From: Streptomyces sp. NBC_00878
Lineage (GTDB): Bacteria > Actinomycetota > Actinomycetes > Streptomycetales > Streptomycetaceae
NCBI RefSeq assembly: GCF_026341515.1
Contig: NZ_JAPEOK010000001.1
Location: forward strand, 6,200,001 to 6,264,000
Length of the DNA stretch: 64,000 bases
Direction: 5' to 3'
Positions within the stretch are counted from its first letter, which is position 1, and every line of letters begins with the position of its first letter. The notes under the pieces are model-generated. The model was not told the origin of the DNA. It saw only the letters and a program-made list of their open reading frames with translations, and searched no databases. The translations under genes were made by a program, and so were the position numbers. This document shows, piece after piece, positions 1-64,000 of the stretch.

Positions 1-208
1 CCCCTGGTGAAGTACGGGCCTTGGTCGCAGGCCTCTCGACCGGGTGCCGGGAAAGGCGTGCTTGGATGGCCCAAGCTTGTGTGGCAGTCCGTCCCGGCCG
101 CCACACCTGCCGGGGTTTCCGGGACGCCGGAACGCCCGCAGTGCTTCTGAGCTGCGGGAATGCCATCCCCCTGGAACGTGGAACCGGGACGTTGGAGACG
201 GAGGAACA

Positions 209-1672
209 GTGGCACGGGACGAGTTCTCGGAGCTGTTGGGGCAGCTGAAGGAGCGGTCCGGGCTCAGTTACGGGGCGCTCGGGAAGCGGCTTCACACGAG
301 TACGTCCACGCTGCACCGGTACGTCAACGGTGACGCCGTGCCGACGGACTACGGGCCCGTGGAGCGGTTCGCTCGGGCCTGCAAGGCCACGCCCGAGCAA
401 ATGGTGGAGCTCCATCGGCGGTGGGTTGTCGCGGATGCCCGGCGGGGGCAGGGCCTCGACGGGGGTGACGACGGGGGTGACGACCGGGGTGACGGCGGGG
501 GTGATGTGCCTGCCGAGGGGGTCGTCGAAGGGCTCGACGAAGAGGCGGCTGCGGGAGGGGTCGCCGAAGGGGGTGCAGGAAGGTTTGCCGGGGGCGCTTC
601 CGTCGGCGGCTCGGATTCTTTCCGGTCGCGTGGCGCTTCGGGTTCGGATGCCGCCTCGGCTTTTGATTCTGAGTCGGTCGTGGATGCGGGGGGCGGGGGC
701 GATGACTCCAGTGCTTCCGAGATCCAGCGTGGGGGGCCGCCGGACGTGCCTGGGTCGCGGCGGCGGCGTACCGTCGTGCTCGCTGGAGCCGCCGTGGCCG
801 CCGCTGTCGTGTCGGCCGCCCTCGTGGCGAATCTTGTGCCGGGTGACGACGGCGACGGCAAGAAGCAGTCCGTGGGGGTCGCCGTCGGGACCGCCGACGA
901 CAGTCCCAAGGTGAGCGAGTCCGGCGATACGAAGGACTCGTCGCCCTCGCCGTCCGCCTCGCGCAGTGGCGAGGCCGAGGCCTCTCCGTCCCCCTCCGAA
1001 GCTCCGACCACCGAGGCCGGTGCCGGTGCCGCGAAGAACAGCGAGGCCGAGGTGGTCGCCTCCGCGCCCGTCGTCGCCGTCAACCCGTATAAATGGGATG
1101 GTCCGTGCAGTCAGCACTACCTGGTCGACCGGAAGTTCGAGCAGGTGCCTCCGCCGCCGGGTGAGACGGACGCGCGCGGGTGGGTCTCCGCGCTCGGCGG
1201 GGTCGCCGCCGGGGAGCAGATGCTCGCGCTGACCGTGCAGGGCACCGGGGAGGCCACCGTCGTCGTGGAGGCACTGCACGTGCGGGTGGTGGACAAGAGC
1301 GCGCCGCTGGCCTGGAACGACTTCGCGATGGGCAACGGGTGCGGTGGCGGCGTGGAGACCACGTCGTTCGGCGTGAACCTCGACGCCGGGCGGCCCGCGA
1401 CCTCGCCCAAGGCCGGGCAGCGGAACTTCCCGTTCAAGGTGAGCGAGTCCAAACCCCACGTCTTCTACGTCTTCGCGGACGCCCGGGCGTACAACGTGAG
1501 CTGGTACCTGGAGCTCGACTGGTCCAGCGGGGACAAGAAGGGCACCGAACGCCTCGACGACAAGGGGCAGCCCTTCCGGACCAGCGGGAACGTGGGGCGG
1601 CCCGCGTACATCTTCCCGAACGGGAACTCCGAATGGATCCGGCACCCGTACGACCCCAATATTCTGGGCTGA
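209..1672 (+). CDS. XRE-type HTH protein with one membrane span
   Basis: Start GTG at 209 is chosen because GGAGGAA sits 3-10 bases upstream and the protein then opens directly with an HTH domain (about residues 5-65: 'SYGALGKRLHTSTSTLHRY'). A low-complexity Gly/Asp/Ser-rich stretch (about 75-180) follows, then an Arg-rich stop-transfer and one hydrophobic segment (about 188-208). A Ser/Pro/Glu linker comes next, and then a roughly 190-residue extracytoplasmic domain with paired Cys residues. The layout suggests a membrane-anchored regulator or sensor with the HTH inside and the C-terminal domain outside. That topology is inferred; I do not recognise the C-terminal domain. The first 208 bases hold no supported gene, only the upstream region. 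Confidence 0.8.
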   Translation: MARDEFSELLGQLKERSGLSYGALGKRLHTSTSTLHRYVNGDAVPTDYGPVERFARACKATPEQMVELHRRWVVADARRGQGLDGGDDGGDDRGDGGGDVPAEGVVEGLDEEAAAGGVAEGGAGRFAGGASVGGSDSFRSRGASGSDAASAFDSESVVDAGGGGDDSSASEIQRGGPPDVPGSRRRRTVVLAGAAVAAAVVSAALVANLVPGDDGDGKKQSVGVAVGTADDSPKVSESGDTKDSSPSPSASRSGEAEASPSPSEAPTTEAGAGAAKNSEAEVVASAPVVAVNPYKWDGPCSQHYLVDRKFEQVPPPPGETDARGWVSALGGVAAGEQMLALTVQGTGEATVVVEALHVRVVDKSAPLAWNDFAMGNGCGGGVETTSFGVNLDAGRPATSPKAGQRNFPFKVSESKPHVFYVFADARAYNVSWYLELDWSSGDKKGTERLDDKGQPFRTSGNVGRPAYIFPNGNSEWIRHPYDPNILG

Positions 1673-1763
1673 GGACCCGGTCTTCCGGTCAGGGCACTAT
1701 CAAGTCGCCCTGAGAGTTAGGTTGTTGCTCGTTTGATGACGCGACTCTCCAGGGAGAGGCCCC

Positions 1764-2666
1764 ATGGCCGGTGATGCTCTCAGCCAGGACCCCGCCGAGC
1801 TGAGAAGGAGGATCGACACCACCAGGGCGCATCCGGCACGTGTCTACGACGTCTTCCTCGGCGGGAAGGACAACTACGAGGTGGACCGGGCCGCGGCCGC
1901 CGCCGCGCTCGCCGCCAACCCGCGCGGCTACCTCGACGTCCGGCACAACCGCGACTTCCTGCGCCGGGCCGTGAACAGGCTGACGGGCGAGGAGGGCATC
2001 CGGCAGTACCTGGACATCGGCACCGGTCTGCCCACCCAGGAGAACGTCCACCAGATCGCCCAGCGCCTCGCCCCCGACTCCCGGGTCGTGTACGTCGACA
2101 ACGATCCGGTCGTCCTCGCCCACGCGCGCGCCCTGCTCACCAGCGGGCCCGAGGGCCGGACCGACTACATCGACGCCGACTTCGAGAACCCGGCCCAGAT
2201 CCTCGAAGTGGCCGCGAAGACCCTGGACTTCGACCGGCCGGTCGCCCTCGCGCTCGTGGCGATCCTGCACTTCGTCGAGGACGAGAAGGCCTACCCGGTC
2301 GTGCGCGAGCTGATCGACGCCCTGCCCTCGGGCAGCCGGCTCGTGCTCAGCCACCTCACCGAGGACCTCAACGCCGAGAAGATCCGCGCGGTCCAGCGAA
2401 CGTTCACCGAGCGCGGCTTCACCTTCGTACTGCGCTCGAAGGCGGAGGTCGAGCGGTTCCTCACCGAGAACGGCCTGGAGGTCGACGAGCCCGGCGTGGT
2501 CCCCGTCCACCGCTGGCGGCCCGACAACGCGGCGCCCGTCCCCGAGCAGCCCGACGCCGCCTACCTCGCCGGCCTCGACGACATCGAGAAGGTCAGGTAC
2601 CGCGGCATCGACGACGTGACGGACGCGGACATCAATGTGTACGCGGTCACGGGGCGCAAGCCCTGA
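1764..2666 (+). CDS. SAM-dependent methyltransferase, DUF574 family
   Basis: A 300-residue protein of the actinobacterial DUF574 (Methyltransf_19) family. The N-terminal signature 'RVYDVFLGGKDNYEVDR' and the glycine-rich SAM loop 'YLDIGTGLPTQ' are both present, with an acidic 'VYVDNDPVV' strand downstream as in Rossmann methyltransferases. The ATG follows AGGGAGAGG at suitable spacing. Members are abundant in Streptomyces and their substrates are mostly unknown, so I assign no substrate. It stands alone; the next gene is convergent. Confidence 0.9.
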   Translation: MAGDALSQDPAELRRRIDTTRAHPARVYDVFLGGKDNYEVDRAAAAAALAANPRGYLDVRHNRDFLRRAVNRLTGEEGIRQYLDIGTGLPTQENVHQIAQRLAPDSRVVYVDNDPVVLAHARALLTSGPEGRTDYIDADFENPAQILEVAAKTLDFDRPVALALVAILHFVEDEKAYPVVRELIDALPSGSRLVLSHLTEDLNAEKIRAVQRTFTERGFTFVLRSKAEVERFLTENGLEVDEPGVVPVHRWRPDNAAPVPEQPDAAYLAGLDDIEKVRYRGIDDVTDADINVYAVTGRKP

Positions 2667-2740
2667 GATGCGGCCTCTGTGATGCGGGCCCGTCCGGAGT
2701 TCCCGGGTCGTTCTCGTGCCCGGCCGGGCCGCGGTACCGC

Positions 2741-3538
2741 TCAGTCCCACCAGAACGTCCATGAGCGGGCGCCCAGTACCTCCTGCTCGGCGTACGCCCG
2801 TAGGGAGTCGTGGTCGCTCTGCTCGATGTTGGCCGGGCAGAACGCGTAGTGCTCGGCGGCGATCGCCTCCGCCTCGGCCAGGGTCCGGGGTGGGGACGCT
2901 ACGGAGACGGTGAGTTGGTCGAAGGTGAGTGCCACCACCCGTATCCCGAAGCGGTCCTCCCAGGAACGGAGGACCGCGCACAGCGGTGCCACGTCGTTCG
3001 TGAGGTTGGCCGGGCCGCACCAGCCGACGGCCGCCGGGATGTCCGCGCTGCGGCGGGCCGGCACGAGGGCGAGGTGCGCCTTCTCCAGCCAACTTCCGGC
3101 GCCCATGAGGGAGTCGGTGATCTCGGCCGCCCGCTCGTCCGGGTCGGCGTCCGGCGGGCCCGCCGGGGCCAGGCCCGGCCAGTCGGTGTCCGATGCCTCG
3201 GCCGCGTACTCCTCCCAGAGGTCCGCCAGCACCTCCTCCGCGTCGTGGTCGCCCGGATACGACACCACGTCGGGGTCCAACTCCCACTTGTCCGGGTGGG
3301 ATTCGCTGTCCGCGCGGCCGCCGACCAGCACCGGATACAGGCCCGCCGCGTGCCGCGCGGACGCCAGCCGCAGCCAGTCGCCCGGTGCCGCCGGGGCGTC
3401 GGCGCGCCACAGCAGTGGTTCGTCCCAGGGGCCGTCGATCGTCGTGTCGAGCAGCGTCCCGGGCGGGAGGTCGAGACCGAGCGGGCGGCCGGTCGGGTCG
3501 GCCGCCAGCGTCGGCAGCTGGTTCGGGAGAGTCGCCAT
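2741..3538 (-). CDS. DUF4253 domain protein
   Basis: A 265-residue soluble protein. The C-terminal half carries the DUF4253 pattern: 'VALTFDQLTVSVASPP', 'AEHYAFCPANIEQ' and a terminal Trp-rich 'RSWTFWWD'. The ATG at 3538 gives the usual N-terminus 'MATLPNQLPTLAAD'; longer in-frame starts (3568, 3634) would only add Arg-rich sequence overlapping the next gene's 3' end. The family is common in Streptomyces and of unknown function. No signal peptide or membrane segment is visible. Confidence 0.85.
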   Translation of the reverse strand: MATLPNQLPTLAADPTGRPLGLDLPPGTLLDTTIDGPWDEPLLWRADAPAAPGDWLRLASARHAAGLYPVLVGGRADSESHPDKWELDPDVVSYPGDHDAEEVLADLWEEYAAEASDTDWPGLAPAGPPDADPDERAAEITDSLMGAGSWLEKAHLALVPARRSADIPAAVGWCGPANLTNDVAPLCAVLRSWEDRFGIRVVALTFDQLTVSVASPPRTLAEAEAIAAEHYAFCPANIEQSDHDSLRAYAEQEVLGARSWTFWWD

Positions 3539-3612
3539 GCACGTGACTTTAGGGCCCGCCACTGACATCGGCCGCGGGGCCCGGTGGAGGAGGCGCTCGC
3601 CGGGCTCCGGGA

Positions 3613-4542
3613 TCAGTCGTCGATGCCGAACCATGTCTTGGCGAGGGCGTCCAGCGTCGGCTCAGGCGGCTTGGGCATCCTGCGCAGAGAGGTGGGCAGG
3701 TCGCTGTAGACATGCAGCAGCGTGTACGCCATGAGCGTGTGCGGGTCGAACGGCGCGCGCCCGTAGGCCTCGTAGAACCGCTTCAGCAGCCGGGGCTGCC
3801 CGCGCGAGATGTACAGGGCGACGCCGACGAAGTCGTACGCCGGGTCGCCGATCATCGCCGGCTCGAAGTCGAACAGGCCCGTCAGGCGCCAGCCGTCCGG
3901 GTCCACGGTCAGATGCTCGCTCATGAACTCCGTGTGCAGCAGCACGCGCCGTGCCGGAGCGGCCAGCGGCACCGAGCTCAGGAACCACGGAATCTGCTCC
4001 AGCCACGGCTCCGACAGACCGGCCTCGCGCTGCTGCTCCACCGCGTTCGTGCGCTGCGCGTCGACGAACAGGCCCCACTCGGAAGGGCCGACGGAGCCCG
4101 CGAGCGGCGCCGGGTTCAGCGCGTGCAGCGCCGCGAGGGTCTCGCCGGCCTCCGTGACGATACGGTCCTGCTCCGCGGCCGGAATCCGCGGCCACGCCTT
4201 GGCGAGGCTCTCGCCGGGCAGCCGGGACATCAGGACGAAGGACCAGCCGTTCTTGTACGCCCCGGCCGAGTACACCTGCGGTGTCGGGACCGGGAGTTTG
4301 CCGTACACGTGGCTCAGTACCTGCTCCTCCCGCCTGGCGTCGAGCTCCTCGTAGGCGGGGAACAGCTTGACGACGTGCGCGGCGCCGACGGAGTACACCG
4401 GAAGCGAACCCTCGATGAAGCGGATCAGCGGCTTCACCGCCACCCCGAGGCGCTCGCACAGGTCCATCACGGCGGGCCGCAACAGGGCCTCGTCACGGAC
4501 CATGTCGTCCAGTTCCTCGACTGTTTCGACGAGTGGCAGCAC
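3613..4542 (-). CDS. Aminoglycoside phosphotransferase-family kinase
   Basis: A 309-residue protein with an APH-type kinase fold. It has a P-loop-like 'PVYSVGAAHVVKLFP' near the N-terminus, a brenner-like segment 'LLHTEFMSEHLTV' where HTE replaces the classical HGD, and the metal-binding 'GLFDFEPAMIGDPAYDF'. HTE is, as far as I remember, usual in this subgroup rather than a defect. Its substrate cannot be told from sequence; a drug, amino sugar or metabolite hydroxyl is possible. Transcription runs toward the DUF4253 gene with a 74-bp gap, so the two may be co-transcribed. Confidence 0.85.
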   Translation of the reverse strand: MLPLVETVEELDDMVRDEALLRPAVMDLCERLGVAVKPLIRFIEGSLPVYSVGAAHVVKLFPAYEELDARREEQVLSHVYGKLPVPTPQVYSAGAYKNGWSFVLMSRLPGESLAKAWPRIPAAEQDRIVTEAGETLAALHALNPAPLAGSVGPSEWGLFVDAQRTNAVEQQREAGLSEPWLEQIPWFLSSVPLAAPARRVLLHTEFMSEHLTVDPDGWRLTGLFDFEPAMIGDPAYDFVGVALYISRGQPRLLKRFYEAYGRAPFDPHTLMAYTLLHVYSDLPTSLRRMPKPPEPTLDALAKTWFGIDD

Positions 4543-4869
4543 AGGTCAACACCATCCAGTCGGCCGGGTGACGGAGAAGGGCAGTGCAGTGCTCATTGCG
4601 CTCCCAGTGAGGTCCAACAGGGCTCTGGATTCCCCGGAGTTGGGGGGTTTGCGCCCCGCAGCATCGCATACTTCGGGGTACGCCCGGCCACCTCAACCCT
4701 TGGCCATCACTCATACGGATTGCCAGGTCAGGGGAGGGGGAAGCCAGAGGCATATGCGGACCCCTGTGACCGCACCGGTTACCCCTATCGCGGGGTCCCG
4801 CCTGTCGTGTACGCCTTCAACTTCCTTCACTCGAACGGGGTAAGCGGCCGGGCCGGTTGTCGTATGTGC
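4543..4869. other. Intergenic region upstream of the phosphotransferase
   Basis: No convincing coding sequence on either strand. The reverse strand contains TTGAGG (around 4700) and a TATGCG-like element (around 4674) that could be a promoter for the phosphotransferase, followed by C/G runs able to form a structured 5' leader. The spacing of about 20 bases is long, so the promoter call is weak. Confidence 0.3.
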
Positions 4870-4916
4870 CGAGACCCGGGCGCGGCCCCGTGGTGAGGGG
4901 CCGCGCCCGGGTCTCG
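4870..4916. terminator. Long GC hairpin between phosphotransferase and argS
   Basis: Perfect inverted repeat with 20-bp arms (4870-4889 and 4897-4916) and a 7-base loop (GTGGTGA). It lies just downstream of argS on the minus strand. There is no T-tract, which is usual for Streptomyces terminators. Confidence 0.85.
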
Positions 4917-4999
4917 GGCACAGCAGGGCTGAGAAGGGCAGAGCAGGGCAAGGCTGGTTGCGCTTGGGCGGGTGCCGGTGGCGCCCCCCTCGGGCCTTG

Positions 5000-6793
5000 T
5001 CAGAGGCGGTCGGGCGTCCTGATGCCCAGCAGGGCCATGCCCTGGTGGAGCGTGCGGGCCGTCAGGTCGACGAGGAACAGCCTGTTCTCGACGACCTCCT
5101 TCGGGTTCGCGTCGCTCAGCACCTGGCACTGGTCGTAGAACGTCGTCAGGTGCGACGCCAGCTGGTACAGGTACGCGGCCAGCTTGTGCGGCTCGTACCC
5201 CGACGCCACGTCCAGGAGCAGCTCGCCGAACTGGTCCAGGTGCAGCCCCAGCGCACGCTCCGCCGGGGCCAGTCCGAGCTCCGGGTGGGCCAGCGGACGT
5301 GCGTCCCCGGCCTTGCGGAGGATCGACTGGATACGGGCGTACGCGTACTGGAGGTACACGCTCGTGTCGCCGTTCAGCGACACCATCTGGTCCAGGTCGA
5401 ACTTGTAGTCCCGGACGGCCGACGTGGACAGGTCCGCGTACTTCACGGCGCCGATCCCGACGTACCGGCCGTTCTCGACGATCTCGTCCTCGGTCAGGCC
5501 GATCTTCTCGGCCTTCTCGCGGACCACCGCCGTGGCACGGTCGATCGCCTCGTCGAGCAGGTCGACCAGCCGGATCGTCTCGCCCTCACGGGTCTTGAAC
5601 GGCTTGCCGTCCTTGCCCAGCACCGTGCCGAACGCCAGCTGCTCCGCCTTCGCGTCGCCGTTCAGCCAGCCCGCCCTGCGCGCCGTCTCGAAGACCATCT
5701 TGAAGTGCAGGGACTGCCGGGCGTCGACCACGTAGATCAGGTTGTCCGCCTTCAGGTTGAAGACGCGGTCCCTGATCGCGGAGAGGTCCGTCGCCGCGTA
5801 GCCGTAGCCGCCGTCCGACTTCTTCACGATCAGCGGGACCGGGTTGCCGTCCGGGCCCTTGACGTCGTCGAAGAACACGCACAGGGCGCCCTCGGACCAC
5901 ACCGCCACGCCGGCCTCTTCGAGGAGGCGGCACGTCTCGTCCAGCATGTCGTTGTAGCCCGACTCGCCGACGATGTCCGCGTCCCGGATCTCCATGTCCA
6001 GCTTCTCGAAGACCGAGAAGAAGTAGATCTTCGACTCGTCCACGAACTTCTGCCACGTGGCCAGCGTGTGCGGGTCGCCCGCCTGGAGGTCGACCACCCT
6101 GCGCCGGGCCCGCGTCTTGAACTCCTCGTCGGAGTCGAAGTGCGTGCGCGCGGCCTTGTAGAGGCGGTTGAGGTTCGACATCGCCTCCTCGCCCGTCACC
6201 GCGCCGTCCTCGGCGGACTTGTGGTCCAGCTCGTGCGGGTGCTCGTCCAGATACTGGATGAGCATGCCGAACTGCGTGCCCCAGTCGCCGATGTGGTGCC
6301 GCCTGACGACGGTCTCGCCGACGAACTCCAGGACCTGGACGACCGCGTCGCCGATCACCGCGGAGCGGAGGTGGCCTACGTGCATCTCCTTCGCCACGTT
6401 CGGCTGGGCGTAGTCGATGACCGTCGTGCCCGGGTTCTCCGTGAACGGGACGCCGAGGCGGTCCGCCGGGTCCGTGGCGCGGGCCGCGAGGTTCTCCGTG
6501 ATCGCCCGGTCCGTGATCGTGATGTTCAGAAAGCCCGGGCCCGAGACCTCGATGTCCTTGATCACGTCACCCTTGACCACCCGGTCGACGACCTGGGTCG
6601 CCAGGTCCCGGGGGTTGGCCTTCGCCTTTTTCGCCAGCGCGAGGATTCCGTTGGCCTGGAAGTCCGCCCGGTCGCTGCGTCGCAGCAGTGGGTCCGCGGT
6701 CGTGGTGTCCGGCGTGGTCTCCGGCAGGGCTGCCGTGAGCGCGTCCGCCAGGCGCTGGTGGACGGTGGCGGTGAGGGACGTGACCGAGGCCAT
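5000..6793 (-). CDS. argS: Arginyl-tRNA synthetase
   Basis: A 597-residue class I aminoacyl-tRNA synthetase charging tRNA-Arg. Order of parts: the Add-1 N-terminal domain (about 1-110), the Rossmann core with the HIGH-like '[14 protein letters not shown]', the degenerate KMSKS region '[12 protein letters not shown]', and the anticodon-binding DALR domain ending in '[16 protein letters not shown]'. ATG at 6793 is preferred because GAGGAG lies about 10 bases upstream and the protein begins '[15 protein letters not shown]'. The longer frame upstream reads through a dispersed repeat. It lies near lysS in the same neighbourhood but on the opposite strand. Confidence 0.97.
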
Positions 6794-6880
6794 GGGGTGG
6801 GTGCCGTTCTCCTCGTGGGGATGGGTGGATCCGCCCAGTATCCCACGGGGGTAAAGCGAGTTTTCGCCCCCGCCGCCCCT

Positions 6881-6922
6881 GCCCTCCCCCACTCTCGGCT
6901 TCGCTTCAGCGGGGGACCCCCA
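6881..6922. repeat. Short interspersed palindromic element, copy A
   Basis: A roughly 42-bp element with CCCTCCCCCAC at one end and GCGGGGGACCCCC at the other, able to fold back on itself. Its reverse complement resembles the segment inside lysS at 11284-11329. From memory, similar short elements occur between and inside genes in many Streptomyces genomes. Confidence 0.6.
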
Positions 6923-7224
6923 TGAGCGGGGGGATCTCCGTCGTCAGTTTCTGGGGGCTGCCGCCCCCGGGCCCCCGCTCGTCCGCCCCGACGACTTCGA
7001 CGCGCTCGTGTGGTGGAGCTTCGGCCGCGCCATCCGGTCCATGGCGCACATGCACGAGCTTGCCGCGTGGGCGCGGGAACACTGCAACAACCCCGTTCAC
7101 GGGCTGGGCCCGCGCTGCTTCCGCCCGCGCACAGCCTGCTTCCGCCCCCGCCCCGCGCCCGCCGGCCGCCCGGTATGGAGACCGGCCGGCCGACAGGCAG
7201 GTGTCGGCCCGGATCAGGCCGTGC
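6923..7224 (+). other. Intergenic region with a possible gene remnant
   Basis: About 300 bases with no gene that has a start and ribosome site. One forward frame (through about 7090) reads 'PDDFDALVWWSFGRAIRSM' followed by a His/Trp/Ala-rich helix, looks protein-like, then degenerates into Arg/Pro-rich sequence. This could be a decayed short gene or chance coding in GC-rich DNA. The 6955-6980 part is rich in G and C runs. Confidence 0.3.
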
Positions 7225-7596
7225 TTACTTCGTGGCCTCGGTGGAGAGCACGGCCTCGCCCGGCTCGCCGACCGAGCCGTCCCAGGCGTTGTCGTCGCTC
7301 GTGATCCACTTGTAGTCCACCACGCAATCCCACTCGGGGTCCTCCACCGGGGACGTGTCCAGGACCGCGTCCATGGGCTCGCCCACGGTCCCGCCCGGGA
7401 TCTCGACGTCCGACGTCCCCGTCTTCTCGACACAGGCGGGCTTCCCGCCTACCTCGCCCGCGTCGACAACCGCGAGCCGGGTGCCCGTCGACTGCCCGCC
7501 GGTGCCCGCCTGTGCGGTGCCGACGGCCGCGCCGATGGTGAGCAGGGCGGTGGCGCCGAGGACGGCGACACGCTTGGCGATCTTGGTCTGCTTCAC
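7225..7596 (-). CDS. Small secreted protein
   Basis: A 123-residue protein starting at GTG 7596 with AAGGA eight bases upstream. It has a clear Sec signal peptide (Lys-rich n-region, 'VAVLGATALLTIGAAVG', cleavage probably after AQA) and a mature chain of about 95 acidic residues with two Cys ('PACVEK', 'DCVVDYKW') that may form a disulfide. I recognise no family. It is transcribed divergently from a response-regulator/kinase pair, making it a candidate target of that system. Confidence 0.7.
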   Translation of the reverse strand: MKQTKIAKRVAVLGATALLTIGAAVGTAQAGTGGQSTGTRLAVVDAGEVGGKPACVEKTGTSDVEIPGGTVGEPMDAVLDTSPVEDPEWDCVVDYKWITSDDNAWDGSVGEPGEAVLSTEATK

Positions 7597-7667
7597 GAGG
7601 AATGTCCTTACGCAGGGCCACCGTTCGGAACGCGGTGGCGATGGGCATCACCGTGTCGCGAGGTACC

Positions 7668-7740
7668 TGAGGGCACGCTGAGGACCTGAGGCAGGCTTCA
7701 GGCTTCGCCACCGGGAAGGCGCGGGTGAGGCAGGCTGAGG
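7668..7740. promoter_or_regulatory. TGAGG direct repeats between secreted protein and response regulator
   Basis: TGAGG occurs at 7668, 7679, 7687, 7726 and 7736. Two pairs are spaced 10-11 bp, one helical turn, as expected for head-to-tail OmpR-family dimers. The last pair ends three bases before the ATG of the response regulator. This suggests autoregulation and co-control of the divergent secreted protein; it is inferred from spacing only. Confidence 0.4.
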
Positions 7741-7743
7741 GGC

Positions 7744-8418
7744 ATGCATCTGCTGATGGTGGAGGACGACGTACGGCTGGCCGGCCTGCTGTGCCGGGGC
7801 CTGGCAGACGAGGGGTTCGAGGTCGACTGGGCCGCCGACGGCTCCGAGGGGCTGCGGCGCGCACTGTCCGACGCGTACGACGTGATCATGCTGGATGTGA
7901 TGCTGCCCGGACTGCACGGCTACGGCGTCTGCGCGAAGGTGCGGGAGGCGGGCAATACCACGCCGATCCTGATGCTCACGGCCAAGGCCGGCGAGTACGA
8001 CGAGGCCGAGGGCCTGGAGACGGGCGCGGACGACTACCTGGCCAAGCCGTTCTCCTTCGTGGTCCTCACCGCCCGCCTCAAGGCCCTCGTCCGCCGTGCC
8101 GGCCGCCCCGCCACGGCGGTGCTCAAGGTGGGCGATCTGCGCATCGAACCGGTGTCGTTGCGCTGCTGGCGCGCGGACGAGGAGGTCTCGCTCACCACCA
8201 AGGAGTTCGCCGTCCTCGCCACGCTCGCCGAGCGGGCCGGTGAGGTGGTCACCAAGACCGACATCGCCCGGCGGGTATGGGACGAGTACTACGACGGTGA
8301 TCTGAACGTGGTGGAGGTGTACGTCAGTGCGCTGCGCAGGAAGATCGACGCGCCGTTCGGACGCCGCAGCATCCGGACCCTCCGGGGCGCGGGCTACCGG
8401 CTCTCGGCCGATGGCTGA
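7744..8418 (+). CDS. OmpR-family response regulator
   Basis: A 224-residue two-component regulator. The receiver domain (about 1-115) has the acidic pocket 'VEDD', phospho-acceptor Asp51 in 'IMLDVMLPG' and the conserved Lys in 'YLAKPFSF'. The C-terminal winged helix (about 125-224) has 'LTTKEFAVLATLAER' and the wing 'RSIRTLRGAGYRL'. The stop overlaps the kinase start by eight bases, so the two are translationally coupled. The partner is the membrane histidine kinase downstream. Confidence 0.95.
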   Translation: MHLLMVEDDVRLAGLLCRGLADEGFEVDWAADGSEGLRRALSDAYDVIMLDVMLPGLHGYGVCAKVREAGNTTPILMLTAKAGEYDEAEGLETGADDYLAKPFSFVVLTARLKALVRRAGRPATAVLKVGDLRIEPVSLRCWRADEEVSLTTKEFAVLATLAERAGEVVTKTDIARRVWDEYYDGDLNVVEVYVSALRRKIDAPFGRRSIRTLRGAGYRLSADG

Positions 8419-9838
8419 GCGCCGCCGGCCACGGCTCCGGCTGCCGCGTCCGAGTACGGTACGGCCGCGTACAGTACGGGCCCGTACGACCGTCGCCGTC
8501 ACCTTCGTGCTCGGGATCGCGCTGGCCGCCGGTGCCGCCGTCCTGCTCGCGGTCGTACGCGGTGACCTGTTGGACACCGCCCGCCAGGCGGCACAAGAAA
8601 AGTCCCTGACCGCGGTGGATCTGCTCTACCAGGCGGAGCCGGAGGGCGAGTACGCCATCGCCGCGAACGGGCAGGTCGACGTGGTCGAATTCGCGCAGTA
8701 CGCCCAGATGGAACCGAACCCGATGCAAACGGAGAAGGAGGTCATCTCCACGGACTCTTCCGATTTCGCCCGAGCGATGTCGGCGGACGGCCGCTACCGG
8801 GTCCAGTCGGAGGTCGACTTCACCGCGGCCCAGGACACCCTGGACAGCATGCTCGCCCTGATGATCCCCGGCGTCCTGCTGATCGTCCTGCTCGGTGCCC
8901 TGCTCACCTGGTCGGCGGTGGGCCGGGCGCTGGCCCCGGTCGAGGCCGTCCGCCGAGAGGCCGCCGAGATCACCGCGACCGATCTTCACCGCAGACTCCC
9001 GGTCCCGCCCGGCCGGGACGAGATCGCGGGCCTGACCAGTACCTTGAACGCCACCCTGGACCGCCTGGAGCGCGCGGTGGCACGGCTGCGGACCTTTACC
9101 GGAGACGTCTCGCACGAACTGCGCAGCCCACTCACCACCCTGCGTACCCGGCTGGAACTCGCCCTGGCCCGCCCCGAGCGCACCGACTGGCCCGAGGTCG
9201 TCACCGAAGCGCTCCAGGACACGGACCAACTCCAGGACCTGGTCACGGACTTGCTGCTGCTGGCCCGTCTCGACGCGCACCAGCCCGCACACGACCGCCA
9301 GGTCGACCTCGTCGCACTCGCCGCGCTCGTCTGCGAACGCGCCGAACAGACCGGCGCCGTACCGCCGTTGGAGATCACCGCCCCGCAGTCCGCGCCGGTG
9401 TTCGGCAACCCCGCCCACCTGACCCGCCTGCTCACCAACCTCGTCGACAACGCCCGCCGCCACGCGACGACGACCGTCCATGTCCGTGTCGCCGTCGACG
9501 CCACCGACGTACTCGTGGAAGTGACGGACGACGGCGCCGGCATCCCGCCCGAGGACCGTGAGCGCGTCTTCGGCCGCTTCAACCGCCTTGACGACGCCCG
9601 CACTCGCGAAGACGGCGGCACCGGCCTCGGCCTGGCCATAGCCCGCGCCATCGCCACCACCCACGACGGCACCCTCACCGCGGAAGAACCCACCGAACCC
9701 CTCAACGGGGCCCGCCTGATCCTGCGTGTCCCCGGCATCTCCACCGCCTCGGCCGTCCCCACAGCCCGGTCGCGGCGCTCGAAAACGAAACGCGAGCCGA
9801 CGCGGCCCAGGGTCATCAGCGCGAGCGCGAAGGGGTGA
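8411..9838 (+). CDS. Sensor histidine kinase
   Basis: A 475-residue membrane kinase. ATG 8411 is chosen because it overlaps the regulator's TGA. Topology: a basic N-terminus, TM1 (about 25-55), an extracytoplasmic sensor of about 100 residues, and TM2 ('LALMIPGVLLIVLLGALLTW'). HAMP follows, then the DHp helix with His235 in 'DVSHELRSPLTTLRT', and a HATPase domain with N box 'NLVDNARRH', 'DDGAGIPPEDRE' and 'GTGLGLAIA'. The extreme 3' end contains a 14-bp tandem duplication (9823-9851) spanning the stop. The sensed signal is unknown. Confidence 0.93.
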   Translation: MAERRRPRLRLPRPSTVRPRTVRARTTVAVTFVLGIALAAGAAVLLAVVRGDLLDTARQAAQEKSLTAVDLLYQAEPEGEYAIAANGQVDVVEFAQYAQMEPNPMQTEKEVISTDSSDFARAMSADGRYRVQSEVDFTAAQDTLDSMLALMIPGVLLIVLLGALLTWSAVGRALAPVEAVRREAAEITATDLHRRLPVPPGRDEIAGLTSTLNATLDRLERAVARLRTFTGDVSHELRSPLTTLRTRLELALARPERTDWPEVVTEALQDTDQLQDLVTDLLLLARLDAHQPAHDRQVDLVALAALVCERAEQTGAVPPLEITAPQSAPVFGNPAHLTRLLTNLVDNARRHATTTVHVRVAVDATDVLVEVTDDGAGIPPEDRERVFGRFNRLDDARTREDGGTGLGLAIARAIATTHDGTLTAEEPTEPLNGARLILRVPGISTASAVPTARSRRSKTKREPTRPRVISASAKG

Positions 9839-10110
9839 GCGCGAAGGGGGTGAGCCCCTGAGAGTGCCCCTGGTCCGCAAGTGGCCGAGATCAGTCCGGC
9901 GGTACGACGGTGATGACCACGTTCCCGGCCCTCTGCCCGATCGCGCCGCACGCTTTCGTACCGCTACCCCGGTGATCAATCTCTCCGGCGTTCGAGGAGC
10001 AGGGGCGATGAAAAGCAGTTTTCGTGGATGCGGGCAGACCTGGGAGAATGGGGCGGTCAGCCGTGCGAACCGTACCGCCGGCCAAAGACACCTCCTGAGG
10101 AAAGAAGGAC

Positions 10111-11907
10111 GTGCCGATCGTGGCTCAGAGCACCGAGACCACCGACTGGGTCTCCCGTTACGCGGATGAGGTCATCGAGGAGTCGGAGCGCCGGGCCCCG
10201 GGCACAGTGACATCAGTCGCTACCGCTCCGGTCGTCGTCGTCGCGTCCGGCCTGTCCCCGTCCGGACCCATCCACCTCGGGAACCTGCGCGAGGTCATGA
10301 CCCCGCACCTCGTCGCCGACGAGATCCGTCGCCGGGGGTACGAGGTCCGGCATCTCATCTCCTGGGACGACTACGACCGCTACCGCAAGGTGCCGAACGG
10401 CGTAGTGGGCGTTGACGAGTCCTGGGCCGAGCACATCGGCAGGCCCCTCACCGCCGTCCCCGCCCCGAAGGGCTCCCCGTACCCGAACTGGGCCGAGCAC
10501 TTCAAGGCCGCCATGGTCGAGGCGCTCGGCGAGCTGGGCGTCGAGTTCGACGGCATCAGCCAGACCGAGCAGTACACCTCCGGCACGTACCGCGAGCAGA
10601 TCCTGCACGCGATGAAGCACCGCGCGGACATCGACGCGATCCTCGACCAGTACCGGACCAAGAAGGCCCCCGCCAAGAAGCAGTCGCAGAAGGCCGTCGA
10701 CGAGGCCGAGCTCGAAGCCGCCGAGGGGTCGGGCGCCGCGGCCGAGGACGACGGCTTCGGCTCCGCCGGGTACTACCCGTACAAGCCCTACTGCGGCGGC
10801 TGCGGCAAGGACCTCACCACCGTCACGGCCTATGACGACGACACCACCGAGCTGACGTACACCTGCACCGCGTGCGGCTTCACGGAGACCGTGCGGCTCA
10901 GCGAGTTCAACCGCGGCAAGCTCGTGTGGAAGGTCGACTGGCCCATGCGGTGGGCGTACGAGGGCGTTGTCTTCGAGCCCTCCGGCGTCGACCACTCCTC
11001 GCCCGGCTCCAGCTTCCAGGTCGGCGGACAGATCGTCGGGAGCATCTTCGGCGGCAAGCAGCCCATCGGGCCCATGTACGCCTTCGTGGGCATCTCCGGC
11101 ATGGCGAAGATGTCCTCCTCCAAGGGAGGCGTCCCCACGCCCGGTGACGCGCTGAAGATCATGGAGCCGCAGATCCTCCGCTGGCTCTACGCCCGCCGCC
11201 GTCCCAACCAGTCCTTCAAGATCGCCTTCGACCAGGAGATCCAGCGGCTCTACGACGAGTGGGACAAGCTGGAGGCCAAGGTCGCTGGGGGCACCTCCCA
11301 GGCTTTCGGCTCTGGGGGAGGGTCTGCCCTACCGGCGGACGTCGCCGCGCACTCACGTGCCGTCGGCACCGCCGCGGGTGAGCTCCGGAAGACGCCCCGC
11401 CCGATGGCCTACCGCACGCTCGCCTCCGTCGCCGACATCACCGCCGGCGCCGAGGACCAGACCCTGCGCATCCTCAGCGAACTCGACCCCGCCGACCCGC
11501 TCTCGTCCCTCGACGAGGTCCGGCCGCGGCTCGACAAGGCCGAGGCCTGGATCAACACCCAGGTCCCCGCCGACCAGCGCACCATCGTCCGCGAGGAGGC
11601 CGACACCGAGCTCATCAAGTCCCTCGACGACCAGGGGCGCGCATCGCTGCGGCTGCTCCTCGACGGCCTCGACTCGCACTGGTCGCTCGACGGGCTCACG
11701 AACCTGGTGTACGGAGTCCCGAAGGTCCAGGCCGGCTTCTCCGCCGACGCCACACCCAAGGAACTCCCAGCGGAGATCAAGGTCGCCCAGCGCACCTTCT
11801 TCGCCCTGCTCTACCACCTGCTGGTCGGCCGCGACACCGGCCCGCGCCTGCCCACCCTGCTCCTCGCCGTGGGCCAGGAGCGGGTGAGGAAGCTGCTCGG
11901 CGAGTAA
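10111..11907 (+). CDS. lysS: Lysyl-tRNA synthetase, class I (archaeal type)
   Basis: A 598-residue class I LysRS, the form actinomycetes share with archaea. It has HIGH motif 'SGPIHLGNLRE', zinc-binding 'CGGCGKDL'/'CTACGF' and KMSKS motif 'MAKMSSSKGG'. GTG 10111 is used; GTG 10120 is also possible and has better spacing from AAGGA. Odd feature: about residues 392-406 form a Gly/Ser-rich insertion encoded by a dispersed DNA repeat (see 11284-11329). A region around 190-215 is Lys/Ala/Glu-rich and likely a flexible loop. A perfect hairpin ends the gene. Confidence 0.96.
   Translation: MPIVAQSTETTDWVSRYADEVIEESERRAPGTVTSVATAPVVVVASGLSPSGPIHLGNLREVMTPHLVADEIRRRGYEVRHLISWDDYDRYRKVPNGVVGVDESWAEHIGRPLTAVPAPKGSPYPNWAEHFKAAMVEALGELGVEFDGISQTEQYTSGTYREQILHAMKHRADIDAILDQYRTKKAPAKKQSQKAVDEAELEAAEGSGAAAEDDGFGSAGYYPYKPYCGGCGKDLTTVTAYDDDTTELTYTCTACGFTETVRLSEFNRGKLVWKVDWPMRWAYEGVVFEPSGVDHSSPGSSFQVGGQIVGSIFGGKQPIGPMYAFVGISGMAKMSSSKGGVPTPGDALKIMEPQILRWLYARRRPNQSFKIAFDQEIQRLYDEWDKLEAKVAGGTSQAFGSGGGSALPADVAAHSRAVGTAAGELRKTPRPMAYRTLASVADITAGAEDQTLRILSELDPADPLSSLDEVRPRLDKAEAWINTQVPADQRTIVREEADTELIKSLDDQGRASLRLLLDGLDSHWSLDGLTNLVYGVPKVQAGFSADATPKELPAEIKVAQRTFFALLYHLLVGRDTGPRLPTLLLAVGQERVRKLLGE
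11284..11329. repeat. Short interspersed element inside lysS, copy B
   Basis: CTGGGGGCACCTCCCAGG and CTCTGGGGGAGGG flank a TTTCGG core. The segment matches the reverse complement of the intergenic element at 6881-6922 in its ends and core. It reads in frame through lysS as a Gly/Thr/Ser-rich loop, so the insertion is tolerated. Confidence 0.55.
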
Positions 11908-11919
11908 CCGTACGAGGTC

Positions 11920-11969
11920 GTACGTGGATGGGGGCGCCCGGAGATTTCCGGGCGCCCCCATCCACGTAC
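11920..11969. terminator. Bidirectional terminator between lysS and DUF2637 gene
   Basis: Perfect inverted repeat with 23-bp arms (11920-11942, 11947-11969) and a 4-base loop GATT. It is placed between two convergent genes, 12 bp after the lysS stop. Confidence 0.92.
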
Positions 11970-11985
11970 ACACGCACGCATGTCC

Positions 11986-13353
11986 CTACGCGATGTGGTC
12001 TTCCTGGAGTACCGCCGCGTGGCGGTTGGTGAAGCGGATGACCATCCGGTCGGCCTCGCGCTGCGGGAGCTTGATGCCGTACGTAGCCTCCACATCACCC
12101 CTGAACTGGCCCGAGGTCGGGTAGCTGCCGTCTATCGACTTCTTGAAGACCAGGTAGTAGTCCTCCTCGGTCGGCTCCGTGCCACCGCCCGCACCCAGCT
12201 CACGGGTACGGCCTGGGCCGGCTGGGATCGGGAAGGTACCGGTGTCCTCCGGAGAGGGCTCCGGGGCGGGGGCCGGTGGCTCCTCGTACTGCTGCGGGAA
12301 CGTCTCCTGCTCGAATTGCCGCTGGTCCTGGAACTGCTGCAGATCCTCGAACTGCTGCAGATCCTCGAACTGTTCGGCCTGCTGCTCCCCGTACTGCTGG
12401 GTGTACGCGGCTTCCGGGTCGTACGACGGGTCGTAGCCACCCTGGTACGCGATGGACTGGGGGTCCCGGGCCTGGAGCCACGGATTCTGCGGCTCGGCGA
12501 AGTCCGGCTGCTCGGGGAGTTCGTTGCCCTCGGGAGCGGGACGCTGCGCCCGGGCGGGTGCCGCGTCGTTCTGTACGGCGGGTGCTGTCTCGGGGGTGTG
12601 ACTGCCCGCAGCCGCGTCGACCGTCTCCAGGGCGGGCCGCGGGGCCGGCGGCAGCACCGCAGGCTCGATGCCCGCCGCCGCCAGACCGGCAGGGGCCGTC
12701 TCCGCCAGCGGGACGCCGTAGCGGGCCAGCCGCAGGGGCATCAGGGACTCGACCGGGGCCTTGCGGCGCCAGGCGCGGCCGAAACGGGAACGCAGCCGCG
12801 CCTGGTAGACGAGACGCTCCTGCTCCAGCTTGATGACCTGCTCGTAGGAGCGCAGCTCCCACAGCTTCATCCGGCGCCACAGGAGGAACGTGGGCAGCGG
12901 CGACAGCAGCCAGCGGGTGAGGCGGACCCCCTCCATGTGCTTGTCGGCCGTGATGTCCGCGATCCGGCCGATCGCGTGCCGCGCCGCCTCCACGGAGACC
13001 ACGAACAGGATCGGGATCACCGCGTGCATCCCGACGCCCAGCGGGTCCGGCCAGGCGGCCGCGCCGTTGAACGCGATCGTCGCCGCCGTCAGCAGCCACG
13101 CCGTCTGCCGCAGCAGCGGGAAGGGGATCCTGATCCAGGTGAGGAGCAGGTCGAGCGAGAGCAGGACGCAGATACCCGCGTCGATACCGATCGGGAACAC
13201 GTAACTGAAGTTCCCGAAGCCCTTCTGGAGGGCGAGCTCGCGCACCGCAGCGTACGAACCGGCGAAGCCGATACCGGCGATGATGACGGCCCCGAAGACG
13301 ACCACCCCGATGAGTATCCGGTGCGTCTTCGTGAGCTCCATAGGCGCGGACAC
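11986..13353 (-). CDS. DUF2637 membrane protein
   Basis: A 455-residue protein. The N-terminal half is the DUF2637 (SpdB-like) membrane domain with four hydrophobic segments: 'ILIGVVVFGAVIIAGIGFAG', 'VFPIGIDAGICVLLSLDLLL', 'TAWLLTAATIAFNGAAAWP' and 'GMHAVIPILFVVSVEAARHA'. A basic linker follows, then a Pro/Glu/Gln-rich tail ('QFEDLQQFEDLQQFQDQ'), and a C-terminal HTH-like stretch 'SGQFRGDVEATYGIKLPQREADRM' region, cited here only by its ends 'SGQF' and 'READRM'. GTG 13353 has GGGAGGGG seven bases upstream; ATG 13341 is an alternative. Homologues occur on conjugative plasmids and chromosomes; the function is unsettled. Confidence 0.85.
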   Translation of the reverse strand: MSAPMELTKTHRILIGVVVFGAVIIAGIGFAGSYAAVRELALQKGFGNFSYVFPIGIDAGICVLLSLDLLLTWIRIPFPLLRQTAWLLTAATIAFNGAAAWPDPLGVGMHAVIPILFVVSVEAARHAIGRIADITADKHMEGVRLTRWLLSPLPTFLLWRRMKLWELRSYEQVIKLEQERLVYQARLRSRFGRAWRRKAPVESLMPLRLARYGVPLAETAPAGLAAAGIEPAVLPPAPRPALETVDAAAGSHTPETAPAVQNDAAPARAQRPAPEGNELPEQPDFAEPQNPWLQARDPQSIAYQGGYDPSYDPEAAYTQQYGEQQAEQFEDLQQFEDLQQFQDQRQFEQETFPQQYEEPPAPAPEPSPEDTGTFPIPAGPGRTRELGAGGGTEPTEEDYYLVFKKSIDGSYPTSGQFRGDVEATYGIKLPQREADRMVIRFTNRHAAVLQEDHIA

Positions 13354-13375
13354 CCGTACTCCCCTCCCATGAGGA

Positions 13376-13393
13376 CCTGTTGCGCGCAACAGG
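13376..13393. promoter_or_regulatory. 18-bp perfect palindrome upstream of the DUF2637 gene
   Basis: CCTGTTGCGCGCAACAGG is a perfect palindrome beginning 22 bases upstream of the GTG start. Size and position suit an operator near the transcription start. I cannot assign a regulator. Confidence 0.5.
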
Positions 13394-13411
13394 GTGGCAC
13401 ATGTGTACGGG

Positions 13412-13462
13412 CTCCGCGTGCGCGGAGCGAGATGAGCCCGGCCTCCGAGAGGGTCGGGCTCA
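13412..13462 (-). terminator. Two hairpins downstream of the first DUF3558 gene
   Basis: CTCCGC/GCGGAG (13412-13427) and ATGAGCCCG/CGGGCTCAT (13432-13462, with an inner CCTC/GAGG stem) follow the stop of the lipoprotein gene on the minus strand. Confidence 0.6.
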
Positions 13463-13576
13463 TGTAAATGGCCTGGTCCGGGCGCGAGTTGGGGGCAGCA
13501 GGATTGCCGGAATGCCGAATCGGACGCCCCGGATTCCTGCTACGTCCTTCTGCCCACGTCTACTTGCGGTCCTTCA

Positions 13577-14467
13577 TCAGTCCTTCTTCGCGGCGGACTT
13601 GGTCGGACTCTTGCTGTCCGCGCCGGGGTCCGCGCCCTGCCCCGAGCTCTGGGTCGGGCTCTTGCTCGCGCTCTTGTCGGGGCTCTTGCCGGGGCTCGGG
13701 GTGGCGTCGGAACCGCCCGCGGAGCCGCCGGCCCCGTTCGCCGTCGCGACCGCCTGCACGGCCTCCTTGGCGGCCTTCTGCGCCGCCTTAGTCAGATCGG
13801 CGACCTTCGGGGCATCGTCACCCGCCAGACCCGCGCCGTTGTAGTCGACCGTCACGACGACGTTCTCGACGCGCGTCACGACCGTCTGCTGCTTGAAGGT
13901 GCCTTCCTTCTTCTTCAGGTCGTACGTCACCAGCGTCGCCTCGTTGCCCATGCCCGTCAGCGGCTGCGACTTGGTGTCCTTCGCACCCGCGACCGCGCGC
14001 GCGTCCTCGGTGTGCTTGGCGAAGTACTCCGAGGCCAGCTTCTCGCCCGTACCGCGGGTCGCGTCCGACTCGAAACGCAGCAGGGACACGTTCAGCCAGC
14101 GGAACTGCGAACCGTCCACGCCGTTGTTGTCCAGGCTGTCCCAGGAGCAGCTGCCACGCGTCGCCGTGTCGCCCGACTTGCCCTCCTTGCTGGACTTGGC
14201 GCCCTTCGGGACCAGCTCCTCCAACGTCTTCGACGTGAACACCTTGCAGGGCTCCGGAAGCTTCGCGTACGCCGCCTCCTTCACCACCGAGCCCGCCTCG
14301 GTCGTGGACGCCGACGCCGAGGCGCCGGAGTCCTTCTGCGTGTCGTCGCCGGAGCTGTCGCCGGAGTCCGATGAGCAGCCGGAGGCGACGAGCATCACCG
14401 GGACGGCTGCCGCGCCGACAAGGATGCGGGTGAGTCGCTGACGGTGGCGCTGTACGGGTCGGTGCAT
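13577..14467 (-). CDS. DUF3558-family lipoprotein
   Basis: A 296-residue lipoprotein. A basic n-region and hydrophobic stretch end in the lipobox 'LVASGC', giving a lipid-anchored protein after cleavage. A Ser/Asp/Thr linker follows, then a domain starting 'YAKLPEPCKVFTSKTLEEL' with a second Cys in 'GSCSWDS', the DUF3558 pattern. The C-terminus is a long Ser/Pro/Lys-rich tail. ATG 14467 has AAGGAA just upstream. It sits 149 bp downstream of a paralogue in the same orientation. Function is unknown; it is probably displayed on the outer face of the membrane. Confidence 0.85.
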   Translation of the reverse strand: MHRPVQRHRQRLTRILVGAAAVPVMLVASGCSSDSGDSSGDDTQKDSGASASASTTEAGSVVKEAAYAKLPEPCKVFTSKTLEELVPKGAKSSKEGKSGDTATRGSCSWDSLDNNGVDGSQFRWLNVSLLRFESDATRGTGEKLASEYFAKHTEDARAVAGAKDTKSQPLTGMGNEATLVTYDLKKKEGTFKQQTVVTRVENVVVTVDYNGAGLAGDDAPKVADLTKAAQKAAKEAVQAVATANGAGGSAGGSDATPSPGKSPDKSASKSPTQSSGQGADPGADSKSPTKSAAKKD

Positions 14468-14616
14468 GGTTCCTTCACTCAAGACGCTCGGGTGTGCGTG
14501 CGAACGGCCGCGTCCTCGGTCGGCCGCGCTTGGGTCGGGTCCGAGGGGCCACGCTACGCCGAACGGGACACGTGTTGCTCGGGTTCCGCCCAGTCCGAAA
14601 CCCCCGCGAACCGTCG

Positions 14617-15561
14617 CTACTCGTCGAAGGTCTCGGCGAGCTGACTCGCCAGTTTCCGCGCCCTGTCCTGCATGTCCTCGCTGCTCGGGACGTCGGTCGT
14701 GGTCGCCGGCTGCTCGTCGTACTGGATCGTCACCACCACGTTGGACGTGCGGAACACCACAGTCACCGTGCGCTGCCGGGAGCTGCTCAGCGCGTCGTCC
14801 AGGAACGCCTCGTCGGCCAGGTCGTCGAGCGTGCGGGGCTGAAGGGCGGAGGGGGTGGAGCTGTCGGACGGGCCGGCGGAACCGGTCTCCTCGCCCGACC
14901 CGCTGGAGGACGGGTCGGAACTGGACCGGCCCTCCTCCGAGGGGGAACCGCTCTCGTCGGGGGAGGGGGTGGAGGAGCCGGAGGAGCCGGCAGACTCACC
15001 CGACTCGGATGAATCAGGCGAGTTGGATGAACCAGATGAACCAGATGAACCAGATGAACCAGATGAATCAGGCGAATTGGATGAACTGGGTGATTCGGAT
15101 GAGGTGGCCGGCTCCGGAAGGTCCGCCGCCGCTTCCTTCGTCACATAGATCTCCGACGCGCGGTCGTCGTCGCTGACCGCGTTGTCGTACGAGACCACGC
15201 GCTCGAAGTCCACCAGCAGGTGATCCGTCGCCGCCGTCGACTCCACCCGCCAACGGCAACCGACCTTCCGGTCCGTGTCGTACGTCTGCGTCGCCGTGCC
15301 CTCGTACGCCTTCTCGCGCTGCTCCTCGTCCGTGACCTGCTTGATGCCCGGCAGCAGCGAGTCCAGCGTGCCGTGCGACACCGCGCCGCACGGCTCCGGC
15401 AGCGTGCGGTACTTGCCGGGCTGCGCCGCGGTCGCCGACGTGGCCGTTTCGCCCGGCTTCGGGTCGGTCGTGTCGTCGCCGTCGCCCGATCCACCGGTGC
15501 AGCCGGCCAGCAACGCCGCGAGGAGCGCGGCGACGCCGGGTACGTACGCCTTCCGCTGCAC
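14617..15561 (-). CDS. DUF3558-family lipoprotein with Ser-rich insert
   Basis: A 314-residue paralogue of the next gene. Signal peptide with lipobox 'LLAGC', then 'YRTLPEPCGAVSHGTLDSL' and 'GCRWRVES', both matching its neighbour. The domain is interrupted at roughly residues 150-240 by a Ser/Gly/Pro/Asp-rich linker encoded by tandem DNA repeats. It resumes at 'RTVTVVFRTSNVVVTIQYD', equivalent to 'QQTVVTRVENVVVTVDYNG' in the neighbour. The pair likely arose by duplication. Confidence 0.85.
   Translation of the reverse strand: MQRKAYVPGVAALLAALLAGCTGGSGDGDDTTDPKPGETATSATAAQPGKYRTLPEPCGAVSHGTLDSLLPGIKQVTDEEQREKAYEGTATQTYDTDRKVGCRWRVESTAATDHLLVDFERVVSYDNAVSDDDRASEIYVTKEAAADLPEPATSSESPSSSNSPDSSGSSGSSGSSGSSNSPDSSESGESAGSSGSSTPSPDESGSPSEEGRSSSDPSSSGSGEETGSAGPSDSSTPSALQPRTLDDLADEAFLDDALSSSRQRTVTVVFRTSNVVVTIQYDEQPATTTDVPSSEDMQDRARKLASQLAETFDE
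15008..15104. repeat. 9-bp tandem repeats encoding Gly-Ser-Ser units
   Basis: Units like GATGAACCA recur about 7-9 times, with degenerate copies at the edges. On the coding (minus) strand they read as in-frame Ser-Ser-Gly triplets, lengthening the lipoprotein linker by slippage. Confidence 0.75.
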
Positions 15562-15779
15562 GGTGGGGCTCCTCTCGACAGGACGCTGCGCTGGGCTCGC
15601 GACCGGGTTGTTCTGTGGTGATGCGATTCGTTAATCGGTTGCCGCGCGGGGGCGGCTCCTGGAGACAATGTGTATCGCACGCACTGCTGTGGACGCCGGT
15701 CCGTTGTCCCAAACGTTGACCTTGGCGCCGGTTTTGCGATTTATGGCTTCTGTTTGTTTTCCGGGGGAATGAGGACGAT

Positions 15780-16805
15780 ATGTCGTACGTAGAGGTGCCG
15801 GGCGCGAAGGTTCCCATCCGTATGTGGGCGGACCCGGGCACGGTGGAGGACGGCGCGATGCAGCAGCTCCGCAACGTCTCGACGCTGCCCTGGATCAAGG
15901 GCCTCGCCGTCATGCCGGACGTCCACTACGGGAAGGGCGCGACGGTCGGGTCGGTCATCGCGATGCAGGGGGCGGTGTGTCCTGCGGCGGTCGGGGTCGA
16001 CATCGGGTGCGGGATGTCGGCGGTCAAGACGTCTCTGACGGCCAATGACCTGCCGGGGGATCTTTCGCGGCTGCGGTCGAAGGTTGAGCAGGCGATTCCT
16101 GTGGGGCGGGGGATGCATGACAGTCCGGTGGAGCCTGGGCGGTTCCATGGGCTTGCCACTGCGGGGTGGGAGGAGTTTTGGGGGCGGTTCGACGGGGTTG
16201 CTGAAGCCGTGAAGTTCCGTCAGGGGCGGGCTACTTTGCAGATGGGGACACTCGGAGCCGGAAACCACTTTGCAGAGGTTTGCATAAGTGAAAGCGGTTC
16301 GGTCTGGCTGATGCTTCACTCTGGATCCAGGAACATCGGCAATGCGCTCTTGAAAGACGTGGTCCGCAAGGAGTTCAAGAAGGCCCGAGTGACCTTTGAA
16401 CCGGAGGTCAGCTGTCACCACAACTACGTCAACCGCGAGCGCTATGACGGCATGGATCTGCTCGTCACGCGCAAGGGAGCCATCAGTGCCAGGGCGGGCG
16501 AGTACGGCATCATCCCGGGTTCGATGGGTACCGGTTCGTACATCGTGAAGGGTCTCGGCAACGAGAAGGCCTTCAACTCGGCGTCTCACGGGGCGGGTCG
16601 GCGTATGAGTCGTAGTGCCGCCAAGCGTCGCTTCTCGACGAAGGATCTGGAGGAGCAGACGCAGGGCGTGGAGTGCCGCAAGGACTCCGGCGTCGTGGAC
16701 GAGATCCCAAGCGCGTACAAGCCGATCGAGCAGGTCATCGATCAGCAGCGCGATCTCGTGGAGGTCGTGGCGAAGCTGAAGCAGGTTGTCTGCGTCAAGG
16801 GATGA
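15780..16805 (+). CDS. rtcB: RNA-splicing ligase RtcB family, internally shortened
   Basis: A 341-residue protein strongly resembling RtcB, which seals 2',3'-cyclic phosphate or 3'-phosphate RNA ends to 5'-OH ends using GTP and Mn2+. Metal ligands and catalytic parts are visible: 'GVDIGCGMSA' (Asp/Cys), 'GAGNHFAEV' (His), 'LMLHSGSRNIG' (His), 'CHHNYV' (His) and 'SASHGAGRRMSR' (His that takes GMP). As I recall, Streptomyces RtcB proteins are near 397 residues. Here the chain runs straight from 'HSGSRNIG' to 'NALLKDVVRKEF', apparently missing about 56 residues in frame. Activity is therefore uncertain. Confidence 0.85.
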   Translation: MSYVEVPGAKVPIRMWADPGTVEDGAMQQLRNVSTLPWIKGLAVMPDVHYGKGATVGSVIAMQGAVCPAAVGVDIGCGMSAVKTSLTANDLPGDLSRLRSKVEQAIPVGRGMHDSPVEPGRFHGLATAGWEEFWGRFDGVAEAVKFRQGRATLQMGTLGAGNHFAEVCISESGSVWLMLHSGSRNIGNALLKDVVRKEFKKARVTFEPEVSCHHNYVNRERYDGMDLLVTRKGAISARAGEYGIIPGSMGTGSYIVKGLGNEKAFNSASHGAGRRMSRSAAKRRFSTKDLEEQTQGVECRKDSGVVDEIPSAYKPIEQVIDQQRDLVEVVAKLKQVVCVKG

Positions 16806-16822
16806 CGTGCGACAGCGGGAGG

Positions 16823-16849
16823 GGGTCCGACAAGCTCCTTGTCGGACCC
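16823..16849. terminator. rtcB/integrase bidirectional terminator
   Basis: GGGTCCGACAAG and CTTGTCGGACCC form a 12-bp stem with loop CTC, 18 bp past the rtcB stop and 23 bp past the convergent integrase stop. Confidence 0.88.
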
Positions 16850-16871
16850 TCCATTCTTCCTGTGCCTGCTG

Positions 16872-18509
16872 TTATCCACCCATGCTTGGTGAGCAGAGCT
16901 CTCGCCACACGGGAACGACTGTGGCCGGTTCGAAGCGGTGTGACCCCTTCGTGCCCGGGAGGATGATCACGGAATCGAGGAGACCGGAGAGGATCTCGCG
17001 TTTCTCACGCAGGCTTGTCCTGTTCCAGGCGGTTCGCGCGTCCACGTGCGGATGCCGCACGGATTGCTGTCCGGCCGTCCACACCTTCTGCTCGTTGACG
17101 AGTCGCTTGAGCTCGGCTTCCTCCGACGTCAGTTGTGAGAAATACAGCGCATCACTGATTTCCTCGGCGTACCACTGTTCCTGGAGCAACGATTTTTGTT
17201 GTCGCGCCAGTTCCAGCCGGTGCTCGCCGGGCCAGGGGTCTGTGAGGCGTGCACCGAGCGCGTCCTGTCGGTCCAGGATGCCCAAGGCGTACTGGGTGAT
17301 CGGATCGTCCACCGCAGGACCTTGCCGACTTACGCGACCGCAGCCACCGTCCAGTGCGAGACGGCAGCGGTATACGTACGATTTATCGCTGGGGTGGCCG
17401 TTCATTGGCGCGTTGCACATCTGCCCCTGTGTCGTGGGCCTCCCGCATCGCACCAGTCCTGTCAGCAAGTACCTGCCGTGTTCGTAGAGGTGCCCGCCGG
17501 CCTTGTCCCATCCACCGGCGTGGCGTTTTTGGTCCAGCATGTCCGCGACGGCCTGCCACTCCTCCGGGGACACGATGGGATTCCACTGGCCGACAACGGG
17601 GTATCCGTCGGGACCACGGACCAATTCGCCGTGGAGCTTGCGGTATCCGCAGATGCGTGGATTCCGGAGGATCTGCTTGACCGTCTGCCGTTGCCACGGG
17701 TTGCCCAGTGAACTCAAGTGGCCGGACGCGACGAAGTCATGCGTGACAGCCGTGAGGGTCTTCCCTGCGAGGAAGCTCCACACTCCTTGCCGGACGACCT
17801 CCGATTCGCTGGGATGCAGCGTGATCCTGTCGTTGTTCCACCCAAAGGGGCGACGCGATGCGACAGGCTCTCCTCGATCGGCACGGGCGCGATGGTTGAG
17901 CTTTGCGCGCTGTTGCTGCTTCTTGCTCTCGGTGCGTGAGGCCGCTGCTCCGAGCAGGCCGCGTCGTGCCGCATCCTCCTTGTAGAGGTTGTACGTGCCG
18001 AGCTCATCCGCGTATGCGCGAGCGGGGTGCGCAGTAAGGCACTTGAGGAAGCACTGATACGTACGTACATCCCGGTAAAGCCGGTCGTCGGACACGCAGA
18101 CCACTCCGTCGATCGGATACCCGGTCCTGGTGGCTCCGTCCTTGAGTGCTTCGAGCATCGCGTCGAAGTCGGGACGGGTGACGCCGATTTTGGACGCTGA
18201 TTTGTCGTTGTCGACATAGCGGTGAACGATGATCATGCGATGTCGGGCGGCGATGCGGGCACAGTGCCTGGCCTGGTCCTCGACGCCGTGGCCGTCTCTC
18301 CTGTGCCTGTCACAGGAGATGCGACAGTACGCGACAACCAGGAGCCAGCCGGAATCCCGGAGAGCCAGCGCCTCAGGCAGTGATGGTGCGGTACCGGGGA
18401 GGCCCCGGAGTTCTGTGAGTAGAAGCTCAACTTCGGCAGCCTGAGGCCTCGCCTTTCTGCGTCGCTCGGTAGGCGCGTTCGAGCACGCGCTAGTGTCATG
18501 TTCAGCCAC
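16872..18509 (-). CDS. Large serine recombinase (site-specific integrase)
   Basis: A 545-residue recombinase. A roughly 58-residue N-terminal extension precedes the resolvase domain with 'VAYCRISCDRHRRDG' (Ser65 is the probable nucleophile) and 'YVDNDKSASKIGVTRPDF'. The recombinase domain follows ('RRPFGWNNDRITLHPSE', 'ILRNPRICGYRKLHGE'), then a zinc-ribbon-like region with Cys in 'GLVRCGRP', 'QMCNAP', 'YRC' and 'GGCGR'. A coiled-coil-like segment and C-terminus follow. GTG start at 18509. Such enzymes integrate phages and plasmids, but no excisionase, replication or phage gene is adjacent, so it looks like the relic of a lost element. Confidence 0.92.
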   Translation of the reverse strand: MAEHDTSACSNAPTERRRKARPQAAEVELLLTELRGLPGTAPSLPEALALRDSGWLLVVAYCRISCDRHRRDGHGVEDQARHCARIAARHRMIIVHRYVDNDKSASKIGVTRPDFDAMLEALKDGATRTGYPIDGVVCVSDDRLYRDVRTYQCFLKCLTAHPARAYADELGTYNLYKEDAARRGLLGAAASRTESKKQQQRAKLNHRARADRGEPVASRRPFGWNNDRITLHPSESEVVRQGVWSFLAGKTLTAVTHDFVASGHLSSLGNPWQRQTVKQILRNPRICGYRKLHGELVRGPDGYPVVGQWNPIVSPEEWQAVADMLDQKRHAGGWDKAGGHLYEHGRYLLTGLVRCGRPTTQGQMCNAPMNGHPSDKSYVYRCRLALDGGCGRVSRQGPAVDDPITQYALGILDRQDALGARLTDPWPGEHRLELARQQKSLLQEQWYAEEISDALYFSQLTSEEAELKRLVNEQKVWTAGQQSVRHPHVDARTAWNRTSLREKREILSGLLDSVIILPGTKGSHRFEPATVVPVWRELCSPSMGG

Positions 18510-18537
18510 GGGAAGTACCTGTCTTCCTTGGTGGTCA

Positions 18538-18573
18538 GGCCTTCGGGCGGGACTGCAATCCCGCCCGAAGGCC
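18538..18573 (+). terminator. Hairpin plus T-run upstream of the integrase
   Basis: 15-bp perfect arms (GGCCTTCGGGCGGGA and complement) with loop CTGCAA, followed by GTCGTTTTG. The T-run orientation suits rightward transcription, yet no rightward gene ends here; the nearest left gene is the leftward integrase. It may be left over from the original locus. Confidence 0.75.
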
Positions 18574-18605
18574 GTCGTTTTGATGTTGTGGCGTGAGCCT
18601 AGATC

Positions 18606-18735
18606 GGGAGTTCACGTCCCGTATGAGTGATCTATCTGGTTCACCCTTGTGAGTTATTCGGACGCGGAGGCGTGCGAGGGGAGTTCACACTGCCCGTATG
18701 ACTGAACTCCCCTTGCTCGCCAGTGAGTTGTTGGG
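18606..18735 (+). repeat. 75-bp-period partial duplication at the chbG-like gene start
   Basis: GGGAGTTCACGTCCCGTATGAGTGA (given in two parts: GGGAGTTCAC at 18606, CCCGTATGAGTGA near 18618) recurs as GGGAGTTCACACTGCCCGTATGACTGA starting at 18679, again split here only by position. The two ATGs (18623 and 18698) are 75 bp apart and the first frame stops after nine codons, so only the second start is used. Confidence 0.5.
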
Positions 18736-19564
18736 ATTTACCGCCGATGCGCGCGTTCTTGTCGTCAATTGCGATGACTTTGGGATGCATCACGGGATCA
18801 ATGCCGCCGTTGTTCAGGCGATCGAGAGTGGGATCGCCGGCTCGTGCAGCCTGATGGTGCCCTGTCCTGGGGCGGGGGAGGCTATGCGGTTGTTGCGGGA
18901 GCGACCGGACGTGGCGTTCGGGGTGCATCTCGCGTTGGTGTGTGAGGCGGGGGTGCGGGGTGGGTGGGGGCCCGTTGCAACGAAGGCTGACGTGGCGTCG
19001 TTGCTCGATGAGGAGGGGGAGCTGTATGTGCCCGGCCGGAGTGCCGAGTTGATCGAGCGGGCCCGGATCGAGGACGTTGAAGCGGAGTTTCGGGCTCAGA
19101 TCGAGGCCGTGGTCGACGCTGGGCTGGAGCTGGCCCATCTTGACTGGCATTGCCTGCTTGATGGTGGGCGCGGGGATATTTTCGAGCTGACCCTCGCGTT
19201 GGCCGCTGAGTACGGGCTCGCCGTGCGGGTTTGGGGGGAGGCCGGGCGGCGGAGGGTGCGTGGGCTGCCCGTTGTCGATCACGAATTTCTCGACAGCTTT
19301 TCGCTTTCGCTCGACGGCAAGGCGGAGCGGTATGCGCGGCTGTTGCGGGAGCTTCCGGTCGGGTTGAGTGAATGGGCCGTGCATCCGGGGCTGGGGGACG
19401 CGGAGTCGCGGGCCGTTGAGCCCGAGGGGTGGCGGGTTCGGCGTAGCGACTACGAGTTTCTCGTCTCGGCCGAAGCTCGTGAACTCGTCCGGGCGGAAGG
19501 CATTTTCGTGATCGATTATCTGGGGTTGCGGGAGAAGTGGCGGGCGGGAGGCCGGTGGGTGTGA
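18698..19564 (+). CDS. ChbG/YdjC-family carbohydrate deacetylase
   Basis: A 288-residue protein of the YdjC/ChbG polysaccharide-deacetylase family. It has the metal-binding Asp-Asp in 'VVNCDDFGMHHGIN', the His of 'VAFGVHLAL', and 'LAHLDWHCLLDGG', which fits the family's D-x-H motif. ChbG enzymes remove an acetyl group from chito-oligosaccharides, and others act on related amide-linked sugars. Codon use is slightly richer in T at third positions than neighbouring genes. A degenerate copy of the start region lies 75 bp upstream. Confidence 0.85.
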   Translation: MTELPLLASELLGFTADARVLVVNCDDFGMHHGINAAVVQAIESGIAGSCSLMVPCPGAGEAMRLLRERPDVAFGVHLALVCEAGVRGGWGPVATKADVASLLDEEGELYVPGRSAELIERARIEDVEAEFRAQIEAVVDAGLELAHLDWHCLLDGGRGDIFELTLALAAEYGLAVRVWGEAGRRRVRGLPVVDHEFLDSFSLSLDGKAERYARLLRELPVGLSEWAVHPGLGDAESRAVEPEGWRVRRSDYEFLVSAEARELVRAEGIFVIDYLGLREKWRAGGRWV

Positions 19565-19587
19565 GGCCAACCCGCCCGGCCCGGTAA

Positions 19588-19749
19588 CTACTTCGCGTGC
19601 ATTACCGCGTAGATCATTACGAACGCCACGAGGTGGATGCCGAAGAGGAAGTACGCGAGATACCACCAGACGTAGCGTTCGTCCTTCTTCTCCTGGGCCA
19701 GGCGGCGCTGTTCCAGGTCCTGCTGAGGGGTGGGCTCGGCGTCCGGCAC
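19588..19749 (-). CDS. 53-residue single-span membrane protein
   Basis: GTG at 19749 follows AGGGAGC and overlaps the last base of the SDR stop codon, so the pair is translationally coupled. The N-terminal half is charged ('LEQRRLAQEKKDERYVWW'), followed by one hydrophobic helix 'YLAYFLFGIHLVAFVMIYAV'. It resembles the small DUF6126-type proteins of Streptomyces, though I am not certain of that family. Likely role: a membrane accessory peptide. Confidence 0.7.
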   Translation of the reverse strand: MPDAEPTPQQDLEQRRLAQEKKDERYVWWYLAYFLFGIHLVAFVMIYAVMHAK

Positions 19750-20552
19750 TACAGCTCCCTGTGGACCTTCGTGTTGGAGGCCTGGGCCCGCGGGCGTACG
19801 ACGAGGAGGTCGATGTTGACGTGGGAGGGGCGCGTGACCGTCCAGGTGATGGTGTCGGCGATGTCGTCGGCGGTCAGGGGCTCCGCCACGCCGGCGTAGA
19901 TGCTCGCGGCCTTCTCGGTGTCGCCGCCGAAGCGGGTCAGGGCGAACTCGTCCGTCTTGACCATGCCGGGGGCGATCTCGATGACACGGACCGGGGTGCC
20001 GACGATCTCCAGGCGGAGCGTCTCGGCGAGGACGTGCTCGGCGTGCTTGGCGGCCACGTAGCCCGCGCCGCCCTCGTACGTGCCGTGTCCGGCGGTCGAG
20101 GAGACGACGACCACCGTGCCGTCGCCGCTCGCGGTCAGTGCGGGGAGGAGGGCCTGGGTGATGTTCAGCGTGCCGATGACGTTCGTCTCGTACATCTGGC
20201 GCCATTCGGCCGGGTCGCCGGACGCGACCGGGTCCGCGCCCAGTGCGCCGCCCGCGTTGTTGACGAGGACACCGATCGTCTTGAAGGCGGTGGCGAACTC
20301 GTCGACCGCCGCGCGGTCCGTGATGTCCAGCGCGTACGCCGTCGCTTGGCCGCGCGCCGTGTTGATCTCCTCCGCCAGCGTCTCGATACGGTCCTTGCGG
20401 CGGGCGGTGAGAACGACCCGGTAGCCCGCGGTCGCCAGCTGCCGGGCCGTCGCGGCACCGATTCCGCTGCTCGCGCCGGTGACGACGGCGATGCGGGAGG
20501 CGGCGGCGGGCGCGCCGGAAACGGCGGAAGCGGCGGGTGCGGCGGCGGTCAT
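19749..20552 (-). CDS. Short-chain dehydrogenase/reductase
   Basis: A 267-residue classical SDR. NADP-binding 'VTGASSGIGAATA' with basic 'TARRKDR' after strand 2 (which favours NADPH), 'NNAGG', the catalytic Ser in 'VVVSSTAGHGTYEG', the Tyr-x-x-x-Lys motif 'GYVAAKHA' and 'IAPGMVKTDEF'. It is the YdfG-like serine/3-hydroxy acid dehydrogenase subtype by pattern; the true substrate is unknown. ATG 20552 is preceded by GAGGAG. A tandem-repeat array lies upstream. Confidence 0.92.
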   Translation of the reverse strand: MTAAAPAASAVSGAPAAASRIAVVTGASSGIGAATARQLATAGYRVVLTARRKDRIETLAEEINTARGQATAYALDITDRAAVDEFATAFKTIGVLVNNAGGALGADPVASGDPAEWRQMYETNVIGTLNITQALLPALTASGDGTVVVVSSTAGHGTYEGGAGYVAAKHAEHVLAETLRLEIVGTPVRVIEIAPGMVKTDEFALTRFGGDTEKAASIYAGVAEPLTADDIADTITWTVTRPSHVNIDLLVVRPRAQASNTKVHREL

Positions 20553-20665
20553 GGGCTGCTCCTCGGGGGAGGGCGCGGGCGCTGGCCGTGGTGCGGGGCC
20601 GCCGCTCGCTCGTACGGTCGATTGCTTCACCGGCCAGGATAGGCGGGCGGGGTGTACGGCCGACC

Positions 20666-20777
20666 GGTGACCAGGTGACCAGGTGACCAGGTGACCAGGT
20701 GACCAGGTGGCCTGGTGGCCTGGTGACCAGGTGGCCAGGTGGCCAGGTGGCCGCGGGACCTGGTCGCCTGGTGGCCG
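20666..20777. repeat. 8-bp tandem array, 14 units
   Basis: Fourteen consecutive 8-bp units: five GGTGACCA, two GGTGGCCT, one GGTGACCA, two GGTGGCCA, then diverged units (GGTGGCCG, CGGGACCT, GGTCGCCT, GGTGGCCG). Most cores have the form GGTNNCC and are locally palindromic. The period is not a multiple of three. It lies between the divergent SDR and NTF2-like genes, within their promoter region. Confidence 0.95.
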
Positions 20778-20849
20778 CTTGATCTGGTGCACGGGGGCGG
20801 GGGCGGTGGGAAAATCGAGGTGGGTGATCCCCTGTGCTGGAGGTGGATC

Positions 20850-21290
20850 ATGGGACAGGCGCGTGAGGTCATGGACCGGCTCACGGAGGCGCTCACCACG
20901 ACTCCGGACATCAAGGCCGTCGGTGAACTGTTCGCGGCGGACGCGGTCGCCGTCACGCCCGACGAGGGAGAGATCCACGGGCGCGACAACATCGTCGAGT
21001 ACTGGAAGCACATGACGGAGGCGGTCCCGGAGGCGACGTTCGAGGCGGTGTACTCGTGCGAGGTCGGCGACACCGCGATCGACGAGGGCTACTTCAGCGG
21101 CAAGAACACGGGGCCGCTGGTGCTGCCCTCCGGTGAGTCGCTGCCCGCGACCCAGAAGGAGATCCGGATCCGCGGGGTCGACTTCGCGACCATCGACGCG
21201 GACGGCCGGATCGCCAGTTACCGGCTCTACTTCGACCAGATGGACTTCCTGGGGCAGTTGGGGCTGCTGCCCGACGAACTGTCGGCCTGA
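20850..21290 (+). CDS. NTF2-like/SnoaL-type protein
   Basis: A 146-residue protein with the NTF2-like pattern: an N-terminal helix pair, 'ELFAADAVAVTPDEGEIHGRD', a central sheet, and a C-terminal 'SYRLYFDQMDFLGQLGLLP'. The fold is used by SnoaL-type cyclases, isomerases and simple ligand-binding proteins. No catalytic residue assignment is safe. ATG 20850 follows GGAGGTGGATC. It diverges from the SDR gene across the 8-bp array. Confidence 0.8.
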   Translation: MGQAREVMDRLTEALTTTPDIKAVGELFAADAVAVTPDEGEIHGRDNIVEYWKHMTEAVPEATFEAVYSCEVGDTAIDEGYFSGKNTGPLVLPSGESLPATQKEIRIRGVDFATIDADGRIASYRLYFDQMDFLGQLGLLPDELSA

Positions 21291-21348
21291 GGGTTCGGGC
21301 GGGCCGGGGGCGGCTGCTGCCCGTGGGCCTGGCTGCCCTTCGGTCTTC

Positions 21349-21450
21349 CGGCTTGGTTGGCTTCCCGGCTTGGTCGGTCTTCCGGCTTGGTTGGCTTCTC
21401 GGACTGGTCGGCCTCCCGGACTGGTCGGCCTCCCGGCCTGGTCAGCCTCG
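21349..21450. repeat. 17-bp tandem array, six units
   Basis: Six 17-bp units such as CGGCTTGGTTGGCTTCC and CGGACTGGTCGGCCTCC (two identical). The array abuts and slightly enters the 3' end of ynfA and lies between convergent genes. Confidence 0.9.
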
Positions 21451-21774
21451 CGGTGCGTACATGATTACCGCCATGCCCGCGAGGCAGATCAGTGCGCCCG
21501 TCACGTCCCAGCGGTCGGGGCGGAAGCCGTCCGCGATCATGCCCCAGGCGAGGGAACCGGCCACGAAGACGCCGCCGTACGCGGCGAGGACGCGGCCGAA
21601 GTTCGCGTCGGACTGGAGCGTGGCGACGAAGCCGTACGCGCCGAGGGCCATGACGCCCGCGCCGATCCAGACCCATCCGCGGTGTTCGCGTACGCCCTGC
21701 CAGACCAGCCATGCGCCGCCGATCTCCAGAAGCGCGGCGAGGACGAACAGGGCTGCGGAGCGGAGGGCGAACAT
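21442..21774 (-). CDS. ynfA: YnfA/UPF0060 membrane protein
   Basis: A 110-residue protein with four hydrophobic segments and the family's '[16 protein letters not shown]', '[18 protein letters not shown]', '[15 protein letters not shown]' signatures. Full length for UPF0060. The family resembles small multidrug-resistance transporters, but transport substrates are unproven. The stop lies inside the last unit of the 17-bp array. Confidence 0.93.
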
Positions 21775-21903
21775 GCGGTCACTTTGGCATGCCCGTATCC
21801 GGGGGCGTGGGTCCCCCGGCCGTGGCGGTGGCCGGGGCGCCCGAGGCCGATCTCGCCTATCACGGGCATCTGTCGATGACGGGAGTAACTGGCGCGCAGG
21901 CCG

Positions 21904-22305
21904 TCAGGGCGTCGGCTTGTCGTAGCGCTCCCGTGCCTCGTTGACCTTCTCGATGTGCAGTTCCGCCCAGTCCTTCACGGCGGTGAGCAGGCGGCTCAGG
22001 CTGGTGCCGAGCGGTGAGAGTTCGTAGTCGACGCGGACGGGCACGGACGGTGTCACGGTGCGCGTCACGATGCCGTCGCGCTCCAGTGAACGCAGCGTCT
22101 GCGTCAGCATCTTGGGGCTGACCCCGGCGATCTTGCGGCTGAGGTCGCTGTAGCGCATCGGGCCCGCGGAGAGCGCGGCGACGACGAGGCTGACCCACTT
22201 GTCGCTGATCCGGTCGAGCAGTTGGTTGGTCGGGCAGTTCTTGAGGAACGCGTCGTACTCGACCCGTGCCTGTTCGCGGCGCTGGGCCGCGGTCGTGGTC
22301 GCCAT
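21904..22305 (-). CDS. HxlR-family transcriptional regulator
   Basis: A 133-residue winged-helix protein. It has a Cys near the N-terminus ('LKNCPTNQLLDRISDKW') and the HxlR core 'RYSDLSRKIAGVSPKMLTQ', then 'RSLERDGIVTRTV' and 'VRVDYELSPLG'. Relatives sense reactive electrophiles or oxidants through that Cys and control a divergent reductase. ATG 22305 is preferred over 22341 because GGAGGTGAG precedes it. It is divergent from a quinone-type oxidoreductase. Confidence 0.92.
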   Translation of the reverse strand: MATTTAAQRREQARVEYDAFLKNCPTNQLLDRISDKWVSLVVAALSAGPMRYSDLSRKIAGVSPKMLTQTLRSLERDGIVTRTVTPSVPVRVDYELSPLGTSLSRLLTAVKDWAELHIEKVNEARERYDKPTP

Positions 22306-22332
22306 CGTCCGCTCACCTCCGGGTGAGGTACG

Positions 22333-22366
22333 CACTTTCAAGTGCCTACTTACTCAGAGATAGTAA
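22333..22366. promoter_or_regulatory. Inverted repeats between HxlR gene and oxidoreductase
   Basis: CACTTTCAAGTG (22333-22344) and TTACT-N7-AGTAA (22350-22366) lie in the shared intergenic region, which is unusually AT-rich. They fit operators for the HxlR dimer. Confidence 0.45.
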
Positions 22367-22438
22367 CTCTTCCTAAGGTTGTTGCAACAGGTCGGAAACC
22401 CGGCCGGCAGGTGCATATCTCCTTGAGGGAGCGTTGAC

Positions 22439-23329
22439 ATGCGTGCAGTAGTGGTGACGGCGTTCGGTGGTCCGGAGGTCGTGGAGGTGGTCGAGACGGA
22501 CGTGCCGGAGCCGGGCGACCGGCAGGTGCGGATCAAGGTCGCGGCGGCGGCGCTGAACCCGGTCGACGCGGGGGTCCGCGCGGGTGTGTTCGGGGGCGCG
22601 GGCAAGCGGATCGGGCTCGGCTGGGACGTGGCCGGGACGGTGGACGCGACCGGGGCGGCGACGGACTGGGCGGTGGGCGACGAGGTGGTCGCGCTCCAGC
22701 ACGGCACGGCCAAATCCCTTGGTACGCACGCCGATTACGTGGTCGTGGACGCCGACGCGGTGGCCAAGGCGCCCGCCTCGGTCGACAGCGTGCACGCGGC
22801 CACCCTGCCGTTGAACGCCCTCACCGCTGCCCAGGCGCTGGACCTGCTGGACGTCCGGCCCGGCCAGAGCCTCCTGGTGACGGGTGCGGCCGGTGCCGTG
22901 GGCGGTTACGCGATCCAGCTCGCCGCCCATCGCGGGATATCAGTGACAGGGCTCGCCCGGGAGGCCGACGAGGAGCTCGTACGGTCGCTGGGGGCGGCCC
23001 ACTTCACGGCGGGCGCCGTCGCGCCGGGCAGCGTGGACGCGGTTCTCGACGCTGCGGTTCTCGGCGCGGGCGCGCTGGAGTGGGTGCGGGACGGGGGCGC
23101 GTACGCCGGGGTCATTCCCGGGGCTGAGCCTGCCTCGGTGCGTGGGGTGCGGGTCGGGGCGGTCGAGGTGGCCGCGGACGGGGCGCGCCTCACGGAGTTG
23201 GTGGGGCTGGTCGATGCGGGGGTGCTGACGGCTCGGGTCGCCGAGACCCTGCCGCTCGCCGAGGCGGCGAAGGCGCATGCGCGGCTGGGGGAGGGTGGGG
23301 TGCGGGGGCGGGTGGTGCTGGTTCCGTGA
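22439..23329 (+). CDS. NADPH-dependent quinone oxidoreductase (MDR family)
   Basis: A 296-residue zinc-independent MDR reductase: a GroES-like N-terminus ('AAALNPVDAGVRAG', 'GLGWDVAGTVDATG'), the Rossmann motif 'VTGAAGAVGGYAIQLA' and 'AHRGISVTGLAR'. No zinc-ligand cysteine set is present. Such proteins reduce quinones or enals, and the divergent HxlR regulator supports an electrophile-stress role. ATG 22439 follows GAGGGAG. Confidence 0.9.
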   Translation: MRAVVVTAFGGPEVVEVVETDVPEPGDRQVRIKVAAAALNPVDAGVRAGVFGGAGKRIGLGWDVAGTVDATGAATDWAVGDEVVALQHGTAKSLGTHADYVVVDADAVAKAPASVDSVHAATLPLNALTAAQALDLLDVRPGQSLLVTGAAGAVGGYAIQLAAHRGISVTGLAREADEELVRSLGAAHFTAGAVAPGSVDAVLDAAVLGAGALEWVRDGGAYAGVIPGAEPASVRGVRVGAVEVAADGARLTELVGLVDAGVLTARVAETLPLAEAAKAHARLGEGGVRGRVVLVP

Positions 23330-23373
23330 GCCGTCACCAGCGGACTCGGACAGCTTCGGCTTGAGTTGCGTCT

Positions 23374-23441
23374 GCGGGCCGGTGGGGGCTTGTCGCGCCC
23401 ACGCGGCGGAGCCGCATATCGATACAGCCCCGCGCCCCTTG
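23374..23441. repeat. Streptomyces interspersed intergenic repeat
   Basis: GGTGGGGGCTTGTCGCGCC, then GCGGCGGAGCCGCATATCG and CAGCCCCGCGCCCCTT. From memory this is a widely dispersed Streptomyces intergenic sequence, and it shares the CCCCGCGCCCCT end with 26363-26424. It lies between the oxidoreductase and convergent AraC gene, where it may serve as terminator. Confidence 0.55.
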
Positions 23442-23470
23442 AAGAGTGCGCCCTCTCTAAAAGGGTGCCC

Positions 23471-24280
23471 TCAGTGTGTGCCCTGTGCGTACGCCGTCGG
23501 GGGTACGCCCACCGTTGTCGTGAAGTCGCGGATCAGGTGGGCCTGGTCCGCGTAGCCGAGGTCTGCGGCCAGGGTGGCCCAGTCGACGGACGGGGTGGAC
23601 TCGGCGTGCTCCAGGGCCTCGTGGATGCGGTAGCGGAGGATGATCCACTTGGGGCCCACGCCGACGTACGTGGAGAAGAGGCGCTGCAGCGCTCGTACCG
23701 TCATGCCCTCCGTGCGGGCGAAGTCCGTGACGCGGCGGATCGTACGGTCGGTGCGGATGCGCTCGACCAGGGCCATCGCCTGGTCGGCGCGGGGGTCGGG
23801 GGCCGGGTCGAGGCCGAGCAGGAACGCGTCGAGCGCGGCCACCCGGGCGTTCTCGTCGGGCGGGGTGAGTACGGCTTCGAGGTCGCCCCGTGCGGCGGGG
23901 AGGACGTCGGCCAGGGGGAGCCGCTTGCCCGTCCAGTCGGACACCGGGTGCCACGGGGCGAAGGGGTGGAAGGCGCCGGGCCGGAACTTGATGCCGCACA
24001 CGCGTCCCCGCCCCTCCAGCTTCTGTGTGAAGAGCCCGAGCTGGATGCCCGTGGCCTCGACGAAGGGGTCCTGGCCCTCGAACTGCTGGAAGACGATGTG
24101 CACCGCGGGGTGCGGGACGACATGGGAGACGTACGGCTCGGGAAGGTCCCAGTCGATCAGCCAGTAGTACTCCACGTGGTGGCGCAGCGCCTCGGCGGGC
24201 TCGGGGCGGCGGAACTCCACGTGTGCGAAGAGCTCCGCGGGGTCGACGATGCCTCTGGTGTCACGGCGTGGGGCGGCCAT
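23471..24280 (-). CDS. AraC-family transcriptional regulator
   Basis: A 269-residue regulator. The N-terminal part (about 1-150) resembles the DUF6597 cupin-like domain ('HVEYYWLIDWDLPEPYV', 'CGIKFRPGAFHPF'). The C-terminal AraC HTH pair has 'MTVRALQRLFSTYVGVGPKW' and 'LAADLGYADQAHLIRDF'. ATG 24280 gives the family-typical N-terminus; no strong ribosome site is visible. It is divergent from the LLM flavin enzyme and could control it. Confidence 0.92.
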   Translation of the reverse strand: MAAPRRDTRGIVDPAELFAHVEFRRPEPAEALRHHVEYYWLIDWDLPEPYVSHVVPHPAVHIVFQQFEGQDPFVEATGIQLGLFTQKLEGRGRVCGIKFRPGAFHPFAPWHPVSDWTGKRLPLADVLPAARGDLEAVLTPPDENARVAALDAFLLGLDPAPDPRADQAMALVERIRTDRTIRRVTDFARTEGMTVRALQRLFSTYVGVGPKWIILRYRIHEALEHAESTPSVDWATLAADLGYADQAHLIRDFTTTVGVPPTAYAQGTH

Positions 24281-24445
24281 GTCGGGATAGTAGGACGGGG
24301 CACTGACAATGGCGCGGGAGAGACGGGCGCGGGGCGGGTGCGCCCAAGGGTCTCCGGCGTCGCCTTCGTCGCTGCCTCCGCCTCCGCCTCCGCCTCTGGC
24401 GCCGGCGCCGTGGGAATAGCTTGGCGGGGGCCGTCGTTCTGCGGG

Positions 24446-24451
24446 TATAGT
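24446..24451 (+). promoter_or_regulatory. Probable -10 element of the LLM/FMN reductase operon
   Basis: TATAGT at 24446-24451, 36 bases upstream of the ATG, with TTGGCG at 24421-24426 as a possible -35 at 19-base spacing. The AT-rich stretch TTGAATCGTAAACAAA just downstream stands out from its GC-rich surroundings and could hold an operator. Confidence 0.45.
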
Positions 24452-24487
24452 TGAATCGTAAACAAACCTGCGGAGGATGAGGCAGCC

Positions 24488-25642
24488 ATGCAGTTCGGGA
24501 TCTTCAGCGTCGGCGACGTCACGCCGGACCCGACCACGGGCCGTGCGCCGTCCGAGCACGAGCGGATCAAGGCCATGGTCGCCATCGCGCGGAAGGCCGA
24601 GGAGGTCGGGCTCGACGTCTTCGCGACCGGTGAGCACCACAACCCGCCGTTCGTGCCGTCGTCGCCGACCACCATGCTCGGCTGGATCGCCGCGCGCACC
24701 GAGAACCTCATCCTCTCCACCTCCACCACCCTCATCACCACCAACGACCCGGTGAAGATCGCCGAGGACTTCGCGATGCTCCAGCATCTGGCGGACGGCC
24801 GCGTGGACCTGATGATGGGGCGCGGCAACACCGGACCGGTCTACCCCTGGTTCGGGCAGGACATCCGGCAGGGCATCAACCTCGCCGTCGAGAACTACGC
24901 GCTGCTGTACCGGCTGTGGCGCGAGGACGTCGTCGACTGGGAGGGCAAGTTCCGTACGCCGCTGCAGTCGTTCACGTCGACGCCCCGGCCGCTGGACGGC
25001 GTGCCGCCGTTCGTCTGGCACGGCTCGATCCGCTCGCCCGAGATCGCCGAGCAGGCCGCGTACTACGGCGACGGGTTCTTCCACAACAACATCTTCTGGC
25101 CGGCCGACCACACCAAGCGGATGGTCGAGCTGTACCGGTCGCGGTACGCGCACTACGGGCACGGCACGGCGGAGCAGGCGATCGTCGGGCTCGGCGGCCA
25201 GGTGTTCATGCGCAGGAACTCGCAGGACGCGGTACGGGAGTTCCGGCCGTACTTCGACAACGCGCCCGTGTACGGGCACGGGCCGTCGCTTGAGGACTTC
25301 ACCGAGCAGACCCCGCTGACGGTCGGTTCGCCGGAGCAGGTGATCGAGAAGACGCTGTCGTTCCGGGACTACGCGGGCGACTACCAGCGGCAGTTGTTCC
25401 TCGTCGACCATGCCGGGCTGCCGCTGAAGTCCGTGCTGGAGCAGATCGACCTGCTGGGCGAGGAGGTCGTGCCCGTGTTGCGCGAGGAGTTCGCGAAGAG
25501 GCGGGCGGCCGGGGTGCCGGAGGCTCCGACGCATGCGGCGCGGGTCGCCGCGGCGGCTGCGGCCGACGCCGGTGCGGGTGCCGGTGCCCGTGCCGGTGCC
25601 GGTGCCGGTGCCGGTGCCGGCAAGGAGGTGGCCTCGTCATGA
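24488..25642 (+). CDS. LLM-class flavin-dependent oxidoreductase
   Basis: A 384-residue bacterial-luciferase-like enzyme using reduced FMN: 'MQFGIFSVGDVTPD', 'LDVFATGEHHNPPFV', 'HLADGRVDLMMGRGNTG' and 'RSPEIAEQAAYYGDGFF'. This is the CE1758 type, usually partnered with a CE1759-type FMN reductase, which is what follows. The C-terminus carries a non-conserved tail of Ala/Gly/Arg residues (about 350-378) encoded by GGTGCC hexamer repeats. The stop overlaps the next start by ATGA. Confidence 0.92.
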   Translation: MQFGIFSVGDVTPDPTTGRAPSEHERIKAMVAIARKAEEVGLDVFATGEHHNPPFVPSSPTTMLGWIAARTENLILSTSTTLITTNDPVKIAEDFAMLQHLADGRVDLMMGRGNTGPVYPWFGQDIRQGINLAVENYALLYRLWREDVVDWEGKFRTPLQSFTSTPRPLDGVPPFVWHGSIRSPEIAEQAAYYGDGFFHNNIFWPADHTKRMVELYRSRYAHYGHGTAEQAIVGLGGQVFMRRNSQDAVREFRPYFDNAPVYGHGPSLEDFTEQTPLTVGSPEQVIEKTLSFRDYAGDYQRQLFLVDHAGLPLKSVLEQIDLLGEEVVPVLREEFAKRRAAGVPEAPTHAARVAAAAAADAGAGAGARAGAGAGAGAGKEVASS

Positions 25643-26322
25643 AGCTCGTCGTCGTTTCGGCGGGGCTGAGTGTTCCGTCGTCCACGCGGTTGCTGGGTGA
25701 CCGGCTGGCCAATGCGACCGCCGAGCGCACCTCGGCGGACGTCCAGGTGGTGGAGCTGCGTGACCTCGCGGTCGAGATCGCGCACAACTTCACCACCGGT
25801 TTTCCGGGGCCCGCGTTGGGTGCCGCCCTGGAGGCCGTGGCGTCGGCGGACGGGCTGATCGTCGTCACGCCGGTCTTCTCCGCCTCGTACAGCGGGCTGT
25901 TCAAGTCCTTCTTCGATGTGCTGGATCCCGAGGCGCTGGCCGGGAAGCCCGTGCTGATCGGTGCGACCGGGGGGTCCGCGCGTCACTCGCTGGTCCTGGA
26001 GCATGCGTTGCGGCCGCTGTTCGCGTATCTGCGGGCGGTGGTTGTGCCTACCGGGGTGTACGCGGCCTCGGAGGACTGGGGTGCGGAGGGGCTCGTGGAG
26101 CGGATTTCTCGGGCCGCGGGGGAGTTGGCGGGGTTGATGAGTGGCCTGGCGGCCGGGCGGGGTGCGGTGACGGTGTCGGCGACGCCGGCACCGGAGTCTG
26201 TGCCTGTGCCTGTGCCTGCGCCTGTGTCGTTGCCGGCGCAGGGGGCGGTGGAGCTGGTGCGTGGGGGTGGCTTTGAGGTTGTTCCCTTTGAGCAGCAGCT
26301 GGCCGCGTTGAGGAGCGAGTAG
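25639..26322 (+). CDS. NADPH-dependent FMN reductase (CE1759 type)
   Basis: A 227-residue flavodoxin-like reductase: 'LVVVSAGLSVPSSTRLLGD' phosphate-binding loop, 'TPVFSASYSGLFKSFFDVL' and 'PVLIGATGGSARHSLVLE'. It should supply reduced FMN to the coupled LLM enzyme. A Val-Pro/Ala-Pro repeat (about 180-197) interrupts the C-terminal region. Four-base overlap (ATGA) with the upstream gene. Confidence 0.93.
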   Translation: MKLVVVSAGLSVPSSTRLLGDRLANATAERTSADVQVVELRDLAVEIAHNFTTGFPGPALGAALEAVASADGLIVVTPVFSASYSGLFKSFFDVLDPEALAGKPVLIGATGGSARHSLVLEHALRPLFAYLRAVVVPTGVYAASEDWGAEGLVERISRAAGELAGLMSGLAAGRGAVTVSATPAPESVPVPVPAPVSLPAQGAVELVRGGGFEVVPFEQQLAALRSE

Positions 26323-26362
26323 GGGGCGTGGCGTTGCCGGCCCCGATTTCCTCGGAGGCCCG

Positions 26363-26424
26363 TCGTGTTTTGTCCGCGGGCTGTGGGGGCTGGGCGCGCA
26401 GTTCCCCGCGCCCCTAAAGGGGCG
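26363..26424. repeat. Streptomyces interspersed intergenic repeat
   Basis: TGTGGGGGCTGGGCGCGCAG followed by TTCCCCGCGCCCCTAAAGG and GGCGC. This matches, from memory, the commonest Streptomyces intergenic repeat and shares its 3' half with 23374-23441. The CCCC/GGGG arms form a hairpin. Confidence 0.6.
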
Positions 26425-26456
26425 CCCCCGTGGGAGCGCCCCCTAGGGCCGTCCCG

Positions 26457-26493
26457 CACGGGCCGCCCGCTGTGCGTAGGCGGGCGGCCCGTG
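26457..26493. terminator. GC hairpin between FMN reductase and glycosyltransferase
   Basis: 14-bp perfect arms CACGGGCCGCCCGC / GCGGGCGGCCCGTG with a 9-base loop, between convergent genes. Confidence 0.85.
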
Positions 26494-26617
26494 GTTGCAC
26501 CGGCCCGGGAAGCCGAGCGGGTCGGTGCGGGACCGGGCGGTCCGGGTGGACTGGGAACCCGTGCGGGCCGCCCGGCGTACTGGATGTGACGCCCTCCTCC
26601 GGTGTTGGAGGGGGACA

Positions 26618-27886
26618 TCACGGCCCCGCGGGTCTCGTGCTGTTGATGGAGGTGGGGCGGGTGGTTGTCGTTCGTCGGAATCGGTGGGTCTGGCGGTGGG
26701 CCCAGTTCGCCGCGCGGGCCCGTGCCTTCGCCCACGCGCGGCGGCCCCTGGTCGCCGTGAGGTCCGCGAACAAGGCCTCGTAGCGTTCGACGACCGGCTC
26801 GGCGTCGAAGCGGTGGGAGCTTCGCAGGGCCGCCTCGCCCATCGCCTGCCGGAGCCGTTCGTCCGTGATCAGGTCGAGCATCGCCTCGGCCAGGGAGCGG
26901 GCGTCGCCCACGGGGACGAGGCGGCCGTCGACGCCGTCCGTGATGATTTCGGCGGGGCCCAGCGGGCAGTCCGTGCTGATCACGGGCACCCCGCAGCGCA
27001 TCGCCTCGACCAGCGTCATCCCGAACGACTCCGCGTCCGAGGCCGAGACCAGCATCGCCGACCTGGCGAACTCCGCCTCGATCGGCGTACGCGGTCCCAT
27101 CAGGCGGGCGTGCCCGGACAGGCCCAGGCCGTCGACGAGGTGCTGGAGGTGTTCCCGTTCGGGCCCGCCGCCGTAGATCCGCAGCTGCCAGTCGGGTTCT
27201 TTGGAGGCGACCGCGGAGAAGGCCTCGATCAGCAGGTCGAAGCGTTTGCCGCGGACCAGTCGGCCGGCCGCGGCGATCACCTTCGTGGTCGGGTCGCGGG
27301 TGACGCCGACCGGCGCGGGCACCATGTTCGGCACCGCGGCGACCCGTACCCCCGGCAGTGGCATCCGCCGCCGGTACACCTCCGCGTCCGCCTCCGTCGT
27401 CGTCACCACCGCGTCGAGCGCGCGGTAGTGGCGGCCCAGCACAACCCGCAGCCGCTTGCTGTGCGCGTCGTGCCGCAGATGCTCCTGGGCGATGCGCAGC
27501 GCCCGGCGCGGGGCGAAGCGGGAGACGTAGACATTGATGCCGGGGCGCGTGCCTATCACCACGTCCGCGTCGCAGTGCGCGAGGTAGTCGCGGGCGCGCT
27601 CGTCGGTGAGCCGTGTGTACTGCGCGTACCGCTTGTCGGAGGACGGGAAGTCGACGGCCGGCGCGGCGTACGACGGGTCCGTGAGGTCCCGGCTGCCGTC
27701 CCGTTCGTCCACCAGCGGGACGACCGCGATCCGTGGGTCGACGGTGAACCGCGGCTCGTCCCGGTGCCGCCTCATCGACACGATCTCCACGTCGTGCCGC
27801 TCGGCGAGCGCCGTCGCGAGGTTGAGCGTGGTGCGGACGGTCCCCCCGATGGCGTACGCGTTGTGCAGCAGGAACACGATCCTCAT
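26618..27886 (-). CDS. Glycosyltransferase family 4
   Basis: A 422-residue GT-B enzyme. N-terminal acceptor motif 'FLLHNAYAIGGTVRTTLNLA' and donor-side 'AAGRLVRGKRFDLLIEAF'. The GT4 E-x7-E region reads 'SDAESFGMTLVEAMRCGVPV'. The C-terminal tail is Arg/Thr-rich and unconserved. ATG 27886 gives the usual 'MRIVFLLHNAY' start; an in-frame start 13 codons upstream is possible. The family transfers sugars from nucleotide donors to lipids, proteins or cell-wall polymers; the acceptor is unknown. Confidence 0.92.
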   Translation of the reverse strand: MRIVFLLHNAYAIGGTVRTTLNLATALAERHDVEIVSMRRHRDEPRFTVDPRIAVVPLVDERDGSRDLTDPSYAAPAVDFPSSDKRYAQYTRLTDERARDYLAHCDADVVIGTRPGINVYVSRFAPRRALRIAQEHLRHDAHSKRLRVVLGRHYRALDAVVTTTEADAEVYRRRMPLPGVRVAAVPNMVPAPVGVTRDPTTKVIAAAGRLVRGKRFDLLIEAFSAVASKEPDWQLRIYGGGPEREHLQHLVDGLGLSGHARLMGPRTPIEAEFARSAMLVSASDAESFGMTLVEAMRCGVPVISTDCPLGPAEIITDGVDGRLVPVGDARSLAEAMLDLITDERLRQAMGEAALRSSHRFDAEPVVERYEALFADLTATRGRRAWAKARARAANWAHRQTHRFRRTTTTRPTSINSTRPAGP

Positions 27887-28087
27887 GTGTTCGGTGGTCT
27901 CCCTACGTTTCATGCGTTTCACGCGGTGCGCTGCCTCCCCGTCGCGGCGCTCGCCCCCCGGCATGGGGAACACAGTGGCCGGGCGAGGTAAGCCACCGGT
28001 CCCGGCAGGGTGAGAGCCCGGTAAGAGGCCCGGCCGTACCCCTCTTCGGCAGGTCGTAAGGACAGGAGGGCTTGGCAGACTGGGCCC

Positions 28088-28876
28088 GTGCCCCAGAATC
28101 TGCTGCTCGCCGAGGACGACCGCGCGATCCGCCACGCCCTGGAGCGGGCCCTGACGCTGGAGGGGTACGAGGTCACGGCGGTCGCCGACGGCGTCGAGGC
28201 GCTCGCGCAGGCCCACCGCACCCCGCCCGACGTGCTCGTTCTCGATGTGATGATGCCGGGCATCGACGGCCTCCAGGTCTGTCGCGTCCTGCGTGCCGAG
28301 GGCAACCGCATCCCCATCCTCATGCTCACCGCGCTCGTCGAGACCGCGGACCGCATTGCCGGTCTGGACGCCGGCGCCGACGACTACGTGGTAAAGCCGT
28401 TCGACGTCGAGGAGGTCTTCGCCCGGCTCCGGGCCCTGCTCCGGCGGACGAGCGATTCCGGCAATTCCGGCGCGCCTGGTGGTTCCGGTGCCTCCGGTGC
28501 CTCCGGTGGTTCCGGTAGTTCGGGGAGTTCTGGCAGTCCCGTCGACGTACCCAGCGAACCGCCGCGCATGCCCGACGGCCAGGTCGCCGCCGCCGGTCTG
28601 CGCATCGATCCGCAGGCCCGCCGGGTGTGGCAGGGCTCGCGCGAGGTCGAGCTCACCCGCACCGAGTTCGACCTGCTGGAACTCCTCGTCCGCAACGCCG
28701 GCATCGTCCTCGACCACACCACCATCTACGACCGCATCTGGGGCTACGACTTCGGGCCCGGCTCCAAGAACCTCGCCGTGTACGTCGGCTACCTGCGGCG
28801 CAAGCTCGACGAGCCGGGCGTGCCCTCGCTGATCCACACGGTGCGGGGTGTGGGGTACGTGCTGAGGGAGGACTGA
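28088..28876 (+). CDS. OmpR-family response regulator with long linker
   Basis: A 262-residue MtrA/PrrA-like regulator: 'AEDD' pocket, Asp53 in 'LVLDVMMPG', Lys in 'YVVKPFDVE', and C-terminal winged helix with 'LTRTEFDLLELLVRN' and 'SLIHTVRGVGYVL'. Between the domains (about 118-165) is a Gly/Ser-rich linker longer than usual, encoded by GGTTCC/GCCTCC-type repeats. GTG start; the nearest AGGAGG is about 18 bases upstream, farther than optimal. It abuts the kinase gene. Confidence 0.94.
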   Translation: MPQNLLLAEDDRAIRHALERALTLEGYEVTAVADGVEALAQAHRTPPDVLVLDVMMPGIDGLQVCRVLRAEGNRIPILMLTALVETADRIAGLDAGADDYVVKPFDVEEVFARLRALLRRTSDSGNSGAPGGSGASGASGGSGSSGSSGSPVDVPSEPPRMPDGQVAAAGLRIDPQARRVWQGSREVELTRTEFDLLELLVRNAGIVLDHTTIYDRIWGYDFGPGSKNLAVYVGYLRRKLDEPGVPSLIHTVRGVGYVLRED

Positions 28877-30490
28877 GTGCGGTCCGGCGGCACGGCCCGG
28901 TCGAGACCGGGGCCCGGCGGCGCGCGCCTGAGGCGGTGGGTGGCCCGGGCCCGGCTGTCCTCGCTGCGCACCACCTTCACGGTGTCGTTCGCGGCCGTGG
29001 CCGCCGCGGTCACCGTCCTCGTCGGGTTCCTGTCGTACGACGCCGCCGCCCGGCTCGTACGCGTCGACCAGCAGACCGTGTTCGAGGGGGTCGTGCAGGA
29101 CCTGCTCTCCGAGGTGCGCCACAGTGCGCTGAGCCCCGCCGACTTCGCCACGGCCGACACCGACGGCGGCCCGCGCGACGAACTGATCAGGCCCAGCGGC
29201 ACGGTCGTACAGGTGCTGGGGCCGGACAGGTCGGTCGTCGACCGGGGGCACCCGCCGCTGCCCGTCGACGCCGACGACAAGCGGATCGCGGCCGCGCGGA
29301 CGGCCGGCCGGCTGGTGGAACACCGTGACGTCGACGTCGGCGACGACGTGTACCGGGTGGCCACCGTCTCGCTCGGCGACGGGCGGGGCGCGGTGCAGAT
29401 CGCGCAGGAGTTCAGCGACACCGAGGACCTGCTGCGCGAACTCCAGCAGCGGACCGTGCTGCTGGAGGGAGCCGTCGTGATCGCCGCCGGTCTCTTCGGC
29501 TGGTGGCTGGCCCGGCGCATCACCTCGCGGCTCGTCCGGCTCGCCGGGGCCGCGGAGGACGTGGCGCGCACCGGACGGCTCGGCATCCAGGTGCCGGTCG
29601 CCGGATACGACGAGGTGGCGCGGCTCGGCCGCTCCTTCGACCGCATGCTGGGCCGCCTCGCCCAGTCCGAGGAGGACCAGCGGCGCCTCGTCCAGGACGC
29701 GGGCCATGAACTCCGTACGCCCCTGACCTCGCTGCGCACCAACATCTCGATGCTGCGCCGCATCGACGAGCTCCCGCCCGCCGTCCGTGCGGAACTCGTC
29801 GCCGACCTCGCCCAGGAGTCCCGCGAACTCACCGACCTGGTCAACGAGTTGGTCGACCTCGCGGCCGGCCAGTCGGACCGGGAGCCGCCCCAGCGGGTGG
29901 CCCTCGCCGACATCGCCGAGGAGGTGGCGGTGGCGGCCAGGCGGCGGACGGGCCGGGCCGTCACGGTGCGGGTGTCCGGCGACACGGTGGTGGACGGCCG
30001 GCCCGGCGCGCTACAGCGGGCCCTGTCGAACCTCGTGGACAACGCGGCGAAGTTCGACCGGGGCGGGAGCGCGCCGATCGACATCGTGCTGACGGGAGCG
30101 GGAGCGGCGGCGGCAGCAGGAGAGGGAGAGGGGGCAGTGGTGCGTACGGGAGTGGGAGTGGGAGCGGCTGGGGTGGCGGTGGGAGCGGGCGCCGGTGCCG
30201 ACGCTGCCACCCGTGCCCGTGCCGACGCTGCCACCGGTGTCGGTGCCGGCACCAGCGCTGGTGCCGGTGTCCGGGTCGAGGTCCTCGACCGTGGGCCCGG
30301 TATCGCCGAGGAGGACCTTGAGCGGGTCTTCGACCGCTTCTACCGCGCGCCGGACGCCCGGAGCCTGCCCGGTTCCGGGCTCGGGCTGTCGATCGTGCGC
30401 GAGGTGGCGGCTGCCCACGGCGGATGGCCGTTCGCCCGGCGCCGGGAGGGCGGGGGTTCCGCGATCGGGTTCACGGTGGGTCGGGGCTGA
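28877..30490 (+). CDS. Sensor histidine kinase with low-complexity insert in the ATPase domain
   Basis: A 537-residue PrrB/MprB-like kinase; the GTG start directly follows the regulator's TGA. TM1 (about 33-57), extracytoplasmic region, TM2 ('VVIAAGLFGWWLA'), HAMP, and His277 in 'DAGHELRTPLTSLRT'. The ATP domain has N box 'NLVDNAAKFD', 'DRGPGIAEEDLERVF' and 'GSGLGLSIV'. Between N box and D box, about residues 408-465 are a Gly/Ala/Val/Thr-rich insert not expected in this domain, from GGAGCG/GGTGCC repeats. Its position before the ATP lid strand may or may not be tolerated. Confidence 0.93.
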   Translation: MRSGGTARSRPGPGGARLRRWVARARLSSLRTTFTVSFAAVAAAVTVLVGFLSYDAAARLVRVDQQTVFEGVVQDLLSEVRHSALSPADFATADTDGGPRDELIRPSGTVVQVLGPDRSVVDRGHPPLPVDADDKRIAAARTAGRLVEHRDVDVGDDVYRVATVSLGDGRGAVQIAQEFSDTEDLLRELQQRTVLLEGAVVIAAGLFGWWLARRITSRLVRLAGAAEDVARTGRLGIQVPVAGYDEVARLGRSFDRMLGRLAQSEEDQRRLVQDAGHELRTPLTSLRTNISMLRRIDELPPAVRAELVADLAQESRELTDLVNELVDLAAGQSDREPPQRVALADIAEEVAVAARRRTGRAVTVRVSGDTVVDGRPGALQRALSNLVDNAAKFDRGGSAPIDIVLTGAGAAAAAGEGEGAVVRTGVGVGAAGVAVGAGAGADAATRARADAATGVGAGTSAGAGVRVEVLDRGPGIAEEDLERVFDRFYRAPDARSLPGSGLGLSIVREVAAAHGGWPFARRREGGGSAIGFTVGRG

Positions 30491-30624
30491 GCCGGCCGCG
30501 GGCTCCTCGGCCACCGCTCCCGGAGGTCGCGCTGCGCCCCGTCGCGGCCCCTCCCGGAGATCACCGTGCGAACCCCCTCGCGGACTCTCCCGGAGGTCGC
30601 CCTGCGGACCCTCCAGGAGGGGGG

Positions 30625-31518
30625 CTACCAACCCTCCTGCAACTCGTCGTCCTCGCCCGCCTCCAGCAGGGTCGCCGCCGCGCCCACGACCCTCGGGTCC
30701 GGGTCCCCGACCACCTCGTGGTCCTTGCCCGTGTAGTCGAAGCGGGCCAGCACACTGCGCATGGCCTCCACGCGGGCCCGCTTCTTGTCGTTGCTCTTCA
30801 CGACCGTCCACGGGGCCTGCTCGGTGTCCGTCTCGCGGAACATGGCGACCTTCGCGGCGGTGTAGTCGTCCCAGAGGTCGAGGGACGCGACGTCCATGGG
30901 GCTGAGCTTCCACTGCCGTACGGGGTCGACCTGTCGGATGGTGAACCGGGTGCGCTGCTCGCCCTGCGACACCGAGAACCAGAACTTCACCAGGTCCACG
31001 CCGTCGTCGACGAGCATCCGCTCGAACGCGGGCGTCTGCCGCATGAAGCGCCGGTACTCGTCGCCCGTGCAGAACCCCATCACCCGCTCCACACCGGCGC
31101 GGTTGTACCAGGACCGGTCGAACAGCACGATCTCCCCGGCCGTCGGCAGATGCTCGACGTACCGCTGGAAGTACCACTGTCCGCGCTCGCGCTCCGTCGG
31201 CTTCTCCAGGGCCACCACCCGGGCACCACGCGGATTGAGATGCTCGGTGAAGCGCTTGATCGTGCCGCCCTTGCCGGCCGCGTCACGGCCCTCGAAGACG
31301 ACGACGAGACGGCGCCCGGTCTCCTTGATCCAGCTCTGCAGCTTCAGCAGCTCGATCTGCTGGAGCCGCTTGTGCCAGTCGTACTCCTTGCGCTCCATGC
31401 GCTGCGGGTAGGGGTAGTTCTCCCGCCAGGTGTCCACCGTGCTGCCGTCGGGACGGATCAGTATGGGGTCGTCGTGGTCGGTGTAGTCGACGCGCATGCC
31501 ACTCAGCAGCTCGGTCAT
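30625..31518 (-). CDS. ppk2: Polyphosphate kinase 2
   Basis: A 297-residue PPK2-family enzyme that moves phosphate between polyphosphate and nucleotides. Walker A 'VFEGRDAAGKGGTIKRF', Walker B-type 'GEIVLFDRSWYNRAGVERV' with lid Arg residues, and 'FWFSVSQGEQ'. Length fits a single-domain PPK2. ATG 31518 is chosen over 31548 because GGGGAGAG precedes it. Only 36 bp upstream lies the truncated start of a PiT phosphate transporter, a functionally matching neighbour. Confidence 0.95.
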   Translation of the reverse strand: MTELLSGMRVDYTDHDDPILIRPDGSTVDTWRENYPYPQRMERKEYDWHKRLQQIELLKLQSWIKETGRRLVVVFEGRDAAGKGGTIKRFTEHLNPRGARVVALEKPTERERGQWYFQRYVEHLPTAGEIVLFDRSWYNRAGVERVMGFCTGDEYRRFMRQTPAFERMLVDDGVDLVKFWFSVSQGEQRTRFTIRQVDPVRQWKLSPMDVASLDLWDDYTAAKVAMFRETDTEQAPWTVVKSNDKKRARVEAMRSVLARFDYTGKDHEVVGDPDPRVVGAAATLLEAGEDDELQEGW

Positions 31519-31526
31519 GTCTCTCC

Positions 31527-31556
31527 CCAAGGAGTGTCGTGGAACCAAGGAGTGTC
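31527..31556. repeat. 12-bp direct repeat before ppk2
   Basis: CCAAGGAGTGTC at 31527-31538 and 31545-31556 (18-bp period). The distal copy overlaps the stop codon of the PiT remnant. Confidence 0.8.
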
Positions 31557-31665
31557 AGGCGATCGCGTTCGCCATCGCGTTCGCCGTGTCGTGGAAGCCG
31601 TTGGTGAAGTCGAAGGCGAGGGCCGTGACGATGCCGACGGCCACCAGGAACGTGATGTGGTCCAT
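31555..31665 (-). pseudogene. Truncated PiT-family phosphate transporter (N-terminal 36 residues)
   Basis: The reading frame begins 'MDHITFLVAVGIVTALAF' and continues 'DFTNGFHDTANAMANAIA', then stops. 'TNGFHDTANAMA' is the hallmark first-repeat motif of PiT phosphate permeases, normally over 300 residues long. Nothing resembling the remainder is present; ppk2 follows after 36 bp. The last codons contain a short repeated AACGCGAT, so slippage or deletion may have created the stop. A functional micro-peptide is possible but less likely. Confidence 0.75.
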
Positions 31666-31926
31666 GCCGTCGATGGAAGCAATCGGAGGCGTACGGGCGG
31701 CGAAGCGGAGGCAAAGGGTAGGGGTGCGTGTGGTCATGTCACCTGCAACTCCGCAGTTCCGGCGGGTGGAGCCGGGGTTTCCCGTCCGGGGGTGTTGCTG
31801 AGTACACCCCCCGATACGGGTCCTGCGCCCAATGTGCCCGCCCCGCCTTCTCCGTAGCGTCTTTCACGAGGCACAGGAAGTGCCCGACTGCGGGGCACGG
31901 ACCGTGCCCGACGGAGGCTGATCACG

Positions 31927-32718
31927 ATGTTTCGAGGAACGGATCGACGTAACAAGAGCTACGGCACGGTCCCCACCGCCGACGCGCTGCGGCTGGTCAA
32001 GGTCAGCAGGACCTACGGGGAGGCGGAGAACGCCGTGACCGCCCTCGACGGGGTGACGCTCACACTGCCCCGCGGCACGTTCACCGCGGTGATGGGCCCC
32101 TCGGGCTCCGGCAAGTCCACGCTGCTGCAGTGCGCCGCCGGACTCGACCGGCCCGACAGCGGCATCGTCATGGTCGACGGCGCCGAGATGACCGGCGGCA
32201 CCGAGGCCGAGCTGACGAAGTTCCGGCGGGGCCGGATCGGCTTCGTCTTCCAGCAGTACAACCTGCTGGACACCCTCACCGTCGCCCAGAACACGATCCT
32301 GCCGCTCAAGCTCGCCCGCCGCCGCGTGAACCGCGCCCGGGTGGAGGAGATCCTCACCTCCGTCGGCCTCGGCGACCGCCTCGGCCACCGGCCCGACCAG
32401 CTCTCCGGCGGCCAGCGCCAGCGCGTCGCCATCGCCCGCGCCCTGGTCACCGAGCCGAGCGTGATCTTCGCCGACGAGCCGACCGGCGCCCTCGACACCC
32501 GCAGCGCGCGGGACGTCCTGCTCCTGCTCCAGGAGGCGGTACGGGTCCACGGCCGTACGGTCGTCATGGTGACCCACGACCCGGTGGCGGCCTCGTACGC
32601 CGACTCGGTGCTGTTCCTCGCGGACGGCCGTCTCGCCGGTGAGATGCGCCGGCCGACCGTGGACGCGGTGGCCGAGCGGCTCGCGCACCTCGGCGACGAC
32701 GTGATGGCGGGGGTGTGA
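31927..32718 (+). CDS. ABC transporter ATP-binding protein (MacB type)
   Basis: A 263-residue ATPase: Walker A 'GPSGSGKST', Q-loop 'FVFQQYNLLDTLTV', signature 'LSGGQRQRVAIARA' and Walker B 'VIFADEPTGALD'. It belongs to the MacB/LolD group that powers FtsX-like permeases. It is divergent from ppk2 and the PiT remnant. The next gene is the permease, overlapping by GTGA. Confidence 0.95.
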   Translation: MFRGTDRRNKSYGTVPTADALRLVKVSRTYGEAENAVTALDGVTLTLPRGTFTAVMGPSGSGKSTLLQCAAGLDRPDSGIVMVDGAEMTGGTEAELTKFRRGRIGFVFQQYNLLDTLTVAQNTILPLKLARRRVNRARVEEILTSVGLGDRLGHRPDQLSGGQRQRVAIARALVTEPSVIFADEPTGALDTRSARDVLLLLQEAVRVHGRTVVMVTHDPVAASYADSVLFLADGRLAGEMRRPTVDAVAERLAHLGDDVMAGV

Positions 32719-34046
32719 CCGTCATGTTCGCTCTGGCCATGCGATCCATCAGGCAGCGCCCCGGGCGCTTCGCCGCGACGCTGCTGTCCGCCTTCCTGGG
32801 CGCGGCGATCATCATGACGTTCAACTCGATGCACGACACGGCGGGCGCGCAGGGCGTCGACCCGACCAGCGCGGAGACCCTCTCCACCGCGGCGGGCGTG
32901 GTCGGCGGCTACGGCAGCCTCCTGGTCTTCTTCGCCGTCGCCTCCACCTTGACGGTGAACGTCCGCCAACGCTCCTCCGAGATCGACCTGTTGCGCTGCT
33001 CCGGCGCGACCCCCGCACAGATCAGGCGGATGGTCGTGGGGGAGTCGGTGGCCGTCGCCCTGGCGGGCGCGCTGCTCGCGATCGGTCCCGCGATGCTCGG
33101 CGGGCGGGTGCTGCTCGGCCTCTTCCAGGACAGCGGGCAGGTCGCCGAGTCCGTCGACCACGCCTTCGGGACCGTCGCCCTGTACTCGGGCCTCGCCATC
33201 ACCCTCCTCGCGGCGGCGGGCGCGGCGTTCCTCGCGGTACGCAGGGCCACCCGGACCCGCACGCACAAGCTCCGGACCCGGGGCCGGACGCTCTGCATCC
33301 GCGCGTCCATGGTCCTCGGCGGCCTGACGCTCTGCTCCACCTTCGCCTTCTCCTCGACCGACGCCGTGCTGATGGCACCGGCGGTGTACGGCGCGGTCCT
33401 GCTCGCGGTCGGCTTCGCGCTTCTCGCGCCGAAGGTGCTGAGGGCCCTGCTCGGCCGGCTCCCGGCGACGGGCCCGAGCGGCTACCTCGCCGTACGCACC
33501 ATGCGGGAGCGCGCGGCCCAGCTGTCCGGTGTCCTGATGCCGCTGATCCTCTTCACCACCATGGCGACGGCGACCCTCTACATGCAGGCCGTCGAGAACG
33601 ACGCCATCGACGCGTCCGGAGTCCCGAAGAGCATCGACGCGAAGAACCTCGAAACCCTCAACCTCACGGTCGTCGGCATCATCGTGGTCTTCGCCTGCAT
33701 CATGCTGGTCAACTCCCTCTACGCGGCGACGACCTACCGCCGCCGGGAGTTCGGCCAGCAGCGTCTGGCGGGCGCGACGCCGGGCCAGGTCCTCGGCATG
33801 GTCGGCATCGAGTCCCTCGTCCTCACGGCGACGGGCGTCTTCTTCGGCACGGCGGCCGGCCTCGCCGGGATCATCCCCTTCACGATGGTCCGCACGGACT
33901 CGGACTCGGTCCTGCCGGACCACGGCCTGGGCATCTGGCTCGGCATCGTGGCGGTCGCGGGGGCGGCGGTACTGGTGACCTGCCTGGTCACGGCCCGCCG
34001 GGCCCTGCGGACTCCGGCGGTGGAGGTGGTGTCACTGGCCGCGTGA
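32715..34046 (+). CDS. FtsX-like ABC permease
   Basis: A 443-residue membrane protein with a MacB/FtsX layout: an N-terminal span ('FAATLLSAFLGAAIIM'), and two FtsX modules, the first around 'LRCSGATPAQIRRMVVGES' and the second around 'QQRLAGATPGQVLGMVGIES'. About eight hydrophobic segments in all. GTG 32715 overlaps the ATPase stop; ATG 32724, with GGGGGT nine bases upstream, is an equally good start. Likely an exporter of a peptide, lipid or drug, or a signalling module; the substrate is unknown. Confidence 0.92.
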   Translation: MTVMFALAMRSIRQRPGRFAATLLSAFLGAAIIMTFNSMHDTAGAQGVDPTSAETLSTAAGVVGGYGSLLVFFAVASTLTVNVRQRSSEIDLLRCSGATPAQIRRMVVGESVAVALAGALLAIGPAMLGGRVLLGLFQDSGQVAESVDHAFGTVALYSGLAITLLAAAGAAFLAVRRATRTRTHKLRTRGRTLCIRASMVLGGLTLCSTFAFSSTDAVLMAPAVYGAVLLAVGFALLAPKVLRALLGRLPATGPSGYLAVRTMRERAAQLSGVLMPLILFTTMATATLYMQAVENDAIDASGVPKSIDAKNLETLNLTVVGIIVVFACIMLVNSLYAATTYRRREFGQQRLAGATPGQVLGMVGIESLVLTATGVFFGTAAGLAGIIPFTMVRTDSDSVLPDHGLGIWLGIVAVAGAAVLVTCLVTARRALRTPAVEVVSLAA

Positions 34047-34105
34047 TCGTGACGAGGGCGTGGCCAACCGCCTTTGATCACGACCTGACGGTCAGGCATG
34101 GCACG

Positions 34106-34175
34106 GGCGCGGGGCCGGTCGGCCCCGCGCCTGTCGTCCGCTTCCCGCCCCGGCGCTGGTGGCCGGGGCGGGAAG
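34106..34175. terminator. Tandem hairpins between ABC permease and GH9 gene
   Basis: GGCGCGGGGCCG/CGGCCCCGCGCC (34106-34131, 2-base loop) and CTTCCCGCCCCGGC/GCCGGGGCGGGAAG (34141-34175), between convergent genes. Confidence 0.88.
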
Positions 34176-34179
34176 GTGA

Positions 34180-36171
34180 TCAGCCGGCGGTCAGGGAGAA
34201 GGCCAGCAGGGCCATCGAGTTGAAGTCGATGGCCGACTCCACGGTCTGCCAGGCGCCCGCCTTGTCGAAGTACCGGGCGTTGTGGCCATCGAAACTGCTC
34301 CAGGCAACATTGCCCGGCGAGGTCGACTCGCACGGCTTCGTTTCGGGGAACAGGGCGAGGGACTGGGCCAGTTTCTCCTCTGAGTTGGGGCCGTTGACGA
34401 CTGCACCGCGCAGGATGGTGCCCGTGCCGTTGAGGCTCCCCGCCAGGTTGGCGACCGCGTGCACCGGGCAGTGGGGGAAGACCTGGCCCGCACCGATCAC
34501 GAATGAGGTGCCCCAGGAGTTGGCGCCGAGCACCCAGCTGCGCTGCTGCGTGGCGAAGGCGTCGTAGCCGTGGTCACCCGTCGCCTTGGAGTAGAGCCTG
34601 GCGGTGGCGATCAGTCCGAACGTGTTCGGCACGGCGTCGAAGTCGGTGTAGACCGAGCCCGCCCGGAAGGGGTCACCGTTGGCGCGGGTGACGCCGTCGT
34701 CGAGCTGGCGGCTCAGGTCGGCCGTGAGGTTCGCCGGGCTGACGTCGTTGAGGGTTGAGCCGTTCAGCAGGGTGAGCAGGTCGTAGTGCGCCAGGGCGCT
34801 GACATCGCCGATGCCGAGGGTCTTCTTGGTCGTCGAGTCCAGGTAGGCCCGCGCCCAAGTCGCCGCATTCTCCTTCCACGTGCCGGCCCGGCTGTCGCCG
34901 ATCTGCTGGGCCGCCAGCGCCATCTCGCTCGCGGCGAATTCCACGTCGTCGAGCCAGCTGTTCTCGGGGTAGTAGGTCTTCGGGTAGACGGTGAACAACT
35001 CGCCCGTGTGGTCGAAGTCGGTGTGGTCGTAGACGTCCGCTGCCTTGTCCAGATAGTTCTGGGCCAGCGTGGTGTTGTTGTCGGCGAAGGCGCTCTGCGC
35101 GGCCAGAGCGAACGCCGCGGCCACCTTGCCCGCCAGGTTGGGGCTGATCTTTCCGCCCGGCGCCGCCGCGCGGAGCAGTGGCCGGTGCTTGACCAGGTAG
35201 TCCGGGTCACCGGGCTGCACGTTGAGCTGGTCGTCCGCCTCGGGCAGCCGCCAGTGGTCGTGGTCAGCCTTGATGGTGTCGAAGTTGCCGATGCCGATAC
35301 CGACCTGGGCGTAGAGGGTCTTGCTGTTGCCGTCCCACATCTTGTCCAACCAGTCCACACCGTGCTGGGCCTCGGCGGACATGCCGCCAGTGGTGCCGAT
35401 GTCCCGCTTGGCGAGCAGCAGTTCCGCCGTCGCGTAGGCCGTGGTGTGGGTGAACTTGAGGAAGTCCCCGGCGTCGAACCAGCCGCCGGAGACGTTCCTG
35501 GGGCCGCCGGCGGCGGTGGTCAGGGGCGCGGCGAGAATGTCGTACTGTTCCCCGGTCGTCTCGTCGGTCGCCTTCTGGTAGTCCGGGTTGTTGTAGACCG
35601 TCGCGTTCTCGTCGGCCAGGTGGGACGGCTGGCGGTTCATCACCGAGGAGATGACGTCCCGGCCGTCCCGCTGTGCCTGGAAGAACTTGATGTTGTCGCT
35701 GATCAGCGGGTCCATCAGGTCATGGGCTGTGGCGATCTTGAACGTGGGCGACGTGCCGCCGGCCGTTCCGGTCAGTTCCACATGGTAGGTACCGGGGGTG
35801 TTGACCGAGGTCAGGTCGATCGTGTGGACCGAGTCGTACGCGGTGTTCCAGCCTCCGGTGGAGGTGCCGAGGCCGCCGGTTGCCACGGTCGTCCCGTTCT
35901 CGTCGACGACCTTGAAGCCGGCGTCCGACAGGTTGCTGCTCGTACCCATGGCGAAGGCCTGTTTGGTCTCGCCGACGATGTAGCCGACCTGGTTGACGCG
36001 GACCTCCGCGTCGCCGGGGGCCGCACTCACGGGCGGCGCGAGGGCCACGACCGTGCTGGCCATGGCAGCAGCGGTGGCCAGCAGGGCGGCTGATCGCAGG
36101 CGGCGTGAGGTCCGCCGGGTGCTGGGGGCCGGTGGTGTTCGGCGCAGGCCGGAGTCGAGGCTGATGTTCAT
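34180..36171 (-). CDS. Secreted GH9-family glycoside hydrolase
   Basis: A 663-residue exported enzyme. Long Arg-rich signal peptide (cleavage near 'PPVSAAPGDAEVR', Sec or Tat uncertain), an N-terminal Ig-like CelD_N domain (about 50-140, 'VRVNQVGYIVGETKQAF'), and a GH9 (alpha/alpha)6 barrel. Catalytic parts: 'GGWFDAGDFLKFTH' (base Asp) and C-terminal 'ESAIDFNSMALLAF' (acid Glu). The usual PHHR motif is replaced by 'GQVFPHCPVHAVANLAG', and no CBM is attached. GH9 is mainly cellulase, but some members are exo-beta-glucosaminidases. The upstream context (shared box with an aminosugar enzyme) makes an aminosugar substrate plausible. ATG 36171 follows GGAGC. Confidence 0.85.
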   Translation of the reverse strand: MNISLDSGLRRTPPAPSTRRTSRRLRSAALLATAAAMASTVVALAPPVSAAPGDAEVRVNQVGYIVGETKQAFAMGTSSNLSDAGFKVVDENGTTVATGGLGTSTGGWNTAYDSVHTIDLTSVNTPGTYHVELTGTAGGTSPTFKIATAHDLMDPLISDNIKFFQAQRDGRDVISSVMNRQPSHLADENATVYNNPDYQKATDETTGEQYDILAAPLTTAAGGPRNVSGGWFDAGDFLKFTHTTAYATAELLLAKRDIGTTGGMSAEAQHGVDWLDKMWDGNSKTLYAQVGIGIGNFDTIKADHDHWRLPEADDQLNVQPGDPDYLVKHRPLLRAAAPGGKISPNLAGKVAAAFALAAQSAFADNNTTLAQNYLDKAADVYDHTDFDHTGELFTVYPKTYYPENSWLDDVEFAASEMALAAQQIGDSRAGTWKENAATWARAYLDSTTKKTLGIGDVSALAHYDLLTLLNGSTLNDVSPANLTADLSRQLDDGVTRANGDPFRAGSVYTDFDAVPNTFGLIATARLYSKATGDHGYDAFATQQRSWVLGANSWGTSFVIGAGQVFPHCPVHAVANLAGSLNGTGTILRGAVVNGPNSEEKLAQSLALFPETKPCESTSPGNVAWSSFDGHNARYFDKAGAWQTVESAIDFNSMALLAFSLTAG

Positions 36172-36654
36172 GTGGGCAAAAGCTCCTTGATCGAAGATGG
36201 AGAGCGGGACGACCCCGCCGGGCAGTGCCGGGCCAGGCCCCGGTGCCGGGTCGGCAGACACCGCAGTGCCAAAAGCGCATGCGGCGTCCGTCTCGGACGG
36301 CCGACCGGGACGGGGGTTGTGGGCGACTGGGCCCAATGGAGTGGCGGAGCGCCCCGCTTGGAGCGGGTTACTGGGTTCCCTGCCCCGCGTCGACGAGGGG
36401 TGAGGTGAGGTTGAGCGAGCTTCGGCCGCCATCGCGGCAGGGGCTATGACAGGGGTCTCCACCACCCCGGCAGGGCGGCCGGTGCACCGCCGTCGGGCAG
36501 TTCTGCTCCCTGGGACGACTCGACGGCTCTTGCTGCAGCCTGGACTCCGGCGGCCGCGTGGCAGACGGCCGCTGGGGACGCGGGGGTGGTGCGACACCGA
36601 CCAGGATGAGCTGCAGCGCCTGGCTGCAATTCACTGCCGCAAGAGGAATAGGAA

Positions 36655-36665
36655 GGAAACTTTCC
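36655..36665. promoter_or_regulatory. GGAAACTTTCC operator-like box, GH9 side
   Basis: Palindrome GGAAA-C-TTTCC about 490 bp from the GH9 start. The core is identical to the box next to the SIS gene. It resembles boxes I recall for the ROK-family chitosanase repressor CsnR, though I cannot confirm the exact consensus. Confidence 0.5.
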
Positions 36666-36825
36666 AAACTGTGGAGGGACCGTAGAGGGCGATCGGCGCG
36701 AAGGTCAAGAGTTCGGGGACGGGAACGATCCGGCCGGGAGCGCGAGCAGGGTTCACCTCGGCAGGCCGGCTCTTCGGGCGGCGATCGGCGTCGGAGAACG
36801 CCGGCCGGCGCAATCTGCAATATGC

Positions 36826-36874
36826 GGTCCGTGGTCTGCGGTCTGCGGTCTGCGGTCTGCGGTCCGTGGTCTGC
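36826..36874. repeat. 7-bp tandem array, seven units
   Basis: GGTCCGT, four GGTCTGC in the middle, then GGTCCGT and GGTCTGC, with one further GGTCTGC after the first unit: seven units in 49 bp. The period excludes a coding role; it lies between the two GGAAACTTTCC boxes. Confidence 0.9.
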
Positions 36875-36941
36875 TTCGGCAGGCGGAACCTCGCCCCATT
36901 GACACGCCGCCTTCCTCGGCCGTACCTTCGCCGATTAGTAA

Positions 36942-36956
36942 TAGGAAACTTTCCTA
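36942..36956. promoter_or_regulatory. TAGGAAACTTTCCTA operator-like box, SIS side
   Basis: A 15-bp perfect odd palindrome in an AT-rich patch, 165 bp upstream of the SIS-domain gene. It has the same core as the box at 36655. Confidence 0.6.
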
Positions 36957-37121
36957 ACAGTCTCTGGCGGTGTTCGTAGCCCCGCCCGGCCGACGTGCTG
37001 CGCACCGCGACGCACGGCGTCGTCCGCATCTGCGGGCAGACAGCCGCGGAGAGCATCGCCGGCAAGGGCGCCGGGCGTTGACGGCCGCGAAACCGGAACC
37101 CAACGCTTGGAGATTGACAGC

Positions 37122-38204
37122 ATGACCACCGACAGTCCGCCCCGCCCAGCCGCTGGAAACGGTGCCCCGGCACCCGGCCGGATCATGGCCGCGGAGATGG
37201 CCGAGCAGCCCGCTGTGCTGCAGCGGATCCTTGACCATGGCGCTCCGGCGATCCGAGAGGTCGCAACCGCCATCGCGGCCCGGCGCCCCCGTTTCGTCCT
37301 GCTCACCGCACGGGGCACCTCGGACAATGCCGCGCTGTACGCGAAGTACCTGATCGAGGTGCTGCTCGGCATGCCCGCCGGGCTGACGTCGATGTCCACG
37401 ACGACGGCGTACGGGGCCAGGCCGGACCTCACGGACTGCCTGGTGGTCACGGTCAGCCAGTCCGGCGGATCACCCGATCTCGTCGAGTCCACCGAGGCCG
37501 CCCGCAAGGCGGGGGCTATCACGCTGGCCGTCACGAACAACCCGAGGTCACCGCTCGCAGCGGTGTCCGAGTACCACCTCGACGTGCTGGCGGGGCCGGA
37601 GAAGGCACTGCCCGCGACGAAGACGTACACGGCGGAGCTGCTGACCCTCTACCTGTTCGTGGACGGGCTGCGGGGTGGTGCCGGCGGGGCAGCCAAGGCG
37701 CTGCCCGAGCTCGCACAGTCGGTCTTGGGGCGCAGCGACGAGGTCCGAGTACTGGCCGAGCGCTACCGCTTCGCCCAACGTCTCGTGATCACGTCGCGTG
37801 GCTATGGGTATCCGACGGCGCGCGAGGCCGCCCTGAAACTGATGGAGACCACCTACATTCCGGCAAGCCCGTTCTCGGGTGCCGACCTGCTGCACGGACC
37901 GCTGGCGATGGTGGACAACGTCTCGCCCGTCATCGCCATCGTGCCGGACGGGAAGGGCGGCAGGGCGCTGCAGCCCGTCCTTGACCGGCTTCGGGGGCGG
38001 GGCGCTGATCTCGTGGTGGTCGGGCAGCGGAACCAGGTCGAGGCGGCCAGTGCGGGGTTCGTACTGCCGGCCGGGGTGGCCGAGGAAGTCCAGCCCGTTG
38101 TGGAGATCCTGCCGCTGCAGCAGCTGGCTTACGAGGTCACCATGGCCCGGGGACAGGACCCGGATGCGCCGCGGGCGCTCGCGAAGGTGACGGAAACGCA
38201 CTGA
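37122..38204 (+). CDS. SIS-domain aminosugar isomerase/deaminase
   Basis: A 360-residue protein with two SIS domains and no glutaminase domain, so it looks like a GlmS isomerase half or a NagB-II/AgaS-type deaminase. Sugar-phosphate binding: 'LTARGTSDNAALYAKYL', 'VVTVSQSGGSPDLVES', 'ATKTYTAELL', 'ASPFSGADLLHGPLAMV' and C-terminal 'LQQLAYEVTMARGQDPD'. The likely reaction is glucosamine-6-phosphate to fructose-6-phosphate plus ammonia. ATG 37122 has GGAG nine bases upstream. It shares an operator-like box with the GH9 gene. Confidence 0.88.
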   Translation: MTTDSPPRPAAGNGAPAPGRIMAAEMAEQPAVLQRILDHGAPAIREVATAIAARRPRFVLLTARGTSDNAALYAKYLIEVLLGMPAGLTSMSTTTAYGARPDLTDCLVVTVSQSGGSPDLVESTEAARKAGAITLAVTNNPRSPLAAVSEYHLDVLAGPEKALPATKTYTAELLTLYLFVDGLRGGAGGAAKALPELAQSVLGRSDEVRVLAERYRFAQRLVITSRGYGYPTAREAALKLMETTYIPASPFSGADLLHGPLAMVDNVSPVIAIVPDGKGGRALQPVLDRLRGRGADLVVVGQRNQVEAASAGFVLPAGVAEEVQPVVEILPLQQLAYEVTMARGQDPDAPRALAKVTETH

Positions 38205-38254
38205 CCTCTTCGCTGCCGCGACCCGTTGCCGGCGACGGACTGGCCAACTGCCGG

Positions 38255-38794
38255 TCAGCGGCTGGCGCGGATCATCACGGTGAGGACCGGCGAGGCCGGT
38301 GACGGCTGGCTCTGCCCGATGTCCTCGTACCCCCATGACTCGTAGAGCGCGTGGACCTTTCCGTCCCCGGCGGCCGGGTTGACCATGAGGGTGACGTACG
38401 GCTCGTCGCGGGTGGCGAGGAGGGCGTCGTGGATGCGGCGGGCGGTGCCGGTCTTCCGCCAGGTTGGTCGGACGCCGATTTCCTTGAGGGCCATGGCCGG
38501 ACGCTCGGTGTACGTGTCTGTCGGCGCCGGGCTGGTGCGCTGCCAGTAGCGGTCGCCGTGCTTGATGGTGTTGCCGTAGGCGTAGCCGACCGGATGCTCG
38601 TCCGCGTACGCCAGGACGGCCACGAACCCCGGCTCGGTGCTGTGTCGGTCCAGGCGCTCGCCGAACGCGGTGACCGCATAGTTCGGCAGGTGGAGGAGCG
38701 GGGCGCGCGCGTCGGCGTACACGTCGAGGAGGTCCCCTCGGACAGTGTCGAGGGTGGTGAACGTTCGCAGGTCGATCGTGGGCGCCGTGGTCAT
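38255..38794 (-). CDS. GNAT-family N-acetyltransferase
   Basis: A 179-residue acetyltransferase with strand 'PGFVAVLAYADEHPVGYAYG', the CoA-binding region 'LKEIGVRPTWRKTGTARRIH' (degenerate Q/RxxGxG/A) and 'VHALYESWGYEDIGQ'. The start ATG overlaps the stop of the upstream XRE regulator (ATGA), so they form one transcription unit. The same pairing occurs, as I recall, with other Streptomyces XRE regulators; the target is unknown. Confidence 0.88.
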   Translation of the reverse strand: MTTAPTIDLRTFTTLDTVRGDLLDVYADARAPLLHLPNYAVTAFGERLDRHSTEPGFVAVLAYADEHPVGYAYGNTIKHGDRYWQRTSPAPTDTYTERPAMALKEIGVRPTWRKTGTARRIHDALLATRDEPYVTLMVNPAAGDGKVHALYESWGYEDIGQSQPSPASPVLTVMIRASR

Positions 38795-40077
38795 GCGGCC
38801 GTCCTCCATGTGGCTGCGTGCTCGGTCCAGGTCTGGACGGTCGTGCTGCCGGACGCGGTGGCGCGCAGTGCCGCCCCGAACTCTTGCAACATGCGTGCCA
38901 CCCGGGCGTGTTGGGTGGCGGCGTCGGTGGGGACCTTCATCGCGGTGGCCGTGGCGGCGTCGGCGGCACCCTGCGCGAGCTGGGCGTGGGCGAGCCGGGT
39001 CGTTGCGATGGCCCGGGACCGGATCATGTGAGGTCGGAGGGCGGACAGGCAGCGATGGGCGTGGTACTCGGCGGTCGAGTAGTCGCCGAGTGCCAAGTAC
39101 CCCGACAGCGCCAAGGAGTCCAGCTCGGCCTGGTCGTAGAAGGCCAGCAGCCACACCGGCCGGTAGTCGGCGGGGTCGGCTCGCAGCATGGCGTCCTGCG
39201 CGTGCTCGAACGCCCGGCGGGTGCTGGTGTGGTCCTGCGCCGCGCCGTGAATGGCCCCCTGCCTGGCCAGGCCGAGGGAAGCGAACAGAGAGTCACGGCG
39301 TGCGAGGTGCAGGTTGCGGGCGACGTCGTTCGCGGCGAACGCGTCGGCAGGGCGGCCCATATGCCGGTACATGGTTCCCGCGTGACTCCAGATGCGGAAC
39401 TTGATCGCCTGATCGCCGGACATCTCGGCGAGGGCCTGGGCCTCACGCATGTGCGCCTTGGCGATGTCGTAGCGCCGGCCGTCGATGGCGGCCCACATCG
39501 CCGAGGAGCGGAACGCCGCTGCGGAGGCGTAGAGGCTGCTGCGTACGCGCTGGGTGGCACTGCCCGCGTTCTGGAGGTTCAGGGTCTCGTCGGCCAGCGC
39601 GGCGGCCCGCTGCTCGATGCCGAGTTGGCCGCCGTGGCGGTGGTCGCTGGCGATGATCTCGGCGAAGCGCTTCTGTAGACGGTCGACGTCGCTCATGCCG
39701 ATACGTCGAGGCGAAGCGGTGCCGGGAGCAGCGGCTGCTGCTGCGGCAGCCGCCGCGATCCCGCCGACGAGGGTACGGCGCTTCAAGTCAGGGTCCTCCT
39801 GCTGCGGTGGGGCTGGGGTGGCCGGAGTCCGACCCCGTGGCACGAACCCTAGAGCGATGGCGGGCAGGCCGCTGACGTCCTCAAGTGCCTTACGGGTAGC
39901 CGATTTGGGCCACGTGACCCGGCCTGCCTTCCAGCCCCGGACCGATGAGCCGTCGAGACCGCCAGGCCGCCCGGTCAGCTCACCTAAAGCCCTGTTCACA
40001 GCGTCAGCAAGGCTGTTGGAGCTGTAGCCGTGCTCAGCCATCCACGCCTCAAGGACGGTGTTACGCGTGGTGTCCAT
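38791..40077 (-). CDS. XRE-type regulator with helical-repeat domain
   Basis: A 428-residue protein. The N-terminal HTH-like part (about 1-75) has 'AWMAEHGYSSNSLADAVNRA' and 'SSVRGWKAGRVTWPKS'. An Ala-rich segment (about 108-128) follows, then TPR-like helical repeats ('AAAFRSSAMWAAIDGRRYDI', 'AYRPVW'-type helices). This resembles signal-peptide-binding regulators of Streptomyces. ATG 40077 is chosen; GTG 40107 would add ten residues. It is divergent from the lanthipeptide-associated ATPase and is the best candidate cluster regulator. Confidence 0.85.
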   Translation of the reverse strand: MDTTRNTVLEAWMAEHGYSSNSLADAVNRALGELTGRPGGLDGSSVRGWKAGRVTWPKSATRKALEDVSGLPAIALGFVPRGRTPATPAPPQQEDPDLKRRTLVGGIAAAAAAAAAAPGTASPRRIGMSDVDRLQKRFAEIIASDHRHGGQLGIEQRAAALADETLNLQNAGSATQRVRSSLYASAAAFRSSAMWAAIDGRRYDIAKAHMREAQALAEMSGDQAIKFRIWSHAGTMYRHMGRPADAFAANDVARNLHLARRDSLFASLGLARQGAIHGAAQDHTSTRRAFEHAQDAMLRADPADYRPVWLLAFYDQAELDSLALSGYLALGDYSTAEYHAHRCLSALRPHMIRSRAIATTRLAHAQLAQGAADAATATAMKVPTDAATQHARVARMLQEFGAALRATASGSTTVQTWTEHAATWRTAA

Positions 40078-40105
40078 CTGTGCACGGTAGCCCTCGCTCC
40101 CCCTC

Positions 40106-40116
40106 ACCTGCCAGGT
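40106..40116. promoter_or_regulatory. ACCTGCCAGGT palindrome near the XRE gene start
   Basis: ACCTG-C-CAGGT, 29 bases upstream of the XRE ATG; a possible autoregulatory site. Short, so chance is possible. Confidence 0.3.
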
Positions 40117-40318
40117 AAAGGAGGGGGCAAATCACCCTAGGTCGGCCTGTCGGAGAGATACCCGATCGCCCTAACCAGCTTGCGGTGAAAGGGAGTTGTC
40201 TGGGTGCTGGTCGCCCGTCACACCCCTCTGTACGGACGGCTGTTGACGGCCCGGTCTGCCCCTGAAGTCCCCCGATGGGGCGGGTCGGGCGCCGAGACGA
40301 AACGAAGGCTCTACCCCA

Positions 40319-40765
40319 ATGACGAGTCTCAGTACGGCAGTTCAGGCCGCATCCGTCGGTCACCCCGCCTATAGCCAAACCTTCCCGTGCGAGCCGTCCA
40401 CGGCCGAGCCCGGCCGCAAGCTCGTCCGGGACGTCCTCGGCATATGGCACCTCGACGACCTCGCCGACCACGCCGCGTTGATCGTCACAGAGCTGATCGC
40501 GAACGCCGCCAGGCACACTCCGTGCCGCTCGATCCGCCTGATTGTCGGGCGACCGAGCGCGGAACGGGTACGCGTCGGGGTCGTGGACCGGGAACCGTCA
40601 CGCGTCCCGGCTCTCAGCCAGGCCGACGCCGATGACGAGTCAGGTCGCGGACTGCTCCTCATCGACGCAGTCGCCGACCGTTGGGGCTATGACCTGCACG
40701 GCTCGGACAGGCGCCCATGGGGCAAAGAGGTCTGGGCCGAGATTCGCGTCAAGGACGACGAGTGA
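40319..40765 (+). CDS. RsbW-like ATP-binding protein
   Basis: A 148-residue HATPase_c_2 protein like anti-sigma kinases: N box 'VTELIANAARHT', D/G region 'VGVVDREPSRVP' and 'DDESGRGLLLIDAVADRWGY'. Streptomyces has many such orphan ATPases near XRE/DUF397 or RiPP genes. It probably acts as a small regulatory protein; kinase activity is not assured. The stop overlaps the next ATG (TGATG). Confidence 0.9.
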   Translation: MTSLSTAVQAASVGHPAYSQTFPCEPSTAEPGRKLVRDVLGIWHLDDLADHAALIVTELIANAARHTPCRSIRLIVGRPSAERVRVGVVDREPSRVPALSQADADDESGRGLLLIDAVADRWGYDLHGSDRRPWGKEVWAEIRVKDDE

Positions 40766-40974
40766 TGACTCCCGTCACGGTGCACCCGCCCCTCCCTGAC
40801 GTCGCCCGCCTCCGGCCGCGCCAGCAGATGGCCATGGACTGCGCCCTCTGCACCCGCCCGCTGGGAGCGAGGGGCCGGGTGCTGGGTGAGGTGCGCCACG
40901 GGGGCCTGCCATTTCGGCTCTGGGCCTGCATACCCGACTGCCAGGCGGCCAGATCGGCCATCCCGAACACCTAG
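40765..40974 (+). CDS. Small Cys-containing protein of the lanthipeptide locus
   Basis: A 69-residue protein coupled by TGATG to the ATPase gene. 'MDCALCTRPLGARGRV' and 'LWACIPDCQAA' give two Cys pairs that could bind zinc. I recognise no family. Its place between regulator-type genes and the precursor gene suggests it belongs to the same operon. Confidence 0.65.
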   Translation: MTPVTVHPPLPDVARLRPRQQMAMDCALCTRPLGARGRVLGEVRHGGLPFRLWACIPDCQAARSAIPNT

Positions 40975-41164
40975 CAAGCCGGTACACGACTTCCCGGCAC
41001 GAGGCATGCAGCCCATGACGACTTGCTCCGTGGATCGCGTCACCTTGTGCCGGGTGGCCAGGAGCCGGTCGGGGAGCCTGCCGCCTGGCAGCGCTCCGCG
41101 TGATGGCGCCTGAGGACGGCACCACTGCACAGCAAATCCCACCAAGCATGAGGAGTTGGTACGC

Positions 41165-41344
41165 ATGACACGCAGCACCGTAGTTCCCAGCCGCACCCAG
41201 GCGCGCCCGCAGACCCCGGAAGCATCGGACGGCTTCGACCTGGACGTCTCGCTCGTCGAGATCGCCGACCCGGCAGGCCTGGTCAACCTGACCGACGACA
41301 ACTGCGGCACCACCTGCGGCGCCTGTACCACCAACGTCGCCTGA
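41165..41344 (+). CDS. lanA: FxLD-family class I lanthipeptide precursor
   Basis: A 59-residue precursor. The leader has the FxLD motif (Phe24-Asp-Leu-Asp27, 'GFDLDVSLVEI') that gives the family its name and probably binds LanB. The core region, roughly from 'NLTDDNCGTT' to 'CGACTTNVA', holds Thr43, 49, 50, 55, 56 and Cys47, 51, 54 but no Ser, so only methyllanthionine and dehydrobutyrine are possible. Asp44-Asp45 is the probable methyltransferase site. GAGGAG lies nine bases before ATG 41165. LanB, LanC and the methyltransferase follow in order. Confidence 0.92.
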   Translation: MTRSTVVPSRTQARPQTPEASDGFDLDVSLVEIADPAGLVNLTDDNCGTTCGACTTNVA

Positions 41345-41432
41345 CCCGGACCTCAGGTCACCCCGGTCTGGTGTCGTCGCGCCCCCGTGCGGCGACACCA
41401 GCCGCTCATCCCCTCGCCCTACGGAGGTAGTG

Positions 41433-44400
41433 GTGGTTACTCAGCCTGCGTTCCGAACCGGCTCTACCGCTCTCGTGCGCGCCGTGGCCCGGCCGTCGCT
41501 GCTGGTTCCTCCGCTCCCTGACCTCAGTGATCGCTCGCCCAGCGGTTCGGCGGAGTGTGCGGCGTGGCTGCGCGCGGTCTGGGCGAACGAGGACGCTGCC
41601 GAGGCGCTGCAACACTCCAGCACGGTCCTGTCCGCGCAAGTTCGGGCCCTGTGCAAGGCCGAGCGACCTCCCCAGCGGGACGTCCGGCGCGCAGGTCAGT
41701 CCGTAGCCCGCTACCTGCTGCGGGCCCAGCACCGGGCAACGCCCTTCGGCCTGTTCGCCGGTGTGACCACTACGGCGTTCGGACCGCAGGCGCGTGCAGG
41801 CTGGGGCACGGAGCACGTGGCCGTCGGCCGTGCGGGGGCAGAGTGGTTGGCCGCCGTGGTCGAGCGGTTGGAGTCGTGCCCGGACCTTCTCGAACGGCTG
41901 CCCGTCGTCCTCAACAACACCGTGACGAGCCGGGGAGACCGGCTTGTCGTGCCCTTCCAGTCCGAGGCCCAGGACCGTGGAACCCGTGCGGTCGAGGCGT
42001 CCCTGGCCTTGACCGAACCATTGCGCGCGGTCCTCGCCGCGACGCGGGCGCCGATGCGCGTCGGCGCGCTTGCTGACAAGCTTCGAGCGGAGTTCCCCGC
42101 AGCCGAGCCGGAGAAGGTGCGTCGTCTACTGGGGGAGCTGATCCGGCGGCGGGTGCTGATCACGAGCCTGCACGCACCGAGCACCGAGACCGACGCCCTC
42201 GGGTATCTGCTCGACCAGCTCGACGCGATCGACGCCGGAACCCTCACCCCCGTCGCGGAGACGGTGCGCGAACTGCGCGCAGTCCGGGCAGGCCTGAAGG
42301 CGTGCTCCACACGCGGCGGCCGGGACCGCGTCGCGGCACAGATGCGAGCCCTCGTACCCGGCCTGCGCCGCCACCCCGTCGCGCTCGATCTGCGCCTGGA
42401 CGCGCAGATTGTTCTGCCGGACGAGGTAGCCCGCGAGATCGAGCGTGCCGCCCTCATCCTGACCCGGCTGACCACCCGCCCGTACGGGACCGCCGCGTGG
42501 GGCGAGTACCACCAGTGGTTCTACGAGCGATACGGCATCGGCACGATGGTGCCGCTCCGGGAGGTCCTTGCGGACAGTGGCACCGGCTATCCCGACGGCT
42601 ACCCAGGCACTCCGGCCAGCCCGCCTCGGCCTCGCGTCTCCGCTCGGGACGACGCCCTCGTACGGCTGGCGCAAGCCGCCGCGCTCGACGGCCGCGAAGA
42701 GGTGGTCCTCTCCGACGAACTGGTTGCGGCCCTGGCTGTCGGGCCCGACGAGCCTCGGGTGCCGCCGCACTTGGAGGTGGGACTGCGGGTGTACGCGGTC
42801 GGCCTGGAGGAGTTGCAGCGCGGGGAGTTCCGGTTGGAGGTCGTGAGCGTGTCCCGTGGTGCCGGTGTCTCCACGGGCCGGTTCCTCAGTGTGCTGGCTC
42901 CCGGCGACCGCGAGGCTCTGGCGGCGGAGTTGGCCGATCTTCCGGTCGCCGACAGCGACACCGTCCCCGCGCAGCTCTCTTTCCCGCCCATGCTCCCCGA
43001 GAGTGCTCACGTCACCCGCGCCCCGCAAGTTCTGCCCACCGTGATCAGCCTCCAGGAGCACCGCACCCCGGCGGACGCCGGCCTCACTCCGGGGGACTTG
43101 GCGGTGGGGTGTGATGGCAGGCGTATGTACCTGGCAGCCCCCGAGCGCGGTCACCGCGTCGAGGCCGTCGGCATGCACGCGCTGAATCTGCACACCCACA
43201 CACCGCCGTTGGTACGGTTCCTCACCGAACTGTCCCGCGCCCAGTGCGCGCAGGTCACCGCGTTCGACTGGGGCGTTGCGGCGGCGATGCCGTTCCTTCC
43301 ACGCCTGCGGTACGGGCGCACGGTGCTGACCCCGGCACGCTGGCGGCTGGAGGCGCCCGAACTGCCCAGCCGCGCACGCCCTCGCGCCGAGTGGGACGCC
43401 GCCCTCACCGACTGGCAGGCTCGGCGACGGCTGCCGCGCCGAGTCCACCTCGTCGAGGACGACCGGCGCCTCTTCCTCGACCTCGACGAGGCCGGCCACC
43501 GGACGCTACTGCGCCGACACCTCGACCGTACGCGCCTGGCCGTACTCGTTGAGGCTCCCGGACCGGAAGCGTACGGCTGGTGCGGCGGGCGAGCTCACGA
43601 GGTCGTGGTCCCCCTCAAAGCGACCCGGCCGCCGGAGTGGCCGCCCCTGCCGATCCCCACCCCGGCCCGTGCCCTCTCTCCGGCACAGATCCAGACGCCC
43701 GCCGCTTCCTCAGTGCTTCTGGCCGCGCTGTATGGAGACCCTCGCCGTCAAGACGTCCTGCTCTCACGGCACTTGCCCGGGCTCCTCGATCAACTCGGCA
43801 ACCCGCCGTGGTGGTTCATCCGCTTCCGCGACCCGGACCAGCACCTTCGGGTACGTATCGCTCTCCCAGGCCCTGACGCCTTCGCCGAGGCGGCCCGTAC
43901 GGTGAGTGCGTGGGCCGACGAGCTGCGCAGCGTCGGCCTGTTGGCCGATCTGCGGTACCCCACCTCCTACCGGGAGATGGGCCGCTGGGGCTCCGGCGCC
44001 GCATGGGAGGCGGCCGAGGCCGTGTTCCGGGCGGACTCGCGCGCAATCCTGGCCCAGCTTGCGCAGCCGCAGCGTCCCGACCAGCGAACGTTGGTGGCGG
44101 CCCATACCGTCGCCATCGCCTCCGCGTTCCTAGGCAGCACCGAAGCCGCGATGCGGTGGCTGGTCGACCACGTTCCGCCGAAAGCCCCGATGCGCGTTCC
44201 ACGTCCGCTGTTCACCGAGGCCGTACGGCTCGCCGACCCCTGCGACGACTGGGCGGCGCTGCGCCACGTCTTCCCGGGCGGAAACATCATCGTGGAGGGA
44301 TGGGCAGACCGGGATACGGCACTCGCTGCGTACCGGCCACACCTCCCGGGCCCGGACACCCAGGGCATCGCCCTCGACGACGTCCTGACCTCCCTCCTGC

Positions 44401-44516
44401 ACGTCCACTTCGTACGGCACGTCGCCGTGAACTTCCCTGAGGAAGAGGTGTGCCTCTACCTGGCACGTGCAGCCGCCCTGGCGTGGACCGCCCGTACCAC
44501 CGGGAGGACTTCATGA
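41433..44516 (+). CDS. lanB: Lantibiotic dehydratase, full length
   Basis: A roughly 1027-residue class I LanB. The N-terminal glutamylation domain (about 1-690) dehydrates Thr through Glu-tRNA ester intermediates ('RYLLRAQHRATPFGLFAGV', 'WGEYHQWFYERYG'). The C-terminal elimination domain (about 740-1020, SpaB_C/thiopeptide-type) has 'NPPWWFIRFRDPDQHLRVRI' and 'RYPTSYREMGRWG'. GTG 41433 is preferred because GGAGG sits five bases upstream; GTG 41430 would leave two. It overlaps lanC by ATGA. Confidence 0.95.
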   Translation: MVTQPAFRTGSTALVRAVARPSLLVPPLPDLSDRSPSGSAECAAWLRAVWANEDAAEALQHSSTVLSAQVRALCKAERPPQRDVRRAGQSVARYLLRAQHRATPFGLFAGVTTTAFGPQARAGWGTEHVAVGRAGAEWLAAVVERLESCPDLLERLPVVLNNTVTSRGDRLVVPFQSEAQDRGTRAVEASLALTEPLRAVLAATRAPMRVGALADKLRAEFPAAEPEKVRRLLGELIRRRVLITSLHAPSTETDALGYLLDQLDAIDAGTLTPVAETVRELRAVRAGLKACSTRGGRDRVAAQMRALVPGLRRHPVALDLRLDAQIVLPDEVAREIERAALILTRLTTRPYGTAAWGEYHQWFYERYGIGTMVPLREVLADSGTGYPDGYPGTPASPPRPRVSARDDALVRLAQAAALDGREEVVLSDELVAALAVGPDEPRVPPHLEVGLRVYAVGLEELQRGEFRLEVVSVSRGAGVSTGRFLSVLAPGDREALAAELADLPVADSDTVPAQLSFPPMLPESAHVTRAPQVLPTVISLQEHRTPADAGLTPGDLAVGCDGRRMYLAAPERGHRVEAVGMHALNLHTHTPPLVRFLTELSRAQCAQVTAFDWGVAAAMPFLPRLRYGRTVLTPARWRLEAPELPSRARPRAEWDAALTDWQARRRLPRRVHLVEDDRRLFLDLDEAGHRTLLRRHLDRTRLAVLVEAPGPEAYGWCGGRAHEVVVPLKATRPPEWPPLPIPTPARALSPAQIQTPAASSVLLAALYGDPRRQDVLLSRHLPGLLDQLGNPPWWFIRFRDPDQHLRVRIALPGPDAFAEAARTVSAWADELRSVGLLADLRYPTSYREMGRWGSGAAWEAAEAVFRADSRAILAQLAQPQRPDQRTLVAAHTVAIASAFLGSTEAAMRWLVDHVPPKAPMRVPRPLFTEAVRLADPCDDWAALRHVFPGGNIIVEGWADRDTALAAYRPHLPGPDTQGIALDDVLTSLLHVHFVRHVAVNFPEEEVCLYLARAAALAWTARTTGRTS

Positions 44517-45790
44517 CTGCTCACCGCGGGCTCGGCCTGGTCGATGCCATTGCCTCCCAACTCGCCCACCCCGGCAAGGCGTTCCTCGGGCCTCGGGTGG
44601 CGTCCTCGCGTCGACAGCACCTCGCCTACGGCCCTCCCGGCATCGCGCTCCTGCACATCGAGCTGGCCGCAAACGGCCTGGGACCGTGGCAGCGCGCCCA
44701 CGACTGGCTCGCCGCCGCCTCCCGCGAACCGTTCACCAGCGGCCCCGACAGCCACCCCTTCTACGGGGCACCAGCCTTCGCCCACGCCCTGGCCTGTGCC
44801 GCCGACTATCTACCCGGCTCCTACCACCGCGCCCTGAACACGATGGACCGACAAATCGAGGCCGATGCCGCGCGCCGTCTCGACGCCGCACACCGCCGGA
44901 TCGATGCCGGACGCCTGACGCAGCTCGCCGAGTTCGACACCATCCGGGGCCTCGCCGGTTACGGTGCCTACCTCCTACGCCGTAACTCCGGTAGCCCCAC
45001 GATGCGTTCTGTCCTCGACTACTGCGTACGCCTCACCGAACCGATCAACCATCACGGCGAGACCCTGCCGGGCTGGTGGACGGAGACGGACCCCTCGGGC
45101 ATCCCGGACGACGCTCGTTTCCCCGGCGGGCACGCCAACACCGGCATGGCGCACGGTGTCGGCGGCGTGCTCGCGATCCTCGCCCTCGCCGCCCGCGACG
45201 GCACTCTCGTCGAAGGACACCACTCAGCGGTGCGCACCATCCTGGCCTGGTTGGACCGTTGGCAGGAGGAGACCGGTCACGGGCCGACCTGGCCGTACTG
45301 GGTCACTCGAAGCGAGCTGCGTACCGGTCACCTCGCCCCGTCCGCGCCCCGGCGGCCCTCCTGGTGCTACGGCACTGCCGGCCTCGCCCGCGCCCAGCAA
45401 CTTGCCGCGCTCGCCGTCGGCGACACCGGCCGCCAGATCGACGCGGAGAAGGCGCTCGTGGCCGCCGTCACCGATCCCGACCAGCTGGAAGCCACGACGG
45501 ACAACGGTCTGTGCCACGGCTTCGTCGGCCTCGCCCACGTCGCCGCTCGTACGGCCGACGACGCCCACCCCTCGACCGTGGGCCAACTCCGCGCCGCGAT
45601 CCCGGCACTCCTGGCTGCGGTCCACCCACCAGGCACCGACCCCGAAGGTGCCGCCATGGCGCTCATTCGAGACGAGGAGCGGGGCCCAGGCCTGCTCGAC
45701 GGCGCGGCCGGTGTCGCTCTGTCCCTAATCGCGCCCAGCACCGCCGCACCGCCCCGGTCCGCCTGGGACACCTGCCTGCTCATCGCCTGA
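44513..45790 (+). CDS. lanC: Lanthionine cyclase, LanC-like
   Basis: A 425-residue LanC that adds Cys thiols to dehydrobutyrine to close methyllanthionine rings. Zinc ligands are intact: Cys285 in 'SWCYGTAGLA', Cys334-His335 in 'LCHGFVGLAH'. Catalytic-site His in 'GMAHGVGGVLAIL'. Length is normal. ATG 44513 overlaps the lanB stop; the methyltransferase gene follows after 24 bp. Confidence 0.95.
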   Translation: MTAHRGLGLVDAIASQLAHPGKAFLGPRVASSRRQHLAYGPPGIALLHIELAANGLGPWQRAHDWLAAASREPFTSGPDSHPFYGAPAFAHALACAADYLPGSYHRALNTMDRQIEADAARRLDAAHRRIDAGRLTQLAEFDTIRGLAGYGAYLLRRNSGSPTMRSVLDYCVRLTEPINHHGETLPGWWTETDPSGIPDDARFPGGHANTGMAHGVGGVLAILALAARDGTLVEGHHSAVRTILAWLDRWQEETGHGPTWPYWVTRSELRTGHLAPSAPRRPSWCYGTAGLARAQQLAALAVGDTGRQIDAEKALVAAVTDPDQLEATTDNGLCHGFVGLAHVAARTADDAHPSTVGQLRAAIPALLAAVHPPGTDPEGAAMALIRDEERGPGLLDGAAGVALSLIAPSTAAPPRSAWDTCLLIA

Positions 45791-45814
45791 TCCGCCGACC
45801 GAAGGAACCCCCTC

Positions 45815-47902
45815 ATGCCCCCTGACCGCTGGCAGCAGCACAACATCACCTTCGTCGACCGCGAGAGCGCCCGGCGCGTCATCGTCGAACGCCTCGGCCC
45901 CGCCCTGATCGCGGCCGAGGCCGACGGGCAGCTCGCTGGCTGGTGGTTCATGAACAAGCAGCCCTGGCCGCTGCGTTACCTCGCCGACCAGCCCTCACCG
46001 GCCCTGGAGACGTTGCTGAGCGATCTCATCGGTGACGGTGAAGCCGTGTCGTGGTTGCCCGGCGTCTACGAGCCCGAGGTCGAAACCTTCGGCGGCCCGG
46101 AGGCCATGGACGCCGCCCACGAACTGTTCCACAGCGACTCCCGCCATCTACTTGCCTACCGGCCGAACCCGGAGCACCTGGGACGCCGGGAGAGCGCCGT
46201 TCTGCTGGCGAGCGCCATGATGCGCGGCGCCGGACTGGACTGGTTCGAGCAGGGCGACGTATGGGCGAAGGTCGCTGCCCTGCGGCCGGCCCCCACCCCG
46301 CTACCGCCCGAACGAGCCGCCGAACTCGCCCCAGTGACACGGACGTTGATGACCGCCGATGCCCACGGCCTCTGCCGCCCGGACGGCCCGCTTCACGGGC
46401 ATGACGAGTGGGTGGCCGCCTTCGAACGGGCGGGAGCCACGCTCGCTGACCTCGCAGGCCGTGGCGCCCTCAGTCGCGGCCTGCGAGCCGTCATCGCCCA
46501 CCACGTGATCTTCCACGCCAACCGCGCCGGTCTCCTCCAGGACGACCAGAGCGCCCTGTCCCACATCGCACGAGAGGTAGTCATGGGAACGAGTGACAAC
46601 ACCGCGTCGCCCGACGAGGCAACGGCCGACGCCGATAGCGTCGACGCGGTGAACACCGACACAACCACCACCGCCACCGCCACGGCGGACGCCGAGCGCC
46701 TCCGCAACGCCCTGGTCGACCAGCTTCGTGCGGACGGGCACGCCCGCACACCCGCCGTCGAGACCGCGTTGCGGACAGTGCCCCGCCACGTGTTCGTGCC
46801 CGAAGCGTCACTCGAAGACGCGTACGCCAACGCACCGGTGCACATCAAGTACGACACCGACGGCACGTCGATCTCCTGCGCTTCCCAGCCGGGCGTCGTC
46901 GCACTCATGCTGGACCAGCTTGACGTCCGGCCCGGCGGGCGCATCCTCGAACTCGGCGCCGGTACCGGCTACAACGCCGGTCTCCTCGCCCAACTGGTCG
47001 GCGAGAGCGGACACGTGACCACCCTCGACGTCGACGACGACCTCGTGGAAGGTGCCAGCGCCAACCTCGCCGCCGCCGGTATCACCAACGTCGAGGCCGT
47101 GACCCGCGATGGGGCTGTCGGCTACGTCGAAGGCGCACCGTACAACCGGATCATCGCCACCGTGGGCGCGCACGGCGTGCCGCACGCCTGGCTGCAACAG
47201 CTCGCCCCTGGCGGCCGACTGCTCGTCCCCCAGCGCCTCAAAGGCACCGTCTCCCGCTCCATCGCGTACGAGCAGCGCGACGGGCGATGGGTGTCCCTCG
47301 GCAGCGAGATGAACACCTTCATGCCGCTGCGGCGGGGCATCGCCGACGACGAGCGCCGAGTCGTCCCGCTCAGCTCGGACGGCACCGTACGACTCCAGGC
47401 CCCCGCCGGGCAGTACATCGATGCCCACGCCCTCGCTGGTGTCTTGGACCAGCCGCGCACCGAGGAGTGGACCGGCATGACGGTCCAGGCCATGGAGTCG
47501 CCGGAGTGGATGGAACTGTTCCTCACCTGCTCCCTCCCCTCCGGCCTGATCCGGATGCTGTTCCCCCAGAGCGCCAAGGGCGGTCTGCTCACGGCCGACC
47601 CCTACCCTTCATCGAGCGCGGCCGTAGACAAGGGCGCCGTCACCTACCTGGCACGGCGCCCGTCGGCGGAGAAGACCCCCGAGGGCGGCAAGCTCTGGGA
47701 GTTCGGCGTCATCGGCCACGGCCCCGGCAGCGACGAGTTGGCCGCGAAGGTCGCCGACGCGATCCGCACCTGGGACCGGGAGTACCGCGACGGCGAGGCC
47801 ACGTTCGAGATCCAGCCCCTCGACGCCCCCGCCATCGAGCCGCGCCCAAGCCTCTTCGCTCTCGACACCCCACTGAACCGCATCGTCGTCGACTGGCGAT
47901 GA
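45815..47902 (+). CDS. Fused elimination-type domain and FxLD-system isoaspartate methyltransferase
   Basis: A 695-residue two-part protein. Residues about 1-255 match the thiopeptide-type bacteriocin (SpaB_C-like) domain ('HNITFVDRESARRVIVERL', 'AGWWFMNKQPWPLRYL'). A Thr/Ala/Asp linker follows (about 257-290). Residues about 290-695 are a protein-isoaspartate O-methyltransferase-like enzyme with 'VPRHVFVPEASLEDAYAN', 'SISCASQPGVVALML', SAM loop 'ILELGAGTGYNAG' and a long C-terminal extension. In related class I loci the enzyme methylates a core Asp to give succinimide or isoAsp. The two parts, as I recall, are usually separate genes. An internal start with ribosome site exists (46572-46585). 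Confidence 0.9.
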   Translation: MPPDRWQQHNITFVDRESARRVIVERLGPALIAAEADGQLAGWWFMNKQPWPLRYLADQPSPALETLLSDLIGDGEAVSWLPGVYEPEVETFGGPEAMDAAHELFHSDSRHLLAYRPNPEHLGRRESAVLLASAMMRGAGLDWFEQGDVWAKVAALRPAPTPLPPERAAELAPVTRTLMTADAHGLCRPDGPLHGHDEWVAAFERAGATLADLAGRGALSRGLRAVIAHHVIFHANRAGLLQDDQSALSHIAREVVMGTSDNTASPDEATADADSVDAVNTDTTTTATATADAERLRNALVDQLRADGHARTPAVETALRTVPRHVFVPEASLEDAYANAPVHIKYDTDGTSISCASQPGVVALMLDQLDVRPGGRILELGAGTGYNAGLLAQLVGESGHVTTLDVDDDLVEGASANLAAAGITNVEAVTRDGAVGYVEGAPYNRIIATVGAHGVPHAWLQQLAPGGRLLVPQRLKGTVSRSIAYEQRDGRWVSLGSEMNTFMPLRRGIADDERRVVPLSSDGTVRLQAPAGQYIDAHALAGVLDQPRTEEWTGMTVQAMESPEWMELFLTCSLPSGLIRMLFPQSAKGGLLTADPYPSSSAAVDKGAVTYLARRPSAEKTPEGGKLWEFGVIGHGPGSDELAAKVADAIRTWDREYRDGEATFEIQPLDAPAIEPRPSLFALDTPLNRIVVDWR
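46572..46585 (+). promoter_or_regulatory. Internal ribosome site and start in the fused methyltransferase
   Basis: GAGAGG five bases before an in-frame ATG (46583), exactly at the junction of the elimination-type domain and the linker. It could yield a free methyltransferase of about 439 residues besides the fusion. Confidence 0.45.
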
Positions 47903-47989
47903 CGGCCGACGTGTAGCGGACGGTGCCCGTCGGCGTACGGCTGGCGGGCGTCGTCGCCTCAGCAGTTCTCGATCAGGCCAGGGGGACTC

Positions 47990-49135
47990 ATGGACCCGCA
48001 CGGACCCATAGCCCAGCGCTTCCCGCTCGTCGCCCGATTCCGGCCCGCCTGCCTGCCCCTGCCTGAGCGCATACGCGCGCTCGCCGACCTCGCCGACACC
48101 GCAATGAAGAAAACCGACCCAGGGCTCGCATCGGCCGTCTACAACCAGGCCGCGCTCATCGCCTCAGACCTCGGACTCCCCGCCCTCGCACGCGAGATGT
48201 GCCACCAGCACGCCGCCGCCTACCTCCACGCCTGCCCCCTGCCCGCCATGAGCGCGATCCGAGGGCTGGAACCGGTCGTCAACCTCGCCCGCCTCCAGAT
48301 CCGCGCCGGCCACGGAGACGAGGGCCGTCGGCGACTCCTCAACCTGTACGAGGCCGTCGAGGCTGCCACAGCTGCTCGGTTCGAGGACATTGCGGTACCG
48401 GCGGACCTCACTGAGACCGACGAGGACCGCCACGAGGTCCGCGCGTGGCTGTGGCGCGTACTCCTCGCTGACGGTACGCGCACCCTCACCACGGAGGGAC
48501 GTTGGGCCGAGGCCCTGACACACATCGAAGCTCATCACGGCGTAGGCAAACGGATGCTCGACGGGCGCCAAGTCGCCGTACTCGCCGCCCTCGTCACGGG
48601 TGATACGGCACAAGCCACTGCTCTCCTCGTCGACACCATGCCCGGCGATCCGTGGGAGCAAGCCGTCACGGCATGCCTGACCGTTCTGAGCCGCCGCGAT
48701 GCCGGGCAGCCGGTTGGTGGCCGGCTGGCGGACCTGGTGACGACGTACTCCGAGTGGAAGACCGAACCCGGGATGACCGTCTTCGACATCCGACTCGGAC
48801 TCACCGTTCTCGACGCGATCGGTTCCGCCGAGGCGCCCGCCGCGCACCGCATCGTCGAGGAACTGCACCGCAGGACGACGGAGGCCGAAGACGGCTACGC
48901 GGCCCGCGAGAATCTGGTGCATCCTCTGTTCACCGCGATCGCCACGGCCGGGCAGGCACAGGACTGCCGCGCACTGGTGCGTGCCTGCGCCCTTCGGGCA
49001 GGGACCATCCCGGACAGACTGCAAGCAGACCTGACGGCGGCTCTGCGTGCCGGCGACAGCGTGATCAGGGAAAGCCTTCCCGGCCCGTTCACCGCGCCAC
49101 AGTCGCGAGCACATCGTTGCCCAGGCGTTGGATGA
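47990..49135 (+). CDS. Helical-repeat protein of the lanthipeptide locus
   Basis: A 381-residue, largely alpha-helical protein with TPR-like character ('LASAVYNQAALIASDLGLP', 'NLARLQIRAGHGDEGRRRLL'). No catalytic motif, signal peptide or membrane span is visible. ATG 47990 has AGGGGG upstream. Similar proteins accompany other Streptomyces RiPP loci, but I cannot name a function. The last 47 bases overlap the 3' end of the convergent ArsR-type gene. Confidence 0.75.
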   Translation: MDPHGPIAQRFPLVARFRPACLPLPERIRALADLADTAMKKTDPGLASAVYNQAALIASDLGLPALAREMCHQHAAAYLHACPLPAMSAIRGLEPVVNLARLQIRAGHGDEGRRRLLNLYEAVEAATAARFEDIAVPADLTETDEDRHEVRAWLWRVLLADGTRTLTTEGRWAEALTHIEAHHGVGKRMLDGRQVAVLAALVTGDTAQATALLVDTMPGDPWEQAVTACLTVLSRRDAGQPVGGRLADLVTTYSEWKTEPGMTVFDIRLGLTVLDAIGSAEAPAAHRIVEELHRRTTEAEDGYAARENLVHPLFTAIATAGQAQDCRALVRACALRAGTIPDRLQADLTAALRAGDSVIRESLPGPFTAPQSRAHRCPGVG

Positions 49136-50180
49136 CATCCGTGGCGAGGCGGTGGCGTACCAGTTTGCCGTCTCGGGTGGAGCGGACCAGGCCCGCGTCG
49201 CGCAGGGTGCGCAGGGTGCGGGAGACCTGGGGTTCGCTGGAGCCGAGGCGGGCGGCGAGTTCCGAGGTGGTGATGGGCTCGCCCAGCAGGTGACGGCACA
49301 GCTCCATCCGGGCGGGCGAGGTCAGCGCCATCAGCCGGTGGTGCAGGTCGCGCAGGGTCAGCTGGCCGTCCGGGGTGGTGCCGCGTGCCGCGTACTGGAC
49401 CACCACGCACCACGGGTGCTCGTGCTTGACCGTCAAGTGTGGCCACACCCGGGCGGACGGGATGAGGACCAGGGGGCGCGGGGCCACCTTCACCTCGTCG
49501 ATCTGGAGTTTGTCGAGTCGTACCCGTTCTCCTGGTCCGACCCGGGCCGCCGTCGGGAGGAGTTCGGTGAGTACGTCCGCGGGGGGCCGGACCGTCAGTC
49601 GGCGGCGTACCTCTCGCGCGTGGTCCTCCAGGGCCGGGCGCAGCGTGCGCCAGTCCTCGGCGAAGAACGCCGTGTCGGCGGCCCGCAGCACCGCCAGCAG
49701 CCGGTCCCGCAGTTCCAGCGGTGCCGCCACCAGCTGTCGCGCCAGTTCACCGCGGGTGTAGGAGCGGCGCAGGCAGCGGCGGGTGTAGTCCTCCGCGGTG
49801 GTTGTGCCGGGGCGGAGTTCGCGGGCGGGTGGTACGGGCTGTCCCGAGGTGCCGAGGACTCCGGGCGCCGCGAGGTCGAGGAAGTCGTCCTTCGGCAGTT
49901 CGCCTATTGCCGCCAGCTCCTCGTCGAGGTTCGTCGCGAGCGGCACCGTACGGGGGAAGAAGAGGCGGCAGCGGAAGCGGGCCCAGAGGGGTGCGAACAC
50001 GGACAGTTCGTCGCGCAGTTCGGGGTCCGCCGCGGCGGCGTGGGCCGTCCAGCCGGTGGCCTCCGGGTGGTGCTCGGGTTCGGCGAGTACGTGCAGGCTC
50101 GCCATCAGTTCCGACAGCGCGGAGGGCCCGGCCGTGAGGTCCGCGGGGCCGAGCCCGCCGAGGTCGACGACGATGCTCAC
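49089..50180 (-). CDS. ArsR-type HTH regulator with DUF5937-like N-terminus
   Basis: A 363-residue protein. The large N-terminal region (about 1-255) matches the DUF5937-type proteins of Streptomyces. The C-terminal winged helix has 'LTSPARMELCRHLLGEPITT' and 'RLGSSEPQVSRTLRTL' and 'DAGLVRSTRDGKLVRHRL'. No clear metal-binding Cys cluster, so the ligand is unlikely to be metal. GTG start at 50180. It runs away from the AbgT gene end (55 bp), likely the same orientation unit. Confidence 0.85.
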   Translation of the reverse strand: MSIVVDLGGLGPADLTAGPSALSELMASLHVLAEPEHHPEATGWTAHAAAADPELRDELSVFAPLWARFRCRLFFPRTVPLATNLDEELAAIGELPKDDFLDLAAPGVLGTSGQPVPPARELRPGTTTAEDYTRRCLRRSYTRGELARQLVAAPLELRDRLLAVLRAADTAFFAEDWRTLRPALEDHAREVRRRLTVRPPADVLTELLPTAARVGPGERVRLDKLQIDEVKVAPRPLVLIPSARVWPHLTVKHEHPWCVVVQYAARGTTPDGQLTLRDLHHRLMALTSPARMELCRHLLGEPITTSELAARLGSSEPQVSRTLRTLRDAGLVRSTRDGKLVRHRLATDVIQRLGNDVLATVAR

Positions 50181-50235
50181 GCTGTCAGCGTACGGCCGGG
50201 CTCACCGTACGGCCGAGTACTCCGGACAGTGGCGC

Positions 50236-51810
50236 TCACCGTACGGGGGCGCCCGGGCCGAGTGGGATGCCCAGCAGGTACCAGACGAAGAACAGCAGTA
50301 CCCAGACCGCCAGCATGATCATGGCGAGGGGCAGGGTGAACGAGACCAGGGTGCCGATGCCGGCCTTGCGGCGGAGGGTCTGGAGATAGCCGACACAGAG
50401 CATGAAGGAGGTGCTCATGGGGGTGATGGAGTTCGTGCAGGAATCGGCGATGCGGTACAGGGCCATGGTGGTCGCCGGGCTGGTGCCGAGCAGCATCAGC
50501 ATCGGCACCAGGGCCGGGGCGACCAGGGCCCACAGGGCGGAGCCGGAGGTGATGAGGAGGTTCATCAGCGCGACCGCGACGATGAGGAGGGAGAAAAGCG
50601 CCAGCGTGGGCGCGCCCAGCCGCTTGAGGAAGTCCGCGCCTTCGACCGCGACGACCGTGGCGATGTTGGTCCACTTGAAAAGGGCGAGGAACTGCGACAC
50701 GGCGAAGAACAGCACCAGCAGCGGCGCGATGGAGCGCACCCCCTCCGCCATGAACTCCGGTATCGCGCGGCTCCCGCTGATCCGCCCGGTGAGCCGCCCG
50801 TACACGGCGCCGATGAGCAGGAAGAAGACGGTGAGGAAGACGGCGATGGCGTTCATGAACGTGGACTCCACGATCGCGCCCCCCTCACCGCGCAACGGGG
50901 ACGCGGCGGGCAGCATCGCGAGCACGATCAGCGCGGCGTAGCCGAGCACGGCAAGACCGGTCGCCCGCAGGGCCCGTACCTCGGTGGTGTCGTCGACCTC
51001 GGCGGCGACGACCCGCGCCGCAGCGGCGGCCTCCAGGTCCGCGTCGGGGGTCAGGTGGTGCTCGCGCCTGGCGAGGATCCTGTCCACGACCAGGGCGATG
51101 GTGCCGGCCAGTACGAACGCCGAGACGGTGGTGAAGTACATGTTGTCCGTCGCGCGGACCACCACGTCCTTGTCGACGAGTTGCGCGGCCTCGGTGGCCA
51201 CGGACGCGAACAGCGCGTCGCCGGGGGCGATCAGCGGGTTGGCGTCCCCGGCGGCGTTGATGGACACGAACGCGACGATCATGCCGAGCATGGGGGAGCG
51301 GCCCACGGCGCGGAAGGCCACCGCTCCGAGCGGGATGAGGACCACGTACGCGGAGTCGGACAGGAACTTCCCCAGTACGCCGCCCAGGGCCACGCCCAGG
51401 ACGACCGCGCGCGGGGACAGGCCCGACAGCATGCGGCGGGCCAGCGCCTCGAAGAGTCCCGACCGCTCGGCGACCGCGACGCCGAGCATCACCATCAGTA
51501 CGGTGCCGAGCGGGCCGAAGGTGACGAAGGACTCCTCGGCGCCGGTGATCAGGTCCCGTACGGCGTCCGCCGACAGGGCGCTGCGGACTCCCACCAGGTC
51601 ACCCGAGGAGGGGTCCTCGACGCGCAGGCCGGCGGCGTTCAGGATCCAGCTGACGCAGGCGACCACTCCGCCCAGGATCCAGAACAGCCAGAACGGGTGC
51701 GGCAGTGCGTTTCCCGCCCGCTCGACCAGGTCGAGGAGCCGGGAGCCACGGCCTCCCTCGTCGGGCTCGGTGACCTGCACCTCCTGGGTGCGGTTGTCAG
51801 GTGTGCTCAT
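50236..51810 (-). CDS. AbgT-family transporter
   Basis: A 524-residue membrane transporter with the AbgT signature 'NALPHPFWLFWILGGVVACV', 'GVAVAERSGLFEALARRML', 'ITSGSALWALVAPALVPML' and about 11 spans. AbgT imports p-aminobenzoyl-glutamate in Escherichia coli, while MtrF/YdaH relatives export sulfonamides. ATG 51810 is preceded by GGAGG at five bases. A paralogue with about the same length lies at 55335-56903. Confidence 0.93.
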   Translation of the reverse strand: MSTPDNRTQEVQVTEPDEGGRGSRLLDLVERAGNALPHPFWLFWILGGVVACVSWILNAAGLRVEDPSSGDLVGVRSALSADAVRDLITGAEESFVTFGPLGTVLMVMLGVAVAERSGLFEALARRMLSGLSPRAVVLGVALGGVLGKFLSDSAYVVLIPLGAVAFRAVGRSPMLGMIVAFVSINAAGDANPLIAPGDALFASVATEAAQLVDKDVVVRATDNMYFTTVSAFVLAGTIALVVDRILARREHHLTPDADLEAAAAARVVAAEVDDTTEVRALRATGLAVLGYAALIVLAMLPAASPLRGEGGAIVESTFMNAIAVFLTVFFLLIGAVYGRLTGRISGSRAIPEFMAEGVRSIAPLLVLFFAVSQFLALFKWTNIATVVAVEGADFLKRLGAPTLALFSLLIVAVALMNLLITSGSALWALVAPALVPMLMLLGTSPATTMALYRIADSCTNSITPMSTSFMLCVGYLQTLRRKAGIGTLVSFTLPLAMIMLAVWVLLFFVWYLLGIPLGPGAPVR

Positions 51811-51845
51811 GGCGGCCTCCTGAGGGGACGGCGGAACGAGGGACG

Positions 51846-51892
51846 GTGGAAGGAAGGAGACGGTGGAAGGAAGTGGAAGGAAGTGGAAGGAA
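51846..51892. repeat. 10-bp repeats GTGGAAGGAA
   Basis: Four copies (51846, 51863, 51873, 51883), the last three in perfect tandem. They lie in the 319-bp region between the divergent AbgT and CocE genes, which otherwise shows no gene. Confidence 0.85.
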
Positions 51893-52129
51893 GGGGACAG
51901 CGGAACGAGGGCACGGCGCGGCGGAGTGGCGAGCGCTGCGCTGTGTGGAAAAGGAGGACCCGGGAAACGAGCGGCCATCCGTCGTCTCGGCACGCGGGGA
52001 GTTGCCGGGTGTTGCCGGGATGCGCTGACAGTAGGTCCCGTGTCCGGTTCCGTCACCGTCCGGCGGAACAGTTGACCTGATGACGTCAAGTGATCGCCAT
52101 GATCCGGGCCACTGCCTAGCGTCACGGAG

Positions 52130-54106
52130 GTGACCTGCTACGACACCTCCCTCATCGGCCGACCCGAATCCCTCCAGGGCGGCGCCCTGTGGCGCCGCGA
52201 CCTGCGCGTCCCGATGCGGGACGGCGTCCGCCTCGTCGCCGACCTGTACTCCGCCTCACCCGAGCCGGCGGAGACTGCGCCGCTTCCCGTACTCCTGGAG
52301 CGCACCCCGTACGGCCGCCGTGCGCGGCGCGGTTCGGACCAGGACCGCGGCGGCGTGCCGGTCCCGCGGCCCGAGGACATCGCCCGGCATTTCACCGAGG
52401 CCCGCTACCACGTCGTACGGCAGGACTGCCGTGGCCGCGGCGACTCCGGGGGGACGTTCGTGAAGTACCTCGGCGAGGGTACGGACGGGGCGGACACGAT
52501 CGCCTGGCTCAGGAACCAGCCGTGGTGCGACGGCCGGGTCGTGATGACCGGGGTGTCCTACTCGGCCCACGTCCAGGCGGCCGCCGCGGCCGAGGGGGCG
52601 CCGGGGCTCGCCGCCATGTTCCAGGACTCCGGCGGTCTGTCCTGCGCGTACGACGCGGGGATGCGGATGGGCGGCGCCTTCGAGCTGAAGCAGGTGACCT
52701 GGGCGCTGCGGCAGGCGGCGAGCAGCCCGGAGGCGGCGGCGGATCCGGTACTGGCCGAGCAACTGCTGCGGGTGGACGTGGCGGGCTGGTTCGGCGCGAT
52801 GCCGTGGCGGCCGGGCTGCACGCCGCTGCGGCACCTTTCGGCGTACGAGGACTTCCTGCTGGAGCAGTGGCGGCAGGACACGTTCGGCGACTACTACCGC
52901 ACCCCGGCGATCTACGGGCGGGGCTTCTACGGGCGCTTCCCGGACGCGCCGAGCCTGCACATGGGCAGCTGGTACGACCCCTACGTCCGGTCCACCATCG
53001 AGAACTTCACCACCCTACGGGAGCTGAAGTCGGCCCCCTCCTACCTGGTGATGGGCCCGTGGACGCACGGGCACCGCTGCGAGACGTTCGCCGGGGACGT
53101 GGACTTCGGGCCGCGGGCCACACTGGACGGCAACCTCGCCCCGTCGTACCTGGAGTTCCGCAGCCGCTGGTTCGACCGGGCGCTGGGCCGGGAGAGCGCG
53201 GAGAACGGGGAGAACGCGGAGAACGGGGAGGGGCATCCCGAGAGGCATTCGGAGAGCGAGGGGAATCCGGCGGACCGAGACCTCCCCGCCGTCCAGTACT
53301 TCCTGATGGGCGGCGGCGACGGCCGTCGGGACGCGGCCGGGCGGATGCGGCACGGCGGCGAATGGCGCACCGACACCAACTGGCCGCCGGCGGCGACGGC
53401 CCCCGTCGCCCTGCACCTCACCACCGGCGGCGCCCTCACCCTCGCCCCGCCCACCGCGTCCGCCGCGTCGGTCACGTACGACTTCGACCCGCGCCGCCCG
53501 GTCCCCACCATGGGAGGCCAGGTCACCTCCGGCGAGCCGGTGATGACGGGCGGGGCCTACGACCAGAACGCCCCGGACGCCCGGGTGTACGGGGCGCGGG
53601 AACCGTATCTGCCGCTGGACTCCCGCCCGGACGTGATCAGCCTGACCACACCGCCGCTCGTGCGGGACGTCGTACTGGCCGGCCCGGTGTCGGCGAGGCT
53701 GCACATCTCCACCTCGACCCCGGACACCGACTTCACGATCAAGCTGATCGACGTCCACCCGCCCAACGCCGACTACCCGCACGGTTTCGCCATGAACCTC
53801 ACCGACGGCATCGTCCGCTGCCGCTTCCACCGCTCCTACGAGAAGCCGGAGCCGCTCGTTCCGGGTGAGGTGTACGAGATCGAGGTCACCGCCCCCGACA
53901 CGGCGAACCGCTTCGCCGCAGGCCACCGCATCCGGCTCGACGTCTCCTCCAGCAACTTCCCCCGCTTCGACGTCAACACCAACACCGGCGAACCGGAGGC
54001 GGGCGCCCGCCGCACCGCCGTGGCCGCGAACACCGTGCACATGGATGCGGAGCGCCCCTCCCACCTGTGCGTGTGGCTGGAGGGGGGCGCGGATGCCCTC
54101 GCCTAG
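52130..54106 (+). CDS. CocE/NonD-family hydrolase (S15 peptidase-like)
   Basis: A 658-residue alpha/beta hydrolase plus jelly-roll C-terminal domain. N-terminal 'VPMRDGVRLVADLYSA', oxyanion Tyr region 'LLERTPYGRRA', nucleophile Ser143 in 'MTGVSYSAHVQAA', Asp in 'HMGSWYDPYVR' and His in 'MGPWTHGHRCE'. Residues about 350-385 are an acidic Asn/Glu/Ser repeat not typical of the family. Relatives cleave X-Pro peptides, acyl esters or cocaine. GTG 52130 overlaps its own GGAGG, so initiation is unusual; ATG 52214 would remove the conserved start. The neighbours suggest amide or ester catabolism. Confidence 0.9.
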   Translation: MTCYDTSLIGRPESLQGGALWRRDLRVPMRDGVRLVADLYSASPEPAETAPLPVLLERTPYGRRARRGSDQDRGGVPVPRPEDIARHFTEARYHVVRQDCRGRGDSGGTFVKYLGEGTDGADTIAWLRNQPWCDGRVVMTGVSYSAHVQAAAAAEGAPGLAAMFQDSGGLSCAYDAGMRMGGAFELKQVTWALRQAASSPEAAADPVLAEQLLRVDVAGWFGAMPWRPGCTPLRHLSAYEDFLLEQWRQDTFGDYYRTPAIYGRGFYGRFPDAPSLHMGSWYDPYVRSTIENFTTLRELKSAPSYLVMGPWTHGHRCETFAGDVDFGPRATLDGNLAPSYLEFRSRWFDRALGRESAENGENAENGEGHPERHSESEGNPADRDLPAVQYFLMGGGDGRRDAAGRMRHGGEWRTDTNWPPAATAPVALHLTTGGALTLAPPTASAASVTYDFDPRRPVPTMGGQVTSGEPVMTGGAYDQNAPDARVYGAREPYLPLDSRPDVISLTTPPLVRDVVLAGPVSARLHISTSTPDTDFTIKLIDVHPPNADYPHGFAMNLTDGIVRCRFHRSYEKPEPLVPGEVYEIEVTAPDTANRFAAGHRIRLDVSSSNFPRFDVNTNTGEPEAGARRTAVAANTVHMDAERPSHLCVWLEGGADALA

Positions 54107-54115
54107 CCACGACAG

Positions 54116-54183
54116 CGGGGCCGGGCGCCCTCGCCCAGGCCGACAGGACCTAGCCGGGACGGCGAGGCCGGGCGCCCTCGCCT
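54116..54183. repeat. Direct repeat between hydrolase and AsnC genes
   Basis: GGCCGGGCGCCCTCGCC occurs near 54119 and 54166, each preceded by GCGGG/GCGA. It echoes the 3' end of the hydrolase gene (GGATGCCCTCGCCTAG), suggesting local duplication. Confidence 0.65.
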
Positions 54184-54193
54184 CGCCCGTGTC

Positions 54194-55219
54194 TCACAGC
54201 AGCGTCGGTGCGTGGAACGTGCCGAGTCCCGAGGTCTGGTCCCGGTCCAGCCAGTAGCGGCGCGGTTCGGTGAGCATGACGTCGACGCTGACGGTGAGGA
54301 TGCCGGGGATCTCGGCTAGTTCGTCGTCGATGAAGCGTGCCAGGGCGGCGCGGTCGGTGACCAGGCCGGTGGCGAGGACGGACATGTCACTGGCCACGTG
54401 GGCGACGAGCCGGGTCTGGGGGAGCTGGTCGATGCGGCGCATGAGCTCCGGGGTCTCGCCGGGTGCCACGCGCAGCCGCAGCATGAACGAGGTCTGGAAG
54501 CCCAGCCATTCGGACACGATCTCCAGGCGCGGCTGGACCCAACGCTCGTCGAGGACCCGGCGGACGACGCGGTGCGCGGTGGAGGTGGCCAGGCCCGCGG
54601 CCCGGCCGATGCTCGCGGCGGAGGCCCGGCTGTCCCGGATCAGCTGGGCGACGACGGTGCGTTCGGCCTCGCTGAGGGGTTTGGCGGGGGGTGTCGCGGT
54701 CGCGGTGCCCTCGGGGCGGGTGCCGACGAGTTCGAGCAGGCCGGCCCGTTCGGCGTCGGTCAGGAACTGCGGGTCCCACGTGATGCCCCGGCGCAGGGTG
54801 CGGAGCGCGGGCAGGGCGTTGACGCGGCGGACGCCGGGCACGGAGAACATCCGGTCGATGGCCTCGCTGGTGGCCGCCTCGGAGGGGGCGTGCACGACGG
54901 CGTAGAGCGGGTAGTCGCCGGAGATCTGCGCCAGGAGCTGGAGGTGGGGCAGGCCGCGGAGCCGGTCGAGGACGGCCAGCGGGGTGTCGCCGGTGATGTC
55001 CAGGAAGACGTGGACCGGCATCGCCGTCGAGTGCATGCCCCAGTCGGCCTGCCCGATCACCCGGACCATCCGGGCCTCGTGCAGCCGGTCGTAACGGCGC
55101 TTCAGCGTGCTGGCGTCGGCGGACAGGATCCCGCCGATGTCGTCCCAGGTGGCCCGGGGCGCCAGGTGCAGTGCCCCGATGAGGCGCCGGTCGAGCTCGT
55201 CGAGGAGAGGGCGGGTCAT
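54194..55219 (-). CDS. AsnC/Lrp-family regulator, tandem-duplicated
   Basis: A 341-residue protein made of two Lrp/AsnC units. Unit 1: HTH 'LDELDRRLIGALHLAPRATW' and 'ILSADASTLKRRYDRLHEAR', then a RAM-like ligand domain. Unit 2 starts near residue 185: 'LSEAERTVVAQLIRDSRASA', 'IGRAAGLATSTAHRVVRRVL' and a second RAM domain. It likely senses an amino acid or related effector. ATG 55219 is preferred over 55252. It is divergent from the second AbgT gene and a good candidate regulator of it. Confidence 0.93.
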   Translation of the reverse strand: MTRPLLDELDRRLIGALHLAPRATWDDIGGILSADASTLKRRYDRLHEARMVRVIGQADWGMHSTAMPVHVFLDITGDTPLAVLDRLRGLPHLQLLAQISGDYPLYAVVHAPSEAATSEAIDRMFSVPGVRRVNALPALRTLRRGITWDPQFLTDAERAGLLELVGTRPEGTATATPPAKPLSEAERTVVAQLIRDSRASAASIGRAAGLATSTAHRVVRRVLDERWVQPRLEIVSEWLGFQTSFMLRLRVAPGETPELMRRIDQLPQTRLVAHVASDMSVLATGLVTDRAALARFIDDELAEIPGILTVSVDVMLTEPRRYWLDRDQTSGLGTFHAPTLL

Positions 55220-55334
55220 AGTGCCCCACCCTAGACTGCCGATTAATCCCACTGTTACATCCAGGGGCTATTGAATCTCTCATCCGAGTGCCATTGTTCG
55301 CAGGAACATCCCTCAAATGCGCGAAGGGGTACCG

Positions 55335-56903
55335 ATGAGTGCCACCTCTGCCCAGCCACAGCCGACGGGGCCCGAGTCGACTGAGCCCCAGTCCAGAGCC
55401 CTGCGTACCGCGTTCCGGGGTTTCGCGGCGATCGAGAAGATCGGCAACAAACTGCCCGACCCGTTCTGGCTGTTCTGGATCCTCGCGGGGGCCGTCGCCG
55501 TCCTCAGCGCCGTGCTGTCGGCGGTCGGCGTCAGCGCCGTGCACCCCGGTACGCACGAGGCCATCGAGGTGGAGAACCTGCTCAGCAGGGACGGCCTCAC
55601 CATGGCCGTCGAGGGCGCCGTCGAGAACTTCGCGGCCTTCCCTCCGCTGGCCACCATCCTCACCGTGATGTTCGGCATCGCCGTCGCCGAGCGGAGCGGA
55701 CTGTTCTCGGCGATGCTGCGCCGGATGGTCGCGCGGGTGCCGGGCAAGTACCTGACCTTCGCCCTGTCGATGACGGCCATGGTCAGCCATGTCGCCGGTG
55801 ACGCCGCCTACGTCACCCTCATCCCGCTCGGCGCACTGATCTTCCGTGCGGCGGGCCGCAGTCCGGTGCTCGGCTGCATCGTGGCGTACGTCTCGATCTC
55901 CGCGGGCTACGACGCCTCCCCGTCGCTCACGACGACCGACGTGCTGCTGTCCGGGATCTCCACCGCCGCGGCCCACACCATCGACGCGGACTACGTGGTC
56001 ACCCCGGTGGCCAACTACTTCTTCGGGCTCGGCTCGTCGGTCCTCGTGGCCCTGGTGATCACGCTCGTCGTCGACAAGGTCCTCGCCCGCCGTTCCGACC
56101 TGGAGCCCGACGAGCCGGTCGCCGCGCTGAACGCCGACGAACTGGAGGCGATCGAGGTCACCGGGGACCAGCGCCGCGCGCTGCGCGTGACCGGGCTGGT
56201 CGCCCTCGGCTTCATCGCGCTCCTGGCGGTGGCCATGATCCCCGCGTCCTCACCGCTGCGCGGCGCGGGCGGCGGCATCGTCGACTCCCCGCTGATCGGC
56301 GGGATGGCGCTCGTCCTGGGCGTGTTCTTCGCCGTACTCGGCACGGTCTACGGACGGATGACCGGGACGTTCTCCGCCGCCCGCGACGTCATCGCCGCGA
56401 TGGTCGACGGCACCCGCTCGATGGCGCCGATCCTCGTCCTGTTCTTCGCGATCTCCCAGTTCCTCGCCTACTTCAAGTGGACGAACATCGGCAACATCCT
56501 CGCCGTCAAAGGCGCGGAGATGCTGCGCGACCTGGACATGGACGGCTGGACCGTGCTGGTCGGCATCGCCGTGCTGATCACGTTCATGAACCTCGTCATC
56601 ACCAGCGGCTCCGCGCTGTGGGCGCTGGCCGCGCCGGTACTGGTGCCCATGCTGATGCTCGTCGGCATCGACCCCGAGACCACCCAGGCCGTCTACCGCG
56701 TCGCCGACTCCGTCACCAACTGCGTCACCCCGATGAGCCCGTACTTCGTGATGGCGCTGGGCTTCATCCAGCAGTACCGCAAGTCCGCAGGCATCGGCAC
56801 CCTGGCCTCCTTCACGATCCCGATCGCCGCCGTCCTCTGGTTCGTCTGGGTCGCGTTCTTCGTGGCCTGGTACCTGCTGGGCATCCCGTTCGGCATCGGC
56901 TGA
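55335..56903 (+). CDS. AbgT-family transporter
   Basis: A 522-residue paralogue of the transporter at 50236-51810: 'NKLPDPFWLFWILAGAVAVL', 'GIAVAERSGLFSAMLRRMV', 'ITSGSALWALAAPVLVPML'. ATG 55335 follows AAGGGG at five bases. An M20 peptidase gene follows after 57 bp. Transport of p-aminobenzoyl-glutamate-like or other N-acyl amino acids followed by cleavage is a reasonable model. Confidence 0.93.
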   Translation: MSATSAQPQPTGPESTEPQSRALRTAFRGFAAIEKIGNKLPDPFWLFWILAGAVAVLSAVLSAVGVSAVHPGTHEAIEVENLLSRDGLTMAVEGAVENFAAFPPLATILTVMFGIAVAERSGLFSAMLRRMVARVPGKYLTFALSMTAMVSHVAGDAAYVTLIPLGALIFRAAGRSPVLGCIVAYVSISAGYDASPSLTTTDVLLSGISTAAAHTIDADYVVTPVANYFFGLGSSVLVALVITLVVDKVLARRSDLEPDEPVAALNADELEAIEVTGDQRRALRVTGLVALGFIALLAVAMIPASSPLRGAGGGIVDSPLIGGMALVLGVFFAVLGTVYGRMTGTFSAARDVIAAMVDGTRSMAPILVLFFAISQFLAYFKWTNIGNILAVKGAEMLRDLDMDGWTVLVGIAVLITFMNLVITSGSALWALAAPVLVPMLMLVGIDPETTQAVYRVADSVTNCVTPMSPYFVMALGFIQQYRKSAGIGTLASFTIPIAAVLWFVWVAFFVAWYLLGIPFGIG

Positions 56904-56960
56904 ACCCGGCGCCCCGACAAGGAACTTCGCCCCCACCGTCGTCGTACGAGAAAGCAGACC

Positions 56961-58256
56961 ATGACCGCCTCACCCGCAGCCGCCGCCCTCATCGCCCGCG
57001 CCCAGGAGGTCTCGCCGGAGATCGTCACCGACATCCTGACCCTCGTCGGCCAGGAGACCGGCAGCTACGACCTGTCCGGCCTCGCGAGGGGCCTGGACCT
57101 CCTGCGCGAGCTGACCGTCCAACGGCTCGGACGCCCCGACCACGAACAGCGCCACCTCGGCGGCGAGTACGGGGACACGCTGACGCTGACCTACACCGGT
57201 ACCGGTGGGGGTACGGGCGCGAGTACGGGGATGGGGACGGGTACGGTCACCGGCGCGGGCGCCGATACGGGCACGGGAACCGGCGTGGGCGCGGTCACCG
57301 GTGTGGGTGCGGGCGTCGGGCATGTCGCGCTCGTCGGCCACTACGACACCGTGTGGCCGACCGGCACCCTCGCCGGATGGGAGCGGCCGGAGGCGTCCGA
57401 CGACGGCCGGGAGAAGCTCGGCGGGCCGGGCATCTTCGACATGAAGACCGGCCTGGCCCAAGGTATTTGGGCCCTGAAACTGGCGCGGGAGAGCGGTGCG
57501 CCCGTGCCCACCGTCACGTTCCTCTTCAACGGTGACGAGGAGGTCGGCTCGCTGTCCTCGCGGCCGGTGATCGAGGAGGTCGCGCAGAAGGCCGACGTCA
57601 CGCTGGTGCTGGAGCCGAGCGCCCACGGCGCGGTCAAGACGGTCCGCAAGGGCTCCGGCATCTTCCGGGTCACGGCAACCGGCGTCGAGGCGCACGCGGG
57701 GCTCGCGCCCCAGGACGGGGCGAGCGCGATCACCGCGCTGTCCGAGTTCGTGGTCGCAGCCGCGGCCGTCGCCGCCCCTGACAAGGGCACCACGATCAAC
57801 ACCGGGCTCATCAAGGGCGGCTCCGCCACCAACGTCGTCGCCGGGCACGCCACCGCGAGCGTCGACATCCGCGTCAGCAGCGAGGCCGAACAGGACCGTG
57901 TCGACGCTGAGTTGGACGCCATCAGGGTCAGCGACCCGCGGGTTCGCATCGAGATCGACCACGCCTGGAACCGGCCGCCGATGACCCTCAACGCCGCTTC
58001 CGCCCCTCTCCTGGACCTGGCGCGCGAGGTCGCCCGCGAGCAGGGCCGCGACGAGTTGCCCGCCGCGGCCGTCGGTGGCGCCAGCGATGCCAACTTCGTC
58101 GCGGCGCTCGGCCTGCCGGTGCTGTGCGGCATGGGCGCGGTCGGTGACGGTGCCCACGCCCAGACCGAGTTCATCTACCCCGACACGGTGCCCGCGCAGA
58201 CGGCACTGGTCGCGGGGCTGCTCGGCCGACTGGCGACCCCTCTGCTCGTTCGTTAA
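56961..58256 (+). CDS. M20-family metallopeptidase with Gly/Thr insert
   Basis: A 431-residue peptidase like carboxypeptidase G2/ArgE. Metal ligands: 'VGHYDTVWPTG' (His, Asp), 'GIFDMKTG' (Asp), 'FNGDEEVGS' (catalytic Glu pair) and C-terminal 'GAHAQTEFI' (His). A dimerisation domain spans about 215-330. Residues about 77-118 are a Gly/Thr/Ala/Val repeat encoded by GGTACGGGC-type units, inserted just before the first metal-ligand strand. Carboxypeptidase G2 relatives release glutamate from folate-like amides, which suits the adjacent AbgT transporter. Confidence 0.92.
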   Translation: MTASPAAAALIARAQEVSPEIVTDILTLVGQETGSYDLSGLARGLDLLRELTVQRLGRPDHEQRHLGGEYGDTLTLTYTGTGGGTGASTGMGTGTVTGAGADTGTGTGVGAVTGVGAGVGHVALVGHYDTVWPTGTLAGWERPEASDDGREKLGGPGIFDMKTGLAQGIWALKLARESGAPVPTVTFLFNGDEEVGSLSSRPVIEEVAQKADVTLVLEPSAHGAVKTVRKGSGIFRVTATGVEAHAGLAPQDGASAITALSEFVVAAAAVAAPDKGTTINTGLIKGGSATNVVAGHATASVDIRVSSEAEQDRVDAELDAIRVSDPRVRIEIDHAWNRPPMTLNAASAPLLDLAREVAREQGRDELPAAAVGGASDANFVAALGLPVLCGMGAVGDGAHAQTEFIYPDTVPAQTALVAGLLGRLATPLLVR

Positions 58257-58317
58257 AACGAACGCGAGGTTTACTATCCCGCCGACGGTTCGGTATAGTG
58301 AACGTATGGTTCACTCA
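58247..58317. promoter_or_regulatory. Operator/promoter region of the XRE-cupin gene
   Basis: CGTTCGTT-AA-AACGAACG (58247-58264, spanning the M20 stop), then GTTTACTAT (58269), its near inverse ATAGTGAAC (58295) and GTGAAC-GTATG-GTTCAC (58298-58314). TATAGT (58294-58299) is a good -10, with TTTACT (58270) as a possible -35 at 18 bases. The repeated GTTYAC half-sites overlap the promoter, as expected for an autorepressor. Confidence 0.55.
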
Positions 58318-58410
58318 ACCGAGGCCCTTCCGGAGACCCCTCCGGAGACCAAGAAGGGCCGTATCGGCGGCTCCAGCGGCTCCCGCACCCCAGCACGCGG
58401 GAGCCGCTGA
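58306..58410 (+). CDS. 34-residue upstream ORF, possibly leaderless
   Basis: ATG 58306 lies seven bases after the -10 TATAGT, so the transcript could begin at the ATG. There is no ribosome site. The product starts 'MVHSTEALPETPPETKKGR' and ends in Gly/Ser/Arg-rich sequence. Its TGA overlaps the ATG of the XRE-cupin gene (TGATG), suggesting translational coupling. The peptide itself may have no function. Confidence 0.45.
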   Translation: MVHSTEALPETPPETKKGRIGGSSGSRTPARGSR

Positions 58411-58985
58411 TGACGCCCCCGCCGTCCGGCCGTCAGCCGGTGAGCAGTACCGCGGCCGCGGTCGGCGCGAAGATCCGCCTGCGCCGCCAGCAGCGCGGTA
58501 TGAGCGCCGCGGAGATGGCCCGGCGCGCCGGGCTGAGCAAGGCCACGCTGTCGCAGCTGGAGGCCGGCAACGGCAATCCGACGATCGACACCCTGGACGC
58601 GATCGCGATCGCCCTGCGCATCCCGATCGCCGACCTGCTGGCGCGTGACGCCGACACCGGGCCGGTCTTCCGGCCCGGCACGGACACCGAGCCCGGCGAG
58701 GTCTCCCGGGAACTGCTGCGCCGTATCAGCAGCGGCAACAGCCTGGAGATCTGGCGGCTGCGCATCCCGGCCGAGATGGAGCTGCCCGGCGTCCCGCACG
58801 CCACCGGCACGATCGAGCACCTGCTCATCGCCACCGGGCACGTCACCGCCGGCCCCGTCGACGCCCCGCAGGACCTGGGCCCCGGCGACATGCTCGCCTT
58901 CGCCGGGGACGCCCCGCACTTCTACCGGACCGGCGCCGAGGAAGTGGACATCACGGTCGTCTTCGCGTCCCCCATCAGCACCTGA
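58410..58985 (+). CDS. XRE-family regulator with cupin domain
   Basis: A 191-residue regulator. N-terminal HTH (about 18-72: 'LRRQQRGMSAAEMARRAGLS', 'TLSQLEAGNGNPTIDTLDAI') and C-terminal cupin_2 ('GTIEHLLIATGHVTAG', 'LGPGDMLAFAGDAPHFYRT'). Such PuuR-like regulators sense small metabolites and repress uptake or degradation genes nearby. No own ribosome site is strong; it probably relies on coupling to the 34-codon ORF. It likely controls the threonine aldolase and/or the upstream peptidase region. Confidence 0.93.
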   Translation: MTPPPSGRQPVSSTAAAVGAKIRLRRQQRGMSAAEMARRAGLSKATLSQLEAGNGNPTIDTLDAIAIALRIPIADLLARDADTGPVFRPGTDTEPGEVSRELLRRISSGNSLEIWRLRIPAEMELPGVPHATGTIEHLLIATGHVTAGPVDAPQDLGPGDMLAFAGDAPHFYRTGAEEVDITVVFASPIST

Positions 58986-59147
58986 GCCACGTCGTCAGAG
59001 CCTGAGCGACGTCATCAGCGCCTGAGCGACCCGATCAGCGTCTGAGCCACCGATCAGCGCCCGAACAGCACATGATCAGCGCCCGAACAGCACATGATCA
59101 GCGCCCGAACAGCACATGATCAGCGCCTGATCAGCACCTGATCGGCA
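58981..59147. repeat. Higher-order tandem repeats upstream of threonine aldolase
   Basis: Three 20-bp units (CCTGAGCGACGTCATCAGCG type) from 58981, one 19-bp unit, three near-identical 22-bp units (59060-59125, CCCGAACAGCAC then ATGATCAGCG), and two 11-bp units (CCTGATCAGCA). Each unit ends in ATCAGCG/GTCAGAG, so the longer forms seem to have arisen from the shorter. The array begins inside the XRE-cupin stop codon. Confidence 0.9.
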
Positions 59148-59205
59148 CCTGACCTCGATCAGGAGCTGAGCCTCCTGAGCCCCCTGAGACCGAGGAAGCC
59201 CCCTC

Positions 59206-60294
59206 ATGAGCGCCACCATCCCCGTCCCGCCGGTCACGCCCGTCATCCCCGTCACCCCCTCCAGCCGTGCCTTCATGAGCGACAACATGGCCGGGGCGTC
59301 CCCGCAGATAGCCCAGGCCGTCGCCGACGCGGCCACCGGTCAGGTCCCGCCGTACGGCAACGACCCCTTCACCGACAGCGCCCGCCGCAGGCTCGGCGAG
59401 ATCTTCGAGCGGGACGTCGACATCTTCCCGGTCTCCACGGGGTCCGCCGCCAACGGCCTGAGCCTGGCCGCCCTCACCCCGCCCTGGGGCAGCGTGCTCT
59501 CGCACCCCGACAGCCACATCAACACCGACGAGTGCGGCGCTCCGGAGTTCTTCACCAACGGCGCCAAGCTGGTCGGCGTCCCGGGCCCCGACAGCAAGAT
59601 CGACCCCGAGGCGCTGCGCGTGGCGGTGCGGCGCCGGGCCGGTGACGTACACAGCGTGCAGCCGTCCGTGGTGAGCATCAGCCAGGCCACCGAGAGCGGC
59701 AGCGTCTACAGCGTGGAGGAGATCCGCCGCCTGTCCGCCATCGCCAAGGACGCGGGCCTGCGCGTCCACATGGACGGCGCGCGCTTCGCCAACGCCCTGG
59801 ACCATCTCGGCGCCACCCCGGCCGAGATGACCTGGCAGGCCGGCATCGACGTCCTGTCCTTCGGCGCCACCAAGAACGGCGCGATGACCGCCGACGCCAT
59901 CGTCTCCTTCGACCCGGCACTCGCCACCGAGCTCGCCTTCCGCGCCAAGCGCGCCGGCCAGCTCGCCTCCAAGATGCGCTTCCACGCGGCCCAGATCGAC
60001 GCGTACCTCACCGACGGCCTGTGGCTGCGCAACGCCCGCCGGGCCAACGAGATGGCCACCCGCCTCGGCGACGGCCTGAAGTCCATCCCCGGCGCGGGTC
60101 TGCTGGCCGCTCCCCAGGCCAACATCCTCTTCTGCCGCCTGCCCCAGCAGGTCACCGAAGGACTCCTCGCCGAGGGCTACACCTTCTACCACGACCGCTG
60201 GGAACCGGGGATCGTCCGCTTCGTCACCGCCTTCTCGCACAGCGCGGACGACATCGACCAACTCCTGGAGGCGGTCCGCCACCACACCCGCTGA
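59206..60294 (+). CDS. Low-specificity threonine aldolase-type PLP enzyme
   Basis: A 362-residue fold-type I PLP enzyme of the beta-eliminating lyase group. 'VSTGSAANGLSLAAL' (phosphate loop), 'LSHPDSHINTDECGAPEFF' (ring-stacking His), 'HMDGARFANAL' (Asp/Arg) and Lys223 in 'LSFGATKNGAM'. It cleaves threonine or allo-threonine to glycine and acetaldehyde, or related beta-hydroxy amino acids. A non-conserved Pro/Val-rich N-terminus (1-18) precedes the domain. It follows the XRE-cupin gene. Confidence 0.92.
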   Translation: MSATIPVPPVTPVIPVTPSSRAFMSDNMAGASPQIAQAVADAATGQVPPYGNDPFTDSARRRLGEIFERDVDIFPVSTGSAANGLSLAALTPPWGSVLSHPDSHINTDECGAPEFFTNGAKLVGVPGPDSKIDPEALRVAVRRRAGDVHSVQPSVVSISQATESGSVYSVEEIRRLSAIAKDAGLRVHMDGARFANALDHLGATPAEMTWQAGIDVLSFGATKNGAMTADAIVSFDPALATELAFRAKRAGQLASKMRFHAAQIDAYLTDGLWLRNARRANEMATRLGDGLKSIPGAGLLAAPQANILFCRLPQQVTEGLLAEGYTFYHDRWEPGIVRFVTAFSHSADDIDQLLEAVRHHTR

Positions 60295-60401
60295 CCGCGG
60301 GCCGGTGGCGTCCGACACGGAGGCCAGTCACGCTTCCCGTCCTACCTCCTGTCCTGCCTCCCGCCCTACTTCGTGCCCCGCTTCGTGCCCCGCTTCCAGT
60401 C

Positions 60402-60824
60402 CTACTTCCTGTCCTGCTTCGTATCGATCTCGGCGATCAGCGCCTCGATCCGGGTCCTGATCTCGTCGCGGATCGGACGGACGGCCTCGACGCCCTTGCC
60501 GGCCGGGTCCTCGAGGGCCCAGTCGAGATAGTGCTTGCCGGGAAAGACCGGGCAGGCGTCGCCGCAGCCCATGGTGATGACGTAGTCGGACGCCTGCACG
60601 GCCTCGGTGGTAAGGACCTTCGGCTTCTGGTCGGAGATGTCGACGCCGACCTCCCTCATGGCCTCGACCGCGGAGGGGTTGACCTGGTCGCCGGGGAGGG
60701 AACCGGCGGAGCGGACCTCGATCCGTCCGCCCGCGAGGTGGCTGAGGAATCCGGCGGCCATCTGCGACCGGCCGGCGTTGTGCACGCAGACGAACAGCAC
60801 GGAGGCGAGCGGGCTGGAGGACAT
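60402..60824 (-). CDS. arsC: Arsenate reductase, thioredoxin-coupled LMW-PTP type
   Basis: A 140-residue reductase turning arsenate into arsenite. P-loop 'FVCVHNAGRSQMAAGF' (nucleophile Cys), then 'GVDISDQKPK' and the redox Cys pair region 'VITMGCGDACPVFPG'. ATG 60824 has AAGGAAG upstream; 60842 is possible. The downstream 100 bases hold short pyrimidine-rich repeats (TACTTCCTGTCC type). It lies 48 bp after a second arsC-like gene in the same direction. Confidence 0.92.
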   Translation of the reverse strand: MSSSPLASVLFVCVHNAGRSQMAAGFLSHLAGGRIEVRSAGSLPGDQVNPSAVEAMREVGVDISDQKPKVLTTEAVQASDYVITMGCGDACPVFPGKHYLDWALEDPAGKGVEAVRPIRDEIRTRIEALIAEIDTKQDRK

Positions 60825-60872
60825 CGGTTCTTCCTTCGTCATCGGATCAAGAGCGTTGGGGGAGTGGCGGGT

Positions 60873-61508
60873 TCAGGCGCGCGGCAGTGAAGCGAGCAGT
60901 TCCTCGATACGGGCGTCGATCTCGTCGCGGATGCCGCGTACGACGGTTATCGGGGCGCCCTCGGGGTCGGTGACGGGCCAGTCGAGGTAGCGGCGGCCCG
61001 GGAGTACGGGGCAGGCGTCCCCACAGCCCATGGTGATGACGATGTCGGCGGCCCGCACGACCTCGTCCGTCAGCGGCTTGGGGAACGCGTCGGAGAGGTC
61101 GAGGCCGGCCTCGGTCAGCACCTGCGCGACGACCGGCTCGACCTCGGCGGCCGGGAACGTACCGGCGGACGAGACGACCACATGCCCGCCCGCGCGGTGC
61201 GCGAGGAGCGCGGCGGCCAGCTGGGAGCGGCCCGCGTTCTGGCTGCACACGAACAGAACGCGGGGCAGGCCGCTGCCCGGGGCGCCCTCGATGTGCGCGA
61301 GCGCGTCCAGTCGCTCGGCGGCCAGTCGTTCGGCCAGCACGACCAGATGGGTACGGACGCGGGCGTGCTCCGCGAGACGCTCGTACGAGTCGATGACCAG
61401 GCGCTGGATGGTCTCGGCGGCGAAGCACCCGCGGTAGCGGTGGGCGAGGCGGGCGATGCCGGCCGCGAGGCGTTCGTCGGGCAGGACGGGGAGCGGAGAT
61501 GCGGTCAT
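60873..61508 (-). CDS. arsC: Arsenate reductase with N-terminal three-helix domain
   Basis: A 211-residue ArsC. Residues about 1-80 form a helical domain ('LAHRYRGCFAAETIQRLVID') seen in some actinobacterial ArsC. The catalytic domain has P-loop 'FVCSQNAGRSQLAAAL', 'VITMGCGDACPVLPG' and 'GIRDEIDARIEELL'. Near-paralogue of the downstream gene. ATG 61508 with GGGGTTTCCC upstream is a weak site. Divergent from arsR. Confidence 0.92.
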   Translation of the reverse strand: MTASPLPVLPDERLAAGIARLAHRYRGCFAAETIQRLVIDSYERLAEHARVRTHLVVLAERLAAERLDALAHIEGAPGSGLPRVLFVCSQNAGRSQLAAALLAHRAGGHVVVSSAGTFPAAEVEPVVAQVLTEAGLDLSDAFPKPLTDEVVRAADIVITMGCGDACPVLPGRRYLDWPVTDPEGAPITVVRGIRDEIDARIEELLASLPRA

Positions 61509-61586
61509 GGGAAACCCCTTCGGGGGTGTGGGTCCCGACGAGTGCCGAGACAGGGATCCCAAAGATCAAACGATCGGACCGGACTG

Positions 61587-61641
61587 GTATCAGCCCAGAA
61601 TGATGTGAGGTTGATGTGAGAGTATCAGCCCATGATGATGT
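61587..61641. promoter_or_regulatory. Direct repeats in the arsC/arsR intergenic region
   Basis: GTATCAGCCCAGAATGATGT (61587) and GTATCAGCCCATGATGATGT (61622) differ at two of 20 positions with 35-bp period; TGATGTGAG also recurs at 61601 and 61612. The second copy contains the arsR start. Candidate ArsR operator. Confidence 0.55.
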
Positions 61642-61946
61642 CAGTCGACACTGATCTGATGCGGGTTCTCGCTGACCCGCTCCGGCTCCGGATCGTCACC
61701 CTGCTGGCCAAGGAGACGCTCTGCAGCACCCACCTGATCGAGGAGACGGGGGCCAGCCAGACCAACCTCTCCAACCATCTGAAGGTGCTGCGCGAGGCCG
61801 GGGTCGTGGAGACGGAGCCGTGCGGCCGGTTCACCTACTACCGCCTCAAGCCCGACGTCATCGCCTCCCTGGCGGGCCAGTTCACCGACCTGGCGGAGAC
61901 GGCACGGGCCACCGCCGAGAACGACGTCAAGCGGTCGTGTCCTTGA
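61632..61946 (+). CDS. arsR: ArsR/SmtB-family repressor
   Basis: A 104-residue winged-helix repressor: 'LADPLRLRIVTLLAKETLC', recognition helix 'GASQTNLSNHLKVLREAG' and wing 'VETEPCGRFTYYRLKPD'. Cys residues near 'ETLCSTHL', 'EPCGRF' and the C-terminal 'KRSCP' could bind arsenite or antimonite in an arrangement differing from the classical ELCVCD. Three consecutive ATGs make the exact start uncertain, and no ribosome site is evident. Confidence 0.9.
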   Translation: MMMSVDTDLMRVLADPLRLRIVTLLAKETLCSTHLIEETGASQTNLSNHLKVLREAGVVETEPCGRFTYYRLKPDVIASLAGQFTDLAETARATAENDVKRSCP

Positions 61947-61985
61947 TACCTGCCGTGAACAGGGTCAAGCGGCCCTGTCCTTGAT
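61926..61985. repeat. Direct repeat at the arsR 3' end
   Basis: GTCAAGCGG-N4-GTCCTTGAT occurs at 61926 and 61964 (38-bp period), the first copy spanning the arsR stop. A pyrimidine-rich CTCCACC/CCCCACC tract follows to about 62056. Confidence 0.7.
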
Positions 61986-62085
61986 CTCCACTCCACCTCA
62001 CTCCACCCCGCCCCACCTCACTCCACTCCACCCCACCCCGTCCCGTCCCGCCCTTCCGCTCCGGCGACCGCACCGAGGAGTCCTG

Positions 62086-62916
62086 TTGACCGCCACCGAG
62101 GCTGCCGATAACGCCGAGCACGACAGGGCGAAGGAATCCGCGCCCGCTCCCACGCCCGCTGCCGCCCCCTCGCCCTCGCCCTCGCCCGGAACCGAACCGC
62201 AGCCCGCCCCGGGTGCCACCCCGCCGCAGGCTCCGCCGCTGCCGGCCAAGGCGGCGGCCGAACTGGTGGGTACCGCTGCCCTGGTGGCGGTGGTGGTCGG
62301 CTCCGGCATCCAGGCCACCGACCTCACCAAGGACGTCGGCCTGCAACTGCTGGCCAACTCCACGGCCACCGTCTTCGGCCTGGGCGTCCTGATCGCGCTC
62401 CTCGGTCCGGTCTCCGGCGCGCACTTCAACCCCGCGGTCACGCTCGCAGAGTGGTGGACCGCCCGCCGCGGCGGTGCCGGGGTCACCCCGCGCGAGGTGG
62501 CTGTCTATCTGCCCGCCCAGATCGTCGGCGCCATCGCGGGCGCGATCCTGGCGGATGCGATGTTCGGCGAACCGCTGGTCAAGTGGTCCACACACGACCG
62601 TTCAGCCGGACACCTCCTCCTCGGCGAGATCGTCGCGACCGCCGGCCTGATCCTGCTGATCTTCGGCCTGGCCCGCACGGACCGCCTCCGCTTCGCCCCG
62701 GTCGCGATCGCCTCCTACATCGGCGCCGCGTACTGGTTCACCTCCTCCACCTCCTTCGCCAACCCGGCGGTGACGATCGGCCGCGCCTTCACCGACACGT
62801 TCGCGGGCATCGCACCGGGTTCGGTCCCGGGGTTCATCGGAGCCCAACTCGTCGGCGCGGTGGCCGGTCTGGCACTGGTGGCGCTTATCTTCATGCGCGG
62901 CCGACCGGCCGAATGA
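62086..62916 (+). CDS. MIP-family aquaporin of the ars locus
   Basis: A 276-residue channel. TTG 62086 is chosen for GAGGAG five bases upstream and because the frame upstream is a low-complexity pyrimidine tract. A Pro/Ala-rich tail (1-50) precedes six spans with both NPA boxes: 'SGAHFNPAVTLAEWW' and 'STSFANPAVTIGRAF'. In AqpS-type ars loci the channel lets arsenite leave after ArsC reduction. No ArsB or Acr3 pump is in view. General water or metalloid flux is possible too. Confidence 0.9.
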   Translation: MTATEAADNAEHDRAKESAPAPTPAAAPSPSPSPGTEPQPAPGATPPQAPPLPAKAAAELVGTAALVAVVVGSGIQATDLTKDVGLQLLANSTATVFGLGVLIALLGPVSGAHFNPAVTLAEWWTARRGGAGVTPREVAVYLPAQIVGAIAGAILADAMFGEPLVKWSTHDRSAGHLLLGEIVATAGLILLIFGLARTDRLRFAPVAIASYIGAAYWFTSSTSFANPAVTIGRAFTDTFAGIAPGSVPGFIGAQLVGAVAGLALVALIFMRGRPAE

Positions 62917-63016
62917 GCCGTAGGGCGCAGGTGTTGGCGATCTGCGCGCCGCGTCCGGGCTCCGTTTTGAGTACGGGGAAGTCGAACGGCGCTGCTTCGT
63001 GGGTAGGGTCCACGAC

Positions 63017-63574
63017 ATGTACCCGGTCAGACGTTCCGGCCCACGCCTCGATCTGCGGGAACTCGCCCTCGATGACGTGGATGCGCTGCTCGCCGTCTAC
63101 GGCAGCCCTGAAGCCACGGAGCACCTGTCGGTCGAACCCCGTTCCCGCGAACAGGTCGTGCAGATCGTGACCCGGTCAATGGCCTCCGCAACCGCACCCC
63201 CGCGCACTGAGCACGCGCTCGCCGTCATTGAGCGGGACACGGCAGAACTGATCGGGTCCGGCCGACTGGCCGCCGACCCGCATCAGCAACGCGGCGCCAC
63301 CGTGGGCTTCGCCCTGAGACCCGACGCGTGGGGTGTGGGCTACGGCATGGAGACGGTACGGCTGCTGCTCGGCCTAGGCTTCGACGACCTCGACCTTCAC
63401 CGCATCTGGGGAGCGAGATCGCCCCTCAACGAAGCGTCGGCCAAGACGATGGCAGCCGCCGGCATGGTCGAGGAAGGAGTGATCCGCGAGCACGTCCTGA
63501 AAGCCGGAAAGTGGCGGGACTCCGTCGTGCACGCGATCCTCGACCGCGAGTGGCGGTCCGCCGAACCGACGTAA
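63017..63574 (+). CDS. GNAT-family acetyltransferase (RimJ/RimL type)
   Basis: A 185-residue acetyltransferase_3 protein: 'RLDLRELALDDVDALLAVY', 'GATVGFALRPDAWGVGYGME' (CoA loop), 'LDLHRIWGARSPLNEASAKT', 'AAAGMVEEGVIREHVLKAGK'. Likely acetylates an amine of a protein N-terminus or small molecule. ATG 63017 lacks a strong ribosome site. It starts about 100 bp after the aquaporin. Confidence 0.9.
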   Translation: MYPVRRSGPRLDLRELALDDVDALLAVYGSPEATEHLSVEPRSREQVVQIVTRSMASATAPPRTEHALAVIERDTAELIGSGRLAADPHQQRGATVGFALRPDAWGVGYGMETVRLLLGLGFDDLDLHRIWGARSPLNEASAKTMAAAGMVEEGVIREHVLKAGKWRDSVVHAILDREWRSAEPT

Positions 63575-63612
63575 CACTTCCTTCCGAACCCCAGTTCACC
63601 AAGGAGGCCGCA

Positions 63613-64000
63613 TTGCCCGCCCCATACCGTGGCTTGATACTCGACTTCGGTGGAGTCCTGACCACTCGCATGAGGCTGAATGGTGAGGCGTTCGAAAGGT
63701 CCGAGGGCCTGCCCCCTGACACCTACTTCCGCGCTCTGGGAGAACATCCGGACGGCATCGCGGTGTACGCCGCCCTGGAGGTCGGGGAGGCGACGCAGGA
63801 GGACTGGAACCGCGTCATCGGCGGCATCCTGGGCATCGACCCGACAGACCTGATGCGGCGCGCGCTCGCCAACCTGCGCCCGGAGCCGCGGATCGTGGCC
63901 GCGGCACAGCGTGCCCGCGAGGCCGGCATCAAGCTCGCGATGCTCAGTAACTCGTTCGGGATCGAGCCGTACAACCCGTACGAGGCGCTGGGCATGTACG
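63613..64000 (+). CDS. HAD-family hydrolase, truncated by window end
   Basis: The first 129 residues of a HAD-IA phosphatase. TTG 63613 has AAGGAGG five bases upstream. Motif I reads 'GLILDFGGVLTT' (nucleophile Asp; the usual second Asp is Gly, as in many HAD-IA epoxide hydrolase-like proteins). Motif II is 'KLAMLSNSFG'. The rest lies beyond the window. Confidence 0.88.
   Translation, partial: MPAPYRGLILDFGGVLTTRMRLNGEAFERSEGLPPDTYFRALGEHPDGIAVYAALEVGEATQEDWNRVIGGILGIDPTDLMRRALANLRPEPRIVAAAQRAREAGIKLAMLSNSFGIEPYNPYEALGMY

Follow-up and report, generated by a model that had tools for sequence, protein, structure and literature searches.

Which product would this Streptomyces locus make, and which known cluster is its nearest relative? 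In the stretch of DNA analysed (the window; 64,000 nucleotides), the original prediction had seen regulators, a 59-residue precursor with an FDLD leader motif, a LanB, a LanC with intact zinc ligands and a PIMT-like methyltransferase, with ATGA coupling of lanB and lanC. All of these were recovered (Table 1), the ATGA overlap lying at 44513-44516. Its inventory did not mention the lyase domain at the N-terminus of the methyltransferase, nor did it say what the last gene is, although that gene lies within the region that it covered. The locus is a relative of the already characterised coi cluster, and the peculiarity of its lyase belongs to a sub-branch; its gene set is very probably an intact coi-type class I lanthipeptide cluster.

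Table 1. Features of the lanthipeptide locus, in window positions.
Feature	Coordinates	Strand	Evidence
NsdA-family TPR-like regulatory protein, putative regulator	38791..40107	-	NF053720 263.5 bits (cut-off 75)
Histidine-kinase-like ATPase (HATPase_c_2), putative anti-sigma-type regulator	40319..40765	+	PF13581 35.8 bits (cut-off 27.4)
69-aa ORF	40765..40974	+	No match in Pfam or NCBIfam
Precursor peptide, 59 aa	41165..41344 (ATG to stop)	+	TIGR04363 46.1 bits (cut-off 30), FxLD family
LanB: glutamylation domain and canonical anti-glutamyl lyase domain	41430..44516	+	PF04738 700 bits, PF14028 115.8 bits
LanC cyclase	44513..45790	+	PF05147 143 bits
Methyltransferase fusion, whole	45815..47902	+	TIGR04364 449.4 bits
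Putative N-terminal syn-type glutamyl lyase domain of the fusion	45815..46600	+	Signature residues Lys48, Arg54, Glu88
C-terminal PIMT/LanSA-type aspartyl O-methyltransferase domain of the fusion	46691..47899	+	TIGR04364 449.4 bits (cut-off 320), PF01135 154 bits
CoiH-like 381-aa protein, all-helical TPR-like fold	47990..49135	+	No Pfam/NCBIfam match; AlphaFold2 model

The operon runs in the order precursor, LanB, LanC, methyltransferase fusion and 381-residue CoiH-like protein, and neither a protease nor a transporter was found among these five genes by family match (Pfam, NCBIfam). The 11.1-Mb host genome holds a single FxLD precursor and a single FxLD methyltransferase above cut-off. Two sets of relatives were compared. 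The first comprises 80 related loci, nearly all from Streptomyces, found through the methyltransferase; this search criterion is present in 80/80, LanB in 76, LanC in 78 and the precursor in 68, and some contigs stop early. The second comprises 80 regions around FxLD precursors of the same genus, drawn from the 114 of 392 genomes with a match; five of them duplicate loci of the first set. By domain content, 26 of these regions hold a full LanB and a fused lyase-methyltransferase, 12 a LanB without its own lyase and a fusion, 33 a full LanB and a separate extra lyase, six a full LanB and a methyltransferase only, and three other combinations. With the lyase domain as the query, relatives were found in 102 of 200 genomes of the taxonomic family, a count that includes separate lyases and weak matches.

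The cluster genes co-occur in the relatives far beyond chance. Homologues of the NsdA-family and HATPase genes were found in 42 and 43 of the 80 first-set loci (E 1e-10), and the GNAT acetyltransferase encoded beyond them in 41. Since each of the three occurs in about half of the loci, we regard them as a lineage trait and not as part of the core pathway. The 69-residue ORF has a relative in 31/81 loci, the window counted. Eight further neighbouring genes recur in 4, 1 or 0 of the 80 loci, three of them being mostly out of range.

The 381-residue protein has a homologue in 78/80 first-set loci. In the second set it accompanies the fusion in 26/26 and 12/12 loci of the two fusion classes, the separate lyase in 14/33, and occurs in 0/6 loci without an extra lyase and 0/3 of the others; as these regions stop some 8.5 kb downstream, homologues may have been missed, and the L138 hit among the 26 is a fragment at the end of its region. 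The AlphaFold2 model of the protein is TPR-like (mean pLDDT 90.2), and a TPR-like homologue is the neighbour of the fusion in five coi-type loci (L130, L145, L146, L150 and L181). The last protein of the operon is probably CoiH, a likeness drawn from these loci. In E. coli, three dehydrations were obtained from CoiB and the CoiSA lyase alone (PMC9486935), so CoiH is dispensable for lyase activity there.

The methyltransferase is a fusion, and judged by its residues the first 260 amino acids form a second glutamyl lyase, marked by the lysine typical of syn-lyases. We aligned 79 fusions of at least 600 residues (the window and 78 relatives; two shorter ones were excluded). Lys48, at the position of CoiSA K46, is kept in 77 of them, with one Gln and one gap, and Arg54 and Glu88 are present in all 79. 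The CoiSA lysine is essential (PMC9486935). Aligned with NisB R826 are Ala in 57, Thr in 16 including the window, Val in five and Gln in one, and never Arg; syn-lyases are described in the cited papers as having no Arg at this position, where a hydrophobic residue is named. Moreover, 38 diverse fusions all share K48, R54, E88, H229, H230, N236 and R237.

The two carboxylate-binding arginines fared differently. The second corresponds to R54, whereas the first (CoiSA R51) is replaced by Pro52 in the window and by Pro in 73/79 fusions. CoiSA R51A was still active, and neither of these arginines is strictly essential in CoiSA (PMC9486935). The lyase motif of the window's subgroup reads NKQPW-PLRY, compared to RKxPxWRLR in the CoiSA type, the Lys and the L-R pair standing one residue closer together. 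Loci with a Cys-Gly-Ala-Cys core supplied 81 distinct fused lyase domains, 79 of which could be scored. Each of the 79 places three residues between the Lys and the position preceding Leu-Arg, and that position is Pro in 73, Arg in four and Lys in two. Four residues, followed by Arg, are found there in the six coi-type loci that combine a full LanB with a Cys-xxx-Cys core (L130, L145, L146, L150, L170 and L181). These motifs suggest that the loss of the first carboxylate-binding Arg in most of these domains and the shortening of the loop went hand in hand with the ring contraction; this may reflect co-adaptation or common descent. Short-form Pro domains are also found in L060 and L079, loci that hold a second cluster owning the only precursor found. 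Where LanB lacks a lyase, the accompanying fusions show yet another motif, RKDxGxRLR.

The partner enzymes retain their active sites. In 73 LanB sequences of at least 900 residues (of 77 found), the anti-lyase residues R807, R809 and E849 are each kept in 71 and R852 and H991 in all 73; R98 and R102 are conserved, and the NisB D121 column holds Gly. The NisB numbers come from the alignment, except that of the His. For LanC, 75 sequences of 380 residues or more were aligned, and Cys285, Cys334 and His335 are present in every one.

The precursor has its F24-D-L-D motif at residues 24-27 and Cys at 47, 51 and 54. Compared with CoiA1, whose positions were taken from the published numbering, Thr43, Cys47, Thr50 and Cys51 coincide; then follow Cys54 and Thr56, the second and third Cys being one residue closer together (Cys51-GA-Cys54, versus Cys51-xxx-Cys55 in coi). 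Thr56 lies at the third Cys plus two, as does CoiA1 Thr57. CoiC links Cys51 to (E)-Dhb57, and Cys47 and Cys55 partner residues 43 and 50 (PMC9486935). From this match of residue numbers, methyllanthionine (MeLan) rings are predicted for Thr43-Cys47, Thr50-Cys54 and Cys51-Thr56, and the last, if made from (E)-Dhb, should be D-allo-L-MeLan.

Scored position by position in 67 loci, window included, the core hardly varies. At residue 56, 66 loci have Thr and one has Ser, residue 55 is Thr in 64 and Val in three, and residue 49 is Ser in 41, Thr in 16 and Glu in 10. Residue 56 therefore fits as a ring partner, whereas the more variable residues 55 and 49 do not. The 18 C-terminal residues are identical in 14/80 related loci and in 38 among the 120 proteins listed, and the Ser49 form of the core was found in 29 loci and in 37 among these 120, many of which carry the name FxLD family lanthipeptide. 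The core had been thought probably undescribed: four strings taken from it or from near variants had no match in the literature searched, but it is not rare. Non-synonymous difference per site was 0.08 in the core versus 0.45 in the N-terminal leader, and the synonymous rate of the core is low too. The near-invariant core speaks weakly against an arms-race bacteriocin.

The identity of the residue two places after the third Cys goes with the presence of the fused lyase. Loci of the second set were pooled with the first for this comparison and counted as distinct cores, uncorrected for kinship. With a full LanB and a fused lyase, Thr is found in 16/17 cores, the exception being Ser in L053. The separate-lyase class, in which the precursor pattern was matched in only 20 loci, has Ser in 12, Asn in four and Thr in none of 16. 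Without an extra lyase, Ser is found in 5/6 cores; the exception with Thr, L081, has lost its lyase to a deletion from mid-LanC into the methyltransferase. Thus, the other two full-LanB classes together have Thr in only 1/22 cores, that of the deleted locus. The class of LanBs without lyase has Thr in three and Gly in two of five cores. The full-LanB fusion class and the separate-lyase class each had one core excluded as off-pattern, and eleven loci of mixed content were tallied separately; these include L170, with a broken LanB, a broken fusion and a core with Ser at the third-ring place. The trend agrees with the known products, in which mCoiA1 has a MeLan from Thr57 and mOlvA a Lan at the equivalent place (PMC9486935).

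Asp45, which falls on the Asp of TxDxC inside ring A, is present in 67/67 loci, and Asp44 is Asp in 63 and Asn in four. Because Asp45 is invariant and Asp44 is not, Asp45 is the likely predicted site of methylation and isoaspartate (isoAsp) formation. It is followed by Asn in 48 loci, as in the window, and by Gly in 19. For the PIMT homologue with its C-terminal extension, the TIGR04364 match spans residues 293-694 of the fusion. The isoAsp step rests on OlvSA (PMC13001092), since the coi experiments drawn on here (PMC9486935) used only the lyase half of CoiSA.

The coi cluster of S. coelicolor A3(2) (CoiA1, CoiB, CoiC, CoiSA and CoiH; PMC9486935, PMC9011353) resembles the window in its FxLD-type precursor, full LanB, LanC, fused lyase-methyltransferase with Lys at K46 and a further protein, with no protease in the operon. 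It has three precursors, the window one. In loci L145, L146, L150 and L181, the fusions have Lys46, Arg51, Arg53 and Glu89 at the numbers published for CoiSA, the cores end in TDDGC...CATNVA or CATAVA and, in L145 and L146, LanB has His994 at the number published for CoiB; these four loci were therefore taken as coi orthologues. The window shares about 58% identity with L145 in the fusion and 45% in LanB, and with L146 54% in LanC and 41% in the CoiH-like protein. The olv cluster of Streptomyces olivaceus (OlvA, OlvB, OlvC and OlvSA) likewise combines class I enzymes with a PIMT homologue whose target is a conserved core Asp in a MeLan ring (PMC13001092). However, OlvSA has no fused lyase, and the olv-like loci lack the CoiH-like gene (0/6) and have Ser at the third-ring place in 5/5 distinct cores (L081 set aside). 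The SapT (spt) cluster has a syn-lyase, SptBb, with the conserved Lys, giving (E)-Dhb and D-allo-L-MeLan, but its LanB is split, its precursor differs and the passages on spt name no methyltransferase (PMC9011353, PMC9890492). Since the window enzyme is a lyase-methyltransferase fusion like CoiSA, coi and not olv is its nearest relative. Lanthipeptide clusters with a PIMT-type methyltransferase have been counted at 1305 (PMC10787088), and a sequence logo was built from 301 CoiA1 orthologues (PMC9486935), which may well include the window core. By the account of PMC9486935, no detection of the coi and olv products from native strains had been reported by 2022.

Taking the observed gene content, domains, active-site residues and conservation together, we consider a coi-type class I lanthipeptide cluster highly probable, with ring pattern, stereochemistry and isoAsp carried over from coi and olv. 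LanB would bind the FDLD leader motif and glutamylate core Thr residues using Glu-tRNA, and its C-terminal lyase would eliminate Glu in anti fashion at Thr43 and Thr50 to give (Z)-Dhb. Syn-elimination at Thr56 by the fused lyase domain would give (E)-Dhb. LanC would then join Cys47 to Dhb43, Cys54 to Dhb50 and Cys51 to Dhb56, resulting in one ring followed by an overlapping C-terminal pair, of which the last is D-allo-L-MeLan. Finally, the methyltransferase domain would methylate Asp45 in ring A, leading to aspartimide and isoAsp. The plain MeLan and isoAsp product of the original prediction survives in part: class I, MeLan and a core Asp as the PIMT substrate are supported by family membership (PMC7268733, PMC13001092), while the fused second lyase and the predicted D-allo-L-MeLan ring were missed. 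Counted against the coi-type reading are the departures of the lyase from CoiSA (shorter spacing, Pro52), the Asn after Asp45, the Gly at D121 of LanB and the Ser in L053 and L170.

The loss of the first carboxylate-binding Arg and the one-residue deletion in the lyase motif would also fit an olv-like pathway, in which the fused lyase is dead or only helps to bind substrate, all three (Z)-Dhb come from LanB and no allo-MeLan arises. We consider this unlikely: the Lys essential in CoiSA is retained in nearly all fusions, the seven lyase residues stay invariant, Thr instead of Ser accompanies the fused lyase at the third Cys plus two, and CoiB without the CoiSA lyase stalls after at most one dehydration (PMC9486935). 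It is hardly credible that the lyase-like domain is a [4+2] cyclase of the pyridine-synthase type and not a glutamyl lyase. As for the methyltransferase, it might target Asp44, which is common too, or chiefly repair isoAsp instead of installing it, as OlvSA methylates isoAsp as well (PMC13001092); against this, Asp45 never varies and coincides with the Asp in the published TxDGC motif, whereas a few loci have Asn in place of Asp44, which makes such a role very unlikely.

On the coi-type reading, a seemingly plain PIMT lanthipeptide locus should carry the rare D-allo-L-methyllanthionine, and close relatives of this locus are common in the genus. A syn-lyase without one of the two glutamate-binding arginines offers a test case for the role of that arginine. 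Only as a speculation, and a rather doubtful one, do we suggest that a large sub-branch of coi-type clusters, the window's among them, combines the rebuilt syn-lyase site and the C-terminal ring contraction with a near-invariant peptide that serves as a conserved signal or a morphogen, sensed by a TPR protein (the CoiH-like or the NsdA-family one), and not as a diversifying antibiotic. A core that is near-unchanged over dozens of species eases the study of peptide function by deletion.

Some genes around the operon are listed in the table. Relatives of the GNAT acetyltransferase were found in 41 of the 80 related loci, which had been identified by their methyltransferase. On the other side, an S15 peptidase sits between the two AbgT-family transporters of the window, and an M20 peptidase comes after the second of these. 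Neither the first transporter nor the S15 peptidase was found in any of the 80 related loci.

Positions of flanking genes, of the LanB residue and of altered regions in relatives
Feature	Position	Remarks
GNAT acetyltransferase	window 38255-38794	same strand as the NsdA-family gene and directly behind it; PF00583, 22.3 bits vs 20.7
LanB residue 136	window 41835-41837	Gly
AbgT-family transporter, first	window 50236-52125	
AbgT-family transporter, second	window 55317-56903	
Deletion	L081:9400-10100	from mid-LanC into the methyltransferase
Precursor with altered core	L068:5333-5512	core with LNDDNC

Some relatives carry altered clusters. The deletion in L081 has removed the syn-lyase, and the leader is altered as well; this locus is probably a decayed cluster that has retained its core. 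In the core of L068, Thr43, the predicted first-ring partner of Cys47, is replaced by Asn, and ring A could therefore not form in this relative. Two further regions, L060 (the same locus as L138) and L079, each contain two adjacent FxLD-type clusters, one with the fused and the other with a separate lyase.

In the glutamylation domain, residue 136 of the window LanB falls in the column of NisB Asp121, a residue important in NisB. When 73 LanBs were aligned, this column held Gly in 51, Ser in 18, Asp in three and Glu in one.

Based on domain content, 12 of the 80 genus loci fetched around FxLD precursors encode a LanB of ~660-720 aa that consists of the glutamylation domain alone (L124, L125, L128, L131, L133, L136, L137, L140, L141, L142, L144 and L149); the LanB of L125 was read as a longer ORF, but likewise gave no lyase match. 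The sole lyase found in these loci is the one fused to the methyltransferase, and CGSSCPSAC is present in their precursors. According to PMC9486935, methyltransferase-fused syn-lyases are accompanied by a full-length dehydratase. The 12 loci look like an exception to this, and their intermediates may possibly be (E)-Dhb only.
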